NCBI GenBank assembly: GCA_023957775.1
Contig: JAMLGR010000016.1
Coordinates: forward strand, 1 to 64,000
Origin: Fimbriimonadaceae bacterium
Lineage (GTDB): Bacteria > Armatimonadota > Fimbriimonadia > Fimbriimonadales > Fimbriimonadaceae
Reading direction: 5' to 3'
DNA length: 64,000 nt
In this document: piece by piece, positions 1 through 64,000 of the stretch
How positions within the stretch are numbered: position 1 is the stretch's first letter
How the letters are laid out: each line of letters begins with the position of its first letter
Notes under the pieces: generated by a model
Database searches by the model: none
What the model was told of the DNA's origin: nothing
Seen by the model: only the letters and a program-made list of their open reading frames with translations
Translations under genes and position numbers: made by a program

Positions 1-34
1 AAAAACCGCTGTCCTACCATTAGACGATCCGGCA
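1..34 (-). tRNA. tRNA-Gln(TTG), 5' part only
   Basis: The reverse strand reads as the 5' half of a tRNA: acceptor strand TGCCGGA, then TC, D-stem GTCT/GGAC around an AATGGTA loop, anticodon stem GCGGT and four T of the anticodon loop. The rest lies beyond the window edge. The U at position 1 and the T-rich loop favour Gln(TTG). Glu(TTC) cannot be excluded because anticodon position 36 is missing. Confidence 0.7.
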
Positions 35-74
35 GATCGTAGGCGACATTGTACCGGGTGCGCCATCATGGGAC

Positions 75-1493
75 ATGTTGGTGCTTCCGCTCGCCCTGCT
101 GGCGCTGTCGATGGTCTCCACGCCCAGACCCGCGCCCCTCATCCACTCGGTGACCGACATCGGCCACGAGTTCACGTTCTACTTCGATGGCCGGTTCGCG
201 AGGCAGTATCTGCCCGGCGGCGTCGATGAGCGGAACTGGGGCACGCTGGCGCGGTGCGACCTGACGGGCGCGAACCTCCTCGTCCTCTCCTCGGGAGGGA
301 CCCCTTGCCCCTACACGCCCGACGACATCGCCAAAGTGCGCGGCTTCCTCGAGGTCGGTGGAGGCGTGGTCGTGCTGGGCGACTACGCGCGGTTCCGCCA
401 GGAGACCGGCTACCGGCTCAACGAACTCGCCCGCGCGTTCGGCGCGGAGTTCGCGGACGTCGCGGCCTCGGGCACCCCCGTCGCCGATCCCGGGCTCCAC
501 GCGCGGGACGTGGTGCTGCGCGCCGGCAAGACCCTCCGCCTCGATGAGCCCGCCCGGTGGAAGGTCCTCCTGCGCGACGGCGCAGGCCACCCGCTCCTCG
601 CCCGGCGGCCGGTCGGCAAAGGCCAACTGCTCCTCGCCGCGCGCGGCCTCGCGGGGCAGAAGCCCGACGCGTCCGACCCCATCAACGCCGAGTGGTGGAC
701 CCCGCTCCTCCAAGACCTCGCCAAGGGCAAGCCCGCCGACCCCGCGCAGCGCCCCCGCACGAGCTGGGCCGAGCACGCGGAAGAGCGCGACGGCATCACC
801 CTCGAATACACCGATTACACCAAGCCCTACGCCGAGGACGTGTTCGCGATGTACCGCAAGATCCGGCCACTGCAGGAGAAACTCCTGGGCGTCCCGCCCG
901 CCAAGGGCACGCTCGCCCGGTTCCTGCTGCTTCCCACCGACGGCGGGGGCTTCTCGTCGGGCGACCGCATCGGCATCGCCGTGTGGTGGGGCGGCTTCCC
1001 CGAAAAGCAGTACGGCATGGCCGAGCTCATCGGCCACGAGGCCACGCACTCATGGGTGCTCCCCTTCGCGGAACCCATGTGGAACGAGGGGCTTGCCACC
1101 TATGTCGGCATCCTGCTGGGCCGCGAACTCGGGCTCGAGGCCGACGCGGACGCCTCGCTCAACCAGTGGCTGGAGGGCGCGCGCAAACTCGATCCGAAGT
1201 TCGACGCGCTCGACCTCTTGGACGAGAAGGCGCCGCACGTCGTGCAGATGGCGAAACCCATGTGGATCTGGGAGCAGCTGCGGAAAGAGTGCCCGGACAT
1301 CCTCGCGCGGTACTTCCGGGCCAAGCGGCGGCTCGCAGACCCCGCGCGGATCCAACGCTACACGGCCGACGACTGTGTGGCCGTGCTCTCCGCGGCGATC
1401 GGGCGCGACCTGTTCCCGTGGTTCCGCTCGCTGGGGGTGAACGTGGAGGCGCAGAGGGCTTCGATCGGGGGAGTTGCACGCAAGGAACGCTAA
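75..1493 (+). CDS. Putative exported gluzincin-like metallopeptidase
   Basis: A 472-aa protein with a short hydrophobic N-terminus (MLVLPLALLALSMV), probably a signal peptide. Residues about 30-200 resemble a ThuA/GATase-like fold: a strand followed by a glycine-rich turn (GGGVVVLGDYARF). The C-terminal half carries HEATH at residues 321-325 and NEGLATY with Glu338, which is the HExxH...E zinc-ligand pattern of gluzincins. The spacing is shorter than in M1 or M4 and closer to peptidase-MA or BSP-like families. The substrate is unknown. The last residues (GVARKER) are encoded by the dispersed repeat that starts here, so the tail has been extended by repeat DNA. No operon partner is evident, and a partial tRNA on the other strand lies upstream. 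Confidence 0.7.
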   Translation: MLVLPLALLALSMVSTPRPAPLIHSVTDIGHEFTFYFDGRFARQYLPGGVDERNWGTLARCDLTGANLLVLSSGGTPCPYTPDDIAKVRGFLEVGGGVVVLGDYARFRQETGYRLNELARAFGAEFADVAASGTPVADPGLHARDVVLRAGKTLRLDEPARWKVLLRDGAGHPLLARRPVGKGQLLLAARGLAGQKPDASDPINAEWWTPLLQDLAKGKPADPAQRPRTSWAEHAEERDGITLEYTDYTKPYAEDVFAMYRKIRPLQEKLLGVPPAKGTLARFLLLPTDGGGFSSGDRIGIAVWWGGFPEKQYGMAELIGHEATHSWVLPFAEPMWNEGLATYVGILLGRELGLEADADASLNQWLEGARKLDPKFDALDLLDEKAPHVVQMAKPMWIWEQLRKECPDILARYFRAKRRLADPARIQRYTADDCVAVLSAAIGRDLFPWFRSLGVNVEAQRASIGGVARKER

Positions 1494-1620
1494 GGGCGCT
1501 ATAGGGGAGGGGAGGGTTGCACGCTAAGAACGCAAAGATCGCTATGGGGGAGGGTTCACGCTGAGGCACAAACCACAAACCACAAACCACAAATCGAAGA
1601 TCCCGCCGAAGGGCAATCGA
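1476..1620. repeat. Intergenic repeat cluster (8-9-bp and 7-bp families)
   Basis: Two units of a 'ttgcacgcaaggaacgc'-type repeat are followed by a run of CACAAAC heptamers at about 1567-1596. The first unit overlaps the end of the upstream gene. The same families recur in many other intergenic regions of this window. Confidence 0.75.
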
Positions 1621-1650
1621 AGATCGGGACCACGAAGCTACAATTCCCTC

Positions 1651-2748
1651 ATGAATGCGACTGGGTCGGATCGGATGGAGCGGTTGGCGGGAGAACTTCG
1701 CGAGGCGGGGGTGGATGCGTTCTTGGCGTGGTCGCCGACGACGATGGGGTATCTGCAGGGGTTCTCCGAAGGCGCGGGGGAGCGCTTCCTCACCCTGGCA
1801 CTGCGCGCCGATGGGACCGTCCGGCTGATCTGCCCGGCGCTCTCCGCCACCCAGGCCGCTCGCTCGGGCATCGCGGACATCCGGCCGTGGAAGGATGGCG
1901 AGGATCCCGTCGCCCACTTCAAACAGCTCGCCGACGATTGGAATCTCCGCTCGGCGATCATCGCCGTGGATGACGAGATGCCGGCGCACCTGCTGCTCAC
2001 GATCCAAGCGGCTCTACCCGCGGCCCTCTTCAAGCCCGGCGCGGGGCTGGTCGCCAACCTCATGCGCGTGAAAACGCCCGAGGAGTTGGCGCTGCTCCAC
2101 CAGGCGGGTGCCATCGCGGATCGCGCCTTCCCCGCAGGCGTCGCCGCGGTTCGGCCCGGCGCTACCGAGGCCCAGGTCGCCGATGCCCTGTTCGCCGAGA
2201 TGCGGCGCCTGGGCGGGACGCCCACCTTCGCGATCGTGGCGACCGGCGCGAACGGCGCCGAACCCCACCACCTCAGCGACGCCACTCCCATCCAAGAGGG
2301 CGACGTGGTCGTTATGGACTTCGGGTGCGAAGTGGGCGGATATCAAAGTGATATCACACGGACCGTCGCGTGCGGCAAGGCGCCTGAGGAGGCGAAGAAG
2401 GTCTACGCGACCGTGCTCGCCGCGCACCACGCCGCCCGCAAGGCTATCGCCGCGGGTGTGGCATGCGGGACCGTCGATGCCGCCGCGCGCAAGGTCATCG
2501 AGGATGCGGGCTACGGCGAGTTCTTCGTGCACCGCACCGGCCACGGCCTCGGCACGCGCGTCCACGAGGAGCCCAACATCATCGGAGGCAGCGAGCAGCG
2601 GCTGGAACCCGGGCACTGCTTCAGCATCGAACCCGGCATCTACCTGCCCGGCCGGTTCGGCGTGCGCATCGAGAACATCGTGACGTGCACCGAGGCGGGC
2701 CACACCAGCTTCAACGAGGATCCCGCGGAGGAGCTTCGCGAAGTTTAG
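1651..2748 (+). CDS. pepQ: Xaa-Pro peptidase (M24B)
   Basis: A 365-aa cytoplasmic metallopeptidase of the Xaa-Pro aminopeptidase/prolidase type, which cleaves peptides next to proline. The N-terminal creatinase-like domain (about residues 1-125) is followed by the pita-bread domain. All five metal ligands are visible: Asp223 (VMDFG), Asp234 (SDITRT), His298 (HRTGHGLG), Glu327 (EPGIY) and Glu341 (VRIENIV). Length and domain order are normal for the family. The ATG is the first in the frame and sits directly after the upstream repeat cluster. Whether it is aminopeptidase P or prolidase cannot be settled from sequence, so the symbol is approximate. Confidence 0.9.
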   Translation: MNATGSDRMERLAGELREAGVDAFLAWSPTTMGYLQGFSEGAGERFLTLALRADGTVRLICPALSATQAARSGIADIRPWKDGEDPVAHFKQLADDWNLRSAIIAVDDEMPAHLLLTIQAALPAALFKPGAGLVANLMRVKTPEELALLHQAGAIADRAFPAGVAAVRPGATEAQVADALFAEMRRLGGTPTFAIVATGANGAEPHHLSDATPIQEGDVVVMDFGCEVGGYQSDITRTVACGKAPEEAKKVYATVLAAHHAARKAIAAGVACGTVDAAARKVIEDAGYGEFFVHRTGHGLGTRVHEEPNIIGGSEQRLEPGHCFSIEPGIYLPGRFGVRIENIVTCTEAGHTSFNEDPAEELREV

Positions 2749-2751
2749 GGG

Positions 2752-2835
2752 AGTTGCACGCAAAGGCGCTGAGGCGCGGAGGGGTTGCACGCAAGGAACG
2801 CAAAGGGCGCAATGGGATGAGGGTTTCCACGCCCA
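2752..2835. repeat. Intergenic 'ttgcacgcaaag' repeat units
   Basis: Two units of the same 'ttgcacgcaaaggaacgc' family begin four bases after the peptidase stop codon. They lie between convergent genes. Confidence 0.7.
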
Positions 2836-2847
2836 ACGCCTCACGCC

Positions 2848-3600
2848 TCACGCCTTCCGTCGCTTCATCAGCAGCGCGCCCACACCCAGGGTCACGGCCA
2901 GCACGCTGGCGGGTTCGGGGACGGCGTTCTTTGTATGCCCTACCGGGGTCGCCACGTAGAGGAGCGGGAGGATCGAGAGCGGGTTGAAGCTCGGCCCGGG
3001 CGGCACGATGTCTGCCGGGCTGGTGCCCGTCGTCTCCGTGGTCGTCGGCTGGGCAGGCGTCGGCAGGGGGTGGTCGGGAACCGGGCCGACCGTCGGCTCC
3101 ATCTCCGGGTTCGGGCCGAAATCGGCGCTCGCCGGAATCTCGGGCGCCTCGAGCTCGCGCATGGTGACCCGGCGCCGCGGAAGGACCTCGGCGTCCATCA
3201 CGTTCGGCGAGGTGGCGTCCGCGGGGCCCAGCGTCATTGGATTGCCGCAGTACAAACGCATCGCGGGCGTGCCGTCCAACTCGACGAGCAGCACGGAGCC
3301 CTTCCGAAGCTTCTGCATCGTCGCGTGGATCACACCCGTCTCGGGCACGCCGAACACGCGGTAGATGCCCGGCTTCTTCAGCTTGGCGAGACGCAAAGTG
3401 GAAAAGTACGATCGGATCTCGTCGTCGCTCATCGCGTAGTGCCGACGGAAACGGTCTCGGACCACGGGATCCGTGTCGAACTGGTGAATCAATGAACGCA
3501 CCGACGTCACCTTCTCGTTGAGGAACGAATTGCGTTCCGGGCGCTGCCCGTAGCCCAAGGCCGCAACAAGGATCGCGGCGAACAAGAAAACGGCTTTCAT
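2848..3600 (-). CDS. PEP-CTERM exported protein, function unknown
   Basis: About 250 aa. It starts with a signal peptide (MKAVFLFAAILVAALGYGQ) and ends with a PEP-CTERM sorting signal: VPEPAS, a hydrophobic stretch, then MKRRKA. The EpsH/XrtA system is known to process such tails and deliver proteins to the envelope. The middle has a globular part of about 110 residues that I cannot assign, then a Pro/Thr-rich linker. I chose the ATG at 3600 because it begins a normal signal peptide; in-frame GTG/ATG codons lie up to 21 bases upstream. It is convergent with the M24 peptidase gene. Confidence 0.75.
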   Translation of the reverse strand: MKAVFLFAAILVAALGYGQRPERNSFLNEKVTSVRSLIHQFDTDPVVRDRFRRHYAMSDDEIRSYFSTLRLAKLKKPGIYRVFGVPETGVIHATMQKLRKGSVLLVELDGTPAMRLYCGNPMTLGPADATSPNVMDAEVLPRRRVTMRELEAPEIPASADFGPNPEMEPTVGPVPDHPLPTPAQPTTTETTGTSPADIVPPGPSFNPLSILPLLYVATPVGHTKNAVPEPASVLAVTLGVGALLMKRRKA

Positions 3601-3718
3601 TTCAATTCTCATCGCAACCACAACAAATCAACGGGAGCCCCTCAAAACTACCCCGTCGTTCCCGGTTCGTGCCATCCCGTTCTTTCGACTCCAGGCCAGG
3701 CGCCAATGTTCGGCCGCG

Positions 3719-4426
3719 CTACTCGTGCTCGTACGGGTCTTCGAGTTTTTGCCGGGCCCGCAACGCGCTCTCGATCAGCTCCAACGCGTCTTGCGCCGCC
3801 GCCTGCTCGGCTTCCTTCTTGGAACGCCCTCGCCCCTCGCCCATCACCTCGTCGTCGAACAACACCTGGACCGCGAACCGCTTCTCGTGCGAGCCGCCGG
3901 TCTCCTTCACGATGCGGTAGAGCGGCGTCTTGCGCCACGTGGCCTGCGCCGCCTCCTGGAGCTTGGACTTGTAGTCGTGCGGGTTGACGTCCCCGCCGCT
4001 GACCTGCTTGAGGTAGGACTGAAGCTGCTCGAGCACGAACCAGCGCGCCGCCTCGATGCCGGACTCCAAGTACACGCCCCCGATGATCGCCTCGAGCACG
4101 TCGGCGAGGATCGAAGGGCGCGACCGGCCGCCGGTGGACTCCTCGCTGGCGCTCAGCTCCAGATAGGCGTCCAAGCCGAGGCGGAAGGCGGTCTCGGCCA
4201 GAGGACCCTCCTGCACCACGCTGGACTTCGCCTTGCTGAGCATGCCCTGGTCCCAATCGGGGTGGTTCTCGTAGAGGTATTGGGCCACGATGAGTCCGAG
4301 CACCGAGTCCCCGAAGAACTCCAACCGCTCGTAGCTGTCGCGCACGCTGTTCTCGGCGGCCGAGCGGTGGCGCATCGCCAGGCGGAAGGTGTCGAGGCTC
4401 TTGAGGGGAATCGACTTGGGAATCAT
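3719..4426 (-). CDS. rnc: Ribonuclease III
   Basis: A 235-aa double-strand-specific endoribonuclease that processes rRNA precursors and structured RNAs. The catalytic domain carries the family signature ERLEFFGDSVLG (around residue 35) and the second acidic patch ADVLEAIIGGVYLE. The C-terminal dsRNA-binding domain starts near residue 160 (NPHDYKSKLQEAAQ) and ends with KKEAEQAAAQDAL. Length is typical. The ATG at 4426 overlaps the aminotransferase stop as ATGA, so translational coupling is likely. A much longer open frame extends upstream, but only this part is coding. Confidence 0.93.
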   Translation of the reverse strand: MIPKSIPLKSLDTFRLAMRHRSAAENSVRDSYERLEFFGDSVLGLIVAQYLYENHPDWDQGMLSKAKSSVVQEGPLAETAFRLGLDAYLELSASEESTGGRSRPSILADVLEAIIGGVYLESGIEAARWFVLEQLQSYLKQVSGGDVNPHDYKSKLQEAAQATWRKTPLYRIVKETGGSHEKRFAVQVLFDDEVMGEGRGRSKKEAEQAAAQDALELIESALRARQKLEDPYEHE

Positions 4427-5610
4427 GATCGGAGTGCGAGCAAGCCCTCGGCGATGCGGGCGACGCCGCGGTTCAGGTCGTCGAGACTGGCCGCGTAGCT
4501 CAACCGCAGGTGGCCCGGCGCGTGGAACACCGTTCCCGGCACGGTCGCGACCCGGTAGGTGCAGAGCAACGTTTCCGCGAGCGCGAGATCGTCGGTGCAT
4601 CGAGGGCCGAGCACGCTGCCAATGTCGACGAACGCATAGAACGCGCCGGGCGGGGTGAAGACCCGGGCGCCCTCGATCGCGCGCAACTGCACGAGCACGA
4701 GATCCCGCCGCCGACGGAACTCGTCCCGCATCGCGGCCACCGCGTCCTCGGGCATCTGCAGCGCCTGGAGCGCCCCCTTTTGGGCAAACGAGTTCGCGTT
4801 GCTCGTGACCTGGTCCTGGATCGCGGCCATCGTCGAGGCGAGCGCCTTCGGACCCGCGCAGTACCCCACCCTCCAGCCGGTCATCGCGTAGGATTTGCTG
4901 CACCCGTTGATCGTCACGGTCCGGTCCGCCACGTCCTGCCCGAGCGAGGCGATCGAAACGTGCTCGCCCTCGTACACCAGCTTTTCGTAGATCTCGTCCG
5001 AGAGGATCCACAGGTCGTGGCGCAGCGCGATCTGGGCGATCGCCTTCAACACCGCGCGGTCGTACACGGCCCCCGTCGGATTGCAGGGGGAGTTCAGCAT
5101 GATCGCGCGCGTCTTGGGCGTCACCGCCGCGCGGATCTCTTCGGGATCGGGCACGAACCCGTTCTCCAATCGCGTCCGCACGACGACAGGGGTCGCGCCG
5201 GCCAAGACGACCTGGTCCGCGTAGGTGGGCCAGTACGGCGCCAGCAGCAGGACCTCGTCGCCGGGGCCGACCGTGGCCATCAGCGCGTTGAACAGGCACT
5301 GCTTGGCACCGGAGCTGACGACGACCTGGGCCGGTTCCACGGCCACGCCGTTCTCTCGTTTGAGCTTTGCCGCGACCGCTTCGCGCAGTTCGGGAATGCC
5401 CGGGGTGGGCGTGTAGCGGGTGAATCCCGCCCGGAGGGCGGCGATGCACGCCTCGACGATGGGGGGCGGCGTATCGAAATCGGGTTCGCCGGCGGCCAGG
5501 CTGATCACGTCCTCGCCGGCGGCGCGCATGGCCTTGGCTTTGGCCGTGATCGCCAACGTGGGGGAGGGTTGGAGATGTCCCGCCCGAGCGGAGAGGCGCG
5601 GCGTGTTCAA
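4423..5610 (-). CDS. aspC: Class I/II aminotransferase (aspartate aminotransferase-like)
   Basis: A PLP enzyme of the AspC Ib type that transfers amino groups between aspartate-like substrates and 2-oxoglutarate. Recognisable parts are LQPSPTLAITAKAKAM, AAGEPDFDTP, SGAKQCLFNA, NSPCNPTGAVY, SDEIYEKLVY and the Schiff-base lysine in NGCSKSYAMTGWRVGY. The frame is open to an ATG at 5673, but the added 21 residues are not family-like. The TTG at 5610 gives the usual N-terminus, and TATACT lies about 10 bases upstream of it, which would suit a leaderless start. It is followed by rnc with a 4-base overlap. Confidence 0.88.
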   Translation of the reverse strand: MNTPRLSARAGHLQPSPTLAITAKAKAMRAAGEDVISLAAGEPDFDTPPPIVEACIAALRAGFTRYTPTPGIPELREAVAAKLKRENGVAVEPAQVVVSSGAKQCLFNALMATVGPGDEVLLLAPYWPTYADQVVLAGATPVVVRTRLENGFVPDPEEIRAAVTPKTRAIMLNSPCNPTGAVYDRAVLKAIAQIALRHDLWILSDEIYEKLVYEGEHVSIASLGQDVADRTVTINGCSKSYAMTGWRVGYCAGPKALASTMAAIQDQVTSNANSFAQKGALQALQMPEDAVAAMRDEFRRRRDLVLVQLRAIEGARVFTPPGAFYAFVDIGSVLGPRCTDDLALAETLLCTYRVATVPGTVFHAPGHLRLSYAASLDDLNRGVARIAEGLLALRS

Positions 5611-5699
5611 CCCACCGAGTATACCGAGCGGGCCCGTTCGCCCCGTGGTCGCCGGGCGGCTTTGCTGGGCCATAATCGGCCCTTCGGTTCAGGAAGCGC

Positions 5700-6707
5700 A
5701 TGACGATCGACACCGCCCCTTCGGCGCGCCGCGCGCCGGTCTCCTTGTTGGCCGTGCTGGGCGTGGCGGCGTTCGTCGTGCTGCTCGTGCGGATCGGCAG
5801 CGGCACGACGTTCATCGCGCCCGGAGACGTGCTTCGGGAGATCCTCCATGGGGACACCGGGGAGCGCATCAACGTGATCGTGTGGCGCATCCGCCTGCCC
5901 GAAGCGCTCACTTGCGTGCTCGTCGGGGCGATCCTCGGCATCGTGGGGTCGGCGTTCCAAGCCCTGTTCCGCAACCCGCTCGCCGATCCCTACATCGTGG
6001 GCGTCTCCTCGGGCTCCGCCGTGGGCGGCGCGCTGGCGTTGGTGCTCGGGATCGGGGTCGCTTGGGCCGGGCTGGGCATGATGGCGTGCGCGTTCGTCGG
6101 GGGCCTGCTCGCGCTGATCGCCGTGTTCCACCTCTCGCGCCGGCGCGGGGTCGTCGATGTGACGGCCCTCCTTCTGGCGGGCGTCGTGCTGGGCGCGCTT
6201 CTGTCCGCGGTGCTGATGCTCGTGCTTCTCGCTTCGGGCCGCGACACGAACCAGGTGCTTCGGTGGCTGATGGGGAGCACGAGCCCCGCTCACTGGAACC
6301 GCGTGGCGATCCTCGCGGCAGCGCTGGGCGGAGGAGGGTTCGCGCTCGTGCGCCAAACGAGGGCGCTGAACGCGTTTGCGGTCGAGGAGTCCAGCGCGCA
6401 GCGCCTGGGGGTCGATACGGAGCGGCTCAAGCGGACCGTGCTCCTGGCCGGCACGGCGATGACCGCCGTGGCCGTGGGCTCGGTGGGCATCATCGGCTTT
6501 CTGGGGCTCGTCTCGCCCCACATCGCGCGGCGCCTCACGGGCGTGGACTGGCGCTGGTCCATGCTGGCCTCGGGTCTGATCGGCGCGGCCCTTCTCGCCT
6601 CGGCGGATATCGTGGCGCGGCACGCCACGCCCGACGGCATTCCCGTCGGCATCGTCACGGCGCTGCTCGGCGCGCCGTTCCTCATCGTGCTGATGCGCCG
6701 CGCGTGA
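5700..6707 (+). CDS. FecCD/BtuC-family ABC transporter permease
   Basis: A 335-aa polytopic inner-membrane permease for an ABC importer of iron-siderophore, heme or cobalamin. It has about nine hydrophobic segments and the family motifs RLPEALTCVLVGA, FRNPLADPYIVGVSSG and GIIGFLGLVSPHIARRL, the last being the ATPase-contact region. Length is normal. No ATPase or substrate-binding gene is adjacent here, so the substrate is open. Its 3' end nearly touches the convergent TIGR03790 gene. Confidence 0.9.
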   Translation: MTIDTAPSARRAPVSLLAVLGVAAFVVLLVRIGSGTTFIAPGDVLREILHGDTGERINVIVWRIRLPEALTCVLVGAILGIVGSAFQALFRNPLADPYIVGVSSGSAVGGALALVLGIGVAWAGLGMMACAFVGGLLALIAVFHLSRRRGVVDVTALLLAGVVLGALLSAVLMLVLLASGRDTNQVLRWLMGSTSPAHWNRVAILAAALGGGGFALVRQTRALNAFAVEESSAQRLGVDTERLKRTVLLAGTAMTAVAVGSVGIIGFLGLVSPHIARRLTGVDWRWSMLASGLIGAALLASADIVARHATPDGIPVGIVTALLGAPFLIVLMRRA

Positions 6708-6710
6708 GCC

Positions 6711-7823
6711 CTACTTCGGGGCGTAAGGACGGCAGATCGGGTCCCCGATCACCACGTCCTTCCACTTGATCACGAGCGAGGCCGCGTAGAAGCTCTCCGC
6801 CAGCGTGAAGCCGCTCGTGTACCGATCGAAGAGGATGTCCGGCTTCGCCAAAGCGAACGTGAACGGCTCGCTGACGTACCCCTTCACTCCCGTCACGCCG
6901 TTCGCGATCAGGTCGGCGATCAGGCTCTGCCCGCCCGTCGTTGGGTGGAACGTGCGGCCGCTCGTGGAGACGAACGTCTCGGCGAGTGCGCCCGGCTTGA
7001 ACTGGAGACTGCGGTACGCCTCGGGGTCGAACGCTCCGTCGTTGCTTCCCCAGCTCGCGTAGCCCGCGAGCCTCCGGGCCGGGGCGACGAACGTTTTGGT
7101 GGTTTCGACCTCGGCGTCGAAGTTCTTCGCCTTGAGAATCTCGCCCGCCCGCGCGAGGGTTTGCTGCATGTCGGCATAACCCGCCCCGTTGCGGTTCCCT
7201 GCCTCGTCGAAGAAGAACGGGCCCTTCTCCGGTTTCGCATCCACCGAGTTGTCGACGAGGCGCTTGCAGTCGGCGACCGTGTAGCCGTCCAACCGCGTGA
7301 CGAGCACGAAGTCGTACTTCGCGCGGGAGAAGGAGTCGTTCTTGTTGAAGTAGGGGTTGAGGCTGCGCCGCACCTGGGCGCCTTCCGGCTTGTCGATCGG
7401 TTCGACGGGAAGGTCCATCGCCGCGATGTGTCCGTCGACCGAATAGCCGCCGTTGGAGTGGAGCCGGATCGGAATGCCCTTGGTGAGGAGCACGAAATCG
7501 ATCGGGTTTTTGCTGTCGTAGATCTTGTCCTTGATGGGCTTGCGCAGCGCCTTCTCGAACTCGTCGTACTCCATGTTGTCCTGCGTCGAACACTTCACCC
7601 GCAGGACGTTCTCCTTGGGGATCTTCCGCTTGGCGATGTAGTAGCCGGCGACCTCGACGCTCTCGGGACTCGCCTCGTTCACGACGACGAGGACGCGGCG
7701 GGCGTCGTCGGCCACCACGGGGACCGCCGTCCAGTTGTCCGCGACGGGCGTCGGCGCGTGAGACGCGCATCCCGCCAGGCAGAGGGCGGCGCCCAGCAAC
7801 ACACTATTTGAACAAACGGCCAC
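6711..7823 (-). CDS. TIGR03790-family lipoprotein
   Basis: A 370-aa protein with a lipobox (LCLAGC), so it is probably anchored to a membrane by a lipidated Cys. The body matches what I know of TIGR03790 proteins: a start like VLVVVNEASPES...Y, then IDFVLLTKGIPIR and NGVTGVKGYVSEP. The family's function is unknown. The GTG start at 7823 makes a 20-base overlap with the glycosyltransferase gene. A second GTG at 7802, just after that gene's stop, gives a more compact signal peptide and may be the real start. Confidence 0.75.
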   Translation of the reverse strand: MAVCSNSVLLGAALCLAGCASHAPTPVADNWTAVPVVADDARRVLVVVNEASPESVEVAGYYIAKRKIPKENVLRVKCSTQDNMEYDEFEKALRKPIKDKIYDSKNPIDFVLLTKGIPIRLHSNGGYSVDGHIAAMDLPVEPIDKPEGAQVRRSLNPYFNKNDSFSRAKYDFVLVTRLDGYTVADCKRLVDNSVDAKPEKGPFFFDEAGNRNGAGYADMQQTLARAGEILKAKNFDAEVETTKTFVAPARRLAGYASWGSNDGAFDPEAYRSLQFKPGALAETFVSTSGRTFHPTTGGQSLIADLIANGVTGVKGYVSEPFTFALAKPDILFDRYTSGFTLAESFYAASLVIKWKDVVIGDPICRPYAPK

Positions 7824-8487
7824 GAAACGGTTTCCTCCTTCGGCGCATGCGCATCATCGCGCGCGCTATCTCCTTGTACATCTTTGCACGGGCGGCCGTT
7901 CCCTTGACCAAGCCGAGCTTGCGCTCCTTGTGGGTGTTGCTGACGCCGCGAAGGACGACGCGGACGATCCTCGCGCGAGCGCGTTTCGCGTAGGTGTTGA
8001 TCGTCACCTCGACGCCCATCCTCAAATCGCCGAGGAAAGGAATCGACTCGAACAAGGTTCGTTTCATGGCGCGTTGCCCGCTGATGTACGGGGAAATCCG
8101 CTGCGCGGTGTCGCTCCAAAACTTGCCGCCGCGGAACACGCCGATGCACATATCGCAATGGCCGTCGAGCAGCGGGCGCAGGATCTGGTCGATGTGTTCG
8201 CCGCGCAAACCGCGCAGATCGGCGTCCACAAAAACCAGCACGTCTGCCTGGGTGGCCGCCACGCCCGCCGACATCGCGCCGCCCTTGCCCATGTTGAAAG
8301 GAAGTTCGATCACCCGCACCCCGTCGAATCGGCGGGCGACCTCCGCGGTCCGGTCGCGGCTCGCATCGCTCACGACGATCACCTCGTCGGCAAGTTTCGA
8401 AGCCAGCGCCGCCCTCAGAACCGTGGTGATGCGCTGCTCTTCGTTGTATGCGGGAATGACGATTGCGACCATGGGTTGTCGGTTCAA
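7804..8487 (-). CDS. Family 2 glycosyltransferase
   Basis: A 227-aa GT-A-fold glycosyltransferase. The start is typical of GT2: VAIVIPAYNEEQRI, then VVSDASRDRTAEVA, NMGKGGAMSAG and the metal-binding DXD-like VFVDADL. It lacks C-terminal membrane helices and ends in a very basic tail (RMRRRRKPFRGR) that could bind membrane or polyanion. The TTG at 8487 or the ATG at 8472 could be the start. A TATAGT hexamer sits just upstream of the TTG, which favours the downstream ATG. The sugar and acceptor are unknown. Confidence 0.82.
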   Translation of the reverse strand: MNRQPMVAIVIPAYNEEQRITTVLRAALASKLADEVIVVSDASRDRTAEVARRFDGVRVIELPFNMGKGGAMSAGVAATQADVLVFVDADLRGLRGEHIDQILRPLLDGHCDMCIGVFRGGKFWSDTAQRISPYISGQRAMKRTLFESIPFLGDLRMGVEVTINTYAKRARARIVRVVLRGVSNTHKERKLGLVKGTAARAKMYKEIARAMMRMRRRRKPFRGRLFK

Positions 8488-8533
8488 AGACTATAACCGT
8501 TTCCACGGCCCCCACGTGCCGGTCGCGGGTCCT

Positions 8534-9607
8534 TCAGCGAAGGCTCTTTCCCTCGAGCCGATCGCGGATCTTGCCCTCCACGCGGGCGCCCGTTTCGTTC
8601 CATCCCTGGGCGAGTCGTCCCCTCAGGGAGCCTCGCGCTTCGAGGTACCGCAGGTTTTCGTGCGCGTGCTGCGGTTTCCACCGGCGTTTGTACGGCTCGT
8701 CTCCCCGAAGGAAGTCGAAACGCGTCACCCCGTGTTCGATCGCGCGCCGCACCGTGTGCGCCACCAACACGGTTCCCGGCGACATCGCGCTGTGGACCGG
8801 GTCGAATCCTGCCTGGTAGAAATAGCAGGTTTCCCCGAGACGCATCGCGTAGAGGGTGCCCACGGTCCGCCCCTCGAGTTCGAGAACCGAAAGCCAGATC
8901 CAGCCCTTGGCCGCCGCCAACGACGCCCAGTCGCGATGGAACCGCTGGATGCGTTGGCCGACGAACGCGCCCGGCAGCCCCCTCTTGCGCCACCGCATCC
9001 GATGCGTTTCGAAGAACGCGTCGAGTCCCTCGGCGATCTCGTCCGCCTCGAGCGTCCGGATCGACGCCCCACCGGCCGCGAACGCTGGCTTGTCCATTCG
9101 GCGCGCGTCGTAGCGAAGGCTCTTCGAGAGGGTTTGGAGGAACGCGTCGTAGGTGGAGGGCAGGTCCAGCACGAGGCAACGCGCCTGCGCCATCGCCGTG
9201 GACTCGGGCAAGGCCCGCGCGAGCACGCGGTCGTCGCGCACCTGGTGGAGGTCGATCAGGTCGATGCCGGGGACCGACCGAACGTGTTCGACCAGGTGCT
9301 CGGCCACCGCCTCCTCGTAGCCGGGTCGCGCGAGGGGGTGGAGGTAGTCCGACGGGCCCCCGCCCATCGCCCGCAGGGCCGTCCACGGCCCCGAGGTGCG
9401 CACGAGCGGCATGAGTCCAACGAGATGGGAGCCCTCGTGGAAGAGCGCGATGTGCGCCCGCTTCCCCCGGCCGTACTGGCTCCACCAGGACGACTGCCAC
9501 TCCCACGTTTGGAAGGGCGTGGCCTCCGGCGAGTCCTCCGCCAGCGATCGCCAAGCTTCGCCAAGTTCGGCGGGCCAAAGGGGACTATCGCAAACGCGGA
9601 TATGCAT
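8534..9607 (-). CDS. GNAT/FemAB-like acyltransferase (CelD/BcsL type)
   Basis: A 357-aa protein with the duplicated GNAT fold of the Acetyltransf_6 family. Recognised parts are TPFQTWEWQSSWW near residue 30 and the GNAT core EGRTVGTLYAMRLGETCYFYQAGFD with YKRRWKP near the end. Proteins of this type often sit in exopolysaccharide or aminoacyl-transfer loci. Here it lies between a GT2 and a DegT aminotransferase on the same strand, so a surface-glycan role is plausible but inferred. Confidence 0.72.
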   Translation of the reverse strand: MHIRVCDSPLWPAELGEAWRSLAEDSPEATPFQTWEWQSSWWSQYGRGKRAHIALFHEGSHLVGLMPLVRTSGPWTALRAMGGGPSDYLHPLARPGYEEAVAEHLVEHVRSVPGIDLIDLHQVRDDRVLARALPESTAMAQARCLVLDLPSTYDAFLQTLSKSLRYDARRMDKPAFAAGGASIRTLEADEIAEGLDAFFETHRMRWRKRGLPGAFVGQRIQRFHRDWASLAAAKGWIWLSVLELEGRTVGTLYAMRLGETCYFYQAGFDPVHSAMSPGTVLVAHTVRRAIEHGVTRFDFLRGDEPYKRRWKPQHAHENLRYLEARGSLRGRLAQGWNETGARVEGKIRDRLEGKSLR

Positions 9608-9612
9608 AACGC

Positions 9613-9697
9613 CCCCGATTCCCGATTCCCGATTCCCGATTCCCGATTCCCGATTCCCGTCTCCCGTCTCCCGTCTCCCGTCTCCCGTCTCCCGTCC
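9613..9697. repeat. Heptanucleotide tandem repeat (CCCGATT)n(CCCGTCT)n
   Basis: About six copies of CCCGATT run directly into about six copies of CCCGTCT. The array fills the gap between two minus-strand genes and ends at the DegT stop codon. The change between the two heptamers is sharp, which suggests local expansion of both variants. Confidence 0.9.
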
Positions 9698-9698
9698 C

Positions 9699-10817
9699 CT
9701 ACGCCCGCGAGGCGGTTTGGGAAAAGGCGGCCACCTGTGCTGCGGCGAACTCGACCTGTTCGTTCGAGAGGTGCTGGTGGATCGGCAAACTCAGCACGCG
9801 CAGCGAGATGTCCTCCGTCACCGGGAGGCTGCCCTGACCGCCGCCGAACCGCCGATACGGCTCGTGGTAGTGAAGGGGGACGGGGTAGTAGATCATCGAA
9901 TCCACCCCCTGCTCCTTCAGGTGGGCCTGGAGCGCGTCGCGGCGGTCGGTGAGGATGCTGAACTGGTGCCGCGTGTTGTTGTTGCCGGCGGCCGTGATCG
10001 GAAGGACGACCTCGGTGTCGGCCAACCGCTCGAAGTAGATCTCCGCCAGCTCGTTCCTGCGCGCGTTCCACACCCCCAGACGCGTGAGCTTGATGCGCAG
10101 GATGGCGGCTTGGATCTCGTCCATTCGGCTCGTGTAGCCGATGTGGTCGTAGTAGTACCGCTCGCGCCCCATGCCGTGGACCCGGATCGAGCGGCAGGCG
10201 GCGGCGATCGCGTCGTCGTCGGTGATGATCATCCCCGCGTCGCCCGCGGCGCCGAGGTTCTTGGTGACGTAGAAGCTGAAGCCCGCGGCAAGCCCGAAGT
10301 TGCCGGTCGCCAAGCCGTTGTGCGTGCAGCCGACCGCCTGGGCGGCGTCTTCGAGCACGAGGAGTTCGTGTCGTTTGGCGATGGCACCGATCGCCTCCAC
10401 GTCGGCGAGCTGGCCGAACAGGTGGATCGGCAGGATCGCCTTCGTGCGGGGCGTGATCGCCGCTTCGATCTTCCCGGGATCGATGTTGAACGTGGCCGGG
10501 TCGATGTCCACGAACACGGGCGTCGCGCCGGTCTGGACGATCGTCTCGACGCTGGCCACGAAGGTGAAGGCCGTCGTGATCACCTCGTCGCCGGGGCCGA
10601 TGCCCGCCGCGTCCATCATGATGCGGAGCGCGTCCGTGCCGCTGTTCACCGCGATCCCGTGCTTGACGCCGTGCATCGCCGCCAGCTCCTGCTCCAGCGC
10701 GTTGTGGTGCTTGCCCATCACATACGCGCCGCTCGAGACCACCTCGTGAACGGTGCGGTCCAGAGTCTCGCTCAGTTCGTCGTATTGCGCCTTGATGTCG
10801 TAGAAGGGAACTCTCAA
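9699..10817 (-). CDS. DegT/DnrJ/EryC1/StrS aminotransferase
   Basis: A 372-aa PLP-dependent sugar aminotransferase, making amino sugars on nucleotide-activated intermediates. Diagnostic stretches are VNSGTDALRIMM, GDEVITTAFTFVASVE, ILPIHLFGQLAD, LEDAAQAVG and the PLP lysine in FSFYVTKNLGAAGDAG. Here a T precedes the Lys where many members have H or G. Length is normal. Its neighbours (acyltransferase, GT2) suggest a small glycan-modification group, but no operon is proven because a repeat array separates it from the next gene. Confidence 0.9.
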   Translation of the reverse strand: MRVPFYDIKAQYDELSETLDRTVHEVVSSGAYVMGKHHNALEQELAAMHGVKHGIAVNSGTDALRIMMDAAGIGPGDEVITTAFTFVASVETIVQTGATPVFVDIDPATFNIDPGKIEAAITPRTKAILPIHLFGQLADVEAIGAIAKRHELLVLEDAAQAVGCTHNGLATGNFGLAAGFSFYVTKNLGAAGDAGMIITDDDAIAAACRSIRVHGMGRERYYYDHIGYTSRMDEIQAAILRIKLTRLGVWNARRNELAEIYFERLADTEVVLPITAAGNNNTRHQFSILTDRRDALQAHLKEQGVDSMIYYPVPLHYHEPYRRFGGGQGSLPVTEDISLRVLSLPIHQHLSNEQVEFAAAQVAAFSQTASRA

Positions 10818-10895
10818 ATTCGGGGTCCTTATCTCCGGGGGGTTAGCTCCATTTTAGCCGAAGGCCCCACCCGACAAACGACAAACGAAGGACGA

Positions 10896-11975
10896 TCAAC
10901 GCCCCCCGAGTCCTCGATAGCTGCGCAGCGTGCGCGCCCCCGTTCCATCGGCGTTGCGGGTCTCGAGGCGCGCGGTGTCCTTGCCGGTCCACAAACCCGC
11001 CATCTGGGAGCCGTCGGGCGACCACGCGATGTGGGTGATCGCCTCCTTGCCTCCGCCGTGGGGTGACCGACCGACGATGGCGGACTCGGTGCCGGCCCGG
11101 TTCACGGTGTACACAAGGTCGTCGGGCCTCGGGGCGGGCGGCTGGGGCGCGTCCGCCGACGTCCACACGAGCATGCGCTCGAGCGTCGGGGAGAAGGAGA
11201 CCCAGGCGACTTCGGCGGGGCCCGTGCGCGGATCGGGGTTGATCCCAGGCACGCGCTCCGGGAACGGGAGGCGCTGCGCCGAACGATTCACGAGATCAAA
11301 GGAGTAGAGAGTGAGCAGGATGTACTTGGGGTTTCGGCTGTGACGGGCCCACACCAGCCGTTGGCCTCCCGGATCGAGGGCGAGCCCCACCACATCGCCG
11401 GTGGTCGTGATCTTCTTGACCTCGCCGGCTTCCATCAGATACACGTCGGCGGCCTTGTCCACGCTGGCCACGAACGCAAGGCCCGAGTTGCGCGGAATCC
11501 ACACGAGGTCGGGCATCACGTCTTCCGCCTTCTCAAGACCCGGCACCTTCGCCCGAAGGGTGATGGCCTTGGCGTCGAAGTCGTACCAGACGACGTCGGT
11601 CCCCGGCTCCCCTTTTGCAAAGGTAGCCAGCTTCCGCCCATCCGGGCCCCACGCGACGATCGGGCCCCCGTCGGGCACGACGAGTTGGGACTTGCCCGTC
11701 TGCGTGTCCAAGACCGCGACGCCTTCGTTGTTGGCGAACGCGATGCGCCTGCTGTCCGGCGCCCAGTTGGGGATCATGGTGGCCGTCGAGGAGACGTATT
11801 TGAACCCGCCGCCGTCGACATTGATAACCGCTAGCCGGGAGTCGTTGCCGAGCGGCCACGTGAACGCGAGCTGCTTGCCGTCGGGCGAATAATCCACCCC
11901 CGCGCACCCCACGAGAGTCCCTGCCAGAAGCAGAAACGCGGCCAATCGAGAGAGGGTTGTTGTTGTGGCAGCCAT
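10896..11975 (-). CDS. TolB-like beta-propeller lipoprotein
   Basis: A 359-aa protein with a lipobox (LVGCAG) near residue 24 and WD40-like/PD40 repeats such as DYSPDGKQLAF, NWAPDSRRIAF, AWGPDGRKLATF and AWSPDGSQMAGLW. It is probably periplasmic and membrane-anchored and resembles TolB propellers, without TolB's N-terminal domain. The open frame runs 200 codons further upstream, but the ATG at 11975 gives a proper lipoprotein signal. A heptamer repeat array lies immediately upstream. Confidence 0.78.
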   Translation of the reverse strand: MAATTTTLSRLAAFLLLAGTLVGCAGVDYSPDGKQLAFTWPLGNDSRLAVINVDGGGFKYVSSTATMIPNWAPDSRRIAFANNEGVAVLDTQTGKSQLVVPDGGPIVAWGPDGRKLATFAKGEPGTDVVWYDFDAKAITLRAKVPGLEKAEDVMPDLVWIPRNSGLAFVASVDKAADVYLMEAGEVKKITTTGDVVGLALDPGGQRLVWARHSRNPKYILLTLYSFDLVNRSAQRLPFPERVPGINPDPRTGPAEVAWVSFSPTLERMLVWTSADAPQPPAPRPDDLVYTVNRAGTESAIVGRSPHGGGKEAITHIAWSPDGSQMAGLWTGKDTARLETRNADGTGARTLRSYRGLGGR

Positions 11976-12019
11976 CAATAGGAGAACGGGTGGCGGAGGG
12001 GACGGGTTCCGCGTCAGGT

Positions 12020-12085
12020 GGTTTGCGGTTTGCGGTTTGCGGTTTGCGGTTTGTGGTTTGTGGTTTGTGGTTTGTGGTTTGCGGA
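12020..12085. repeat. Heptanucleotide repeat (GTTTGCG)n(GTTTGTG)n
   Basis: About four copies of GTTTGCG, four of GTTTGTG and one more GTTTGCG lie between divergently transcribed genes. They are followed by an 8-bp 'cgcagagt' repeat at about 12100-12120. Confidence 0.9.
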
Positions 12086-12207
12086 TAGGGAGAGGCACGC
12101 AGAGTCGCAGAGTCGCTGAGAAGAACCCCCTCGCCCCTCCGGGGGAGAGGGGGAAGGGGGTGAGGGGCTGTGAGCGAAGCGAACTGCACCCCTGCCAAAC
12201 TCTCGCC

Positions 12208-12825
12208 ATGCTTGAGTTCCCGTGGCCCGTGGTCTTGGCGAGTGCCTCGCCGCGGCGCCGGGAGTTGCTGGCACACCACCTGGCGGAGTTCGACACCGAC
12301 CCCGCCGAGGTGGACGAGGACGCCCTGACGTGCGCGGACCCCTGGGAAACAGCGCGCTGCCTGGCGGACGCGAAGGCCGAGGTCGTGGCATCCCGCCACA
12401 CTGAAGCCCTGGTGATCGCCGGCGATACCGTCGTCGCACTCGAGGAAGGTGGCGCGTGGGAGCAACTCGCCAAACCCGCCGACGTCGCGGACGCCCGCGC
12501 GATGCTCGCGCGATTGAGCGGCCGCGAGCACGTCGTGATCACGGCCGTGGCCTTGCGCTGGCCCGGCGGCCGGGACACGTTCGTCGAGACCTCGCGCGTG
12601 CGGTTTCGAGCCCTGGCCGCGGACGAAATCGAGGCCTACACAGCGACCGGCGAGCCCATGGACAAGGCGGGCGCCTACGCCATTCAAGGAGGCGCCGCCG
12701 CCTTCGCCGAGGTGGTCGAGGGAGAGATTTCCACGGTCATCGGCCTACCCATCGAGGAACTCCTCCAACGACTCTCTCGATCAACGACAAACGACAAACG
12801 ACAAACGACAAACGATAATCGATAG
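12208..12825 (+). CDS. maf: Maf-family nucleoside triphosphate pyrophosphatase
   Basis: A 205-aa cytoplasmic house-cleaning pyrophosphatase that hydrolyses non-canonical or excess NTPs. Family features are VLASASPRRRELL at the N-terminus, VIAGDTVVAL, SGREHVVITAVAL and GEPMDKAGAYAIQGGAAAF. The ATG at 12208 starts the family consensus; the longer open frame upstream is repeat DNA. The last 14 or so residues (STTNDKRQTTNDNR) are not Maf-like and are encoded by the ACAAACG heptamer array, so the stop codon was moved by repeat growth. Confidence 0.9.
   Translation: MLEFPWPVVLASASPRRRELLAHHLAEFDTDPAEVDEDALTCADPWETARCLADAKAEVVASRHTEALVIAGDTVVALEEGGAWEQLAKPADVADARAMLARLSGREHVVITAVALRWPGGRDTFVETSRVRFRALAADEIEAYTATGEPMDKAGAYAIQGGAAAFAEVVEGEISTVIGLPIEELLQRLSRSTTNDKRQTTNDNR
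12786..12818. repeat. Heptanucleotide repeat (ACAAACG)n inside the maf 3' end
   Basis: Four copies of ACAAACG lie within the final codons of maf. Because 7 is not a multiple of 3, the array encodes a heptapeptide-periodic tail (TTNDKRQ). Confidence 0.9.
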
Positions 12826-12829
12826 ACGA

Positions 12830-13816
12830 TCACCGTCCCAGGAGGAACACGAGGCCGCGCTCCATCCGCTCGCGCCAGGCGGTCCAGTTGTGGCCCTCCG
12901 GCGTGGTGAACGTGGCGCAATCCACCCCCTTGGCCTTCAGCGCGGCGACCAGCGATGCGTTGGAGGCGGGGATCTGGGGCTCGAACGTCCCCCAATCGCA
13001 GAACACGCGCAGCCCCTTGGCGAGCTTGTCGACGGGCCACGACGGGTCCTTGCCTTCGACCCAGAACGCCCCCGACTGCGAGTGGATGCCTCCTGCCACG
13101 GCCTTGGGATAAGCGGCGGCCGTTCGCAGGGCGATCACGCCGCCCAGGCTCGCCCCACCGAGGAACACGTCTTGCGCGCGGGACGAGCAGGGCGCCCGTT
13201 TTCGAACCTCGGGAAGCAGCTCCTCCACCACGAACCGGCTGTACGGCTCGGAGTCGTGCCAGTACTCCTTGGCGCGGTCGGCGGGAGGCACCAAGACCAG
13301 CACGACGGTGCGGATCTTGCCCGCGTCGATCAGGTTCTTCACGATGTGCGGCGCCCTGGCCAGCGACTCGTAGGGCTCGCCGTCCGCGTAGACCAGGATC
13401 GGCAGTTCCTTCGGGGCGCCCGGAGGCACGAACATCACGACCTTGCGCCCGGGCACGAACTTGCTCTCGATCGAAAACTCGGTGCGCACCAGCGGCACCT
13501 TGGGGTCGGCGGCCAGGGCCGTGTGCGGGTAATCCGGTCCCTCCCAAACGCTGTTCTCGCCGCCCAGCCCGTTGGGAGCGCGAAGCGGGTTCTTGGGGTC
13601 GAGGGTCCATTTGCCGTCGACGATGAACTGGTACTCCGTGCGCCCGCTCGGGGGAAGCTCCACGAGGATCGACCACGTGGCGCCGTCCCGCGTCATGGGG
13701 CGCGGAGCGGCTCCCCAGCCGGTCAAATCTCCGACCCACGACACCGCCTTCGCGTCGGGGGCGTCGAGCGTGAAGGGAACGGCTGCAAGGAACAGCGAAA
13801 CCAAGGCGCACAACAT
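12830..13816 (-). CDS. Exported esterase with N-terminal glycogen-binding-like domain
   Basis: A 328-aa protein with a short signal peptide (MLCALVSLFLAAVPFTL). Residues about 20-100 form an E-set/CBM48-like domain (AVSWVGDLTGWG...YQFIVDGKW). The rest is an esterase-D/enterochelin-esterase alpha/beta-hydrolase with nucleophile elbow GGASLGG and a C-terminal PEGHNW histidine. The substrate is unknown. It begins 20 bases after lutBC on the same strand, so it may be the last gene of the rhamnose-lactate operon. Release of esterified sugars would fit, but that is inference. Confidence 0.8.
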   Translation of the reverse strand: MLCALVSLFLAAVPFTLDAPDAKAVSWVGDLTGWGAAPRPMTRDGATWSILVELPPSGRTEYQFIVDGKWTLDPKNPLRAPNGLGGENSVWEGPDYPHTALAADPKVPLVRTEFSIESKFVPGRKVVMFVPPGAPKELPILVYADGEPYESLARAPHIVKNLIDAGKIRTVVLVLVPPADRAKEYWHDSEPYSRFVVEELLPEVRKRAPCSSRAQDVFLGGASLGGVIALRTAAAYPKAVAGGIHSQSGAFWVEGKDPSWPVDKLAKGLRVFCDWGTFEPQIPASNASLVAALKAKGVDCATFTTPEGHNWTAWRERMERGLVFLLGR

Positions 13817-13836
13817 GCCCCAGTTTGCCCCATGGG

Positions 13837-15699
13837 CTAGATGCGGACGACGATCACCTCGCCGGGGCCGTGGACGCCGCGGATCAGGTGGCCGCCGATG
13901 TCCGCGGTTCGACTGGGGCCGGTGGCGATCACCGACGTGCGCGCGCTCATCCGCGCGATGCCCTCGGCCAACGTTGCGACGATCTGGGCCTGCGGGACGA
14001 GGATCACGTGCACAGGTGGCGCCAGAGCACCGAGCCTCGTCTTCGCCGGGCCGGATTCGAGCACGACGCTCCCCGTCTCTGCGATCGCGCACACCGCGAG
14101 CGAAACGCCGACGTTCGCCTCCCACACATCGTCGGTCGTGCTCGTCCACGGGCAACGCTCCGCCGCGTCCCCGTCCACCCACCAAGGCCCGGCAAGACGC
14201 TCGAGCTCCTTCAGCGAAGCGATCCGCCCTTGGAGCTTCTCCAACTGGGCTTGGAACCGCGCCCAGAGGGCCTCCGCATCCGAAGCGCCTTCCTGCTGAG
14301 ACTCTCGAGGCGCCGCGTGCTCAACAGAGGGCTCCCTCTCCACCGACCGGGCAGGGGTGACGGGCGATCGGCTGTGCCACCACTTCCGAAACTCCCGACC
14401 CTCGCGCCGCGGGGGCTCGCGAAACTCCGACCAGGCCTTCAGCGGGCCGACCTTCGGGGCCATCGGCAGCAGGCGCAGGCCCGACCGCCACAGGGACGGA
14501 TGCGTCGCGCCCGCAGCAAACGCCGCCCAGGAGTCGCCTTTGCTCTCGGCGCGAAGGCGCAGCAGCATTTCGGGAATCGGGATCTTGACCGGGCACACCT
14601 CTTCGCACGCGCCGCACAGCGAAGAGGCTTTGGCGAGGTGCCCGAACTGCTCCACGCCCTCCATCGCCGGCACCAACACCGCCCCAAGCGGACCGGGGTA
14701 CACGTGCCCGTACGCGTGCCCCGACACTTGGCGGTACACCGGGCACACGTTCAGGCACGCCCCGCACCGGATGCACAGCAGGATCCGTTGGTAGGGACCT
14801 GCCAACACCTTCGAACGGCCGTTGTCCAGCAGCACGAGGTGCACCTCGCGCGGCCCGTCGGGCTCGTCCCCCCGCTTCGGGCCCGAAACGAAGTGCACGT
14901 AGGTCGTGATGGACTGGCCGGTCGCCGACGCGGCCAAAAGAGGAAGGAACAACGCGAGGTCTTCCTCGGTGGGCAGGATCTTCTCGATGCCCATCACGGC
15001 GATGTGCACGTCGGGCGCCGTGGTGGAAAGCCGGTTGTTGCCCTCGTTCTCCACCAGCGCGAGGCGGCCGGTCTCGGCGATGGCGAAGTTCACCCCGCTC
15101 ACCCCGATCGCGGCCGAGCGAAACTTCCCGCGCAGGTGCGCCCGGGCCTGCTTGGTGAGCGCCTCGGGGTCCTCGGTGTACTCGCCCAGACCCTCGCGCG
15201 CGAACGACCGCGCCACATCCTCCTTGGTCTTGTGGATGATCGGCGCGACGATATGGCTGGGATGGTCGTGGTCGATCTGGACCACGAACTCGCCCAGGTC
15301 GGTCTCCACAGGTTCGAATCCCGCCTCTTCGAGCGCCGCGTTGAGCCCGATCTCCTCGGTGGCCATCGATTTGGCTTTGGCGACCACCCCGCCCGCAGGG
15401 CTGGCCGCGCGGCAGATCTCGATGACGAGCCGCCTCGCCTCGGCCGCATCCTGCGCGTGGTGCACCCGGATGCCGCTGGCGATGCACGCCGCTTCGAGCT
15501 GCTCCAACAGGTCCGGGAGGTGGTCCAGCACGCCCTGTTTGATTTCGGCGGCCCTGGTTCGGGCCGCTTCGGGGTCGTCGAAGACGCTGGGCAGCGCGCC
15601 GACGCGCGCGGCGGTGTAGTGCGCCGCGGACTTGCCGACGGCCCGCCGCGTGGAGGTGGGCATCTCCGCCGAGGCTTCCACGATGGGGGGGCGCTTCAC
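13837..15699 (-). CDS. lutB: LutB-LutC fusion, L-lactate oxidation iron-sulfur protein
   Basis: A 620-aa protein joining two subunits of the LutABC L-lactate dehydrogenase complex. Residues 1 to about 480 are LutB: a LUD domain (VVAKAKSMATEEIGLN, AETGRLALVENEGNNRL), then two 4Fe-4S motifs near residue 308 (CIRCGACLNVCP) and residue 360 (CGACEEVCP). After a charged linker, the last 160 or so residues match the C-terminal part of LutC (AETGSVVLESG, VPQAQIVATL, GPSRTADIGGHL, GVHGPGEV). The GTG start overlaps the lutA stop as GTGA. Together with LutA it should oxidise L-lactate to pyruvate, here probably lactate made by RhaEW. Confidence 0.88.
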   Translation of the reverse strand: MKRPPIVEASAEMPTSTRRAVGKSAAHYTAARVGALPSVFDDPEAARTRAAEIKQGVLDHLPDLLEQLEAACIASGIRVHHAQDAAEARRLVIEICRAASPAGGVVAKAKSMATEEIGLNAALEEAGFEPVETDLGEFVVQIDHDHPSHIVAPIIHKTKEDVARSFAREGLGEYTEDPEALTKQARAHLRGKFRSAAIGVSGVNFAIAETGRLALVENEGNNRLSTTAPDVHIAVMGIEKILPTEEDLALFLPLLAASATGQSITTYVHFVSGPKRGDEPDGPREVHLVLLDNGRSKVLAGPYQRILLCIRCGACLNVCPVYRQVSGHAYGHVYPGPLGAVLVPAMEGVEQFGHLAKASSLCGACEEVCPVKIPIPEMLLRLRAESKGDSWAAFAAGATHPSLWRSGLRLLPMAPKVGPLKAWSEFREPPRREGREFRKWWHSRSPVTPARSVEREPSVEHAAPRESQQEGASDAEALWARFQAQLEKLQGRIASLKELERLAGPWWVDGDAAERCPWTSTTDDVWEANVGVSLAVCAIAETGSVVLESGPAKTRLGALAPPVHVILVPQAQIVATLAEGIARMSARTSVIATGPSRTADIGGHLIRGVHGPGEVIVVRI

Positions 15700-16406
15700 T
15701 GGGGAACCGCCTCCGCAAGGATCTGGGCGACGTGCTGCGTGCGCATCGCCAGCCCGTGGCGCTCGATCAGCCCCCGCAGGTGCAACAGACAGCCCATGTC
15801 GCCGCTTACCACCGTGTCGGCTCCCGAGGCGAGCAGGTGCTCGAGCTTCTCCATTCCGATACCCGCGCTGATGGGGCCGTGCGTGGCGGCAAACGCCCCG
15901 CCGAACCCGCAGCACTGCTCGACCTGCGCGAACGGGAGCATCTGCAGGCCGGGCACCGTGGAGAGCAGCTGCTCGTGGAGATCGCCCAGGTGCAGCCCGC
16001 GCCCGTGGCACGCGCGGTGGAACGCGATGCTGCGTTCCATCGCCGGCCCCGGCGACGGGGGCCAAGCCGTCACGCCAAGCTCCCGAACGAGGAACTCGAC
16101 CAGCTCGAAAGTCGAGGGTGTCGATTCCCCGGGGAGGAGCATCGCGTAACCCTCGCGCATCATCGCCGTGCAGGAGGACGAAGGCGCGACGACAGGCACG
16201 TCCCCCTGGAAGAGCGCGGCCGTGCGCCGCGCGACCGTGCGCGCCGCGTCCCAATCGCCCGAGTTGAAGGGAGGCTGCCCGCAACACGTCTGGGCGTCGA
16301 GGAATTCCACGTCGCACCCCGCGGCCTCGAGCACGCGCACGGCGGCGATCCCCACCTCTCCGGCGAAGGCGTCGCACAAGCACGTAAGCATCAAACGAAC
16401 TAGCAT
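15696..16406 (-). CDS. lutA: LutA, lactate utilization (Fe)-S oxidoreductase subunit
   Basis: A 236-aa CCG-domain protein, the LutA/LldE subunit of non-flavin L-lactate dehydrogenase. Both cysteine-rich CCG motifs are present (AQTCCGQPPFNSG near residue 40 and VEQCCGFGGAFA near residue 165). Length is normal. The stop overlaps the start of the LutB-LutC fusion, and the gene begins 24 bases after rhaB. Operon placement after rhaB ties lactate oxidation to rhamnose breakdown. Confidence 0.9.
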   Translation of the reverse strand: MLVRLMLTCLCDAFAGEVGIAAVRVLEAAGCDVEFLDAQTCCGQPPFNSGDWDAARTVARRTAALFQGDVPVVAPSSSCTAMMREGYAMLLPGESTPSTFELVEFLVRELGVTAWPPSPGPAMERSIAFHRACHGRGLHLGDLHEQLLSTVPGLQMLPFAQVEQCCGFGGAFAATHGPISAGIGMEKLEHLLASGADTVVSGDMGCLLHLRGLIERHGLAMRTQHVAQILAEAVPQ

Positions 16407-16430
16407 TTCTTTGGCAACGACAAACGACTC

Positions 16431-17775
16431 TCAGCTTCTCGGCCTGTGGTGCGTCATCTCCGTACTGGCTGCCAGGCACTCGGCCAGCTCGCTGGTGTCG
16501 GAGAAGAAGCCTTTGGCGAGGAACTGGGTGGCGAGGTTGCCGAGCACCGTCGCCTCGGCCGGCCCGGCCGAAACGGTGCACCCGGTGGCGTTGGTCAGCG
16601 CGTGGCAGAACGCCGCGCTGGACGAGCCGCCCCCGCTGGCGCGAATCTGGTTGAACCGCCGTCCGGTCGCCTGCTCCAGTTCGTGCAGTTGCTGGGCCGT
16701 CGTCTCGACCAGGCTCATCAAAGCGAGCCCCGCCCACGCCTGCGGGGTCGCGGGCGCGCCCTCGATGCGCTCGCGAATGGCCTCGAGCATCGACGGCGGG
16801 TTGAAGTACGCGGGGTCCAACACGTCGATGCGCTGGGGAAGGCTTCGGTCCGCTCGCGCCAGCCAGTCGGGCACCGTCCCCTCCACGCCCAACTCCTCGT
16901 GAAGCCGGTTGATGATGTAGAAGCCGGGGATGTTCTTGAGGAAGCGCACCCGTCCGTCCGCCGCGCGCTCGTTCGAGAAGTTCCCGGCAGCCGCCGCATG
17001 ATCCACGAGAGGATGGTCGAGCACCGTTCCCAACAGCGACCACGTGCCGACGTTCAAGAACGCCTGCTCCTCGGAGAGCGCGCCCAATCCGCACACAGCG
17101 GATGCGGTGTCGTGGCCCGCCACCCGCGCGACGGTGACCGTCTCGGTTGCCCGTCCGATCAGTGCGCCCGGGAGCGAGGGCTGCCGATCGGGGACGGGCC
17201 AGCCCGCGATCTCGAACGCCTCGGCGCTCCATCGGCCGTCGAGGCCGAGCAGTTGGGTCGTCGACGCGTGGGTGATCTCGGAGCCCGGCAGCCCACCGAG
17301 CAGGTACGCGAACAGATCGGGAAGCAAAAGCCACGTCGCCCGGTCGGGGAGCGTGGGGTCCTCCTGGCGCCGCGCCATCAGTTGGACGAGCGTGTTGAAC
17401 GGTTGCTTCTGGATGCCGGTGAGGGCATAGAGGCGATCCTGCTCGGAGTCGAGCTGCGCGAGCGCACGCTCGTGCGACCGGTCGCGGTAGCAGACCGGGG
17501 CGGCCAGCAGGTCGCCGGTGGGCCCCAGGAACCCGTGGTCGACCCCCCACGAGTCGATGCCGACGCTCGCGGTGGCGAACTTGGCGTCCGCATACTGCAC
17601 GGCCTCCCGGCACAGCGCCAGGAGCGTGTCCATGTCCCACTCGAGGCGCCCGTCGCGCTCGATCGGCGCGTGCGGCACCTGGCGCACGATTTCGAACTCG
17701 ATGCGGCCGTCGACGAGCCAGCCGGCGGCATAGCGCGCCGAGGTGGCGCCGAGGTCGATCGCGACCGCGCCCGCG

Positions 17776-17795
<20 letters not shown>
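16431..17795 (-). CDS. rhaB: Rhamnulokinase
   Basis: A 454-aa FGGY-family sugar kinase that phosphorylates L-rhamnulose. Recognised parts are AIDLGATSARYAAGWL at the N-terminus, GIDSWGVDHGFL, QKQPFNTLVQL, ASTTQLLGL, GHDTASAVCGL, LNVGTWSLLG and the C-terminal ASGGGSSSAAFCHALTNATG. These match RhaB more than xylulokinase or glycerol kinase. It overlaps the 3' end of rhaEW by 20 bases and is followed by lutA, so the three are probably cotranscribed. No rhaA or rha transporter is in the window. Confidence 0.9.
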
Positions 17796-19835
<2,040 letters not shown>

Positions 19836-19839
<4 letters not shown>

Positions 19840-20273
19840 CGCGGCAGCCCCGGGTACATCTCGCGGTTCAGTCCGAATGCGTCCACTTTCCACTCGTCTC
19901 CTACTTTCACCATGGGAATCTCATACTTCTCGCCGTACGTGCTGTCCAAGTCGGCGTTTCGAAACACGTGGAGGCTGACCGACGCGTTCTTGTCGTCCGC
20001 CTGCTTGGAGTTCAGGATCCGGTACGCGAAGCGGTAGTGCAGGCCCGCGACGTTGACCGCGAACTCCCACTCCTTGCGCATCTCCGCCTCGTCGCGCCCG
20101 GGGGCGTAGGAGACGCGCATCAGCTCGTCCACATCGCCTTTGCCCAAGGCCGTCATGAACTCGGCCGCAACGCCGGAAGGCGTGCTCGAGGACTGCATGA
20201 GCAAGAAGGCGAGAACCAGGATGGAGGCCACTCCAAGAATCAGCAGCGGGCTTACGCGGCCAGCGGTCTTCAT
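19836..20273 (-). CDS. Membrane-anchored small protein (NTF2/DUF4878-like)
   Basis: About 145 aa with one N-terminal hydrophobic helix (LLILGVASILVLAFLLM), then a domain resembling NTF2-like/DUF4878 folds (GVAAEFMTALGKGDVDEL...DEWKVDAFGL). It should face the periplasm. The function is unknown. Its stop overlaps the rhaEW start, and a similar small gene lies upstream. An in-frame start 12 bases upstream (20285) is possible. Confidence 0.6.
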
Positions 20274-20330
20274 ACGTGGCCTCATTGTAGCCTCTGGACG
20301 CCGGGTTCGAGGTGCCGGGCGGGCCCGCTC

Positions 20331-20750
20331 CTACAATCCGAGTGCGCGGAAATTCGCCAGCGTCCGGGTCGCGTTGATCTTCCAATGGTTGTCCGACGGG
20401 GGCTTTTGAACGAGCCAGACCGTGACGAGAATGCCCAGCCGCGGGATGCGGTACCGCACCTCGGCCGTGACGGACCGACCGTCCAAACCCATCCGGCCCA
20501 ACTCGAACGTTCCGCCGGCCTTGGCGATCAGATAGACCTTTTCGCGAAGCGAGAGGACGGCCGGGTCTCCGACGTCCTCGGACGTCACCTGCTGCAGCTC
20601 GGCGAGGTCGCCGCTCAGCGTCGCGACGTGGAATCGCCGGATGGCACTTTCGGGTCCGTAGTACTGGAGGACCCAGAAGACGGAGAGGGTCAGCACCGCC
20701 AGCAGGCCGGAGGCGATCCACGCATCGGCGCCGCGAATACTGGGCTTCAT
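20331..20750 (-). CDS. Membrane-anchored small protein (NTF2-like)
   Basis: 139 aa with an N-terminal membrane helix (IASGLLAVLTLSVFWVL) and a soluble domain organised like its downstream neighbour: an AIRRFHVATLSGDLAEL helix, then a strand-rich part ending HWKINATRTL. Probably a paralogous periplasmic domain of unknown role. First gene of the minus-strand run leading into the rhamnose genes. Confidence 0.6.
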   Translation of the reverse strand: MKPSIRGADAWIASGLLAVLTLSVFWVLQYYGPESAIRRFHVATLSGDLAELQQVTSEDVGDPAVLSLREKVYLIAKAGGTFELGRMGLDGRSVTAEVRYRIPRLGILVTVWLVQKPPSDNHWKINATRTLANFRALGL

Positions 20751-20828
20751 GGGCCGAGTCTACCGTTCACTGAACGCGCGCCCCGCTTGCGCGTCTTTCC
20801 TGGCATAGAATGAGTGGGGTGACCGTCC

Positions 20829-22058
20829 TTGAGTGAAAAACTGTCCCGAAGAGACCTGATGAAGCGCGGCGGCGTGATCGCCGTCGGATTGACCGCGCCG
20901 CGGTGGCTTTCCACCATCGCCCACGCCGACGTCATGCGGATGGCGAAGGGCGGCGTGCCCGCGAAGGACACGGTCCTCGTCGTGTGCCAGCTCTCGGGGG
21001 GGAACGACGGCCTGAACACGGTGGTCCCCTACGCCGACAAGACGTACTACGATCTGCGCCCGACCCTGGGGATCCCCGAGGACAAGGTGCTCAAGCTGTC
21101 GGACGCCATGGGCTTCCACCCCGGTCTCGAGGGATTGGCCGAACTCTACAAGGAAGGCAAAGTCGCCGTCATCCAGAACGTGGGCTACCCCCGGCCGAAC
21201 CGCTCGCACTTCAAGAGCATGGAGATCTGGCAGACCGCCAGCCCGACGACCACCGTGCGCAACGGATGGATCGGCCGGTACTTCGACCAGCAGGCCGCCA
21301 GCGGGCCGCTGAATCCCGTGGTCGCGCTCGGCCTCTCGACGGACAAGCCCCTGGCCTTGAACGCGAAGGTCGCGAGCATCCCGTGCTTCGCCAGCCTGGC
21401 GGACATCCAGTCGATGGTCGGCGACCCCGATGTGGAGCGGATGTTGCGCCAGATCCAGGGACCGGACGCGCCTCCAGGATCGGATCAGCGCATCGTGCAG
21501 CAGGCGAGCAAGACCGCTCTCGATGCGATGGCGGTGCTCAGCAAGCAGCTCCAGGGTTACGCCCCGAAGCAGACCTACGCGAACGACCCGTTCGGGCAGG
21601 GGTTCAAGCAGATCGCGCAGCTCGTCGCGACGTCTCCTGCGACCCGGGTGGTCTACTTCAGCGCCGGTGGATTCGACACGCATGCCAAGCAAGCGGAGAC
21701 GCAGGAGCGGCTGCTCACGGGGTTCGGGAACGCGATCCGGTCGTTCCAGCGCGAAATGGAAGCCGTGGGCAAGGCGGACAAGGTCATCGTGCTCGTGTTC
21801 TCCGAGTTCGGGCGCCGAAGTTTCGAGAACGCGAGCGGCGGCACCGACCACGGTGCGGCGGCGCCGATGTTCTTGATCGGCAAGAACGTGAAGGGCGGCC
21901 TGCACGGCTCGAAGCCCAACCTCGAGGATTTGGCCGACGGCGATCTGAAGTTCAGCATCGACTTCCGGCAAGCCTACGCAACGACGCTCGATCAGTGGAT
22001 GGGAGGGGATTCGGAGCTGGTGCTGGGAGAGAAGTTCGCGCCACTCGGGGTTTTCTGA
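20829..22058 (+). CDS. DUF1501 family protein with Tat signal
   Basis: A 409-aa protein starting with a twin-arginine signal (LSRRDLMKRGGVIAVG), so probably exported folded. The rest is DUF1501, an alkaline-phosphatase-fold family often paired with DUF1800: CQLSGGNDGLNTVVPY, NVGYPRPNRSHFKSMEIWQTA, AGGFDTHAKQ and FSEFGRRSFENASGGTDHGAAAPMF split over the C-terminal half. No DUF1800 neighbour is present. The TTG at 20829 is the only start that keeps the Tat motif near the terminus. Confidence 0.88.
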   Translation: MSEKLSRRDLMKRGGVIAVGLTAPRWLSTIAHADVMRMAKGGVPAKDTVLVVCQLSGGNDGLNTVVPYADKTYYDLRPTLGIPEDKVLKLSDAMGFHPGLEGLAELYKEGKVAVIQNVGYPRPNRSHFKSMEIWQTASPTTTVRNGWIGRYFDQQAASGPLNPVVALGLSTDKPLALNAKVASIPCFASLADIQSMVGDPDVERMLRQIQGPDAPPGSDQRIVQQASKTALDAMAVLSKQLQGYAPKQTYANDPFGQGFKQIAQLVATSPATRVVYFSAGGFDTHAKQAETQERLLTGFGNAIRSFQREMEAVGKADKVIVLVFSEFGRRSFENASGGTDHGAAAPMFLIGKNVKGGLHGSKPNLEDLADGDLKFSIDFRQAYATTLDQWMGGDSELVLGEKFAPLGVF

Positions 22059-22340
22059 GGCGCTGAGGTGGATGTCACGCAAAGAACGCAAAGGACGCTA
22101 TGAGGGGGGATTTCACGCAGAGTCGCAGAGTCGCTGAGGGTTTCACGCAAAGGGCGCCATGAACGATATGAGGGGATTCTCACGCAAAGGGCGCAAAGAA
22201 CGCCATGAAGAGAGGCCCCTCTGAATCCAAGCCTCCTCAGCGCCTTTGCGCCTCCGCGTGAAATCCCCCCTCACAGCGTCCTTTGCGTTCTTTGCGGCCT
22301 TTGCGGCCTTTGCGTGAGAATCACCTTCAAGGCGTTCTTT
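22059..22340. repeat. Large imperfect inverted repeat built of 8-9-bp units
   Basis: The first half is a series of 'tcacgcaaagaacgcaaagg' and 'cgcagagt' units. From about 22230 the same units reappear in reverse complement ('cctttgcgttctttgcgg'). It lies between convergent genes and could fold into a long stem. The last units run into the 3' end of the S51 peptidase gene. Confidence 0.8.
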
Positions 22341-23772
22341 GCGTGAATCCCCCCCCCTCCCTGAGCGTGCGCCGCTCCGCCAGCTCGTAGCGTGCGCCCG
22401 CCTTCAGCTCCTCATAGTCCGGCCCCTCGGCGGGCCCCGGCTTGCGGCGGTCGTAGACAAACACGTGGCCGCGGCCGACGACTTCGGCCACGGAGCCTCG
22501 CACCACGAGCGCGGTGGCCTCGTCGATCCCGATGCCCAGCACCTGGGGGTACGCCTTCATCAGCGTGGTCATATCTTTGTGGCGGCTTCGCTGCGTGAAG
22601 TGTTGGTCCACGGCACACCCCGGCAAGAACCCGAGGCCGCGCTCGTAGCCGGGGGCGATGATATTGGTGTTGCCAAGCGGATCGCCGCGCGGCATGAACT
22701 GCGTTTGGATCGACGCGCCGGCGGAGGAGCCGCCGATCGCGCCCCCGCGGGCCAGCACGTCCAACATCAGCCTGTGCGCCTCCGTGTCGAGGTACGAGTC
22801 CACGAAGTTCCATTGGCGGCCGCCGCCGAACCAGATGCCTTTGGCACGGCGTAGCTTGTCGAGGATCGTCGGGTCGGTGTCGGCCTTGGACCGATCCTTG
22901 GTATGGATCCAGGTGACGTCCTTGGCACCCGCGCGGCGGAGAACGCCGACGAACGCGGGCTCGGGGATCGTCTCGGCAAACTCGCATGGCACGAACACGA
23001 TCGGCGCATCGGCCCCCCCCGCGGCCTCGATGAACTGTTCGAGGAGCCCGTCCGGCATGCCTCCGCCTCCCACGATGAACAGCGTGCCGCGAGGAACGTT
23101 CGGCCGGGGCATTACCGCCGGAGGGAAGGGGGGAAGGGTGCGCTCGATGGCACGGCGGCGGAGGGCGATCCAGTCCGCTTTCGCACCGGCGGGGAGGGGC
23201 TCGACGGACGCCTTGCCGCCCGGTCCCGCCGCGAACGCGATGCCCAACGTCTCGCTCGCAGTCAGTGTGCGGCCGTCGAGTTGCACCGCCGCCCCCTTGG
23301 GGACACCCACGGCGAAGCGGCCGGGGGCGGCCGCCGCGTGCAGCGCGCTTTCGTCGCCGTTCCACCGCGTCACCCAGGCGGCGCCTTCGGCGAGCGAGCC
23401 GCCAATGGCCAGGTCGAGCCCACCGCCCACCACGGTGCCGCCCGCCTTGGCTTGGGAAATGCGTGCGTACGCGTCCGGCAACAGCGCGGTACCAGGCTCG
23501 ATCCACACCCCGCGGAACGCGGCGAGGTCGGGCCGCCCCTCGGCCCGCGTGGCTCCCACGTCCGACCACGGCTTGTCAAGTGCCGGGGCGGACGTGTATA
23601 CGAGCAACTTGGCGCCGGGACCGCACCGGGCGAGGAACGCCTCCCGAGCCCCGGCCCCCTCCCCCAGCACCAGCGCACCGTTGACAATCGGCTGCGGCCA
23701 CTGCGGCCGGTCGGAGGGTTGGCTGGCGAACGCAGCGACGGCGATAAGGAGAAGCCCAACAAAGCGGCGCAT
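22327..23772 (-). CDS. Exported cyanophycinase-like peptidase (S51)
   Basis: A 481-aa protein with a signal peptide (MRRFVGLLLIAVAAFAS). Residues about 225-480 are an S51/cyanophycinase domain: GTLFIVGGGGMPDG, IVFVPCEFAE, KGIWFGGGRQWNFVD and the nucleophile serine in GGAIGGSSAGASIQ, then LGIGIDEATALVV. The N-terminal half is a second glycine-rich domain I cannot name. Secreted S51 members are known to act on cyanophycin or acyl-peptides; the substrate here is unknown. The final residues (GFTQRTP) come from repeat DNA. The open frame continues far upstream into the next gene, but the ATG at 23772 gives the signal peptide. Confidence 0.8.
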   Translation of the reverse strand: MRRFVGLLLIAVAAFASQPSDRPQWPQPIVNGALVLGEGAGAREAFLARCGPGAKLLVYTSAPALDKPWSDVGATRAEGRPDLAAFRGVWIEPGTALLPDAYARISQAKAGGTVVGGGLDLAIGGSLAEGAAWVTRWNGDESALHAAAAPGRFAVGVPKGAAVQLDGRTLTASETLGIAFAAGPGGKASVEPLPAGAKADWIALRRRAIERTLPPFPPAVMPRPNVPRGTLFIVGGGGMPDGLLEQFIEAAGGADAPIVFVPCEFAETIPEPAFVGVLRRAGAKDVTWIHTKDRSKADTDPTILDKLRRAKGIWFGGGRQWNFVDSYLDTEAHRLMLDVLARGGAIGGSSAGASIQTQFMPRGDPLGNTNIIAPGYERGLGFLPGCAVDQHFTQRSRHKDMTTLMKAYPQVLGIGIDEATALVVRGSVAEVVGRGHVFVYDRRKPGPAEGPDYEELKAGARYELAERRTLREGGGFTQRTP

Positions 23773-23797
23773 AGAAGCAGGGTAACCGAAAACCCTT

Positions 23798-23975
23798 GGG
23801 AGTGCGCGAACTTGCGCGTCGCCCCCGCTTGGGAGTGCGCGAGCTTGCTCGTCGCCCTCAATCCGAGCGGCTTGCTGCGAGTCTGGATGCCGGACAAGTC
23901 CGGCATAGGCCAAGGCGACGAGCAAGCTCGCGCACTCCCAAGCGGGGGCGACGAGCAAGCTCGCGCACTCCCAGG
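23798..23975. repeat. Inverted hairpin repeat cluster
   Basis: Two direct copies of a unit 'ttgggagtgcgcgagcttgc' plus its extension are followed, after a small 'gccggacaagtccggc' stem, by two copies of the reverse complement. The cluster fills the gap between two minus-strand genes and can form a long stem. Each unit contains its own smaller palindrome (gagcttgctc). Confidence 0.8.
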
Positions 23976-23981
23976 GGTTAG

Positions 23982-25343
23982 TTACTTGGCCTTGACCGGG
24001 ATCTTCGCCGTCAGCAACTGACCTCGGGCGGCGACGGTGACCTCCACGGTCCCCTCCGCGGTGGCGCGCAGGAGGCCGCCTTGGTCGATCCAGCCCGCGC
24101 CCTGGGCGCCCCAGAGCACGTCCACGTTCGGGATCGGCTCCCCGTCGGCGCCGAACACTTTGAGCACCGCCGTCTCTTGCGGCGCAAGCCCCACCGGGGC
24201 GGCCAAACGGAGTTGACGCGTGTCGGCCAGCGGGGGTTGGCCGAAGAAGAGAACGCCGTTGGCGACCGCCCGCTCCCGGCCGTCGCTCGGTCGGTTGAGC
24301 GTGACGCCCAGCACGTGCATCGTCGAGCTCCCTCCGCCGTCGAGGTTCACCGCGTCCACGCATCCGAGGCCCTTGAGGATCGACGCCAGCTCCGGCAGCG
24401 TCGCACCGACGCTCATCGACTGCCGGCCGTCGATCGCCACGAACCACAGATCGCCTTCCGGCGTGCGCCCCACCGCCGATCGGGGGTGCCGGTTGTTGGT
24501 GAACGCCTTCGTGAACCCCTCCACCTCGTTCTCGATCGTCGTCTTCCCGTCGCGGATCAGCACCGGACCGCCGCCGACGGCGTTCGGGTACTTGGTCCAG
24601 TCGAACCCCTCGACCCGCCACTTGAGCGTCACGCGTGCGCCGGGCTCCAGGGTCTGGAGCAGCGCCATCTTCGGTCCCGTCGCCGCGAGCACCATCGTGC
24701 CCGGCGACACCGCCGCCGTGCCGCCCGCATGCTTCGACCGAACCGTCCCGGTCGCCTCCCCCGAGGGGGTCAGCGTGCCGCGCTTGAGATCGAGCACGAG
24801 TTCGACCGACGGGTCCTTCGTGACGGCAAAGCCCGCAGACTCGCTGAACAGGCAGATGTCGTTGAGCCCGCACTCCTGGTTGAACCCATCGATGGGGATG
24901 GGCGGGCCGTTGTCCGGATCCAACTCCATCGAACTGGTCGCGCGTCCAAACGTGGCGCCCGTGGGACCCCAAGCGAACACGGTGCGTTCGGGGTGTGGAA
25001 GGCTCAGCAGCTCGCCGTTGCGAACCATCAGGCCCAGCGGGTCGCCCGAAGGGGGGAAGAAGTCCGCGTTGATCCCCGCCAGCGCGCCCGAACGGCGCAC
25101 GAGATCGCCGATGGTTTCGCGTCCCTTGAACTCCGACTCGGAGTAGACCTGCAGTTCGCCCACCTCGCTCGAGGCTTTCACGGCCGGCGTGGCGATGCTG
25201 AAGCGCAGCGCGTGCACGATGCGCGGGAGCGAGGCGTCGACTTCCATGCGGTACACGAGCCCGGGGGCGAGCGGTTTCTCCCACACCTGCGCGTGCGCCG
25301 CCGCGGCGGCCAGCGCCACGAGCAGCAGTGTCTTCAGGCGCAT
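23982..25343 (-). CDS. Exported phosphodiester glycosidase (NAGPA-like) protein
   Basis: A 453-aa protein with a signal peptide ending AHAQ. Residues about 100-370 show the phosphodiester glycosidase/NAGPA fold: LAGINADFFPPSGDPLGLMV, GFNQECG, GGGPVLIRDG, FVAIDGRQSMS and VNLDGGGSSTMHV. The C-terminal 80 residues form an Ig-like domain. In eukaryotes this fold removes GlcNAc from phosphodiesters; bacterial members are thought to act on exopolysaccharide or cell wall. It overlaps ldcA by 10 bases, suggesting an operon with that cell-wall enzyme. Confidence 0.82.
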   Translation of the reverse strand: MRLKTLLLVALAAAAAHAQVWEKPLAPGLVYRMEVDASLPRIVHALRFSIATPAVKASSEVGELQVYSESEFKGRETIGDLVRRSGALAGINADFFPPSGDPLGLMVRNGELLSLPHPERTVFAWGPTGATFGRATSSMELDPDNGPPIPIDGFNQECGLNDICLFSESAGFAVTKDPSVELVLDLKRGTLTPSGEATGTVRSKHAGGTAAVSPGTMVLAATGPKMALLQTLEPGARVTLKWRVEGFDWTKYPNAVGGGPVLIRDGKTTIENEVEGFTKAFTNNRHPRSAVGRTPEGDLWFVAIDGRQSMSVGATLPELASILKGLGCVDAVNLDGGGSSTMHVLGVTLNRPSDGRERAVANGVLFFGQPPLADTRQLRLAAPVGLAPQETAVLKVFGADGEPIPNVDVLWGAQGAGWIDQGGLLRATAEGTVEVTVAARGQLLTAKIPVKAK

Positions 25344-26257
25344 GGCGACTCCAGGTACTCCAAGGTGCCGGCATCGGCGTCGAGCCGGGCCCGGACGCCG
25401 AGCGGCAGCGTCATCATCTGCGGCACGTGGCCGAAGGGAAAGTCGATCACCAGCGGAATGCCCAGCGGCGCCAACCGGTCGCGCACGATCTCGCGCCACG
25501 GCTTGCCGCCGATTCCCTCGTCGCGGCGATCGTCGGTGCGGGTCATCTCCCCCACCACGATCCCCGCGCACCGGTCCAGCGTGCCGCTGGCCCGCAGGTG
25601 GGTCAGCATCGCATCGACGCGGTGCGGGTTCTCATCGACGTCCTCGATCACCACGATCTTTCCTTCGGCATCGAGCGCCTCCGGGGTTCCCAAGCTGTCG
25701 GTGAGCAGGCAAAGGCACCCGCCGACCACGATGCCCTCGCCGACGCCGCCCACGACGGAGGACGAACGGGGCGCATCGGGGTGAACCGTGTTCTCGCCGC
25801 GCCAGCCCGCGAGGAACGATGCGTGCACCCAGGGTTCGCGCACTGTGCTCAGGGTGAGGGCCATCGGTGCGTGCAGCGTCGGCATCCCGCGCCGGTTCAG
25901 GGCGAGGTGGAGCGTCGTGATGTCGCTGAAGCCCGCGAAGAGTTTGCCGGACCGGGCGATGCGGTCGAGATCGAGCAGGGGAAGGATGCGCGCGCAACCG
26001 TACCCACCGCGCGAACAGTAGACCCCATGGACCTGGGGGTCGTCGAACGCGTCCTGGAGGTCTCGCGCGCGGTCCTCGTCGCTTCCCGCGAGGTAGTCGT
26101 CCCGGTCCAGGGTGTGGGGAGCGAGGTCGACGCGGTACCCGGCGTCTTCGAGGAGGCGCGTGGCGTTCGCGAGTTTCTCCGCGGCGAGGGGCGAGGCGGG
26201 GGACACGATTCGAATCGTATCCCCCGGTTGCAGGGCGCGCGGCTTCAGTGCGGACAT
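25334..26257 (-). CDS. ldcA: LD-carboxypeptidase (S66)
   Basis: A 307-aa murein LD-carboxypeptidase that trims the terminal D-alanine of tetrapeptides during peptidoglycan recycling. Family marks are PGDTIRIVSPASP, CSRGGYGCARILPLLD, the nucleophile serine in FAGFSDITTLHLAL, and the Glu/His region VVIEDVDENPHRVDAML and IDFPFGHVP. No signal peptide, so cytoplasmic. The gene overlaps the downstream phosphodiester glycosidase by 10 bases. Upstream lies a short GATTCCC array. Confidence 0.9.
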   Translation of the reverse strand: MSALKPRALQPGDTIRIVSPASPLAAEKLANATRLLEDAGYRVDLAPHTLDRDDYLAGSDEDRARDLQDAFDDPQVHGVYCSRGGYGCARILPLLDLDRIARSGKLFAGFSDITTLHLALNRRGMPTLHAPMALTLSTVREPWVHASFLAGWRGENTVHPDAPRSSSVVGGVGEGIVVGGCLCLLTDSLGTPEALDAEGKIVVIEDVDENPHRVDAMLTHLRASGTLDRCAGIVVGEMTRTDDRRDEGIGGKPWREIVRDRLAPLGIPLVIDFPFGHVPQMMTLPLGVRARLDADAGTLEYLESPCA

Positions 26258-26271
26258 GGCGTCGGTGGTTG

Positions 26272-26300
26272 AGTGATTCCCGATTCCCGATTCCCGGCAC
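26272..26300. repeat. Heptanucleotide repeat (GATTCCC)3
   Basis: Three copies of GATTCCC lie between ldcA and jag; it is the same heptamer as in the array at 9613. Confidence 0.85.
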
Positions 26301-26301
26301 C

Positions 26302-27152
26302 TTACTCGGCCGGGGCGATCACCACACGGCGATTGGGCTCCTCACCTTCGCTGTAGGTGGTGATGCCTTCGATTTCGGAGAGGGCCTTGTGCACGATGCG
26401 CCGCTCGAAGGCGGGCAACGCGTCGAGGACCGCTTCCTCGCCGCGTGCGAGCACCTGTTCGGCGATCTTGGTGGCGAGTCCGGTCAGCGCCTCTTCGCGC
26501 TTGGTCCGGTAGTTGGCGCCGTCGAGCACGATGCGGACGCCGTTGTCGAACTTGCGCGAGGCGATGATGTTGGCGAGATACTGCGAGGCGTTGAGCACTT
26601 CGCCGTGCTTGCCGATGAGGTGGCCGACGTCGCGGCCGTCCAGTTCGATGTTCACGTAGCGGCCCTGGAGTCCGGCGACCTTGGCCGTGATCTCGAGGTC
26701 CGCCGAGGCGAGCATCTCTTCGACCAGGGCGAGCATGGCCTTGCCGTCTTTGGCGGTGGCCACGGCTTCGGCGCGGTCCTGCTCGTCCGCGGGCTTGTCG
26801 GCCTCGCTCTTGGCCTCGGCGCGCGGCGCGCCTTGCGCGCGGGCTTTTCGGCCGCGGGTTCGGGCTCGGCGGCGGCCTCTTCGACGGGCTCTTCCACCTT
26901 CTTGGTGCGCGTGCGGCGCGCTTTGGGCTTCTCGGCTTCCGCGGGCGGCTCGGCGTCCACCACGGCGGTGGCGGCCTCCTTCACGGCGGCGGCTTCGGCG
27001 CGGATGCGTACTTGGCCGCGCCCAAACAGGCCTTTGGACTCGTCGAGGACGGTCACTTGCAGCGTGTCCTCGGCGACGCCCAGTTGTTCGGCGGCGATCT
27101 TGCGGGCCTCGGCGAGCGAGGCGGCGGTGGTTTCGACGGTGTTGTTGGCCAT
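26302..27152 (-). CDS. jag: Jag/KhpB RNA-binding protein, split by an apparent frameshift
   Basis: The N-terminal part from the ATG at 27152 shows a Jag_N domain (SLAEARKIAAEQLGV, ESKGLFGRGQVRIRAE) and then an Ala/Glu/Lys-rich linker. Around 26820-26840 the frame changes by -1, and the KH and R3H domains (LIGKHGEVLNASQYLAN, ALPAFERRIVHKALSE) continue in another frame to 26302. Both halves look intact. No slippery heptamer is visible in this GC-rich stretch, so a missing base by mutation or assembly error is likeliest. KhpB binds RNA and affects cell division and envelope growth. The start overlaps the yidC stop as TGATG. Confidence 0.75.
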
Positions 27153-28462
27153 CACTTCTTTTTCTTCTTGGGTTTGTGCATGCGGGGCGTGCCGGTTTTC
27201 CCGGTGGACCCATTCATTGATCCGTTCGTCGCCTGGGTCGGGTAGACGCCCCCTCCCGGAGCGTTGACCTTGACCAGTGCGGGAAGCGGAAGACGGTAGG
27301 CGCGCAGGCTTTGCGCGGTGGCGAGCACGTTCGTGCCTATCCAGTAAAGCACGAATGCCGCCGGTACGGGGAAGACCCCCGTGAACATGAACACGGTGAA
27401 CATCACGGACATCGCCACGCCGATCATCCGCTGCTGCTTCACGTTGGAGGGGTCCGAGACCGGCGTGAGCAGCGTGGTGGAGAGCATCGAGATGCCGTAC
27501 ACGATGATCAGCAGGTTGTCCTTCTCGCCCAAATTGTGGGCGAAGAACGAGCCGAGGCCCGAGTCGGGCTGGATCCAGAGGAACGTGCCCTTCTGGAATT
27601 CGTAGCGGTAGTGCAGCATGCACTGGTACACGAGCAGGAAGAGGGGCATCTGCAGCAGCGCGGGGAGGCAGCCGGCCATGGGGTTGATGCCGTACTCCTT
27701 GTACAGCTCCATCACCTTGACGTTGAGCTCCTGCGGGTTCGTGTACTTCTTCTTCAGCTCGGCCGTGAGCGGCTGGAGCTGGGACATCTGGCGCGACCAC
27801 ATGTACTGCTTCTGCGCCATGGGCCAGATGATCGCGCGGACGACCAAGGCGAGCAGCAACGCGGCGAACGCGTAGCTGAAGCCGGGCTGGGCGCCGGTGA
27901 GGTTCACCAGGAAGTCGATGAGTTGGAACCCCGGCACGAGCCCCCACACGAGGGTCGTGCGCCCGAGGTGGGTCATGTTGACGTTGATGTCGTCGAGCAG
28001 GGCTTTGGGGGAGACTTCGGTGCGCGGGAAATCCTTGTGCGGCGGGACTTGGAACGAGGTGGTCCACAGCCCGTTCTCCTCAAGCTGGTGCTGCTGGCTC
28101 TGGAACGTCATGAACGCCTGGTTCATGCGGTTGAAGTCCTTGCGCTGCATCGCGGCTTTGAACTGCGTGTGCGCGACGAGGACGGTGCCCTCGGCGACGA
28201 GTTTGTTCCCCTGCTCCTTGGTGAGTTTCTTGGCCTCGACGTCCGCGTCGACTTTGCGGTGAAGCACGCCGGCGAGCGAGACGATGCTCTGGTCCTTGAT
28301 CTGCTTGTCCAGGGTGCGCATCTCGCCGAGGATCTGCTGCGGGGTGCGGGGATCGGGCGCCTTGTTCTGGTTGTTGAAGAACAGGTTGTAGCCCAGAAAC
28401 AGCACCATCATCATCAGCAATGTGGTGAGGAAGTTGCCCTTGGGCGGTTGCGGTTGGCTCAT
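27152..28462 (-). CDS. yidC: YidC/Oxa1 membrane protein insertase
   Basis: A 436-aa insertase that folds proteins into the inner membrane with or without Sec. After an N-terminal helix (FLTTLLMMMVLFLGYNLFF) there is a soluble region of about 150 residues, then the conserved five-helix core: IIWPMAQKQYMWSRQM, YGINPMAGCLPALLQMP and AFVLYWIGTNVLATAQ. The C-terminus ends in a lysine-rich tail (HKPKKKKK) that can bind ribosomes. The periplasmic region is shorter than in E. coli. It sits in the standard rpmH-rnpA-yidD-yidC-jag order. Confidence 0.93.
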   Translation of the reverse strand: MSQPQPPKGNFLTTLLMMMVLFLGYNLFFNNQNKAPDPRTPQQILGEMRTLDKQIKDQSIVSLAGVLHRKVDADVEAKKLTKEQGNKLVAEGTVLVAHTQFKAAMQRKDFNRMNQAFMTFQSQQHQLEENGLWTTSFQVPPHKDFPRTEVSPKALLDDINVNMTHLGRTTLVWGLVPGFQLIDFLVNLTGAQPGFSYAFAALLLALVVRAIIWPMAQKQYMWSRQMSQLQPLTAELKKKYTNPQELNVKVMELYKEYGINPMAGCLPALLQMPLFLLVYQCMLHYRYEFQKGTFLWIQPDSGLGSFFAHNLGEKDNLLIIVYGISMLSTTLLTPVSDPSNVKQQRMIGVAMSVMFTVFMFTGVFPVPAAFVLYWIGTNVLATAQSLRAYRLPLPALVKVNAPGGGVYPTQATNGSMNGSTGKTGTPRMHKPKKKKK

Positions 28463-28478
28463 GGTTTCGATTTGAAGA

Positions 28479-28688
28479 CTAGGGGACGGGGTCGTGGCCT
28501 CCGGGCCGGAACGGGTGGCAGCGGCAGATGCGTTTGAGTCCGAGCCACGCGCCTTTGAGGAGGCCGTAGCGCTCGATGGATTCCAGTGCGTAGTTCGAGC
28601 AGCTCGGGGTGTACCGACAGGTCGGCGGCATCCATCGCGTGCTCTTTTGATATGCTCGGATCAACAACACTCCTATTCGCCTGCCCAT
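28479..28688 (-). CDS. yidD: YidD, membrane protein insertion efficiency factor
   Basis: A 69-aa protein with the family motif [19 protein letters not shown] and a CHPF.PGG end ([16 protein letters not shown]). The N-terminus ([17 protein letters not shown]) is amphipathic. It assists YidC at the inner membrane. The ATG at 28688 overlaps the rnpA 3' end by 16 bases, and yidC starts 16 bases downstream. Confidence 0.92.
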
Positions 28689-28999
28689 CTCCGGTCCATG
28701 GCTTCCAACATCGTTCGCAGCTCGCCGACGATCGCTTCGAACGCGGCCCCCGCGCCTTGCGGAGTTACGATCAACACGTAGTCGAGGTTGCCGTTCACGT
28801 GTGGGTCGTTGCGCCGAAGGCTCTCGCGAAACCGTCGTTTGGCACGGTTGCGAAGCGGCTTCGAGCCGATTTTTTTGGACGTTGCGATCCCGCATCTTCC
28901 TTCGCCGGGGAGGGCCATCAGGCGGCAATTGGCTCCCCCGACGCGCTTGCCTTCACGGAACACGACGTCGAATCTGCTTTTGGTGAGGCCTTCTCTAAT
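28673..28999 (-). CDS. rnpA: RNase P protein component, probable ATT start
   Basis: About 108 aa, the basic protein subunit of RNase P that helps M1 RNA mature tRNA 5' ends. The signature [21 protein letters not shown] is plain. The first normal start (GTG at 28963) would remove the conserved N-terminal strand ([10 protein letters not shown]). Upstream, in frame, only an ATT at 28999 lies before a TGA; its last base is shared with the rpmH TAG. I place the start there. ATT is a known rare initiator, as in infC. A sequence error is the alternative. Confidence 0.85.
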
Positions 29000-29129
29000 G
29001 CGTCAGTCGCGCCCGACCCTTGAGACGGCGCCGCTTGATCACGTTCTGGCCGTCGGTGGTGCGCATGCGGACGCGGAAGCCGTGGGTCTTGCTGCGCTTC
29101 CGGTTGTTGGGTTGGTAGGTTCGTTTCAT
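28995..29129 (-). CDS. rpmH: Ribosomal protein L34
   Basis: A 44-aa large-subunit protein with near-invariant sequence: [19 protein letters not shown], then RM.T..G..V..RRR.KGR. The ATG at 29129 is the family start; the open frame extends upstream only through repeat DNA. First gene of the operon leading to rnpA, yidD, yidC and jag. No dnaA or oriC-like DnaA-box cluster lies upstream here. Confidence 0.95.
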
Positions 29130-29180
29130 CGGGACTGGTCTCGGACAATCAAGAAATGTTCGGCGATGATACCCGGGACG

Positions 29181-29218
29181 GGTGGTTTGTGGTTTGTGGT
29201 TTGTGGTTGGTGGTTGGT
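29181..29218. repeat. Heptanucleotide repeat (GTTTGTG)n
   Basis: About three copies of GTTTGTG and a variant GTTGGTG lie upstream of rpmH, between it and the divergent tRNA genes. A 'cgcccgctggacgggcg' hairpin follows at about 29231. Confidence 0.85.
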
Positions 29219-29320
29219 TTATCCCCGGTTCACGCCCGCTGGACGGGCGTGAACCGGGGGAAGGCATCCACCGTGATGGGAACGGAGCGGTCCGCCGAGG
29301 TATAAACTAGCGTTGCGATT

Positions 29321-29406
29321 GGGGAGTTGCCCGAGTGGCCAATGGGAACAGACTGTAAATCTGTCGGCGAATGCCTTCGTAGGTTCGAATCCTACACTCC
29401 CCACCA
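29321..29406 (+). tRNA. tRNA-Tyr(GTA)
   Basis: Acceptor GGGGAGT pairs with ACTCCCC. The anticodon loop is CTGTAAA (GTA), there is a long type II variable arm, and the TTCGAAT T-loop is present. CCA is encoded at 29404-29406. Confidence 0.95.
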
Positions 29407-29415
29407 GCTCCACAC

Positions 29416-29490
29416 GCCCTCGTAGCTCAGAGGTAGAGCACTTCTTTGGTAAAGAAGAGGTCACGGGTTCGATTCTCGTCGAGGGCTCCA
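29416..29490 (+). tRNA. tRNA-Thr(GGT)
   Basis: Acceptor GCCCTCG pairs with CGAGGGC, and anticodon stem CTTCT/AGAAG surrounds TTGGTAA, giving anticodon GGT. CCA is encoded. The tRNA directly precedes an accessory region with an integrase remnant, so it may have served as an integration site. No repeat of its 3' end was found near the integrase. Confidence 0.95.
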
Positions 29491-29584
29491 GATTTCAGGT
29501 TCAAACGAAGGGCTACGAGTGAGGTCTCTCTCTGGATTTGACAGCAGGGTGACAGCAGAGGGCTCGTCGAATCGGAGGCAGAAG

Positions 29585-29860
29585 ATGATTGATCTTGATC
29601 AGATGCGGAAGGAAGCCGGCATCGAAGAACATCCGGTCGGCGCGAAGTTTCGAGACAAAACAACCGGCGACGTGTGGTCGGTATCCCATCGCGGCGGCTA
29701 CGCGGGTGTGGACGCCCGCACCGGTGAGTTCACGTTGCAAAGGCCCGTCCATGGTGAATTGCGCCATTGCGGTTATTCGTACGAGTGCAAGTCCTCCGAT
29801 GGTCGGACAAGGACGATCTACGGCGACGAGATCGGTCGTGAGTTCGAAGCGGTTGATTGA
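29585..29860 (+). CDS. Small hypothetical protein
   Basis: A 91-aa protein I cannot place. The ATG at 29585 has a good ribosome-binding site (cggaggcaga). The sequence is soluble, with a glycine-rich middle (GDVWSVSHRGGYAGVDARTG) and an acidic end. First gene after the tRNA pair; probably accessory. Confidence 0.55.
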   Translation: MIDLDQMRKEAGIEEHPVGAKFRDKTTGDVWSVSHRGGYAGVDARTGEFTLQRPVHGELRHCGYSYECKSSDGRTRTIYGDEIGREFEAVD

Positions 29861-30062
29861 GTAAGCCATCGGCCCGACCGGTTCGGCCCGCGGGCCGACG
29901 TTTCAGGAGGAAGTTCGAACGTGTACGTCAACGAACGATCGTAGGCGGATCCCGCGCCGAGTCACCCGGAGCAGGACGCCCGTGCGAAGGTCGATCGGGT
30001 CCCCCAAGGTCGACACCATGCCCCCTGCCCTGGGTCATGCAACGCGAGCCGTCCTGCTCGTC

Positions 30063-30617
30063 CTACTCCAGAGGTTGGCCGCTCCAGTCGTAGGCCTGAG
30101 CATAGTAGCCACCGGCTTGCCCCCGGCCAGTATGGACCCACATCGTAAGGTCCGGCACGAACAGCTTGCCTTTGGGTTTGAACTCCACTCTCATCACATA
30201 GATGGACTTCCTGCGACCTGCTGGACATCTCGCGAGTGCCACCGCGTTCACGGTTCGGTAGCTTCCCAACTTGGTCTTCTTCACTCGGACCCGCTTGCGG
30301 TCGTGCCCAAGAGCTAACGGCACCATCGCATCGTCTCCCTCAATCGCCACTGCGTTTGCTTCCGTCGTGAAAGCCAGGCACAAGAAGCCTGCGGCGAGGA
30401 GTGCCGCGCCGACGTTGAGCCCATCAGTGAGCAAGCGCTGGCTATCCGATCTCCGGTCGATGGTCTTGGTCACTACGCCGCCGTGGTGGGAGCAGGCACC
30501 TTGGGTTCCTATGCTCGGGCTTGGCCAACCGTCAGCGCACTGCTGATGCGTCTCGATCAGTCCGGAGCAGATGTATTGCGAGGTGCCGAAGGCACCGATC
30601 GCTCCCCAGGCCGCCAA
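30063..30617 (-). CDS. DUF3761-like exported or membrane protein
   Basis: About 184 aa from a TTG start. Residues about 20-50 carry a Cys/His-rich motif (CADGWPSPS...GACSHHGG) like DUF3761, a small domain often at the ends of exported proteins. A hydrophobic helix (GAALLAAGFLCLAF) lies in the middle. The C-terminal part is strand-rich with no recognised fold. The N-terminus is uncertain and the order of domain and helix is unusual, so the gene may be rearranged. Confidence 0.45.
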   Translation of the reverse strand: MAAWGAIGAFGTSQYICSGLIETHQQCADGWPSPSIGTQGACSHHGGVVTKTIDRRSDSQRLLTDGLNVGAALLAAGFLCLAFTTEANAVAIEGDDAMVPLALGHDRKRVRVKKTKLGSYRTVNAVALARCPAGRRKSIYVMRVEFKPKGKLFVPDLTMWVHTGRGQAGGYYAQAYDWSGQPLE

Positions 30618-30701
30618 CCCAAGAAGCCACGCTCAACCAGCGTGAGTGATCATCAAGACCCGGTATACCCGGCTAGGACTGACGTCCTGTGGAATCAGGG
30701 C

Positions 30702-30920
30702 ATGACACTTCCACGCGAGGTTCGCAAATCGCAGATCGTCGCCGACTACCAGGGCCTGGCGTCCGCCGTCAGGGATCTAGCCGCTTCGATCCGCCGCACC
30801 ACTTCTGCGGTGAGCTCTTCCGCGCGGTGCGGATGCGCCTGGGATCGGTGGGGACTTGATCCTGAGGAATGCTTCTGCAGAGCGCCCTGCTCGGCGGGCT
30901 GTTCCTCGGCGGCACCGTGA
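30702..30920 (+). pseudogene. Rearranged copy of the small helical protein at 32213
   Basis: The first 30 or so codons (IVADYQGLASAVRDLAASI) match the protein at 32213 (LAADYRALASANRDLAASI). After that the match continues only in reverse complement: bases about 30822-30853 mirror 32310-32345 with few mismatches. The second half of the gene thus appears inverted in place, and the present reading frame is scrambled. Confidence 0.5.
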
Positions 30921-31527
30921 TTACGGGCGTCATACGACTGACCACCGCCATCAAGGGCGTCGTTACCGCCATCCGGGCGGCGAGGCTCGCTGCATCGATC
31001 ACGCAGGGGATCCTTGGGGGCCTGGCCGGCGTCGCGAAGGCCATCGCGCGCTCGCTGCAGTGGCGATCTTCAAGCTGGGCGAGTCTTTGGTCGGCCAGGC
31101 GCCGAGGATCGGGAACTCGGATCTTGGCCGCGAGTACGAGGCCAAGGTGAAGGAGTTTCAGGAGATCATGGGGGCGCCTGGCGGCTCCGCGCCCGGAGTC
31201 TCCGGCGGCGGCATCGAGGGCATCCTCGCCAAAGCGATCGAGGTCATCTCCGGCATCGCATCGCCCCAACGCAAAGCGAACGCGCACCTCGAGCGCATGG
31301 AAGTGAACACCAAGCAAGCGGTCGATCTCCAGCGCATCGCCCTCGGCGGCGGCGAACTCGGGCGCATGGGCGTCACGCCGATCGAACTCAACCACATCAA
31401 CGGCGGAGGCGGTGGCGTGAGCGGAGGCGTTCAGAACATCGCCCGCGCCATCCACGAGGCCATGCAGGCGGCGTTCCGCGACGGGCAGATGAACGCGGCC
31501 CGCGCGGGGCTCATCGGCAGGGGCTAG
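30869..31527 (+). pseudogene. Phage tape-measure-like C-terminal remnant, frameshifted
   Basis: The first frame (about 30869-31055) encodes a hydrophobic repeat-rich helix (LTTAIKGVVTAIRAARLAAS, then GILGGLAGVAKAIA), typical of tail tape-measure proteins. From about 31060 the continuation (AIFKLGESL...IEGILAKAIEVISGIA...VQNIARAIHEAMQAAF) is in another frame. The 5' part is missing. Together with the integrase fragment at 38081 it suggests a decayed prophage or mobile element. Confidence 0.5.
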
Positions 31528-31766
31528 GGCGCCGGATCCGCCGTGATGGTTACGTGCTGCTCAAGCTCCATGAGCTTGTCCGGCTCGGGCCAACCGATTC
31601 GGGGTCCGTACGTTTCCGCATGGAACACCACCTTTCGGACGACCCAGGATCGCTCGCTCGCCTGGCATGCGATGGTGTCTCCCACACGCGGCACTGCGTA
31701 GAGGGTAGCGCGACGGGGTTCGCTTCCGTCACAGAAGAGCAACGCCCTGATTGGTGTTGGTTCCAT
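31524..31766 (-). CDS. Small hypothetical protein
   Basis: An 80-aa protein from the ATG at 31766, with a strand-rich composition (LYAVPRVGDTIAC...WVVRKVVFHAETYG). Similar short proteins occur in phage and island regions, but I cannot name a family. Convergent with the tape-measure remnant. Confidence 0.45.
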   Translation of the reverse strand: MEPTPIRALLFCDGSEPRRATLYAVPRVGDTIACQASERSWVVRKVVFHAETYGPRIGWPEPDKLMELEQHVTITADPAP

Positions 31767-31776
31767 GCCCCGCATT

Positions 31777-32133
31777 CTAGCTGACGGAAGGACCTAATGC
31801 CGACCGAGTGGGCCATCCAGATGCTGCCGCGCCGAGGGGCCAGGATGGATCTGCGTCTGCTGCGCCACCCGGTGGAAACCTCTTTGTTCTGGACGTGGCC
31901 CCATCGGTGGCAAGCGGCGCTGGCGTCCTTGGGTCGGCGGTTGCCTGTGCTGCCCCGATCGACTGGAACGATGCCTGCATCCGCCCAAACTCGAGGAGGT
32001 CCCCGTCCCGGAACTCATGGGGCGCCTCGATCGCAATACCGTTGACCCGAGTGCCGTTCGCGCTTTGTAGATCGACAACCATCCAGGAATCACCCCGGCG
32101 GAAGATCCTCGCATGGTCTCGAGTCAGACAGAA
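31777..32133 (-). pseudogene. FHA-domain protein fragment
   Basis: The second half of an FHA phosphothreonine-binding domain is clear: LTRDHARIFRRGDSW, then VVDLQSANGTRVNG and FRDGDLLEFG. The first half with the conserved GR and the rest upstream is cut off by a stop at about 32134. A proline/alanine-rich tail follows. FHA proteins usually pair with Ser/Thr kinases, and none is nearby. Probably a truncated remnant. Confidence 0.55.
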
Positions 32134-32212
32134 CTACAGAGTTGTGAGCGCCTCGCCCAAAGAAGGGCGTCCATCACTTACTTTCTTCTCGTATCCGATT
32201 TACACTTCGGTC

Positions 32213-32431
32213 ATGCCGCGTGGAACAATGACTGCGAAGGCGCAGCTGGCGGCCGATTACCGGGCGCTGGCGTCCGCGAATCGTGACCTAGCAGCCTCGA
32301 TCCTCCGCTACTCCCCCACCGATCCCAGGTGCATCCGCGCCGCCGAGGACCTCGCGGCGCAGGCGAAGACGTATGAGGAGAGGGCGGAGCAAGTCCGCAG
32401 GGCGCCGGTCGGAACGCGGTTCTTTGCGTGA
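32213..32431 (+). CDS. Small helical protein
   Basis: A 72-aa, charged, fully helical protein (LAADYRALASANRDLAASI...AAQAKTYEERAEQV). No recognised family. Its stop overlaps the start of the next gene by four bases. A rearranged paralogue lies 1.5 kb upstream. Confidence 0.5.
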   Translation: MPRGTMTAKAQLAADYRALASANRDLAASILRYSPTDPRCIRAAEDLAAQAKTYEERAEQVRRAPVGTRFFA

Positions 32432-33219
32432 GTTGGGTCGAAAGTCTGCATAATCGTTGTCGGGAGAGACTTTCTGGATGGGGCGCGGCGTCATCAGAAG
32501 GTGACAGCCACCATTCACCCCCAATAGTGTGCTCCGAGGATGACAATTTGGGAAAAACATTGAATTTCGGTGATCTGCCATTGATGCGGGCCGAATACGG
32601 TTTGGCGTTTGCCCCGAGCCCGCCGGGGTTTGATGAAATTGCTCGAATTAGGAACATCTTCAGCAAGCGGCTACCGCATATATCAGACTTCTCGGGCGGC
32701 GGTAGTTTCACATTCTCGATCGGCCGTGAGATAGGAGTTGGATTAGATGACTTGTCCCTGGGCATCGGACTGGCTTTGAGGCACAACCGATTGATCGTAG
32801 CATGGCAAAGGCTTAAGCCCGAAATGGCATATGTGCGTTTTGAGACCTTACAGGCATACCTGGCGGAAGCTCTGGATTTGATTGAACCCCGCTCGATTTC
32901 CAAGGCCGTAGGCTTCTACGTCAACCTGATTCCAGATTCGCATGGGGACCCGATCGACCTCGTTTCGAAGGAGCTCTTCCCACGCTTGCCCGATGGGAAC
33001 GTGTCCAGTGAATCGCGGGGCAGTTGGGAAATCATGGGCGGGCGGGCGAAGTTGAGCCTGACACAAGTTCCCGAAGGTGCTGTTCTGGATACGAGATTTA
33101 GCATGGCAGCATCCGACAATCCAATGGAGTCCATTGGCAGGACTCATGATGCTTTGATTGGGTTTTTCGACGCGATTATCACGGACGAAGCGAGGAGGGT
33201 TTGGAAGCTTGAGCATTAG
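32428..33219 (+). CDS. TIGR04255-like protein
   Basis: Up to 263 aa. The arrangement resembles TIGR04255, a sporadically distributed family often found in islands: LSLGIGLALRHNRLIVAW in the position of the 'LSLNT...W' block, then FETLQAYLAEALDLIEPRSI, a sheet strand (GFYVNLIP) and a C-terminal helix (DALIGFFDAIITDEA). Similarity is by pattern only. GC is clearly lower than in the core genes. First of three overlapping genes (32428-34074). The first 50 residues look non-conserved and the start may lie nearer 32593. Confidence 0.5.
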   Translation: MSWVESLHNRCRERLSGWGAASSEGDSHHSPPIVCSEDDNLGKTLNFGDLPLMRAEYGLAFAPSPPGFDEIARIRNIFSKRLPHISDFSGGGSFTFSIGREIGVGLDDLSLGIGLALRHNRLIVAWQRLKPEMAYVRFETLQAYLAEALDLIEPRSISKAVGFYVNLIPDSHGDPIDLVSKELFPRLPDGNVSSESRGSWEIMGGRAKLSLTQVPEGAVLDTRFSMAASDNPMESIGRTHDALIGFFDAIITDEARRVWKLEH

Positions 33220-33634
33220 TGAAAGGTTCGTATCCACGACCCCCAGTCAGGGATCGTGGTCATTCGAGAGTGAACGAATCACGGCAAATACGTGGGCGCC
33301 GTTATCAGTTTCACCTGCCGAGTTCTTGTTGCCATCGGCACTCTTCAAGAAGGGATGGGCTACACTTCTCGAATCCTTGTTGGAGGCCAAAGAGGATGGA
33401 TTGGCATTGCCTTCGGTTGCGGCTCTTGACCGTGCAGAGGAAGGCCTTATTAGTATCTGTCTGCGCCTGACTGAGCAGATGGACGAGGAAAGGATTCCAA
33501 TCGTTGTTGCGGTAGTTACTGAGGTGGGCGGGATCGAGATCGTTGGCTATTTTCACGGCATACGAGGAAGATATACCGCACGAATTGATCAGGATGGAGC
33601 ATGTCTGCAGCTGACAACAACACGGGAATTCTAG
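33209..33634 (+). CDS. Hypothetical protein of the three-gene accessory operon
   Basis: A 141-aa protein of unknown family. I chose the TTG at 33209 because a strong ribosome-binding site (gaggagggt) lies 8 bases upstream inside the previous gene. The start overlaps that gene's end by 11 bases. The C-terminus looks like a mixed alpha/beta domain (IPIVVAVVTEVGGIEIVGYF). Lower GC than the core. Confidence 0.5.
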   Translation: MSISERFVSTTPSQGSWSFESERITANTWAPLSVSPAEFLLPSALFKKGWATLLESLLEAKEDGLALPSVAALDRAEEGLISICLRLTEQMDEERIPIVVAVVTEVGGIEIVGYFHGIRGRYTARIDQDGACLQLTTTREF

Positions 33635-34074
33635 CGGTTGAAGCCGATGAGTCACTACGGCGGTTCATGAGCCGGCGCCAATGCGCGAGTTCAAATGAAG
33701 GCGAGGTATGGACAGTTTTTGGGCACCTCTTTTTCGACGACAAGGAAAGTTACCTGTCATTTCATATGAAACCGCAAGACTGGGATGACGCCGACATCTT
33801 GACCTATCGAATGGCGTATCCGAGCATTTACGAGAAGGTGCCTGGCGTATTGCAGATGCACCGGAGCCTGTTCATAAGGGCTTCGATGTCAGTCCCCTGT
33901 TTGAGCGATGATCCCGATGATGTGCCCGACTATCGACCCTTGCACTGCGATTGGCCCTGCCCTGGGAGCATTGAAGATGCTGACACTTTGGCTGACATCG
34001 TCACCACTGCCCTGGCTGTCTCTCAGCAAGCACGCGTGGTTTGCAAGGTAGAAAAGCTCAAGAACCTCGGCTAG
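33601..34074 (+). CDS. Hypothetical protein of the three-gene accessory operon
   Basis: A 157-aa protein, no family recognised. The ATG at 33601 is preceded by ggatggagc and lies 34 bases inside the preceding gene, so the two are probably coupled. It has a Trp/Phe/Asp-rich N-terminal half and a possible SAM-like helix end (DIVTTALAVSQQARVVCKV). Low GC. It may act with the two upstream proteins. Confidence 0.5.
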   Translation: MSAADNNTGILAVEADESLRRFMSRRQCASSNEGEVWTVFGHLFFDDKESYLSFHMKPQDWDDADILTYRMAYPSIYEKVPGVLQMHRSLFIRASMSVPCLSDDPDDVPDYRPLHCDWPCPGSIEDADTLADIVTTALAVSQQARVVCKVEKLKNLG

Positions 34075-34100
34075 TAGAACACCTAAGTCGCTTCGCTTAT

Positions 34101-34241
34101 CTAGTCTCTATCCTTTATCGGCATCCAATATGCTCGACCATCATCCCAAAGCACCAGAATCCAAGTTTCGCCTGTTCTCGGATCGATTCGAATCGTGCGC
34201 TCACCGAACTGTTCGAAGACATAAGGGTTTGTGCTGACCAT
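34101..34241 (-). CDS. Short Trp-rich protein
   Basis: A 46-aa open frame with protein-like composition and an ATG after a stop. The core RIDPRTGETWILVLWDD...WMPIK resembles the common short motif 'LDTxTGETWxL...W.PI' seen in many small hypothetical proteins of bacteria and phages. No ribosome-binding site is obvious. Function unknown. Confidence 0.45.
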   Translation of the reverse strand: MVSTNPYVFEQFGERTIRIDPRTGETWILVLWDDGRAYWMPIKDRD

Positions 34242-34387
34242 TGTCGGATGTTATTCCTCTTGTCTGGTCGGCGTCAAGAGCAGCGCTCAGCCCTCTTTCT
34301 CGGACGACATGGAATCACATTCCGAGAGTGACAGCATCCCCCGACCCACGTCTACGCATTCCGTCAGGTTCAAGGTGTCCGTTTGGA

Positions 34388-35281
34388 CTATCGGTAGCCA
34401 AAGTCTTCGGCGTCAGGTTTGACCGGGTCTGTCCCTTCTGAGAGCGATTGCCTGATGTTGTCGACTGGGTCAAGGCGGTCGGCTACCATGGTCGCCCACT
34501 TCGAGAAGTCGTCGGTCTCGCTCCGCTCTCGGGACTTGAGTGCGGAAACCAGCGGCCTGATCGCCACGGACCGCTCAAGGGCTTTCGAGAGTCGTATCAG
34601 CTTCCGAACCCGAGCCCGTTCGTATTCTACGGCCCGTCGTCGCGCCTCGCAGGATCGCGCTTGCTCTGCGCGCTCATGCTCGATCCGGATGCGTTCCAAC
34701 TCCCGCTCGTGTTTCGTTTGGAGCAACACGAGCACCCCGGTTGCCACGTCGTCAAGCCGATCCTCCATGCGGGTGCCTTTCGTTTCTTGCCATTGATGGG
34801 TGGCGCCGCCGCCATAGACTTCCTCACAGCGAAACTGCAATACGCCGGTTGGAGCCGACTCGCGCGGCGGGCTGTCGTCTCCGTGGATCGAGATAAGCCT
34901 TCGTCGTGGTTTGCTTGGGTCCCGGTAGGACGAGCAAAGTTCTCGAAACTCGATGGAGACGGTCTCGACACCGTCCGTGATCGAGGAGTTCCCGCTAAGC
35001 GAAATGCCGATTCCTGGCAGCCGGCCGATCAACTGGTCCCACGGCCAGATAGCGCGCGGGATCGATGACTGGCTTACCTTCGTCGCGAGGCCGCCTTCCG
35101 ATTGCGAGCGCATGAGGCCGCTGCTGTCCGCCTGCCCGAACCCGGATGTGGTTCGACGCAGGGCCGGCGACAGATTGACGACTGTGTAGTCGCGATTGGG
35201 GACCTCTAACCGACGGACTTCGTCGGCACTGTGCGGTTCCCGCTTGCGTTTCCGCTTCTCGTAGACCCATGTGTCTGGCAA
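34388..35281 (-). CDS. Hypothetical protein with coiled coil
   Basis: A 297-aa protein. Residues about 1-160 look like low-complexity or DNA/replication-like sequence (WVYEKRKRKREPHSADEVRR). Residues about 185-245 form a charged coiled coil (HERELERIRIEHERAEQAR), followed by a helical end (FSKWATMVADRLDPVDNI). Similar ends occur in uncharacterised proteins of mobile regions. No function can be given. Confidence 0.55.
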   Translation of the reverse strand: MPDTWVYEKRKRKREPHSADEVRRLEVPNRDYTVVNLSPALRRTTSGFGQADSSGLMRSQSEGGLATKVSQSSIPRAIWPWDQLIGRLPGIGISLSGNSSITDGVETVSIEFRELCSSYRDPSKPRRRLISIHGDDSPPRESAPTGVLQFRCEEVYGGGATHQWQETKGTRMEDRLDDVATGVLVLLQTKHERELERIRIEHERAEQARSCEARRRAVEYERARVRKLIRLSKALERSVAIRPLVSALKSRERSETDDFSKWATMVADRLDPVDNIRQSLSEGTDPVKPDAEDFGYR

Positions 35282-35487
35282 CCCGTTGCCCCCTCATATT
35301 CTAAGGATCCTGGTGGCAAGTGACACTTCGAATCTTCGAATCGAAACGCCACCTGCGCCACCCCAGAGGCCATCAGGCAAAGCCGCGGCACCAGAATAGT
35401 CTCGCTAACGCAGTCAGAAGCCAATCGTGATCTGGCACCCCGCAGATTTGAATGACGCTGCGTTGGGGTGGAGCACCTGCACGGACT

Positions 35488-35712
35488 TTACCCGCGAGGC
35501 GGGAACGGTTCCCCTCGCTCCTTCTCGAGTTTGGCGACGTAGTCCTTGGCTGCACTCTCGAGAACCCCGCTCACTGTGGCGCCGGGCGTCCAATAGGCGG
35601 CCCTTCGGATCCGCTCGAGCAGTTCGGCGTCGATCGTGAAGGAACACATGGGGCGGCGCCTCTTCGGTTGTGCGGGTGGGGACGAATCGGGTCGTTTGGC
35701 CATCGCGGACAC
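35488..35712 (-). CDS. Ribbon-helix-helix-like DNA-binding protein
   Basis: A 74-aa protein with a basic N-terminus and an RHH-type core (MCSFTIDAELLERIRRAA, then TVSGVLESAAKDYVAKLEKE). Very similar small proteins accompany plasmid and phage genes. It could act as a plasmid-partition, antitoxin-like or autoregulatory repressor. Gap of 57 bases to the upstream gene on the same strand. Confidence 0.6.
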   Translation of the reverse strand: MSAMAKRPDSSPPAQPKRRRPMCSFTIDAELLERIRRAAYWTPGATVSGVLESAAKDYVAKLEKERGEPFPPRG

Positions 35713-35769
35713 TCCTTGAAGGGGCCCGCGCGGATAGCGGGCACAAGGTCATTATTCGATCGGCCGACG

Positions 35770-36267
35770 CTATGCGCTCGCCTTGACCGCCGCGCACTCG
35801 TCCGGATGGAACGTCGCGTCGCCGCGCCAGTCGTCAATCGCGCGGCCGTCAGGCCATGGGATCGTGTGCCCGCGCAGCTCGATTGGGCGTCGTCCGGCGT
35901 CGCGGAGGTCGATTGCAGGCACGGGTTCGCCCCAGGCGCGGAACAGGGCCTCGATCGTGCCTTCGAATGCGGCCTCGTGTTGATGGAGCAACTCGACGAA
36001 TCGGGCCTCAGACTTGTCGTCTGCCCATTCCTTCGTCTCCTCGTTCCACTTGTGGAGCAGCAGGTACCGTTTCTCAACGTGGATCCGAAGCCCCTCCGGG
36101 TCGAGCCAATCGACTGCGGCCTCGGCAAGGCGGAACGCGAGGTGCCACATGATCTCAGCGTACTCCGCTGCGCTGATCGTGCGGCGGTCCCGCAACAGGC
36201 GGGCGCCGCCAAGGACGTCGTACGGGGGAAGGAAGCTGAAGGCTTCCGCGAGGGTCATACTCTTCAT
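35770..36267 (-). CDS. Hypothetical protein
   Basis: A 165-aa soluble protein, Trp-rich (IMWHLAFRLAEAAVDWL, YLLLHKWNEETKEWADD). No family recognised. It has an 'aggag' ribosome-binding site and a strong promoter 80 bases upstream. Confidence 0.55.
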   Translation of the reverse strand: MKSMTLAEAFSFLPPYDVLGGARLLRDRRTISAAEYAEIMWHLAFRLAEAAVDWLDPEGLRIHVEKRYLLLHKWNEETKEWADDKSEARFVELLHQHEAAFEGTIEALFRAWGEPVPAIDLRDAGRRPIELRGHTIPWPDGRAIDDWRGDATFHPDECAAVKASA

Positions 36268-36344
36268 GTCACAGACTCCTGGTTAGTTTGTGGCCACGCT
36301 CCCGGCCGCTCCAACGGCGCGGGGGCAATTTCAGGCCCGTGGTT

Positions 36345-36373
36345 ATGATATCACGGATTGCATTGACTGTCAA
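36345..36373 (-). promoter_or_regulatory. Sigma70-type promoter with palindromic -35 region
   Basis: On the minus strand, TTGACA (36373-36368) and TATCAT (36350-36345) are separated by exactly 17 bases. The -35 box lies inside a palindrome ATTGACaGTCAAT, a possible operator for the RHH protein encoded downstream. It would drive the genes at 36267 and 35712. Confidence 0.7.
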
Positions 36374-36418
36374 TACAAACAAGCAGGGGAACTCGATCGT
36401 TTGAAGTCCGTCGAACCC

Positions 36419-37060
36419 TCAATGCGGTGGGCGATTTCGATACCAGCGATAGCCGTCGGCGTCTACCTCATAAAGGGACTTGGCGTCCGTGCTCGCGGAT
36501 TCGAGAGGCGCGCTCTTAGCGCTCGGCTTCGGCCTGCTTTGCATGCCCGACCCTTTCCAAGGTGAGGCCTGCCCGAGATCCTCAAGATCCGCTGCATATG
36601 GCTCCCACTCAACAATCCCCTCGAGATGGCGTCCGCTACCACTGCCAGCCGACTCCGCCCGAGTGCTCTTGGCGACTTCAATTGCAAAGCCAGCCTTCAC
36701 CCGTGTTCCAAAAGCGTTGATTGCCGAGACAGTCCCTTCCATCCTGTACGCGGTCGGCGAGACGGCCAGGATCCGGTCGACGTGGGCGCGGCTCGTATCG
36801 GGATTAAGAGTCGCCTCAACAATGGACTCGATGATCTGGTCCTTTGCCTCAAGAGCCTCGCCAGGCGTGTACTGGCCACCGAGAACCCGGATAGGGAATT
36901 CGATCGGATATTCGTTCCTGGCCCTCAGTTCTTCCTCACCTTGGGATTCCCTGACGTATGAAAGCGCGGCCCACAGCGACAAGAGCATGAGCACGATCGC
37001 AATCCCCCAGCGTGCCAAGTTGGAGACCCGAGGTGGGCGCCGCCTGCTCATTACGTGCAT
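36419..37060 (-). CDS. Membrane-anchored hypothetical protein
   Basis: A 213-aa protein with one N-terminal membrane helix (WGIAIVLMLLSLWAALSYV), then a soluble domain of about 110 residues that is strand-rich (FPIRVLGGQ...GTRVKAGFAIEVAK), and a disordered Ser/Lys-rich end. No family recognised. Confidence 0.5.
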   Translation of the reverse strand: MHVMSRRRPPRVSNLARWGIAIVLMLLSLWAALSYVRESQGEEELRARNEYPIEFPIRVLGGQYTPGEALEAKDQIIESIVEATLNPDTSRAHVDRILAVSPTAYRMEGTVSAINAFGTRVKAGFAIEVAKSTRAESAGSGSGRHLEGIVEWEPYAADLEDLGQASPWKGSGMQSRPKPSAKSAPLESASTDAKSLYEVDADGYRWYRNRPPH

Positions 37061-37120
37061 TTGTTTGCGATTACTCCCGGTTCCCCGATGTCAGGCAACT
37101 CAACCTTGGGTGGCATGGGC

Positions 37121-37942
37121 TTATTCCCGGGTCAACCACCTGCGGAGGCCATTGCGCCAAAGCGTGGTCGTCGACGTGAAGACGGCATAGACGCGATCGG
37201 AAGCGACCCGCTCCGACGCACCATAGAGCGAGTCGGCGAACTTCGGCGTCGGGGCATACCAGATGTGCCCGTGGCCGACGATGCTGCCGGATCCGGCGTC
37301 GACGAGCTCGGCCTCGATCACCGGTTCACCGGGGATGAACTTCGGATTCAGGATGGCCTTCATGCCGCTGAACGTCATCGAGCCCGTTCCCGAGCCGATC
37401 TCAATCTGGGTGTCCGCGTCCTTGTAGATGCCGCCGATCGCCACGAGTTCAAGGCCGCCGACTCTGCGGAATCGCGCAGCGCTGTAGACAGTGCGCGAGG
37501 CTGTTCCTGGATGCATAGCCATCTCGAGGTAAGTGCCCTTCGAGTCGAAGGTGGCCCAGCCTGCGGCGCCAGCGTTCGCGGGGGGAAACGGCATTCGATG
37601 GAGGGCAGAGGTTTGCCCAAAGACCGACTTGTAGGAACCATCGTTAGCGGAGCTTGGCCACCAGTTTCTTGGGAAAACGTCGCTGTTTTCGCACCACGTC
37701 CAAAACTCGGTACCTGCAGGTGCCGTGCGATCGTAGCTCATCACCCCAACACGATCGCCACGGGCATAGAACATCGCTTGCCGATCAGTTGGAGATGGCT
37801 TGCTCGCGGCAGGGTCGGATTCGAATGTTGATTTCGCCTTCTTTCCCCTCGTTGCAACCGCGACCATGTTGCCATCAGTCCAGATGCCCGGCTCCAAGTA
37901 GACCGGGCCAACGAGGGCGGAAGCCAGAAACATTGCTAGCAT
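37121..37942 (-). CDS. Exported hypothetical protein
   Basis: A 273-aa protein with a probable short signal peptide (MLAMFLASALVGPVYL). The body is rich in Gly, Ser, Trp and aromatics (EFWTWCENSDVFPRNWWPSS), suggesting a beta-rich extracellular fold. No family assigned. Next to the membrane protein at 36419 on the same strand. Confidence 0.5.
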   Translation of the reverse strand: MLAMFLASALVGPVYLEPGIWTDGNMVAVATRGKKAKSTFESDPAASKPSPTDRQAMFYARGDRVGVMSYDRTAPAGTEFWTWCENSDVFPRNWWPSSANDGSYKSVFGQTSALHRMPFPPANAGAAGWATFDSKGTYLEMAMHPGTASRTVYSAARFRRVGGLELVAIGGIYKDADTQIEIGSGTGSMTFSGMKAILNPKFIPGEPVIEAELVDAGSGSIVGHGHIWYAPTPKFADSLYGASERVASDRVYAVFTSTTTLWRNGLRRWLTRE

Positions 37943-38080
37943 GAGTTGATTATATGACGGAAGGGCCTGCCATTTGAACGGGGCTGCTGCAGTGGGCGCA
38001 GACAGTTCTCAATCTCCTTCCATTCTGGGTCCTGGGCGCCACTCCCGCGATTTCGCCTGCGTGCCATCTATGTAAGTCCC

Positions 38081-38377
38081 CTATTGGCCCTTGGTTTGAT
38101 AGGCCTGCTCCAGTACGTCGAACGCGGCCCGGTGCGCAGCAGGTACTGCATGGGCATAGAGATTCGCCGTGTTCGCAATCAGAGAGTGTCCCAGGATCTC
38201 CTTGACCACGTTAAGCGGAACCCCGCGCGCGACAAGGTGGGGGCCGACCGTGTAGCGCAACTTGTGGAAGCTGATCTTCTTGGCGATCTTCGCCTTGGCC
38301 ACAAACGCCTTGAGGTTGGTGTTTACGGTCTTGGGATCCAGCGGACGGCCCTCTGAAGTCGTGAAGCAAAGGCCCAT
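38081..38377 (-). pseudogene. Tyrosine recombinase (phage integrase), degraded
   Basis: The C-terminal catalytic part is clear: SFHKLRYTVGPHLVARGVP (the HxxR box), then VKEILGHS and ANLYAHAV with the nucleophile Tyr. Upstream in frame the match continues for about 15 codons to a TGA. A further block (AAS.DDRL....YL.LTTGE) appears in another frame at about 38410-38500. The N-terminal domain and the first catalytic Arg region are lost, so the gene is inactive. Confidence 0.7.
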
Positions 38378-38804
38378 CTCATTGAATTCCTCGCCTTCGG
38401 TTGTCGATGCCAGGATGGGGTTCGCCGGTTGTCAGCCTGAGATATCCCTCTCCCTGCAGCAACCGATCGTCCGGCGAAGCGGCCAGTATCGTTTGGAACG
38501 CTTCCATGAGTTGCCAGGACGCCACCTTGCCAATCCGACTCCCGACTGCAGCTATCGATTCATAAGGAACTTCCACAGTGAGCAAACCTCCGCATTGCAG
38601 GCGACGATTATGCCCCACGACTCCCTGCGGGCAGAGGTTGTGCGCTTTTCCCGCCCGGTGCGGGTGGGTTGAAAATTGCGGAAGTGATCGCAAGGATTGC
38701 CATCGCATGTCGAATCCGCGCAACCTTGGGGTGGAACGGCTTGTCCTCGAGGCGGCAACCAGCGTCATGCCGCCACAGAGTACGGGCGCGTTGGGGAGAC
38801 GGAT
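38378..38804. other. Gap with integrase debris
   Basis: This stretch holds out-of-frame integrase remnants up to about 38520. The rest shows no open frame I can support on either strand and no repeat or hairpin of note. Confidence 0.5.
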
Positions 38805-39086
38805 ATGACACTCGAAGAACTGATCGACCTTGGCGATTTCGGCTCGGCCAGCAAGAATCGGGACGGAACGTACACGGTGGTCGTGTCGGTCGACGGCAAC
38901 GTGTTCGAAAGCAACGAGCGGTCCCTCGACCGTGCGCTCAAGGATGTCGTCCGATCCATCACGGTCCACGTCCACGAGCGCGACCGGGCGCTCGACAGGC
39001 TCCGCATGATCGCCGGGAAGGCGCCTCTGCTGCTGCCCGAACCCCCGTCCGCGCTTCCGATGCCCGAGAACGACGGCGAGAGGTGA
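38805..39086 (+). CDS. Small hypothetical protein
   Basis: A 93-aa protein from the ATG at 38805, preceded by ggggagac. The first 70 residues suggest a small alpha/beta domain (TYTVVVSVDGNVFESNERSL, then ALKDVVRSITVHVHERD) and the end is proline-rich. No family assigned. Confidence 0.5.
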   Translation: MTLEELIDLGDFGSASKNRDGTYTVVVSVDGNVFESNERSLDRALKDVVRSITVHVHERDRALDRLRMIAGKAPLLLPEPPSALPMPENDGER

Positions 39087-39251
39087 CGCCGGCTTGGGTC
39101 CCGCCCGGACCGATGTTCTGGCTGGGAACTAGGCCTCCTTTGCTGCCAGCCGCACTCTTTTTGCGCCATCGCCCCGAATTCGTGTTACGATGTCCGATGG
39201 AGGTGGCGGACAAATGGTCCCCCCTGCATGACAAAAGGAGTGACCCGATCC

Positions 39252-40691
39252 ATGCGAAACCGACGCGTCTTGGCCTTTGTTTTTGCGTGCGCCCCGTTTG
39301 GCTTCGTTCTCTTCGGACTTGTCCCGGAGGGAATCGGACAGGTGCCAGGGGATCAGCCGGTTCTGCGCGAGCATGTGAACCAGTCGGACATCGACCGGGG
39401 AAGACTGTCGCTCGCCCAACTGTTCGCGAAGGGGAAGTTCCTCTTCGAGGCGCGCTTCAACCGTCTGGACGGGTTCGGCCGACCTGCGGCGACCGGCAAT
39501 GGCGTGCCGACGAAGCGCACCCTCGGCTCGGCCCCGTTGATGAACCGGGTCTCGGGTCCTGACTCGAACTCGTGCTTCGGCTGCCATAACCTGCCCGAGT
39601 CCGGCGGGGGAGGGGACTTTGTTGCCAACGTGTTCGTGTTGGGCCAATTGGCGGACCCCGTGCTCGAGACGATCGACCCCCTTTTCAGCAACGAGCGCAA
39701 CACCCTCGGGATGCACGGTTCCGGCGCGATCGAGACCCTCGCGGTTGAGATGACACAGGAGTTGCACGCCCTGCGTGCCTCGGCGGCCCGTGAGGCGGCC
39801 GCCCAAGGGCACGACGTCGTTCGAGGACTGATCGCAAAGGGGGTGGATTTCGGCGAGATCCGAGCGCACGCGGACGGCTCGTTCGACACGTCGGGCGTCG
39901 AGGGCGTCGACCCAGATCTCATCATCAAGCCGTTCCACCAGAAAGGCGTCGTCAACTCCCTGAGGGTCTTCACCGTCAACGCGTACAACCACCACCACGG
40001 AATGGAGGCGGTGGAGCGATTCGGGACCGCCCAAACGGGGGAGGCGGACTTCGACGAGGACGGCGTGCCGAACGAACTGTCCGTCGGGGACATCACCGCC
40101 GCCACGATCTACCAGGCCGCCCTTTCCGTCCCGCGGCAGGTCCTTCCCCACGACCCCGCCGCGGTGCGAACGATCCGCCGAGGGGAACAGGCGTTCTCGC
40201 AGGTCGGATGCGGCGATTGCCATCGGCCCACGCTCGTCCTCGACCGACCCGTGTTTCACGAGCCCAATCCTTACAACCCGCCCGGCAACCTTCGCCCCGG
40301 CGACGTTCCTCGAGCCTTCGAGTTCGATCTGACCTTCCGCCAGGAACGAAGCCTCCTCGAAAGGCTGCCGAATGGCAAGGCGGCCGTGCACGCTTTCACC
40401 GACCTCAAGCGCCACAAGATCGCCGACGCCGAAGACCCGTTCTTCGCCAACGAGCGCGTCGTCCAAGGGGGGGTGCCGCTGGACGTCTTCCTGACGCGCA
40501 AGCTGTGGGATTGCGGCAGTTCGAGCCCCTTCGGGCATCGCGGCGATTGCACGACGGTCGGCGAGGCCATCCAGCATCACGCGGGAGAAGCGCGGGCCGT
40601 TCGAGAGCGCTTCTTCGCCCTCCCAAATCGGGACCAGGCCGCCGTGATCCAGTTCCTCCAATCCCTCCAAGTCGTGCCCGGTCCTCCCTAG
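39252..40691 (+). CDS. Di-heme oxidoreductase (DHOR family)
   Basis: A 479-aa exported c-type cytochrome with a signal peptide (VLAFVFACAPFGFVLFG). Two CxxCH heme sites are visible at Cys108 (CFGCH) and Cys320 (CGDCH). The sequence (FNRLDGFGRPAATGNG; LKRHKIADAEDPF) fits the di-heme 'thiol oxidoreductase' DHOR family related to MauG and CcpA. It probably reduces or oxidises small substrates in the periplasm. I chose the ATG at 39252 because aaaggag lies just upstream; an ATG at 39228 is less likely. Confidence 0.8.
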   Translation: MRNRRVLAFVFACAPFGFVLFGLVPEGIGQVPGDQPVLREHVNQSDIDRGRLSLAQLFAKGKFLFEARFNRLDGFGRPAATGNGVPTKRTLGSAPLMNRVSGPDSNSCFGCHNLPESGGGGDFVANVFVLGQLADPVLETIDPLFSNERNTLGMHGSGAIETLAVEMTQELHALRASAAREAAAQGHDVVRGLIAKGVDFGEIRAHADGSFDTSGVEGVDPDLIIKPFHQKGVVNSLRVFTVNAYNHHHGMEAVERFGTAQTGEADFDEDGVPNELSVGDITAATIYQAALSVPRQVLPHDPAAVRTIRRGEQAFSQVGCGDCHRPTLVLDRPVFHEPNPYNPPGNLRPGDVPRAFEFDLTFRQERSLLERLPNGKAAVHAFTDLKRHKIADAEDPFFANERVVQGGVPLDVFLTRKLWDCGSSSPFGHRGDCTTVGEAIQHHAGEARAVRERFFALPNRDQAAVIQFLQSLQVVPGPP

Positions 40692-40812
40692 GGCCAACGG
40701 TGGCCATGGGCGCGGACGCCGCCGCAGGGCGTTCGCGCGCCCTTTCGCGGTTTCGACTCGTCCCGACTAACGGGGTGGTCTGCGCGCTTGGTGCCGGGCT
40801 GAAACCGAGCCG

Positions 40813-41517
40813 ATGGGAGTCGTGGTGAATCAAAGATCTTGGATTGGGATGGCAAAGGTCGCGGCCGCCGTGGCCGTGGCCGTGTGCTTGGCCTCCTGCG
40901 GCGGGCGAGGCGATTCGGCAGCGTTGCCCTCGTCACTCACGACGCTGAGTTTCTCCGTCGACTGGGGGGAGCGGAGCCGGACCTTCGCCGGACCCGGCTC
41001 GGCCCAGTCGGTCGTGGTTCGAGTCGCCGCCGCCGGGTTGCCCGCGGGCGACGCCGTGGCGACCGCGAATCGGGACGCCAATCCGGCCGCGCACACGCAG
41101 ACGGTCTTCACCGGCCTCGTCTGCAAGTCCGGCGTGTTTCCGGTCTCGGCGATCTTCTATGCGGACCGGGACGGCGGCGGCGCGGTGGTCGGGCTCGCCT
41201 CGGGTCTCCTGACCGTGGACTCGGGCGGGGCTCTGCAGGGGACCCTCGCCACGCAGGGGACCATCGCCAGCGTCTCGGTCGGCGCGGGGCAATCCCTCGT
41301 CGTGGGCGAAACGAAGCAGTTGCTGTACTCGGCGCGCGGCGACACGGGAACGCTCATTGCGGTGAGTCCCGGCTCGGTGCTGTGGCACGCGAACAACTCC
41401 AACATCGCCTTCTTGAACGGCTACGCGAAGGGCGTCGTGGTTGGCAGCAGCCAGGTCACCGCGACGATCGATGGGCACCCCAGCGCGCCCGTCGCCGTGA
41501 ACGTCACCTGGTTCTGA
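40813..41517 (+). CDS. Lipoprotein with Ig-like domain
   Basis: A 234-aa protein with a lipobox (VCLASC) near residue 27 and a C-terminal Ig-like/Big_2 type domain (SVGAGQSLVVGETKQLL...GSSQVTATIDG). The middle is beta-rich with no named family. Located 121 bases after the di-heme protein; the two may be cotranscribed. Function unknown. Confidence 0.65.
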   Translation: MGVVVNQRSWIGMAKVAAAVAVAVCLASCGGRGDSAALPSSLTTLSFSVDWGERSRTFAGPGSAQSVVVRVAAAGLPAGDAVATANRDANPAAHTQTVFTGLVCKSGVFPVSAIFYADRDGGGAVVGLASGLLTVDSGGALQGTLATQGTIASVSVGAGQSLVVGETKQLLYSARGDTGTLIAVSPGSVLWHANNSNIAFLNGYAKGVVVGSSQVTATIDGHPSAPVAVNVTWF

Positions 41518-41545
41518 TCTCGCGCCGATTGGATACGATGGAAGG

Positions 41546-42784
41546 GTGAACGCTCCGCCCAGCACCCCCGTGTCGATCGACCAGGTCCGCGCCCGGTTTC
41601 CCGGCCTCCAAACGCCGTTCGCGTTCCTCGAGAACGCGGGCGGGTCGCAGCTTCCGGACTCCGTGATCGCGGCCATGGACGCCTACTTCCGGACGTCCTT
41701 CGTGCAGTTGGGCGCCGCGTACCCCGCCTCCGATCGGGCGACCGAAACTGTGGACGAGGCGCACCGGTTCATGACCGAGTTCGTGGGTGGCACGGGGATC
41801 GGGCACGCCATGCTCGGCCCGTCGACCAGCGCCCTCATGCAGATGCTCGCCCAAGCCTACGCCGATGTGCTCGCACCTGGCGACGAGGTCGTCGTCGCGG
41901 CCAACGGCCACGAGTCGAACGTGGGTCCGTGGGTGCGCCTCGAGCGGCGCGGGCTCGTTCCGCGGCTCTGGGGGCCCGATGCGACCACAGGCGAGTCCAC
42001 CCTGGAGGGTTTGGACCGCGTTCTGACGCCCAAGACGAAGATCGTGGCGCTGTGCCACGTGTCGAACCTCCTGGGCGGGATCCTCGATCTGGCCCCGATC
42101 GTGGAGCGAGCCCATGCGGTCGGCGCCCGCTTGGTCGTGGACGGCGTGGCGTACGCGCCGCATCGGGCGGTCGACGTGCGGGACCTCGGGGTGGATTGGT
42201 ACGGCTTTTCGAACTACAAGGTGTTCGGCCCGCACATGGCCACCTTGTTCGGAACCCACGAAGTTCTGGGGGAGATCGACGGGCCCAACCACTTCTTCGT
42301 GCCGCGCGACTCAGGGGTTGCCAAGTTCGAGCTGGGAGGGGTGAACCACGAAGGCTGCGCGGGACTCTTGGGGCTTCGCCCGTATCTCAATTTCCTGATC
42401 GGGAGGGACGCGGCGGCCGCCGTCGATCACGGGGCGGTCCGACAGGCCTACGCCGTGATGGCGGGTTTGGAAGGACCGCCGACCGCGCGGCTGGTCGAGT
42501 GGCTGCAGGCCCGTCGCGGCGTCCGCATCGTCGGCCCGAACCACGCCGGGCCGGATCGCGTGGCGACCGTGAGCTTCGTGCACGACACCCAACCGTCGTC
42601 CGAAATCGCGAAGGCCGTCAACCGGCAGGGCATCGGCATCCGCCACGGCCACATGTACTCCCACCGCCTGTGCCAGGCGCTCGGCCTCGATCTTGTCGAG
42701 GGCGTGGTGAGAGTGAGCATGGCCCACTACAACTCCGTGAAAGAGGTCGAGCGGCTGTTGGAGGTGCTGGAGCGGGTGACGTAA
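41546..42784 (+). CDS. Class V aminotransferase (cysteine desulfurase-like, TIGR01976 type)
   Basis: A 412-aa PLP enzyme. Typical blocks are FLENAGGSQLPDSVI, LGPSTSALMQML, HESNVGPWVRL, ALCHVSNLLGGILDL, VDGVAYAPHRAVDV and the PLP lysine in WYGFSNYKVFGPH. It lacks an IscS-like cysteine loop, so it is closer to the VC1184/TIGR01976 desulfurase-like proteins of unknown substrate. Start is GTG. Confidence 0.85.
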   Translation: MNAPPSTPVSIDQVRARFPGLQTPFAFLENAGGSQLPDSVIAAMDAYFRTSFVQLGAAYPASDRATETVDEAHRFMTEFVGGTGIGHAMLGPSTSALMQMLAQAYADVLAPGDEVVVAANGHESNVGPWVRLERRGLVPRLWGPDATTGESTLEGLDRVLTPKTKIVALCHVSNLLGGILDLAPIVERAHAVGARLVVDGVAYAPHRAVDVRDLGVDWYGFSNYKVFGPHMATLFGTHEVLGEIDGPNHFFVPRDSGVAKFELGGVNHEGCAGLLGLRPYLNFLIGRDAAAAVDHGAVRQAYAVMAGLEGPPTARLVEWLQARRGVRIVGPNHAGPDRVATVSFVHDTQPSSEIAKAVNRQGIGIRHGHMYSHRLCQALGLDLVEGVVRVSMAHYNSVKEVERLLEVLERVT

Positions 42785-42807
42785 GGGAGGTATCATAAGC
42801 CGCTTGT

Positions 42808-42884
42808 CGGGATGTGGCTCAGCTTGGTAGAGCGCTGCGTTCGGGACGCAGAGGTCGCTGGTTCGAATCCAGTCATCCCGACCA
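42808..42884 (+). tRNA. tRNA-Pro(CGG)
   Basis: Acceptor CGGGATG pairs with CATCCCG, anticodon stem CTGCG/CGCAG surrounds TTCGGGA (anticodon CGG), and CCA is encoded. Confidence 0.95.
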
Positions 42885-42900
42885 TCTTCCCCTCAGACTC

Positions 42901-43584
42901 TTGAACGTTCCGCCCTTCGTTCCCGAACCCATCGAGATTCCCGGCAACGTTGCCGAGGAGCGGTATCCCGTGATGCTCGGGTTCGTTCGGCGAGTGGCGA
43001 CGATGCATGTCGGCTCGGTGCTGCTCGTCTATGGCGTCGCGATCGCGCCTCTCGCCAGTCCCGGCCTGGGGGTTGCCGCCCTGATGCTTCTCGCGGCTCT
43101 CGCCACGCTGAGCCTGGTGCGCACGTTCACCAAACCTTCCGCCCTCGACCAGAAGATCTCGCTCGTTCTATTCCCTCTGGTTCTCCTCGCCCTCGGGTGG
43201 GTGGTCAAGGAGGCGCTCGCGGTGGGGTTCCCGGCGTGGTCGCCCCTGTTTGGGCTCGCGGCCGCCTGGCTCTTTGCGATGCTGTGCGGGCGGGACCTGA
43301 GCTTCGTCGGGCAGTTCGTGATCAGCGCCCTGGTCTCCTCCGTGGCTCTGGCCGTCGTCGCGACCCTACGCCATGTGCCCTCCCTCGTCTCGACCGAGGC
43401 GCTCGCCCTCAACTTCGGGATGCTCTTCTACTGGGTCTACGACCTCGCGTCCCTGCTCTCCCGCAGACGCCTGGGCGAGGAGGCCGCCGCGGTGGTGGAC
43501 CTCTACCGGGATATCCTGAACTTCATCACCTATCCCATCCGCACCGTGCGCCACTGGCGCGACTACCGCATCTGGCGCGTGTAA
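42901..43584 (+). CDS. Polytopic membrane protein, possibly Bax inhibitor-1-like
   Basis: A 227-aa inner-membrane protein with about six hydrophobic segments. The layout, and the end in which an amphipathic helix (VVDLYRDILNFITYPIRTV) follows the last membrane span, resemble BI-1/YccA proteins, but the match is weak. Start is a TTG at 42901, 17 bases after the tRNA; the open frame upstream runs through the tRNA and is not coding. Confidence 0.6.
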   Translation: MNVPPFVPEPIEIPGNVAEERYPVMLGFVRRVATMHVGSVLLVYGVAIAPLASPGLGVAALMLLAALATLSLVRTFTKPSALDQKISLVLFPLVLLALGWVVKEALAVGFPAWSPLFGLAAAWLFAMLCGRDLSFVGQFVISALVSSVALAVVATLRHVPSLVSTEALALNFGMLFYWVYDLASLLSRRRLGEEAAAVVDLYRDILNFITYPIRTVRHWRDYRIWRV

Positions 43585-43585
43585 A

Positions 43586-43622
43586 AACACGACAAACGAC
43601 CAACGACAAACGACCAACGAAG
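43586..43622. repeat. Heptanucleotide repeat (ACAAACG/ACCAACG)n
   Basis: Four heptamers of alternating ACAAACG and ACCAACG end directly at the start codon of the PII-like gene. The reverse complement follows the same gene. Confidence 0.85.
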
Positions 43623-43961
43623 ATGATTCGCATCACATGCACCATCCGCCCGCACCGCCTCGAGCAGGTGAAGTCCGCGATCGCCGCCCTGGGCGTCTCC
43701 GGCATGAACGTTGCGGACGTCCGCGGCACCGGCAACTCGCCGGAACGGTCGAACTGGTTCGCGGGCGAGGAGCACCTCGTGGCGCTTCCGCTGCGGGCGC
43801 GGGTCGAGGTCGTGGTGCCGGACGACCTCGCCGAGGCGGTCGTCGAAGCGGTCCTCGAGAACGCCCGCACCGGGGAGCCCGGCGACGGCAAGATCTTCCT
43901 CGAACGCGTCGAGGATGTCCTGCGCGTGCGGACGGGCGAGCGCGGGGACCCGGCACTTTAG
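43623..43961 (+). CDS. glnB: PII-like signalling protein
   Basis: A 112-aa GlnB/GlnK-type protein. C-terminal PII signatures are intact (TGEPGDGKIF, VLRVRTGE), and so are VVVPDD and the fold-defining strands. The T-loop is atypical: the position of Tyr51 (uridylylation) is His and that of Gln39 is Ser. It therefore probably binds ATP/ADP but lacks the usual covalent control and may sense 2-oxoglutarate differently. No amtB or glnA is adjacent. Inverted heptamer arrays flank the gene on both sides. Confidence 0.8.
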   Translation: MIRITCTIRPHRLEQVKSAIAALGVSGMNVADVRGTGNSPERSNWFAGEEHLVALPLRARVEVVVPDDLAEAVVEAVLENARTGEPGDGKIFLERVEDVLRVRTGERGDPAL

Positions 43962-43966
43962 AGTCG

Positions 43967-44003
43967 TTGGTCGTTGGTCGTTTGTCGTTTGTCGTGGCTT
44001 CGG
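43967..44003. repeat. Heptanucleotide repeat (GTTGGTC/GTTTGTC)n
   Basis: Four heptamers, the reverse complement of the array upstream of the PII-like gene. The two can pair across the gene. Confidence 0.85.
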
Positions 44004-44097
44004 TGCGAATGATTTGTCGGCGCCGTTCGTCATACTGTTGTTTTGAAGGATGTTGCAGGCAAACGTGCCTGCACCCCTGCACGCGAGGCGCACGATC

Positions 44098-45744
44098 ATG
44101 ATCTCTCAACTCATCGCTCTGGCAGTTCTCGGTCTCTCGGCCGCACCGACGCAAATCAACGTCAACGCCAACGACGGCGACGTTGTTTCCGGCGAGAAGA
44201 CGTTCCGGGTCACGGTCCAATCCGACAGCCCGGTCGTCCAGGTCGAGTTCTACGTCGGCGACGCGTTGCGGGAGAACGACACGAGCACCCCCTACGAGTT
44301 CAAGGTCGACACGCTCGGGTTCGACGACGGCGAGGTCAAAGTCGCGTTCGTCGCCCACACGCAAGAGGGCAACCCGGCTCGGAAGGCCCTGACCCTGCGC
44401 GTGGACAACGGACTTTCCAAAGGCGCGGATTTCCACGTCCAGAAGGCCCAGGATGCGCTCGCGGTCAGCAATTGGGACGAGGCCATCTTCGCGGCTCGCG
44501 TCGCGCTCAAGATCAAGGCGGACTACGAGCCTGCGCGGCTTGCCATGGCCCGGGCGTACATGGGCAAGGGCGTGCTCGACTCCGCGCAGCGCTACGCCGA
44601 AGACGTTCTGGCCGAGAAGCCCGACAACATCGAAGCGCTGGAAATGCTTTCGGTCATCAGCCTCCAGCAAGCGTTCAACACGTACAACCGCGGCGGGGAC
44701 CGGAACCAGACGATCACCACGATCCAAAACGCTCTGAAAGCGGCGGTGACGAACCGGCGGAAGTCGCTCGAAGCCTCTTTGGACAAATTGCAGCCCGTCA
44801 CGGATGCGAACCAGCTTCGCTATGCCGACATGGCGATCGAGGCGAGCCGCTACTCCGCGGCCATCAACGCGCTGTTGCCCACGCTTCGCAAGGACAACAC
44901 GGCGAACGCGATCGCCAACCGCGTGGCCTACGCCCAGCTCCGCGCCGGGCGTATCACGGACGCCCGCAGCACGCTGAACGACGTGGTGAAGTTCGGCGGC
45001 CTCGACGCCTACGGCTACGCGCTGATGGCCGTGGTAGAATCGCACCTCGGGAGCCCCACGGGCTCCGACGACATGATGCGCGAAGCGATCCTCTCCGATG
45101 CGGAGGACCTCGGCGTGCGCACCGCTCAGGCGTACATCGCGCTCCGCCGCAACAACGCGGGCGTGCTGTCCCGACTTGCTGCGGACCTGGCGCGCGACCA
45201 GGGCGGCAGCTCGATCGTCAACACGTATCTCTGCGCGCTCTCGTTCAAGCTCAACCGCTACGACGACAGCCGGAAGTACTTCGAGCGCGCGGTGCTCGCC
45301 GAGCCTACGAACTACGACGCCTACATCGAGCGCGCGAACAACGCGATGGCGATGTCCCAGTCCGCGAACCTGTCCGATACCGACAAGGGCCACGAGCTTC
45401 GCATGGCGCGCGTGCTCTTCGAGACCGCGCTTCTGTGCAAAGAGGATTCGTTCGAGGCCCTGACCGGCCTCGCGCTGGCCGCGATGCGGCAGGGCAAGAA
45501 CGATGAGGGCCTTCGCTTCGCTCGGGCTGCGACGGCTGCGGGTCCGCAGTACGCGGCCGGCTGGTTCACGCTCGCCGCGGCTCAGGCGGCCAACAACCAG
45601 GCCACGGAGGCGGCGGTCTCCACCCGCAAGGCGGGGACGCTCGACCAGCCGAACCTCGAGGGCAGGCAGGTCCCCAACGCGGACATGGCGTGGCGCTACT
45701 TCACGCAGATGGGGCGCACGCCGCTGATGGCCGCGCCGAAATAG
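44098..45744 (+). CDS. Exported TPR protein with N-terminal Ig-like domain
   Basis: A 548-aa protein with a signal peptide (MISQLIALAVLGLSAAP), an Ig-like/'Big'-type domain of about 90 residues (FRVTVQSDSPVVQVEFYVG), then TPR repeats for most of the length (WDEAIFAARVALKIKADYEPA; YDDSRKYFERAVLAEPTNYDA; NDEGLRFARAATAAGPQYAAG). It is probably periplasmic and mediates protein contacts. An upstream in-frame ATG at 44050 lacks a signal-like start. Confidence 0.8.
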   Translation: MISQLIALAVLGLSAAPTQINVNANDGDVVSGEKTFRVTVQSDSPVVQVEFYVGDALRENDTSTPYEFKVDTLGFDDGEVKVAFVAHTQEGNPARKALTLRVDNGLSKGADFHVQKAQDALAVSNWDEAIFAARVALKIKADYEPARLAMARAYMGKGVLDSAQRYAEDVLAEKPDNIEALEMLSVISLQQAFNTYNRGGDRNQTITTIQNALKAAVTNRRKSLEASLDKLQPVTDANQLRYADMAIEASRYSAAINALLPTLRKDNTANAIANRVAYAQLRAGRITDARSTLNDVVKFGGLDAYGYALMAVVESHLGSPTGSDDMMREAILSDAEDLGVRTAQAYIALRRNNAGVLSRLAADLARDQGGSSIVNTYLCALSFKLNRYDDSRKYFERAVLAEPTNYDAYIERANNAMAMSQSANLSDTDKGHELRMARVLFETALLCKEDSFEALTGLALAAMRQGKNDEGLRFARAATAAGPQYAAGWFTLAAAQAANNQATEAAVSTRKAGTLDQPNLEGRQVPNADMAWRYFTQMGRTPLMAAPK

Positions 45745-45757
45745 GAGTTCGCGGAGG

Positions 45758-46354
45758 CTATCGCTTGCGGCGACGTCTGGCGAGCACCAACGCACTGGCG
45801 GCAAGGGCCAGCGTCGCAGGTTCGGGGACGGGGGCAAGGGCGGTCTCGGCGACATAGGACTTCTGCGGTCCGCCAATGCCGTTGCTGATGTCGTTCCACG
45901 TCCCGTAGGGGTTGTTGAGCCCGTGCCCGAAGAACTGGAGCCAATTCTCGCTTCCACCGCTGTTGTTCGGTTCGCCGCCGGCCCAGTTGGTGTACGACCA
46001 CGTCTCGCCCGTCACCCAGGCCCAGTTCCCCTCGGTGATCTCGTACCCGCCGAGGTACGGGCCCTGGCTGTTGCCGGCGGCGTCGTTGCCCCAGTAGACA
46101 AGGTTGTTGGCCAGGTTGAAGACAAAGTCGTTCTCGGCGGCCGACGTGAGGGTCGCGAGATCCGAGCCTGCCGCCAGGCCCTGGGCCTGCGTGCGGGCCT
46201 CGGACCACGAGTTGTCGTTCCCTGCGATCAGGACCACCTGGTACCAGTGGTCGTTGCCGCCCACGCCGCTGCTCCACTGCACCCAACCCGCCTGCGACAT
46301 CGCTGCGGCCGCCATCACTCCGGCCAGCGCCATGGATTTCAATGGTCTTTTCAC
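45758..46354 (-). CDS. C-type lectin-like PEP-CTERM protein (copy 1)
   Basis: A 198-aa exported protein: signal peptide, C-type lectin-like domain (DHWYQVVLIA, SWSEARTQAQ, DLATLTSAAENDFV, WVTGETWSYTNWAGGEPNN, ENWLQFF, TWNDI) and PEP-CTERM tail (VPEPATLALAASALVLARRRRKR split at the usual PEP). The EPNN and WND motifs are those that bind calcium and sugar in CTLDs. The GTG at 46354 follows aaggag. Divergent from a SARP-like gene; two paralogues follow. Confidence 0.85.
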   Translation of the reverse strand: MKRPLKSMALAGVMAAAAMSQAGWVQWSSGVGGNDHWYQVVLIAGNDNSWSEARTQAQGLAAGSDLATLTSAAENDFVFNLANNLVYWGNDAAGNSQGPYLGGYEITEGNWAWVTGETWSYTNWAGGEPNNSGGSENWLQFFGHGLNNPYGTWNDISNGIGGPQKSYVAETALAPVPEPATLALAASALVLARRRRKR

Positions 46355-46452
46355 TTCAAGACTCCTTTCCCCCAGTGGAGGCACCGATAAGATAGGTGTT
46401 CATTGCGTGACAAGAGCGTGACACGGTGGCGAAAGCAGACGATACGGTAGAA

Positions 46453-47787
46453 ATGCGTGGAGGCGATGGGGCTGTCCTGCGCGTGGTGGGCGGGGACGAG
46501 GTGGCGGTGTTTCGCGGTGACGAGCCTCTGCCGGCTCCTCCGACCCGCGCAACCCTCGCGCTGCTGATCGGCCTGTGCCACTCCGGAGAGACCTGGAGTC
46601 TGCGGGAGACACTGGCCGCAAAGCTCTATCCTGAGTCGACCCCGTCGAATCGCAGGGTCTCCCTGCGCCAAACGCTGTCCCGACTGAGAAGGTGGGTGGG
46701 CGCGGATCGGCTCGAAGTCACCAGAACCCATCTCCGCCTTGCTCCAGGATTCGAGTTCGAGCCTCTGGCCCCACCCCCGCCGGGCGGGGTGAGTTTTCCC
46801 GCCCCGGACCACTCCTGGTTGGCTCGCTTGCCGGGCGATCGACCAGAGTCGTCGAGGCCGCACGAGCCGTCGGTGGAGGACGCCTTTGCGAACCTCGTGC
46901 ACCGTGTCGCCCGCGTGGATCGGGACGAGGCGCGCGCGCTGCTCGTGGGTGGAGTCGACCTCGCCTCTCGCCTCTCGCCCGACCAGCTCTTTGATCTGTT
47001 GTCCGAAGTGCGCCCCCGCGATCGCCGCGATCCCGAAGTGTTTGGCTATCTGATGCTGTTGGCAGAGGCCCACCACAGGGCGATGTCCTGGCATCGGAGT
47101 CTCTCTTCGGCGGCACGAGCTGAGCGGCACGCGGTCCATCGCAAGAGCCGATTGGGTGTGGTTCAGGCGATGGCCAAGCGCCTCTTCAGCCTTTGCGAGG
47201 TGGGCCACATGGGAGAGGCCGCGGAGTGTGCTGCCGTGCTGCAGGCGCGTTTGGATGGGCTTGCCGGCGATGGCGAATCTTCCAATGCGCTGGCATGCTT
47301 CCACTGGAACAGCGGCCGGTTGGACTTGGGGCTGAAGATCATGGATGGGATGGCGCGTTTCGAGCGCGGTTGGCCCCGGTCGACGCGGATTCACTACTGG
47401 ACGAACCGTGCGGTGCTGGCCGGGGAGGCGAGGGCCCTCGAGTTGGCTGCTGACTGCACGGTCGAGCTGGGTCAGCTCTACGTGGAGGGCCAGACTCGAT
47501 GGCTCGGCGCCTCGGCAGACATCGCCACCGCCCGTCTACTCGAACTTCAGGGCGAGCCCCTCGAGGCCGCGCGTCGCCTGGACGCCAAGGTAAGGGAGTT
47601 GGAGGAGGGCGGCTGGGCGATCGACCGGATGTACGCTTTGGAGGCGCTCGCGGAGATGCAGGCAAGGTCGGGCTCCGTCGAGTTCGCAGCCGCCACCTGG
47701 CTCCGGTACGGCCGGATGCGCTCCAGTTCCGGATCGCGCCCGAACCCACGCTACTTCTTGCGAAGGGCCTGTGTCCTCCTGCACTGA
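46453..47787 (+). CDS. SARP/BTAD-like transcriptional regulator (copy 1)
   Basis: About 444 aa. Residues about 20-90 look like a winged-helix of the SARP/OmpR type (ETWSLRETLAAKLYPESTPS, then VSLRQTLSRLRRWVG and LEVTRTHLRLAPG). The remainder is helical and TPR/BTAD-like (AARAERHAVHRKSRLGVVQA; MARFERGWPRSTRIHYWTNR). Presumed to regulate the divergent lectin gene. I set the start at the ATG where all three copies align; a GTG 27 bases upstream is possible. Confidence 0.7.
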   Translation: MRGGDGAVLRVVGGDEVAVFRGDEPLPAPPTRATLALLIGLCHSGETWSLRETLAAKLYPESTPSNRRVSLRQTLSRLRRWVGADRLEVTRTHLRLAPGFEFEPLAPPPPGGVSFPAPDHSWLARLPGDRPESSRPHEPSVEDAFANLVHRVARVDRDEARALLVGGVDLASRLSPDQLFDLLSEVRPRDRRDPEVFGYLMLLAEAHHRAMSWHRSLSSAARAERHAVHRKSRLGVVQAMAKRLFSLCEVGHMGEAAECAAVLQARLDGLAGDGESSNALACFHWNSGRLDLGLKIMDGMARFERGWPRSTRIHYWTNRAVLAGEARALELAADCTVELGQLYVEGQTRWLGASADIATARLLELQGEPLEAARRLDAKVRELEEGGWAIDRMYALEALAEMQARSGSVEFAAATWLRYGRMRSSSGSRPNPRYFLRRACVLLH

Positions 47788-47799
47788 GAGCCCGTTCGA

Positions 47800-47829
47800 G
47801 CCGCCCGCCGGATGATTCCGGCGGGCGGC
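47800..47829. terminator. Hairpin between convergent genes
   Basis: A perfect 13-bp stem gccgcccgccgga/tccggcgggcggc with a TGAT loop, without a T-run. Probably a bidirectional terminator for the SARP gene and lectin copy 2. Confidence 0.6.
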
Positions 47830-47857
47830 CTACTCTCCCTCCCCATTCTGTGTCAGA

Positions 47858-48463
47858 TCAGGTTCGTCGCCGGCTTCGTGCGAGCGCCAACGCGCAAGCA
47901 ACGAGTCCCATGGTTGCGGGTTCGGGGACCGGTGCGGACGCCATTTCGGCGACGTAAGACAACTGCGGGCCACCATCTCCATCGCCTACGTCATTCCATA
48001 CAGCTTCGCGGCCGTGGAGACCATACAGCTGAAGCACGTTCTCCTGTCCACCAAAGTTGTTGGGTTCGCCGGGCGACCAGTTGGTGTAGGACCATGCCTC
48101 GCCGGTCACCCACTCCCATCCGCCGTCTGGTTCGTTGGAGCCCGGGGTCTGGAAGCCGCCGAGATAGGGGCCTTGATGGGCGCCAGCTGCATCAATCGCC
48201 CAGAACTCCGCATGGTTGGCGAGATCGAACACGAAGGAGTTTTCCGCAGCCGAAGTGAGTGTCGCCAGGTCCGAGCCGCTCCCGAGAGCCTGGGCCTGTG
48301 CGCGGGCGGCGCTCCACGAACTGTCGTCGCCGGTGATCAGCGCGACCTGGTACCAGTGATCGTTCCCACCGGAACCGCTGCTCCACTGCACCCACCCCGC
48401 CTGCGACAACACGGAAGCAGACAAGACGACCCCGAGAGCCGTTGTGCGAATTGAAAGCGTCAT
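47858..48463 (-). CDS. C-type lectin-like PEP-CTERM protein (copy 2)
   Basis: A 201-aa exported protein closely related to copy 1: the GWVQWSSGSGGNDHWYQVAL start, CTLD blocks (WVTGEAWSYTNWSPGEPNN, AVWNDV) and PEP-CTERM end (PVPEPATMGLVACALALARS). ATG at 48463 after ggaggtc. Its divergent regulator is only a stub. Confidence 0.85.
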   Translation of the reverse strand: MTLSIRTTALGVVLSASVLSQAGWVQWSSGSGGNDHWYQVALITGDDSSWSAARAQAQALGSGSDLATLTSAAENSFVFDLANHAEFWAIDAAGAHQGPYLGGFQTPGSNEPDGGWEWVTGEAWSYTNWSPGEPNNFGGQENVLQLYGLHGREAVWNDVGDGDGGPQLSYVAEMASAPVPEPATMGLVACALALARSRRRT

Positions 48464-48565
48464 TTCAAAAGACCTCCTATCCCCCGGTGGAGGAGACGCC
48501 CATTGTAGGGCGTGTGAACGTGACAAAAACGTTACGCGTTGGCGGAAGGGAGCGATACGGTACAA

Positions 48566-48690
48566 ATGCGTGGTGGAGTGGATGAGGCTCTGCGGGGCGA
48601 AATCGCCGACGATCTTGTGGCTTCTTTGACGCCTCGTTCTGGAACAGCGCCCCGCCCATTAAGAAGCCCGTTCAGACCGCCCGCCGGATG
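48566..48690 (+). pseudogene. Stub of a SARP/BTAD-like regulator (copy 2)
   Basis: The upstream bases (cgatacggtacaaATGCGTGG) and first codons match the start of the regulator at 46453 (cgatacggtagaaATGCGTGG), but the reading frame ends after about 40 codons at the hairpin. The body of the gene is deleted. Confidence 0.6.
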
Positions 48691-48712
48691 ATTCCGAACG
48701 GGCGGCCTTCTC
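48661..48712. terminator. Hairpin before lectin copy 3
   Basis: Two overlapping stems (gcccgttc/gaacgggc and ccgcccg/cgggcgg), related to the hairpin at 47800. Likely terminator of lectin copy 3, and a duplicate of the hairpin downstream of regulator copy 1. Confidence 0.55.
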
Positions 48713-48748
48713 TCCTTTGCACGGGTCGCCCGAGAGTGAAACGAGCAG

Positions 48749-49348
48749 TTACCGGCGTCTGAGCCGGCGTCCGACGAGGACGCCAAGGCCAAGCGTGAGG
48801 GCGGCGATCGAAGCGGGCTCGGGAACGGCTTCGGCGACGAACGCGAGTTGTGGGCCGCCAGGCGCATCGGTCATGTCGTTCCAAGTGGCCGCGCGTCCGG
48901 TCCCGTTCGCGAAGAACTGGAGGACACTCTCGTCGCCGCCGTTGTTGTTGGGCTCGTTGCCAGCCCATTGGGTGAAGGACCACGGCTCGCCGGTCACCCA
49001 GGTCCAGCCCCCTGCGGGCTCGCTCGAGCCGGGAGGCTGATACGCGCCGAGATAGGGGCCTTGGTTATTGTTCGAGGCATCGATCGCCCAGTAGATGGGG
49101 TTGTCGGCCAGCCCGAATGCGAAGGCATTCTCCGCTTCGGACGTGAGCGTGGCCAAATCGACGGCCTGACCCTGGGGGCCGGTCATCGCCTGAGCTTCGG
49201 CGCGCGCCGCGCTCCAGGAATGGTCCGTGCCAGCAATCAGGACGACCTGGAACCAGTGGCCATTGCCGCCCTGCACCCATTGCGCGCCCGCTGTAGCGGC
49301 GGTCAACATCGTCGCTGCCAGCGCCAATTCTCTTAGTCCGTATTTCAT
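48749..49348 (-). CDS. C-type lectin-like PEP-CTERM protein (copy 3)
   Basis: A 199-aa exported protein: signal peptide (LALAATMLTAATAGAQ), CTLD (GHWFQVVLIAGTDHSW, WVTGEPWSFTQWAGNEPNN, ATWNDM) and PEP-CTERM end (VPEPASIAALTLGLGVLVG). More diverged than copies 1 and 2. ATG at 49348 after ggagagaagg. Divergent from regulator copy 3. Confidence 0.85.
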   Translation of the reverse strand: MKYGLRELALAATMLTAATAGAQWVQGGNGHWFQVVLIAGTDHSWSAARAEAQAMTGPQGQAVDLATLTSEAENAFAFGLADNPIYWAIDASNNNQGPYLGAYQPPGSSEPAGGWTWVTGEPWSFTQWAGNEPNNNGGDESVLQFFANGTGRAATWNDMTDAPGGPQLAFVAEAVPEPASIAALTLGLGVLVGRRLRRR

Positions 49349-49445
49349 CGCCTTCTCTCCTTTCATGCTATCCCTGCCACAATGGTGGGAGGGACGTGCG
49401 TGACGCAGGCGTGATCGCCTGGCGAATGCACGGGTTCTCGCAAAA

Positions 49446-50792
49446 ATGCCTGCCGTGGAACGGGATCGGGTCTTGAGGATCCAGGTCGGCGGCCAGTTGA
49501 CCGTCGCTTGCGGGGATGTCCCATTGCCTCCTCCCCCGTCGAAGACGGTCGCCGTGCTGCTCCTCGGACTTTGCCAGAGGGGGCAGCGGTGGAGCCACCG
49601 CGCCGAGATCGCGGGCAATCTCTATCCGCAGGGAGACCCTTCGCGCGCACGCATCGCCTTGAGGCAGGCGGTCTTGCGGTTGAGGCGGTGGATCGGTCCC
49701 GACCGACTGGAATCGAACACGGAGCATCTGCGGTTGGCGCCCGGGACTTGGCGGTTAAGCGTGGCTCCTGCCACGGACATGGCCCTCGACCGCGTGCATC
49801 TGGTTCCCGACCTCGAGCACCCCTGGGTTGATGCCATGCGGGCGCAGTGGAGTCCCGCGGAGCCCCCTCGAGCGACGGACCGGCTCGAAGCCTTTGCGCA
49901 GGTCGTCGAGGCGTTCGCCGGCGGGGACCCCGACGTGGCCCGGGCGATCCTTCTGGGAGGACGCGCCGCGGCTCTGCAACTCCCGCCGGACCGCCTCGCA
50001 GGGTTGCTGGCGTTGGTGAGACCCCGGGATCGCCGCGACCTCTGGACGCTCGAGTTCTTTCTGGTTCAAGCCGAGCTGTACCATCGGACGGCGAGTTGGG
50101 CGACCAGTTTGGCGGCTGCCTCGAAGGCCATCCGTCTGGCGCACCATCGCAAGAGTCGCGCAGGGGCTGTCTCGGGGATGGCCAAAGCGCTGTTCACCCT
50201 GTGCGAGATGGGGCAGTTGGGAGCGGCCCAGGAGATGGGACGAGCGCTGGCCTCCTCCACGGGAGCGAGCCGCGACGGCGAAGCGGGCAACGCGCTGGCT
50301 TGCCTGGATTGGGACCTCGGCGATTACGGTGGCGCACTGCGTCACATGGATACGATGGCCCGAATCGAGTCGAGTTGGGATCGGGCCACGCGCCTTCACT
50401 TTTGGACGAATTTTGCGGTGTTGGCGGCCGAGGCGCGCGAGGAGATGCTTGCGCTTCGATGTTTTGGAGAGGCCCAAGCGCTCCAGCTCCCGGGAGAGCA
50501 GGGTGCCTCGCGAGGCATGGTTTCGGTAGCACGTGCGCGCCTTGCGGAGCTTTCAGGCAATCCGGAAGCCGGGAGAGTCCTCCTCGCCCAAGAGATTCCC
50601 ATCGCCGAGGCCGCAGGGTGGAGAACCGACGTGCTGTACCTGTTGGAGGCCTTGGCGGAGATGGAGTTTGCTTGTGGGGCCCACGAGTCCGCGGTGGCGA
50701 CGTGGAGGCGTTACCACGGGATGCGCCGGGCCACAGGCTCGCGCCCCACCCCGCGCTATTACGCGAGGCGCGCGCGCGCCCTGCGAGTCTGA
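49446..50792 (+). CDS. SARP/BTAD-like transcriptional regulator (copy 3)
   Basis: A 448-aa paralogue of the gene at 46453: winged-helix-like part (QRWSHRAEIAGNLYPQGDPS, ARIALRQAVLRLRRWIG, LESNTEHLRLAPG), conserved VRPRDRRDLWTLEFFLVQAE block and a TPR-like C-terminus (AVATWRRYHGMRRATGSRP). Like copy 1 it faces a lectin gene. No sensor domain is visible, so any signal it responds to is unknown. Confidence 0.7.
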   Translation: MPAVERDRVLRIQVGGQLTVACGDVPLPPPPSKTVAVLLLGLCQRGQRWSHRAEIAGNLYPQGDPSRARIALRQAVLRLRRWIGPDRLESNTEHLRLAPGTWRLSVAPATDMALDRVHLVPDLEHPWVDAMRAQWSPAEPPRATDRLEAFAQVVEAFAGGDPDVARAILLGGRAAALQLPPDRLAGLLALVRPRDRRDLWTLEFFLVQAELYHRTASWATSLAAASKAIRLAHHRKSRAGAVSGMAKALFTLCEMGQLGAAQEMGRALASSTGASRDGEAGNALACLDWDLGDYGGALRHMDTMARIESSWDRATRLHFWTNFAVLAAEAREEMLALRCFGEAQALQLPGEQGASRGMVSVARARLAELSGNPEAGRVLLAQEIPIAEAAGWRTDVLYLLEALAEMEFACGAHESAVATWRRYHGMRRATGSRPTPRYYARRARALRV

Positions 50793-50916
50793 GGGCTCCG
50801 GTCCGCGGAATTCGGTACCCGGAAAAAGTGCGAGATCGGCGGCCGAGCCCTTGGAACCTCATGCATCGAATTGTTACAATCTCTCTTTCCGTCGCAGTTG
50901 GCGGATGGGGGATTGG

Positions 50917-51702
50917 ATGAAGAATTCGACATTGGGGCGTTCCTTGCTGGTGCTCGCGGGCTTGGTGGTCGTAGGTCAGGCGGGCGCCTATTCGTTGCTA
51001 TCGCAGAAGTGGGACGTTGGTGTGAACAAGGCTGAAGTCATGGCCGGCAACCTTGGGACCGCTGGTTCTGCCACATGGTCCGTCATGGGGGCCGGGTTGG
51101 GGATGGAGGGCTATGAGACCCACGGTGGAGCCCTTACGACGTCGTTGACCGCTTTGACATCCGGCGATGAGATCGCGATGATTGGTGCTGCTATTGACGC
51201 TTGGGCGGCTGTATGCAACTTCACCAATCTCGGCATGGTCGCGGACGGCGGCGTGAATGGGGGGGCTTCGGAGGCTTCGGGGGGTCATCTAGGCGACATG
51301 CGGTTCGCCTCGATCTTCATCGACGGCGGAGCCGGCCCCAATGTGCTTGCCCACGCCTACACGCCTGGCACGGAAACGCTCAACGGAGCTGGCGGGACGA
51401 TCCTTGGCGACGTCCACTTTGACAACGGCAACACGTGGGGGGATGGTTCGGGCGGTACGATCGACTTCTACACGGTTGCCCTCCACGAGATCGGCCACGC
51501 GCTTGGCCTGGGTCACTCCTCCGTAACGGGGAGCATCATGGAGCCGGTTTACGCGGGACCGAGGCACACGTTGCACGCGGACGACATCGCGGGGATCCAG
51601 GCCATCTACGGCGCGCGGGCGCCCGTGCCCGAGCCTGCGACCATGGTTTTGGCGACTGCGGCGCTCCTGACGGCTGCCCGCCGACGCAAGCGGACTGGAT
51701 AG
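50917..51702 (+). CDS. Matrixin-like metalloprotease with PEP-CTERM (copy 1)
   Basis: A 261-aa exported protease with signal peptide (LLVLAGLVVVGQAGA), an M10-type zinc site [11 protein letters not shown] at residues 190-200, a likely Met-turn (SIMEPVY), then [12 protein letters not shown] and PEP-CTERM (VPEPATMVLATAALLTAARR). The short pro-less architecture is that of bacterial matrixins. Tandem with a paralogue; a strong terminator follows, so the two are transcribed separately. Confidence 0.87.
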   Translation: MKNSTLGRSLLVLAGLVVVGQAGAYSLLSQKWDVGVNKAEVMAGNLGTAGSATWSVMGAGLGMEGYETHGGALTTSLTALTSGDEIAMIGAAIDAWAAVCNFTNLGMVADGGVNGGASEASGGHLGDMRFASIFIDGGAGPNVLAHAYTPGTETLNGAGGTILGDVHFDNGNTWGDGSGGTIDFYTVALHEIGHALGLGHSSVTGSIMEPVYAGPRHTLHADDIAGIQAIYGARAPVPEPATMVLATAALLTAARRRKRTG

Positions 51703-51725
51703 ACGAGCCGAGGTCGAGCAAAGTG

Positions 51726-51755
51726 AGAGGGCGGCCCGGGCCGCCCTCTTTTTTT
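51726..51755 (+). terminator. Rho-independent terminator
   Basis: A perfect 22-base palindrome (gagggcggccc/gggccgccctc) is followed by seven T. It closes the first matrixin gene. Confidence 0.9.
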
Positions 51756-51884
51756 GTTCGGACCCGCAGATTTCACTGGCCCGCACTCCTGCCGGATTTC
51801 ATCAGAAGCCCCGCTGCGGAGTTGCAATTGCCCGTCTAACGGCCATGGGCGGAGTTCGCCCCTGAAAGGAGAGGCTTCTTCATC

Positions 51885-52676
51885 ATGAATATTCATCGCA
51901 CCCGTTCGATTCTCTGCGTTGCCGGCGCGTTGGCGCTGGCCGCATCTGGCAGCGCCTACTCGCTTCTGTCCATGAAGTGGGCCCCTGGTGCCAACACGGC
52001 CCAGGACATGTCTCCGAATCTGGGGACGCCCGGCGGGGCCACTTGGTCCGTGATGGGCGCAGGCCTTGGGATGCAGGGTGCGGAAACGCACGCCGGCGCG
52101 CTCACCACGAGTCTGGGCGGTTTGATCGGCGGTTCGAGCACCGCGGAGGAGATCGCGGCCATCGGTTGGGCGATCGACACGTGGGCGGCGGTCTGCAACT
52201 TCACCAACCTCGGCATGGTGGCCGACGGCGGTGTGAACGGCGGCGCCTCGCAAGCATCGGGCGGCCACTTGGGCGACATGCGGTTCGCCGCGATCGGCGG
52301 ATTCAGCGGGGGCAGCGTCATCGCCCACGCGTACACACCGGGCACCGAAGCCACGGTTTCCTGGGGAACCTTGGGCGGCGACGTCCACTTCAACACGGCC
52401 TTCGGCTACGTGGACAACCCCAATGCGGGTTCGGGCAGCATCGACTTTGCGACGATCGCGCTTCACGAGATCGGCCACGCGTTGGGTCTTGGCCACTCGA
52501 CGGTGACGGGAAGTGTGATGGAGCCGGTCTACGCCGGAGCGCGCCGAAGCCTGCACGCCGACGATATTGCCGGAATCCAGAGGGTCTACGGCACGCCGGT
52601 TCCGGAGCCTGCTTCGATGGCCGTGCTGAGCGTCGGCGTCGTGACGATGATGCGCCGTCGCCGAAGGAGCGCGTAG
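51885..52676 (+). CDS. Matrixin-like metalloprotease with PEP-CTERM (copy 2)
   Basis: A 263-aa paralogue of the gene at 50917: signal peptide ([16 protein letters not shown]), zinc site [11 protein letters not shown] at residues 194-204, VMEPVYAGA Met-turn and PEP-CTERM ([20 protein letters not shown]). A good aaaggagag ribosome-binding site precedes the ATG. The cores are very similar, so the duplication is fairly recent. Confidence 0.87.
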
Positions 52677-52750
52677 GTCTCGCTCGCTTGTCGGTTCGTT
52701 AGGGATGGGGTGCCTCGGTCCGGGGGTGCCCCTTTCTCTTGTTTGGCCTG

Positions 52751-52936
52751 CGCGTCCCGATGGAATCGGGAAGGTCGCCGGCCGTTCCCGCCTCGGGGGT
52801 AGAATCTCCTTTCACGTCGTCGGGGCGTGGCGCAGTTTGGTAGCGCGTCCCGATGGAATCGGGAAGGTCGCCGACCGTTCCCGCCTCGGGGGTAGAATCT
52901 CCTTTCACGTCGTCGGGGCGTGGCGCAGTTTGGTAG
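52751..52936. repeat. 93-bp tandem repeat containing a tRNA 5' half
   Basis: Two near-identical 93-bp units start at 52751 and 52844. Each has a 'tcccgatggaatcggga' hairpin, a leader and the first 30 or so bases of tRNA-Pro(GGG). Only the last is continued by a complete tRNA. The unit ends match the start of the next unit. Confidence 0.85.
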
Positions 52937-52990
52937 CGCGCTTCCATGGGGTGGAAGAGGTCGCACGTTCGAATCGTGTCGCCCCGACCA
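52914..52990 (+). tRNA. tRNA-Pro(GGG)
   Basis: Acceptor CGGGGCG pairs with CGCCCCG, D-stem GCGC/GCGC, anticodon stem CTTCC/GGAAG surrounds ATGGGGT (anticodon GGG), T-loop TTCGAAT, and CCA is encoded. Its 5' half is duplicated upstream and its 3' half downstream at 61710. Confidence 0.95.
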
Positions 52991-52991
52991 G
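52943..52991. repeat. 49-bp direct repeat, tRNA-Pro 3' half (att-like, left)
   Basis: Bases from the anticodon stem to one base past CCA are repeated exactly at 61710-61758. This position and length are typical of tyrosine-integrase attachment cores. Confidence 0.85.
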
Positions 52992-53311
52992 GATTTCGAA
53001 CCTAAAACTCCCACGTATCCGGTGTGAACCCCTTGGATTCTTCAGCGAGTCTCTCAAATTTCTCTCAGTAAATTGAGAGACCTGATGAGAGACTCATCGT
53101 CGAAACCGCTCATTCCAGGTTCAGTTCTGGGCCAATGACCTCTTCCGCACCGTGGAAGAGATCCTCCCAATCGTCTCGGCATGAGGTCGTTGCCGTGAGG
53201 ACCGTCCAGTACGCAACGAGCGAAGTTGGCGCGGGGCGAAGACGTCGTGGGGACACCGAAGTCCCCATTCGTCATTTTCGCTGAACCAGTAAAATTACCG
53301 GCTATTCCTGA
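52992..53311. other. Leader region between tRNA-Pro and the rhs promoter
   Basis: No supported gene. It contains a conserved small hairpin (ctctca/tgagag, about 53065-53082). The region is homologous, at a rough 75-80 percent by eye, to 61759-61998 and is therefore part of the duplicated unit. Confidence 0.6.
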
Positions 53312-53342
53312 TTGACATACCCCCCCCCCAAGTCCTTATCCT
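53312..53342 (+). promoter_or_regulatory. Promoter with poly-C spacer, candidate phase-variable (copy 1)
   Basis: TTGACA (53312-53317) and TATCCT (53337-53342) are separated by 19 bases that include an unbroken run of 10 C (53320-53329). A ribosome-binding site (ctggagg) and the rhs ATG follow within 25 bases. The same promoter at 61999 has 12 C. Slippage of the run would change spacer length. Confidence 0.7.
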
Positions 53343-53367
53343 AACCAGTACCTGGAGGTCTTAGGAC

Positions 53368-56300
53368 ATGCGTATCGGATTGGTTGCCAACCGCCTTCTC
53401 TCACTCGTTTTGTGCGTCACGCTGCTGCTGGGCAGCTCTTGGTCCGGCATCGCGTACACCTACTCTGGGATCTCGACCGCGCTGCAGGGTTTCCGTCTGC
53501 GGCCCGGCCAGTACACCGAAGCCCCCAAGGCACCGTATCTCGGCGCGCATCCGAGCCGGGACCCGCGCGGCAGAGGCATTTGGAGCAAACAGACGCTTTC
53601 AGATTTCGAGACCGCCAATGTGGACCGGCTTCAAGCCTCCCTCGAGCCCTCGCCAATGGCGGGCATGCACACCCTCTCGGTCGACCCGGCGCCGGGAACG
53701 ACCTTTCCCTGGGAGGGAGCGTTCCCGTCCCACTACGGCATCGTCAACTCCGGTTGCGGCAACAAGCTGACCGCTGTGCCGCTGCTTTCTTGGAAGTGCA
53801 GGGGCGGCATGGTCCTGGACTTCACGCTCTACAACAACTCGCAATCGAGCTATGTCGACGAGCTGGGGCACCACTGGACTTGGACCTACGACATCTACAT
53901 CAACAACCTCACGGGCAATCCCATCGTCCACTGGGGCGACGGACTCTGCATCGCGTTCACCAAACACGTCGATGGTGGAACGACGACCTACATCGCCCCG
54001 GCCGGGACGTACGACGATCTGGTCAAGAACGGAAACGACACCTGGACGCTAACGAGGAAGGACGGCACCGTCTACTCGTTCAACGACGATGGGTTCTGCG
54101 GGCAGATCGAAGACCGCAACGGCAACGCCATCACGCTCTCGCTCGATGCCAACAACTACGTCACCACCATCACCGACCCGACGGGCAGGGAGATCGATCT
54201 GGATTACGACGGCAGCCACCGGATCACCTCGATCACGGATCCCTTGGACCGGGTGTGGGAGTTTTCCTACAACGGCTCGAACGAACTGACCGAGATCGAG
54301 TGGCCGGATCTGGATTCGGTCGCTTACTCGGACACTTTCACCTACGGCACGGGCCACGTCATCGCCAGCCATACGGACCGGCGCGGAAAGACCTGGTCGT
54401 TCACCTACAACACCGACGCCTCGCTTGCCACCGAGACCGACCCGCTGAGCCACCAGGTGAGCGTGAGCTACTCCTCCGGCGCCACGACCCGAACGGATCC
54501 GCTCTCTCATACGCGCGTGGACAACTATTCCAGCGGCAAACTCACGAGCCGCGTCGACGAGTCGAGCTTCTCGGTCAGCTTCACAAGCCGCGATTCGAAC
54601 AACAACGTCACCGCAATGACCGACCGGCGGGGCAAGAGCTGGTCGCTAACCTACGACTCGAGTGGCAACGTCACCTCGGTCACCGATCCGCTCTCGCACG
54701 CCAAGACCTTCACCTACAACTCGTTCAGCCAGGTGCTCACGGCCACGGACGAGCTGGACAACGAGACGGTGTTCGAGTACGACGGCAACGGGAATCTGGA
54801 GACGGTCACCGATCCAGTGGACCGGACCATTGAGACCAACGGCTACGACGCCTACGGCCAGATCACCTCCAGCTCGAACTACCTCGACGAGGAGACCACG
54901 CTCGGCTACGACACCGACGGAAACCTCACGAGCATCACCGATCCGCTCTCAAACGAAACCGTCCTGGTCTACGACGATCTGGGGCACCTGACGAGCGTGA
55001 CCGATGCTAACTCCAACACCGAGGAGGTGGAGTACGACGATTGGGGCCGTCCGGTTCTGTTCACCCATGAGGATGCCTCCACGTTGGAGCGCACGTACCT
55101 GGTGACCGGCCAGATCCTGACGCAAACCGACGAGCTGAGCCACACCACGACCTACGCGTACGACAACGCCGGGCGCCCGACCAGCGTGACGAACGCCGAG
55201 AGCGAAACGGAGAGCTACGGTTACGACGCGGCGGACAGGCGCACCACCGTGACCAACGGCCGCGGCAAGACGCGAACCTACACGTTCACGAACCGCGGCG
55301 AGCCTGCCACGCTCACCCTTGCCGACAGCTCGGTGGAGCAGTGGAGCTACAACGGCAATGGGGACGTCACGGCCTACACGAACCCGCTGTCCCAGGTGAT
55401 CTACTACACGTTCGACGATGCGGGCAGGCAGACGGCGGTGGACTACCCGGCCGGCACGGACACTTCGTTCGGCTACGATGGCGCGGATCGGCTCGCATCG
55501 ATGACCGACGCCACCGGTACCACCGAGTGGACCTACGACGACGCCTCCCAGGTCACCGAGCTCGAAACGCCGCAGGGCACGATGGACTACACCTACGATC
55601 TGCCAGGGCGCAGGGCGACGATGGTCCAAGCCAGCGGCACGACGACCTACACGTACGACGATGCCGGGCGGCTCGTTTCGCTCGAGAACCCGTTTTCGGA
55701 GACCACGGAGTTCGAGTACGACGACGGCGGGCGCCTCACCCAAGAAACCTTCGATTCCGGCGTCTACACGCTCTACGGCTACGATTCGCGCGACAGGACC
55801 ACCTCGGTGGTGCACAAGACCTCGGGCGCCTCGGCGATCTCCTCGGAGAGCTACACGTGGGACGATGCGGGGAACCTTGAAGAGAAAACCGTCGATACCG
55901 TGACCACGACGTACGGCTACGACGACATCGACCAGCTTGTCAGCGAGTCGCGCAGCGGCTACAGCGCGAGCTACACATACGACGCCAACGGGAACAGGGC
56001 CTCCAAGACTCTGAACGGCACCACGGAGACCTACACCGTGGACGATGCCGACAAGCTGACCACGATCACGAGCGGCGGCAACACGGTCAAGAGCTTCACG
56101 TACGACACGGCGGGCCGGACGACCGCCGTGACCACCAGTGCGGGGACGACGAGCCTCACCTACGACTACGAGGGGCGGATCACGCAGATCACGTACCCGA
56201 GCGCGGCGACCAACACGTTCACGTACAACGGCCTGGACACCCGGGTCGGAAAGGTCGACAGCTCGGGAACCAGCACCTATAAGCGCGACGGTGCAGGTGT

Positions 56301-57117
56301 GCTGGCTCCCGTGCTCTCGGACGGAACGACCGCCATGACGCCCGGCATCTCCTCGCGGATATCGAGCACGACGACGTTCGACCATCACGACTATCTGGGC
56401 ACCACGAGTCTCCAGACGGCCGCGAACGAGTCTACGGTCTCGACCCGCACCTACGATGCCTTCGGCATGCTGACCTCGACGAGCGGCTCACCCAAGACAG
56501 GATTTGGATACGCGGGCGGATACGGATACCAGGGGGATGCCGACAGTGGCCTCACGCTTCTCGGCCATCGCTACTATGATCCCGGCACGGGAAGGTTCCT
56601 GACACGCGATCCGGTCAAGGCCGGAAGGAATTGGTATAGTTACTGCGATGCGAGCCCGACAAGGTACGTGGATCCGACGGGCTTTGATGCCTGGTGGAAC
56701 CATGCTTTTGACGGCGACGTGTGGGAGAAAGGGCTCGCAACTTCGGGAGCAGCTCTCGGCTCAGCTCTGAGCGACATCGGGGCCGAGATCATCAGCCCAG
56801 TAACTGAATTGATCGGCCGCGGTCAAATTGATGGATGGGATGGAGGCACCCATCGGGATGATCCGGGATTCGAATTCTCTAAAGGATCTTGGAATGTTGC
56901 CATCGTTGCGATTGAACTCATTGGCGGTCTGAAAGCTGGAGGAATTGAAGGTAAGGTCGAACTCCATGGTCCGCATCATTCATTCGGCAAAAGAGGAAAG
57001 TTGCCCCATTATCAGACAATTATCTGGCGAAAAGGGGTCGATGGTTCCCACAAGATTCTGCCTCGCATCCCCGTGCCAAAGTGGTTCTTTAACTTCTTCA
57101 AGGGCTGGAGAAGGTGA
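53368..57117 (+). CDS. Exported RHS/YD-repeat protein with C-terminal toxin domain
   Basis: A 1249-aa protein with signal peptide (SLVLCVTLLLGSSWSGIA). From about residue 230 it is built of YD repeats (TYDSSGNVTSVTDPLSHA type, about 30 units), which form the RHS shell. The conserved RHS end (GYQGDADSGLTLLGHRYYDPGTGRFLTRDP, split here) leads to RYVDPTG near residue 1102. After that a new domain of about 145 residues begins, with a His-rich block ELHGPHHSFGKRGKLPHYQ and a basic end. GC falls sharply in this tip. Such tips are toxins in known RHS proteins; the activity here is not assigned. A probable immunity gene overlaps. Confidence 0.9.
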   Translation: MRIGLVANRLLSLVLCVTLLLGSSWSGIAYTYSGISTALQGFRLRPGQYTEAPKAPYLGAHPSRDPRGRGIWSKQTLSDFETANVDRLQASLEPSPMAGMHTLSVDPAPGTTFPWEGAFPSHYGIVNSGCGNKLTAVPLLSWKCRGGMVLDFTLYNNSQSSYVDELGHHWTWTYDIYINNLTGNPIVHWGDGLCIAFTKHVDGGTTTYIAPAGTYDDLVKNGNDTWTLTRKDGTVYSFNDDGFCGQIEDRNGNAITLSLDANNYVTTITDPTGREIDLDYDGSHRITSITDPLDRVWEFSYNGSNELTEIEWPDLDSVAYSDTFTYGTGHVIASHTDRRGKTWSFTYNTDASLATETDPLSHQVSVSYSSGATTRTDPLSHTRVDNYSSGKLTSRVDESSFSVSFTSRDSNNNVTAMTDRRGKSWSLTYDSSGNVTSVTDPLSHAKTFTYNSFSQVLTATDELDNETVFEYDGNGNLETVTDPVDRTIETNGYDAYGQITSSSNYLDEETTLGYDTDGNLTSITDPLSNETVLVYDDLGHLTSVTDANSNTEEVEYDDWGRPVLFTHEDASTLERTYLVTGQILTQTDELSHTTTYAYDNAGRPTSVTNAESETESYGYDAADRRTTVTNGRGKTRTYTFTNRGEPATLTLADSSVEQWSYNGNGDVTAYTNPLSQVIYYTFDDAGRQTAVDYPAGTDTSFGYDGADRLASMTDATGTTEWTYDDASQVTELETPQGTMDYTYDLPGRRATMVQASGTTTYTYDDAGRLVSLENPFSETTEFEYDDGGRLTQETFDSGVYTLYGYDSRDRTTSVVHKTSGASAISSESYTWDDAGNLEEKTVDTVTTTYGYDDIDQLVSESRSGYSASYTYDANGNRASKTLNGTTETYTVDDADKLTTITSGGNTVKSFTYDTAGRTTAVTTSAGTTSLTYDYEGRITQITYPSAATNTFTYNGLDTRVGKVDSSGTSTYKRDGAGVLAPVLSDGTTAMTPGISSRISSTTTFDHHDYLGTTSLQTAANESTVSTRTYDAFGMLTSTSGSPKTGFGYAGGYGYQGDADSGLTLLGHRYYDPGTGRFLTRDPVKAGRNWYSYCDASPTRYVDPTGFDAWWNHAFDGDVWEKGLATSGAALGSALSDIGAEIISPVTELIGRGQIDGWDGGTHRDDPGFEFSKGSWNVAIVAIELIGGLKAGGIEGKVELHGPHHSFGKRGKLPHYQTIIWRKGVDGSHKILPRIPVPKWFFNFFKGWRR

Positions 57118-57524
57118 TGCTCATTGAAGTGAGTGACCCACGTGAACTCGGAATAATAACTGATGTGCTTCATGATCACTTCTTCTCTCTGCCCTCAGTT
57201 TTGTCTCAGAGAGGAGCAGTCGTTATCGTCGAATTCAAAGAGGAACAAGGCTTCCTCAAGAAGAGATGGTCGCCTAGGTCAGAATATCTTACGATACACC
57301 ACGTTCGTTTCATCGAAGTGAACGACTCGCAACAAGTAAGACTATATGACGTGAACGAACTAATCTACATGGATGGTGTCTTGAGAATCAAGACGGGTAT
57401 TACCCTGAAGCTCTTGTTTCACGTGGACTCACTGCATCTGACTCTGCGGACGGAGTTGGGAGGTGACTCAGAGCCAGGCGCGCTACCGGGGGTGCGCGGA
57501 AAGGAACGGAGGACAGACCGTTAG
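57117..57524 (+). CDS. Candidate immunity protein for the RHS tip
   Basis: A 135-aa soluble protein with no signal peptide. The ATG overlaps the rhs stop (TGATG). Low GC like the toxin tip, and unlike the YD-repeat part. The fold looks alpha/beta (GAVVIVEFKEEQGF; LKLLFHVDSLHLTL). Position and size are those of RHS immunity genes; no family is recognised. Confidence 0.6.
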   Translation: MLIEVSDPRELGIITDVLHDHFFSLPSVLSQRGAVVIVEFKEEQGFLKKRWSPRSEYLTIHHVRFIEVNDSQQVRLYDVNELIYMDGVLRIKTGITLKLLFHVDSLHLTLRTELGGDSEPGALPGVRGKERRTDR

Positions 57525-57571
57525 GTACATGTCGTGTTCTGGGTAATCGGATAGGATCGCCACTGCTTCCG

Positions 57572-58491
57572 ATGAGAGAACTACTACAGAGCGGGAGCGT
57601 TGCTTTGTACGGGGTCGCTTATCGCGATGGGCCCGAGCCCCGTCTCTCGATTGGAATCCGGGTCTTAGCGAACAAGGACCAGGATCCGCTTTGGAGTGTG
57701 TCCGTTTCGTGTAGGTCGGATGGCCGGCCCCAAGTCCTCCGTTGGATTCGACGATGGGATTCGGCTTCTCTTTGGGATATTAGGCGTTGCGGCCAGGTCT
57801 TGGGCCATGTTGGTCAGGCCCCTAGCACAATGGTCAAATCTAGTGAGCATCCGGTGGGTAGCGAGGGGGCGCCCCACCTCGTCGTGTCGGAGTTCACGGA
57901 GGAGTTGTTCGACTTGGAGATCAGGGCATCTTGCTCATTTTTGATCCCGACGAGTGCTGGGTACGCATCTCGAGGCCAACCGGCGGATCACCGGTGTGCC
58001 ACTTTCTCCGATGCACCCACCGAAGCGTTGCCGAGTTTGGCCGGTCGTTGGTCGAGCTTTTCGACACGAGTGAGGCAAGCTCCGCTCACCACTCGAAAAG
58101 GGGTCCCAACGACGATCTGTGGTTCTTGGCTTCACCCGACGCGCGTGTCATGGGGGTCTTTAAGAGTCATGGCTCAACAATGGAGTACGACCCAGACATG
58201 AGATTGTGGGCCTTCTACACCGCCATCGTCGGGGATGCCGATATTACCGATGTCGAAATATCTAATTCGCTTGAGGTGCGTGAAGTGCAGTGGGTGAGTC
58301 TGAGTGTTTTATTCGAGGGCTCCGGTCCCGGCACGGTTTTGCAACTCCACGGTTTGGGAAACCTCTGTAGCGCAAGCGAGGGTCGAGCTAAGGTACAAGT
58401 CCCGCAATCGGACACGGTCGATTGCCGTATTAAGGGAGCTTGCCAGCGAGAATGTCGCGATGTACTCGAATCGCGCGGACCCGATGTTTAG
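57572..58491 (+). pseudogene. Orphan immunity-like gene, probably frameshifted
   Basis: Two frames join at about 57925-57935: the first ends its sensible part at EFTEELFDLEIR and the second begins ILLIFDPDECWVRISRPTGG and continues to 58491. Read together they give one protein of about 300 residues. Alternatively these are two overlapping genes. Low-GC orphan immunity genes are common after RHS loci. No family recognised. Confidence 0.4.
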
Positions 58492-58865
58492 GAGAATCCT
58501 CGCGGATGCAGAAGCGGCTAGGCGCTCCAGGCCCAGTCTCAAGTTCGTCCCTGAGCCGACCGGCGCCGTGCAGGGGCGCTGGGTGCAACGTGGCACCCCG
58601 CGGGCCAATGTCGAGACTCTGAGGTTTGCGTCATTTCCGAGGATGATGGGGGCCGTGATCTCAGATGAGGGATAAGCCGGGGGACGACGCATACACTCGC
58701 CCGTGTCTCTCTCAAGTAGACTCGGCAATTGATGGGCTCGTGGGAGAGCGGCATATCGATTGCGACCACGTCGATCGGTTGACGACAAGGGACCTCGGCG
58801 GATTCGAGAAGGGCGGAGGCGAACGAGGAACTTGGATCAAGTACCTGTGGTGGATTATTAAGAAA
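58492..58865. other. Gap with no supported gene
   Basis: A short open frame ends at 58675 (a basic, Arg/Pro-rich sequence) but has no good start or homology. Nothing else is recognisable before the paralogue fragment at 58866. Confidence 0.4.
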
Positions 58866-59245
58866 TCGCGTTTCCCTACCCCCTTCCAAGTTCCGGATGG
58901 AATCTGCCTGGTAACGGCGAGTTTGAAGACTCGCCGTTACAGCCCCTGAACTTGCATCTTGGCACTGGCGGTAACGACTGGTATCTATCCAGCGCCGCCG
59001 ACTCGTTTGAGGTCTGGGCGATGTACAAACCACCATCCGCCGTTCAGAACCAGGCAACAACCTGGGTCCCGTTTGCGAAATACTCATGGACTTGGACCGG
59101 GCTGGCCGACAAAACGAGTGGCAGTTGGGTGCTCAGTTCCCAGAGTGGCGGACCAACGACCCAGCCGAATTTCTGGAAGTTCTTCCCAGAGTGGAACACT
59201 TTCTCGCCTAGTCCGTTTCAATTCATAGGAGTGCCACCCCAATGA
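58866..59245 (+). pseudogene. 3' fragment of a paralogue of the exported protein at 62148
   Basis: Its frame gives PLPSSGWNLPGNGEFEDSP, then LGTGGNDWYLSS and ends FPEWNTFSPSPFQFIGVPPQ, matching the last 125 residues of the protein at 62148 almost throughout. The 5' three quarters are missing. The stop still overlaps the TPR gene start (ATGA), as in the complete copy. Confidence 0.8.
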
Positions 59246-60093
59246 GACGATTGAACTGTCAGCACCTGGTCATGCTCGCCGTCTTGGCGCTTGCGTCGCC
59301 GGCGTCTGCACAACAGCGGTTTTTTCCGCCGGATCCGGTGGAGGTCGCGAAAGAGGCGCGGATACGCGAGCTCATCGAACAGGGGCGTGAGCAGGAAGCA
59401 ACCGGCAATGTGCAGACCGCAATCGCGAAACTGCAGGACGCCAGTGCTGTAGAAGCGACCCGATCGGGAGGTTTCTTCTCGTGGGCCCGGCTCATGTTGG
59501 CGAGGGTTTATTTGCGCGCGGGACGCGACGTCGAGGCCATCGAGGCTTACAAGCACGTGTTTGCCTGGAACGCCGCCAAGGGCGATTTGGAGCCCGGCTT
59601 TGGCGACTTCGTCAAATACGCGATGGAGTTCGCGATTCTGCTGGCAAAGAGCGGTCGCCCGGAAGAGGCGAAGGCCATGTACTATTTCGGTCTGCGCAAC
59701 TTCAACCCCGAGAAGGGGCGGTTTGAGCCCGCTCCCTTCCTCACCGTGTTCGACCCCGAGGAAGAAGGCGAGTGCTGGGAATACACGCCCGAGAGGCTCG
59801 AGGCGGCGGCCCTCATGATTCAAATCATGCAGGGCGGGATGTTGAACCGTGCGACCCATGAGGAGACCTCTGCGGTGCAGTTGGCTCCGAAGGTGCGCGA
59901 ACTCGTCCCAGACTGGTTCTATCCCTATTTGTATCGTGCGGCACAGGGTTGGAACAGCGAACAAACATCCTCCGATTTAGCGCTGGCGCAGGCCCTAGCC
60001 AGAACCAGCGTTGAAAGGGAGGTGGTCGAGTTGTACCGACGGCAGCTGGCCGAACACAAAGCCCTGCTTGAAGCCGCGGACCTTGGCTTTTGA
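59242..60093 (+). CDS. Exported TPR-like protein (copy 1)
   Basis: A 283-aa protein with signal peptide (LVMLAVLALASPASAQ) and helical TPR-type repeats (RELIEQGREQEATGNVQTAI; AGRDVEAIEAYKHVFAW; SGRPEEAKAMYYFGL). The paralogue at 63755 has the same start. In both copies the gene overlaps the preceding exported-protein gene by ATGA, so the two products probably work together. Function unknown. Confidence 0.75.
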   Translation: MRRLNCQHLVMLAVLALASPASAQQRFFPPDPVEVAKEARIRELIEQGREQEATGNVQTAIAKLQDASAVEATRSGGFFSWARLMLARVYLRAGRDVEAIEAYKHVFAWNAAKGDLEPGFGDFVKYAMEFAILLAKSGRPEEAKAMYYFGLRNFNPEKGRFEPAPFLTVFDPEEEGECWEYTPERLEAAALMIQIMQGGMLNRATHEETSAVQLAPKVRELVPDWFYPYLYRAAQGWNSEQTSSDLALAQALARTSVEREVVELYRRQLAEHKALLEAADLGF

Positions 60094-60278
60094 AACTCGT
60101 GCGTCGAGAGCCAATCGACCGTACGACGCTCGTCGCGTTGAGAAACGAGTTGCGAAAGGACAGGCGGTGGCTCAAACTACTCGGGCTGGTTCTCGGAACT
60201 GGGCGCAATCTTCGTCAAGTACTGTTGTCACCCATCCCCAGAGTTTCGGTGCTCCATATCCCGGAGGCGTTCAAGTAA
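60090..60278 (+). CDS. Small basic protein downstream of the TPR gene
   Basis: 62 aa from a TTG that overlaps the TPR stop (TTGA). Basic and amphipathic (LRNELRKDRRWLKLLGLVLG). No family. It may be a real translationally coupled gene or chance. Confidence 0.35.
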   Translation: MKLVRREPIDRTTLVALRNELRKDRRWLKLLGLVLGTGRNLRQVLLSPIPRVSVLHIPEAFK

Positions 60279-60306
60279 TTTGGGACTGGTCTCGTGTCTT
60301 AAACTG

Positions 60307-60600
60307 ATGGCGGCCTTCCGAGAGACGATCGACCGCAGGCGTGCCGAGATCTTGGCGTTGGCGGCGCGCTGTGGTGCCCACAGTGTGAGGATCCTCGGCT
60401 CCGTTGCGCGCAGGGGAGAGTCGGAACACAGCGACGTGGACTTCCTTGTCGTGCTTGGGCCCGGGCGAAGCCTCTTGGACCATGCTGGGCTGAAACTGGG
60501 CTTGGAAGAGCTGCTCGGGCGGCCTGTCCACGTTGCCACCGAGCGCGGATTGAAACCCAAGTTTCGCGAGCGGATCCTCGACGAGGCCGTGGCGCTGTGA
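60307..60600 (+). CDS. MNT-type nucleotidyltransferase (antitoxin-like)
   Basis: A 97-aa protein with the minimal nucleotidyltransferase motif GSVARRGESEHSDVDFLV. Proteins of this kind are antitoxins that AMPylate a HEPN toxin. The HEPN partner follows with a GTGA overlap but is truncated. Confidence 0.78.
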   Translation: MAAFRETIDRRRAEILALAARCGAHSVRILGSVARRGESEHSDVDFLVVLGPGRSLLDHAGLKLGLEELLGRPVHVATERGLKPKFRERILDEAVAL

Positions 60601-60740
60601 GGTCGGTCCACGACCGCTTGGAGGACGTCACGGAGGCGATTCGGCGCATCGAGCAGGAACAGGCCGCTGGCCGGGAGGCGTTCGACGACGATCCCAAGAC
60701 GCAGGCGTGTGGATGGTCCGCCACATCTTCCTTGCAGTGA
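60597..60740 (+). pseudogene. Truncated HEPN (DUF86) toxin
   Basis: 47 codons starting VRSVHDRLEDVTEAIRRIEQ, matching the DUF86 N-terminus. A shift near 60710 moves the frame (the other frame reads DPKTQAWMVRHIF) and the RxxxxxH catalytic region is absent, so the toxin is inactive. Confidence 0.65.
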
Positions 60741-60781
60741 ATTCACGACGAAACAGGGAACAATCGTGATAACTATACGGT

Positions 60782-60787
60782 TATAAT
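60782..60787 (+). promoter_or_regulatory. TATAAT -10 box for a leaderless toxin mRNA
   Basis: A consensus TATAAT ends six bases before the GTG start of the RelE-like gene. Transcription would begin at or next to the start codon. No clear -35 box was found. Confidence 0.5.
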
Positions 60788-60793
60788 GCGTAG

Positions 60794-61144
60794 GTGAGGC
60801 GAGAATTCGAGCCGTTCGACGAAGAGGTGATTCTTGCCGAGTTGGAGTCGCTCCCGACGAAGGACCGCTCGAAGCTGGCCGCGCTGATGGAGTTCTACGA
60901 GGAAGTTGAAACCGGGAATCCATACCCGGCTCAGATCGACCTCTATGACCATGGAATCTACAGAATCAGGCATGCCAAGGCGAGCTATCAGGGGCGCGCG
61001 CTGTTCTGCGTATCGGAAGCCCGGGAGGGATATCAGAAGTTGACCCTCCTCGTTGTGTACAAGAAGGAATCGCACAAAGTGCCCGCCGCCATTCTCCAGA
61101 CCGCGCGGCGTCGAATGGAACAGCACAAGAAGGGAAAGCCATGA
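60794..61144 (+). CDS. RelE/HigB-like toxin (Gp49 family)
   Basis: A 116-aa protein of the phage-derived Gp49/HigB type (PF05973-like): ELESLPTKDRSKLAALMEF, DHGIYRIRHAKASYQGRALF, LLVVYKKESHKVP, QTARRRMEQH. Such toxins cut mRNA on the ribosome. GTG start. It overlaps the antitoxin gene by ATGA. Confidence 0.82.
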   Translation: MRREFEPFDEEVILAELESLPTKDRSKLAALMEFYEEVETGNPYPAQIDLYDHGIYRIRHAKASYQGRALFCVSEAREGYQKLTLLVVYKKESHKVPAAILQTARRRMEQHKKGKP

Positions 61145-61428
61145 GTTTCATCAAGAAGTACATCAAGGAACAGTGCGAGGCCGATTCTGAGTTTCGGGCG
61201 GAGTACGAGGCGGAAGCCCTTCGGCTCAAACTCGTTCGCGCGCGAGAAGCAGCGGGCCTGACGCAACGCGAACTCGCCGAGCTCTTGGGCGTGTCCCAGC
61301 CCAGAATCGCGCAGGTCGAGCGTGGCAGCAGGCCGATGAGCACGATGTTCCTTCTGCGCTATGCGGCGGCAGTCCACATGAAGCTAGAAGTCTTGCCGCG
61401 CAGATCTGCAAAGGCATCGACCGCCTGA
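61141..61428 (+). CDS. XRE-family antitoxin
   Basis: A 95-aa protein with a helix-turn-helix (AGLTQRELAELLGVSQPRIAQ) in its second half, forming a HigBA-like module with the upstream toxin. The HTH presumably autoregulates the promoter at 60782. Confidence 0.85.
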   Translation: MSFIKKYIKEQCEADSEFRAEYEAEALRLKLVRAREAAGLTQRELAELLGVSQPRIAQVERGSRPMSTMFLLRYAAAVHMKLEVLPRRSAKASTA

Positions 61429-61709
61429 TCCCGGCACGGACTCTGAGTACTCTTCCCCGGGCGCGCGCCAAGACTCCCGTGAGCCTACCCAGTCGGGGGA
61501 GCCCACCACGGAAGGCGCAGCGGGTCTCTGATATGAAAATGGAGGATCGCGATCGGCTCCAGCCAGTGCCCGCCGCCCCGCTTTCACCCCTGGTTGAGGT
61601 CGGCTTGCCCGACCATGGTCCCTCAAATGTCACTCAATTCGCAGAGACGGTGTGAGACTTCCTGAGACGTCTGTAGACTCAAATCCATCGCGTTGAACCT
61701 GACCAAACC
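61429..61709. other. Gap with no supported gene
   Basis: No protein-like open frame on either strand. It ends at the right copy of the tRNA-Pro repeat. Confidence 0.5.
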
Positions 61710-61758
61710 TCCATGGGGTGGAAGAGGTCGCACGTTCGAATCGTGTCGCCCCGACCAG
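61710..61758. repeat. 49-bp direct repeat, tRNA-Pro 3' half (att-like, right)
   Basis: Identical to 52943-52991. The 5' half of the tRNA is absent here, so this is not a functional tRNA. Confidence 0.85.
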
Positions 61759-61998
61759 ATTTTGAACCTAAAACTCGCCTTTGCGCGCCTTCAGCGCGCC
61801 GTAAGTCACTCAATTATCTCTCAGCGGATTGAGAGACCTGAGGAGTGACTCATCGTCCAAACTGCTGATTCCAGATTCAAACTTGAGCCAATGACCTCTT
61901 CTGCACCGTGGAAGAGGTCCTCCCCAGCGACCCGGTTGGACACCGAAGTCCTCACCTGTCATTTTTGTCGAACCAGTAAAATTTCCAGCCCGCCTGGA
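61759..61998. other. Duplicated leader region (copy 2)
   Basis: No gene. Diverged copy of 52992-53311 with the same ctctca/tgagag hairpin and the same order of motifs. Confidence 0.6.
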
Positions 61999-62031
61999 TT
62001 GACATACCCCCCCCCCCCAAGTCCTTATCCT
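61999..62031 (+). promoter_or_regulatory. Promoter with poly-C spacer (copy 2, 12 C)
   Basis: TTGACA (61999-62004) and TATCCT (62026-62031) are separated by 21 bases containing 12 C (62007-62018). Otherwise identical to the promoter at 53312 through ctggaggtcttagg. Confidence 0.7.
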
Positions 62032-62058
62032 AACCAGTACCTGGAGGTCTTAGGGCAA

Positions 62059-62151
62059 ATGCGTTTCGGACTCATCGCGAACCACCCATCAGCGGACCGA
62101 GGCTGTGCCAAGTCCTCGTCCGCCAAGTGCAAGGTGAGGGACGACGGATGA
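62059..62151 (+). pseudogene. 5' stub of an rhs gene
   Basis: MRFGLIAN matches the rhs start MRIGLVAN at 53368; after about 8-10 codons the sequences diverge and the frame ends at 62151. The stub's stop overlaps the ATG of the next gene, so it may now act as a leader peptide. Confidence 0.6.
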
Positions 62152-63758
62152 AGCTCAGGCTACTGTTGGTTTCGTTCTCCATGCTCCTCGTTCTCACCGG
62201 TCTGGTCAGGGCAGGTGAGTACGTGCTTAAGCCAACCGACCCCACCCTCCCGCACAACCCATATGGAGGCACGATCGCTTGGAATGGGAGTTCAAGCAAC
62301 TATGGCTCCTACGAAACTGGATATGGTTCCGGCATCGCCGGAGCATCGTACGTCAGCTGCAGCGGTACGATCACTACGGTGTATGAATGGCAGCGGGATG
62401 AGATCGAGGATCCGAACGACCCCGGCGAGATGATCGATGATCCACTCGATAACCCTCCAGCCGAAGTCGTGTCGAAGCAGTATTGTTTTGCGATGGCCGT
62501 TGCAACTTCAGTGGCCTCTAGTCCAATCGCGGTCTCAGACAACGGCTTGGGCTTCGAGCCGGAGATTGGCGGGTATGGCCTCGGAGCCTATTCGATCTGT
62601 GAGGGAACCCTCTACACGAAGATCGCGGGAGGGCAGGAGATCACTCTAACGTGCACCCCGAGCGCTTACGCGGAATCGGATGCCACTGACGCCACGGCTT
62701 CGGTCCTGTATCGTTCGGCGATCATTGTGCCCAAGGTGGAGATTCTCGGGGCCACGCCCCTCACCTCTCCACTGGATCTCAAAGTGCAAACCGGCCAGCA
62801 GATAACGTGCTGGGTAACGCAGACCACCACCGATCCGATTCCGAGCGAGCCGCTGCCGCTCGCAGCGTACTCTTGGGGCACCGAGGCGCCGCCTGGGGTT
62901 GAGCTGGTGGATCCCATGCTGTTCAAGAGTTACACCCACACCACATCCCTTGGCAAGCTCAACCACCACGCTCGTTCAGATGTTATTCAGCCGACGTACA
63001 GCTTCTTTACAGGGGACAACGGAGTCATAGTCGTGAAGTGCGTCGTCACCTTCGGACCCGCGCCAGAAGGTTCGATGTATGCCGGTGGCCTTCCATCCTT
63101 CACGGCCAAGTCCCCAATACTTACGTCGAAGCGACCGATAGGGGATTTTGGGGCAGTGGCGTCCGGTCAAGTCGTGCTCAACGATCCTGACAACTTCCAA
63201 TTCGGTACGGCAGCGCTAAACGGACAGAGGTGGACGGGCGTCCACATCGATCCGTCCCCTTTTTCCGCTGAGGGGCAAGGATGCTTTGTTCAGCTGATCA
63301 GCGCCCAGCGAGACGTTTACAGGAACACCTCACCGGGGTTGCCCTCTCATTTCACTTACTCCACAAGCGGTGCGCTTGACACGGCGTTTCCCTACCCCCT
63401 TCCAAGTTCCGGTTGGAATCTGCCAGGTGACGGCGTTTTTGAAGACTCGCCGTTACAGCCCCTGAACTTGTATCTTGGCACTGGCGGTAACGACTGGTAT
63501 CGGTCGAGCGCGGACGATTCATTCGAAGTCTGGGCGTTGTACAAGCCACCGTCCGTTCAGAATCAAGCGACAACTTGGGTTCCGTTTGCGAAATACTCAT
63601 GGTCGTGGACCGGGCTGGCTGAGAAGACCGGTGGCAGTTGGGGGATGACTGCCGGGAGTGGCGGCCCAACGTCCGGACTTCAATCCTCTAAGATCTTCCC
63701 AGAGTGGAACACTTTCTCGCCTAGTCCGTTTCAATTCATAGGAGTACCGCCCCAATGA
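62148..63758 (+). CDS. Large exported protein of unknown family
   Basis: A 536-aa protein with signal peptide (LLLVSFSMLLVLTGLVRAG). The body is Gly/Ser/Thr-rich and beta-type (GASYVSCSGTITTVYEW; ITLTCTPSAYAES; CWVTQTTTDPIPSEP), with a C-terminal block that recurs in the fragment at 58866. No domain recognised. The stop overlaps the TPR gene by ATGA. It now lies directly behind the poly-C promoter. Confidence 0.7.
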   Translation: MKLRLLLVSFSMLLVLTGLVRAGEYVLKPTDPTLPHNPYGGTIAWNGSSSNYGSYETGYGSGIAGASYVSCSGTITTVYEWQRDEIEDPNDPGEMIDDPLDNPPAEVVSKQYCFAMAVATSVASSPIAVSDNGLGFEPEIGGYGLGAYSICEGTLYTKIAGGQEITLTCTPSAYAESDATDATASVLYRSAIIVPKVEILGATPLTSPLDLKVQTGQQITCWVTQTTTDPIPSEPLPLAAYSWGTEAPPGVELVDPMLFKSYTHTTSLGKLNHHARSDVIQPTYSFFTGDNGVIVVKCVVTFGPAPEGSMYAGGLPSFTAKSPILTSKRPIGDFGAVASGQVVLNDPDNFQFGTAALNGQRWTGVHIDPSPFSAEGQGCFVQLISAQRDVYRNTSPGLPSHFTYSTSGALDTAFPYPLPSSGWNLPGDGVFEDSPLQPLNLYLGTGGNDWYRSSADDSFEVWALYKPPSVQNQATTWVPFAKYSWSWTGLAEKTGGSWGMTAGSGGPTSGLQSSKIFPEWNTFSPSPFQFIGVPPQ

Positions 63759-64000
63759 GACAATTGAACTGTCAGCACTTGGTCATGCTCGCCGTCTTGG
63801 CGCTTGCGTCGCCGGCGGCTGCCCAACAGCGGTACTTTCCGCCGGATCCGGCGGAGGTCGCGAAGGAAGCGCGGATAAGCGAGCTCATCGGCCAGGGGCA
63901 TCAGGAGGAACGAATCGGCAACGTGCCGGCTGCGATCGCGAAACTGCAAGACGCCTGCGTCGTCGAAGCGACCCGATCAGGAGGTTTCTTCTCGTGGGCC
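63755..64000 (+). CDS. Exported TPR-like protein (copy 2), cut by window end
   Basis: The first 82 residues match the protein at 59242 (LVMLAVLALASPAAAQQRYFPPDP split; EARISELIGQGHQEERIGN). Signal peptide present. The 3' end is beyond the window. Confidence 0.75.
   Translation, partial: MRQLNCQHLVMLAVLALASPAAAQQRYFPPDPAEVAKEARISELIGQGHQEERIGNVPAAIAKLQDACVVEATRSGGFFSWA

Follow-up and report, generated by a model that had tools for sequence, protein, structure and literature searches.

The Rhs modules and their surroundings

The window analyzed here comprises the first 64,000 nucleotides of contig 16 in a 27-contig, 3.51-Mb draft assembly of a Fimbriimonadaceae bacterium, whose relatives among named records are Fimbriimonadaceae/Armatimonadota. 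On its forward strand, a gene at 53368-57117 encodes an Rhs (YD-repeat) protein of 1249 amino acids with an exported N-terminus, an Rhs-associated core, and a variable C-terminal tip. The protein matches PF05593 (E=1.4e-86), TIGR01643 (E=3.2e-69), and TIGR03696 (E=1.1e-15, the last of these above its cut-off), and so combines the YD/RHS repeats and the Rhs-associated core that characterize Rhs polymorphic toxins. A second full-length Rhs gene is located beyond the end of the window, at contig positions 65399-69118. Residues 1-1109 of the two proteins share 93% identity, and beyond that point their tips are without similarity. A conserved core followed by unrelated tips is the usual layout of polymorphic toxins. 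The tips gave no match to known families or toxin domains; of the initial description of an RHS toxin gene, the Rhs part is thus secured by repeats and core, and the toxin part follows from the polymorphic Rhs architecture, with no toxin domain recognized. A small forward-strand ORF overlapping the Rhs stop (57114-57524) is a candidate immunity gene by position only, and it matched no known family.

A further module within the window has retained the promoter but lost the gene. Here, sequence and alignment reveal an Rhs reading frame broken off after some ten matching codons, leaving a truncated start of about 30 codons (62060-62152, forward strand) with a terminal TGA that overlaps the ATG of the following gene. 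That gene (62148-63758, forward strand), now located 3' of the copy-2 promoter, encodes an exported protein that is unrelated to Rhs and matched no known family.

The modules are preceded in all three cases by the 3' end of a tRNA-Pro(GGG) gene. The intact tRNA gene is found at 52914-52990 on the forward strand, with the repeated 3' part starting at 52943; the corresponding repeats are at 61710-61763 before copy 2 (forward strand, 96% identity over 54 nt) and at 64994 before copy 3. Additional repeats of this 3' end are present at 70536 and 70675 of contig 16. With these serial repeats as boundaries, the region falls into units, and three of them share a 5' end that carries the Rhs promoter. 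An integrase-bearing mobile element behind the tRNA-Pro repeats was considered and rejected, with no integrase among the scanned ORFs. Other features of the neighborhood are a 93-base tandem duplication (52750-52935, 99% identity) immediately 5' of the tRNA gene and extending into it, and a Gp49-family (DUF891) ORF that overlaps an HTH_31/HTH_3 ORF at 60794-61428 as a HigB/HigA-like toxin-antitoxin pair. In addition, there are two duplicated segments with 86-90% identity: one follows the first Rhs gene (58868-59332), and the other lies where the gene for the copy-2 exported protein ends (63384-63845).

A C-tract between the conserved boxes of a probable promoter

Directly before the first Rhs gene, the forward strand reads TTGACA-TA-CCCCCCCCCC-AAGTCCT-TATCCT at 53312-53342, with a -35 box (53312-53317) and a -10 box (53337-53342) that are both the same in all three copies. 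The 19-base spacer holds an unbroken run of 10 C (53320-53329), and a 25-base leader with the ribosome-binding site GGAGG (53343-53367) connects the -10 box to the ATG. Copy 2 repeats the identical pattern at 61999-62031 on the forward strand with a run of 12 C at 62007-62018 and a spacer of 21, and direct reading at both places bears out what the initial annotation had described for this pair of promoters. Copy 3, beyond the window's end at contig positions 65340-65371, precedes the second full-length Rhs gene and has 11 C at 65348-65358, TGGTCCT in place of AAGTCCT, and a spacer of 20. All three sites therefore place a homopolymer between -35 and -10 (C10, C12, and C11), as in opc and porA. 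A terminator-like hairpin is present 5' of the first promoter (53247-53268, forward strand). An RNA structure in the leader was considered as well and rejected, as it folds worse than shuffled sequences.

Four observations make it very probable that the TTGACA/TATCCT site is the promoter of the Rhs gene. First, the pattern TTGACAN15-24TATCCT occurs at three sites in the 3.5 Mb genome, all of them copies of the Rhs promoter, and at none in the reversed control. Second, the 11 other TTGACA-N12-24-TATNNT pairs of the genome have spacers of 17 (five), 18 (four), 19 (one), and 24 (one); the share of 17-18 spacers (9 of 11; binomial P ~2e-6 against uniform) indicates that the usual spacing rule is valid in this organism, in agreement with the earlier proposal that a spacer of 17, reached at 8 C, would be optimal. 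Third, the region from the -35 box through the ATG is 93-98% identical among the three copies, whereas the preceding 60 bases are 75-81% identical, and the contrast between boxes plus leader and flank is significant for two of the three copy pairs (Fisher P = 0.0002, 0.009, and 0.09). Fourth, the Rhs genes of relatives carry TTGACA and a -10-like TA---T box at a distance of about 16-19, directly 5' of the start. One Rhs copy of the Armatimonadetes bacterium Uphvl-Ar2 is illustrative: its promoter reads TTGACA-TCCCCCAAATGCTCGCGC-TAAACT, followed after exactly 25 bases by ATG, as in the window, and its spacer begins TCCCCC after TTGACA.

The idea of tracing this promoter through related genomes was borne out for the position of the TTGACA box and failed for the exact sequence, which matched in none of 60 relatives. 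The same promoter was not found in viral contigs, the Rhs N-terminus, used as the only query, had no matches in the genome collection, and no second genome of the same genus was present among those searched.

It could be argued that errors of assembly or sequencing produced the C counts, or that the boxes are no promoter at all. Homopolymer lengths are error-prone in a draft of 27 contigs, some of which start in or near a poly-C run; TATCCT matches the -10 consensus at 4 of 6 positions, and a promoter scan restricted to spacers of 16-18 finds none here. The tract would nevertheless be real at three places even if its lengths were wrong, and both the conservation and the relatives' TTGACA at the same position favor a promoter, so that we regard this explanation as highly improbable. 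With regard to the draft itself, two of its contigs begin in or near long poly-C runs (G000:C24:3-15 and C15:51-61), which suggests that such tracts broke the assembly at these contig starts.

Long C and G runs in the genome, the phylum, and the Rhs family

Runs of at least nine C or G are found as 23 tracts across the genome, up to 20 bases long and mostly intergenic. Apart from the three in Rhs promoters, 20 such tracts remain, and none of them has TTGACA directly 5' in the flanks examined. A C-run per se is ordinary for this genome, which argues against a special meaning of the promoter tract; its placement between two promoter boxes is not ordinary.

Across 291 Armatimonadota genomes, TTGAC...C8...TATNNT occurs at about 34 places and the poly-G version (G8) at 22, each with a single hit in the reversed control. 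Outside the present genome, 25 of 31 poly-C sites have spacers of 15-18, and the C8 sites precede genes for transporters, an aldo/keto reductase, pilin-like proteins, and others. As C8 mostly occurs with the usual spacing and upstream of ordinary genes, the tract alone is no proof of phase variation, and we reject the spacer C-run as a general hallmark of switching, given that C8 and G8 occur in promoter-like sites phylum-wide. Judged by these motif matches, homopolymers recur in the spacers of promoter-like sites across Armatimonadota. A near-consensus example from another Fimbriimonadaceae genome (G011:C7:25676-25709, L100) reads TTGACA-CG-C16-GCGA-TATAAT with a spacer of 22, which 11 C would reduce to 17, and is located six bases 5' of the ATG of a small lipoprotein gene with a CxxC motif.

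Another promoter module, which spans roughly 80 bases, is conserved mostly in family f45 and in other Armatimonadota (L225, L228-L234, L240, and L241). It has the form TTCTAGCACA-N8-11-TTGACAGCAAG (or TTGACTTCTAC)-C8/9-N2-8-TATAAT-N6-GTAACTTTTGCAACAGTCTC and precedes symporter-like and enzyme genes, and its sequence suggests an undescribed regulon whose promoters include poly-C in the spacer. By analogy, it could be proposed that the Rhs C-tract is a fixed functional element of a regulated promoter, either a regulator site or a DNA-shape element that possibly joins misaligned boxes, and that there is no switch. The C8-9 in the spacer of the f45 module, before transporter and enzyme genes, would fit such a role, as would meningococcal NadA, which shows that repeat tracts may act via regulators (PMC2791445). 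The length of the Rhs tract differs among its three copies, however, the tract is missing from the Rhs promoters of relatives, and no box is common to the Rhs promoter and the f45 module; a fixed element is therefore very unlikely.

To place the Rhs tract within its gene family, 76 Rhs 5' ends in Fimbriimonadaceae were surveyed for tracts of at least nine C or G near the start. Four genera carry one: that of the present genome, G027 (C10), G095 (C10), and G013 (G19 beside an assembly gap). Uniform placement predicts 0.24 even when each 9-mer is counted as a tract (Poisson P ~1e-4 for four), and if tracts were locally five-fold enriched the expectation would rise to about 0.43 (P ~0.001); the test is post hoc, and two of its cases, G095 and G013, are ambiguous. 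Such a tract is missing from the majority of the family's Rhs genes and from every one inspected outside the family. In G013 (G013:C3; L034, L158), the G19 run adjoins an NN gap within the Rhs N-terminal region.

The arrangement in G027 is different again. Two Rhs paralogues (DAIDHV010000001.1 and DAIDHV010000010.1; L134 and L108) have tracts of C10 and C7 and share a conserved promoter, ribosome-binding site, ATG, and first codons. The frame opened by the ATG reaches a stop right after the C-tract, and Rhs runs on in another frame; with C10 and with C7 alike, the paralogues are out of frame. This layout could represent a translational switch in its off state, or two genes with another start for Rhs, and we consider the pair to be candidate translationally phase-variable genes.

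A rival explanation is an ordinary Rhs promoter subject to neutral homopolymer drift. The C-tract would have grown by slippage, like many others in this genome, its lengths would differ through divergence of the duplicated copies without any selection for switching, and weak relics may be all that is left of two or even all three promoters. This is a real possibility. It would account for the 20 further long C/G tracts outside promoters, the 12-20% upstream divergence of the copies, the retention of a promoter in copy 2 without its Rhs gene, spacers of 19-21 that are off the optimum, and the absence of the tract from most Rhs relatives. It is less easily reconciled with boxes and a leader that are nearly constant despite a diverged flank, with a tract that is pure in all three copies, and with the recurrence of long G/C tracts near the Rhs starts of other genera.

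Proposed random switching of Rhs and its known counterparts

We propose, with the scales about evenly balanced for and against, that Rhs is subject to promoter phase variation through the spacer poly-C. In this model, the polymorphic-toxin-like Rhs gene has a promoter of the housekeeping type, part of whose spacer has turned into a slippable C-tract; slipped-strand mispairing there would alter the number of C, the distance between -35 and -10, and thereby Rhs transcription. At 8-9 C, the predicted spacing of 17-18 would give a strong promoter, and the assembled 10, 11, and 12 C, with spacings of 19, 20, and 21, would be weak to off. Rhs might then be switched on and off at random between cells, each of the three copies independently. 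Paralogue lengths of 10, 11, and 12 and spacers just past the optimum favor phase variation, and support also comes from three other genera, in which runs of at least nine G or C are found close to the start of Rhs. It counts against switching that every copy misses the predicted optimum, a state that decaying promoters would also produce, and that both G027 paralogues are out of frame. This promoter stands out from other C-runs through its three paralogous copies with differing lengths, all just past the optimum, in a gene family that has long G/C tracts at some other 5' ends. Three parts of the model are inferred from sequence: that the promoter is active, that the tract slips in vivo, and that switching has been selected.

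More tentatively, it can be hypothesized that Rhs genes of Fimbriimonadaceae are contingency loci, in which slippable 5' poly-C or poly-G has arisen independently in several genera, within the promoter spacer here and at the coding start elsewhere. Free-living bacteria that are no known pathogens would then deploy their toxins at random as a form of bet-hedging. To our knowledge, the source organism itself is not a pathogen. The known cases of homopolymer-based random switching mostly concern surface antigens in host-associated bacteria. If the proposed switch is real, a device of the opc/porA kind would act on a new gene family in a new phylum, which would suggest that bacterial competition and the burden that toxins impose on their carriers can select for the same device in environmental Armatimonadota. 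No report of phase-variable Rhs genes was found in the open-access literature, subscription papers being outside the search.

Among the closest counterparts is opc of Neisseria meningitidis, for which the original promoter work is reportedly that of Sarkari et al. in 1994. The premise of the initial annotation, that homopolymers in the spacer are a known phase-variation mechanism in opc and porA, agrees with the literature, which adds fetA (PMC2791445, PMC3447861). In opc, 11 C give lower and 12 C high expression, such that a change of one base matters (PMC3447861), and in porA and fetA the unstable homopolymer between -10 and -35 is thought to alter sigma-factor binding (PMC2791445). The window promoter resembles opc in its C-run between -35 and -10, and differs in belonging to another phylum, in serving Rhs and not an adhesin, in its three copies per genome, and in a predicted optimum of 8-9 C. 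With porA and fetA of Neisseria it likewise shares a homopolymer between the boxes, the genes being different. Translationally phase-variable genes with 5' homopolymers, exemplified by Helicobacter canadensis (PMC2823697), find their likeness in G027, where the C-tract is located between the conserved ATG and the Rhs frame, whereas the window tract is in a promoter and not in coding sequence. Finally, the window Rhs has the YD repeats, the Rhs-associated core, and the conserved core with unrelated tips of Rhs/YD-repeat polymorphic toxins, from which it differs in having no recognized toxin domain.
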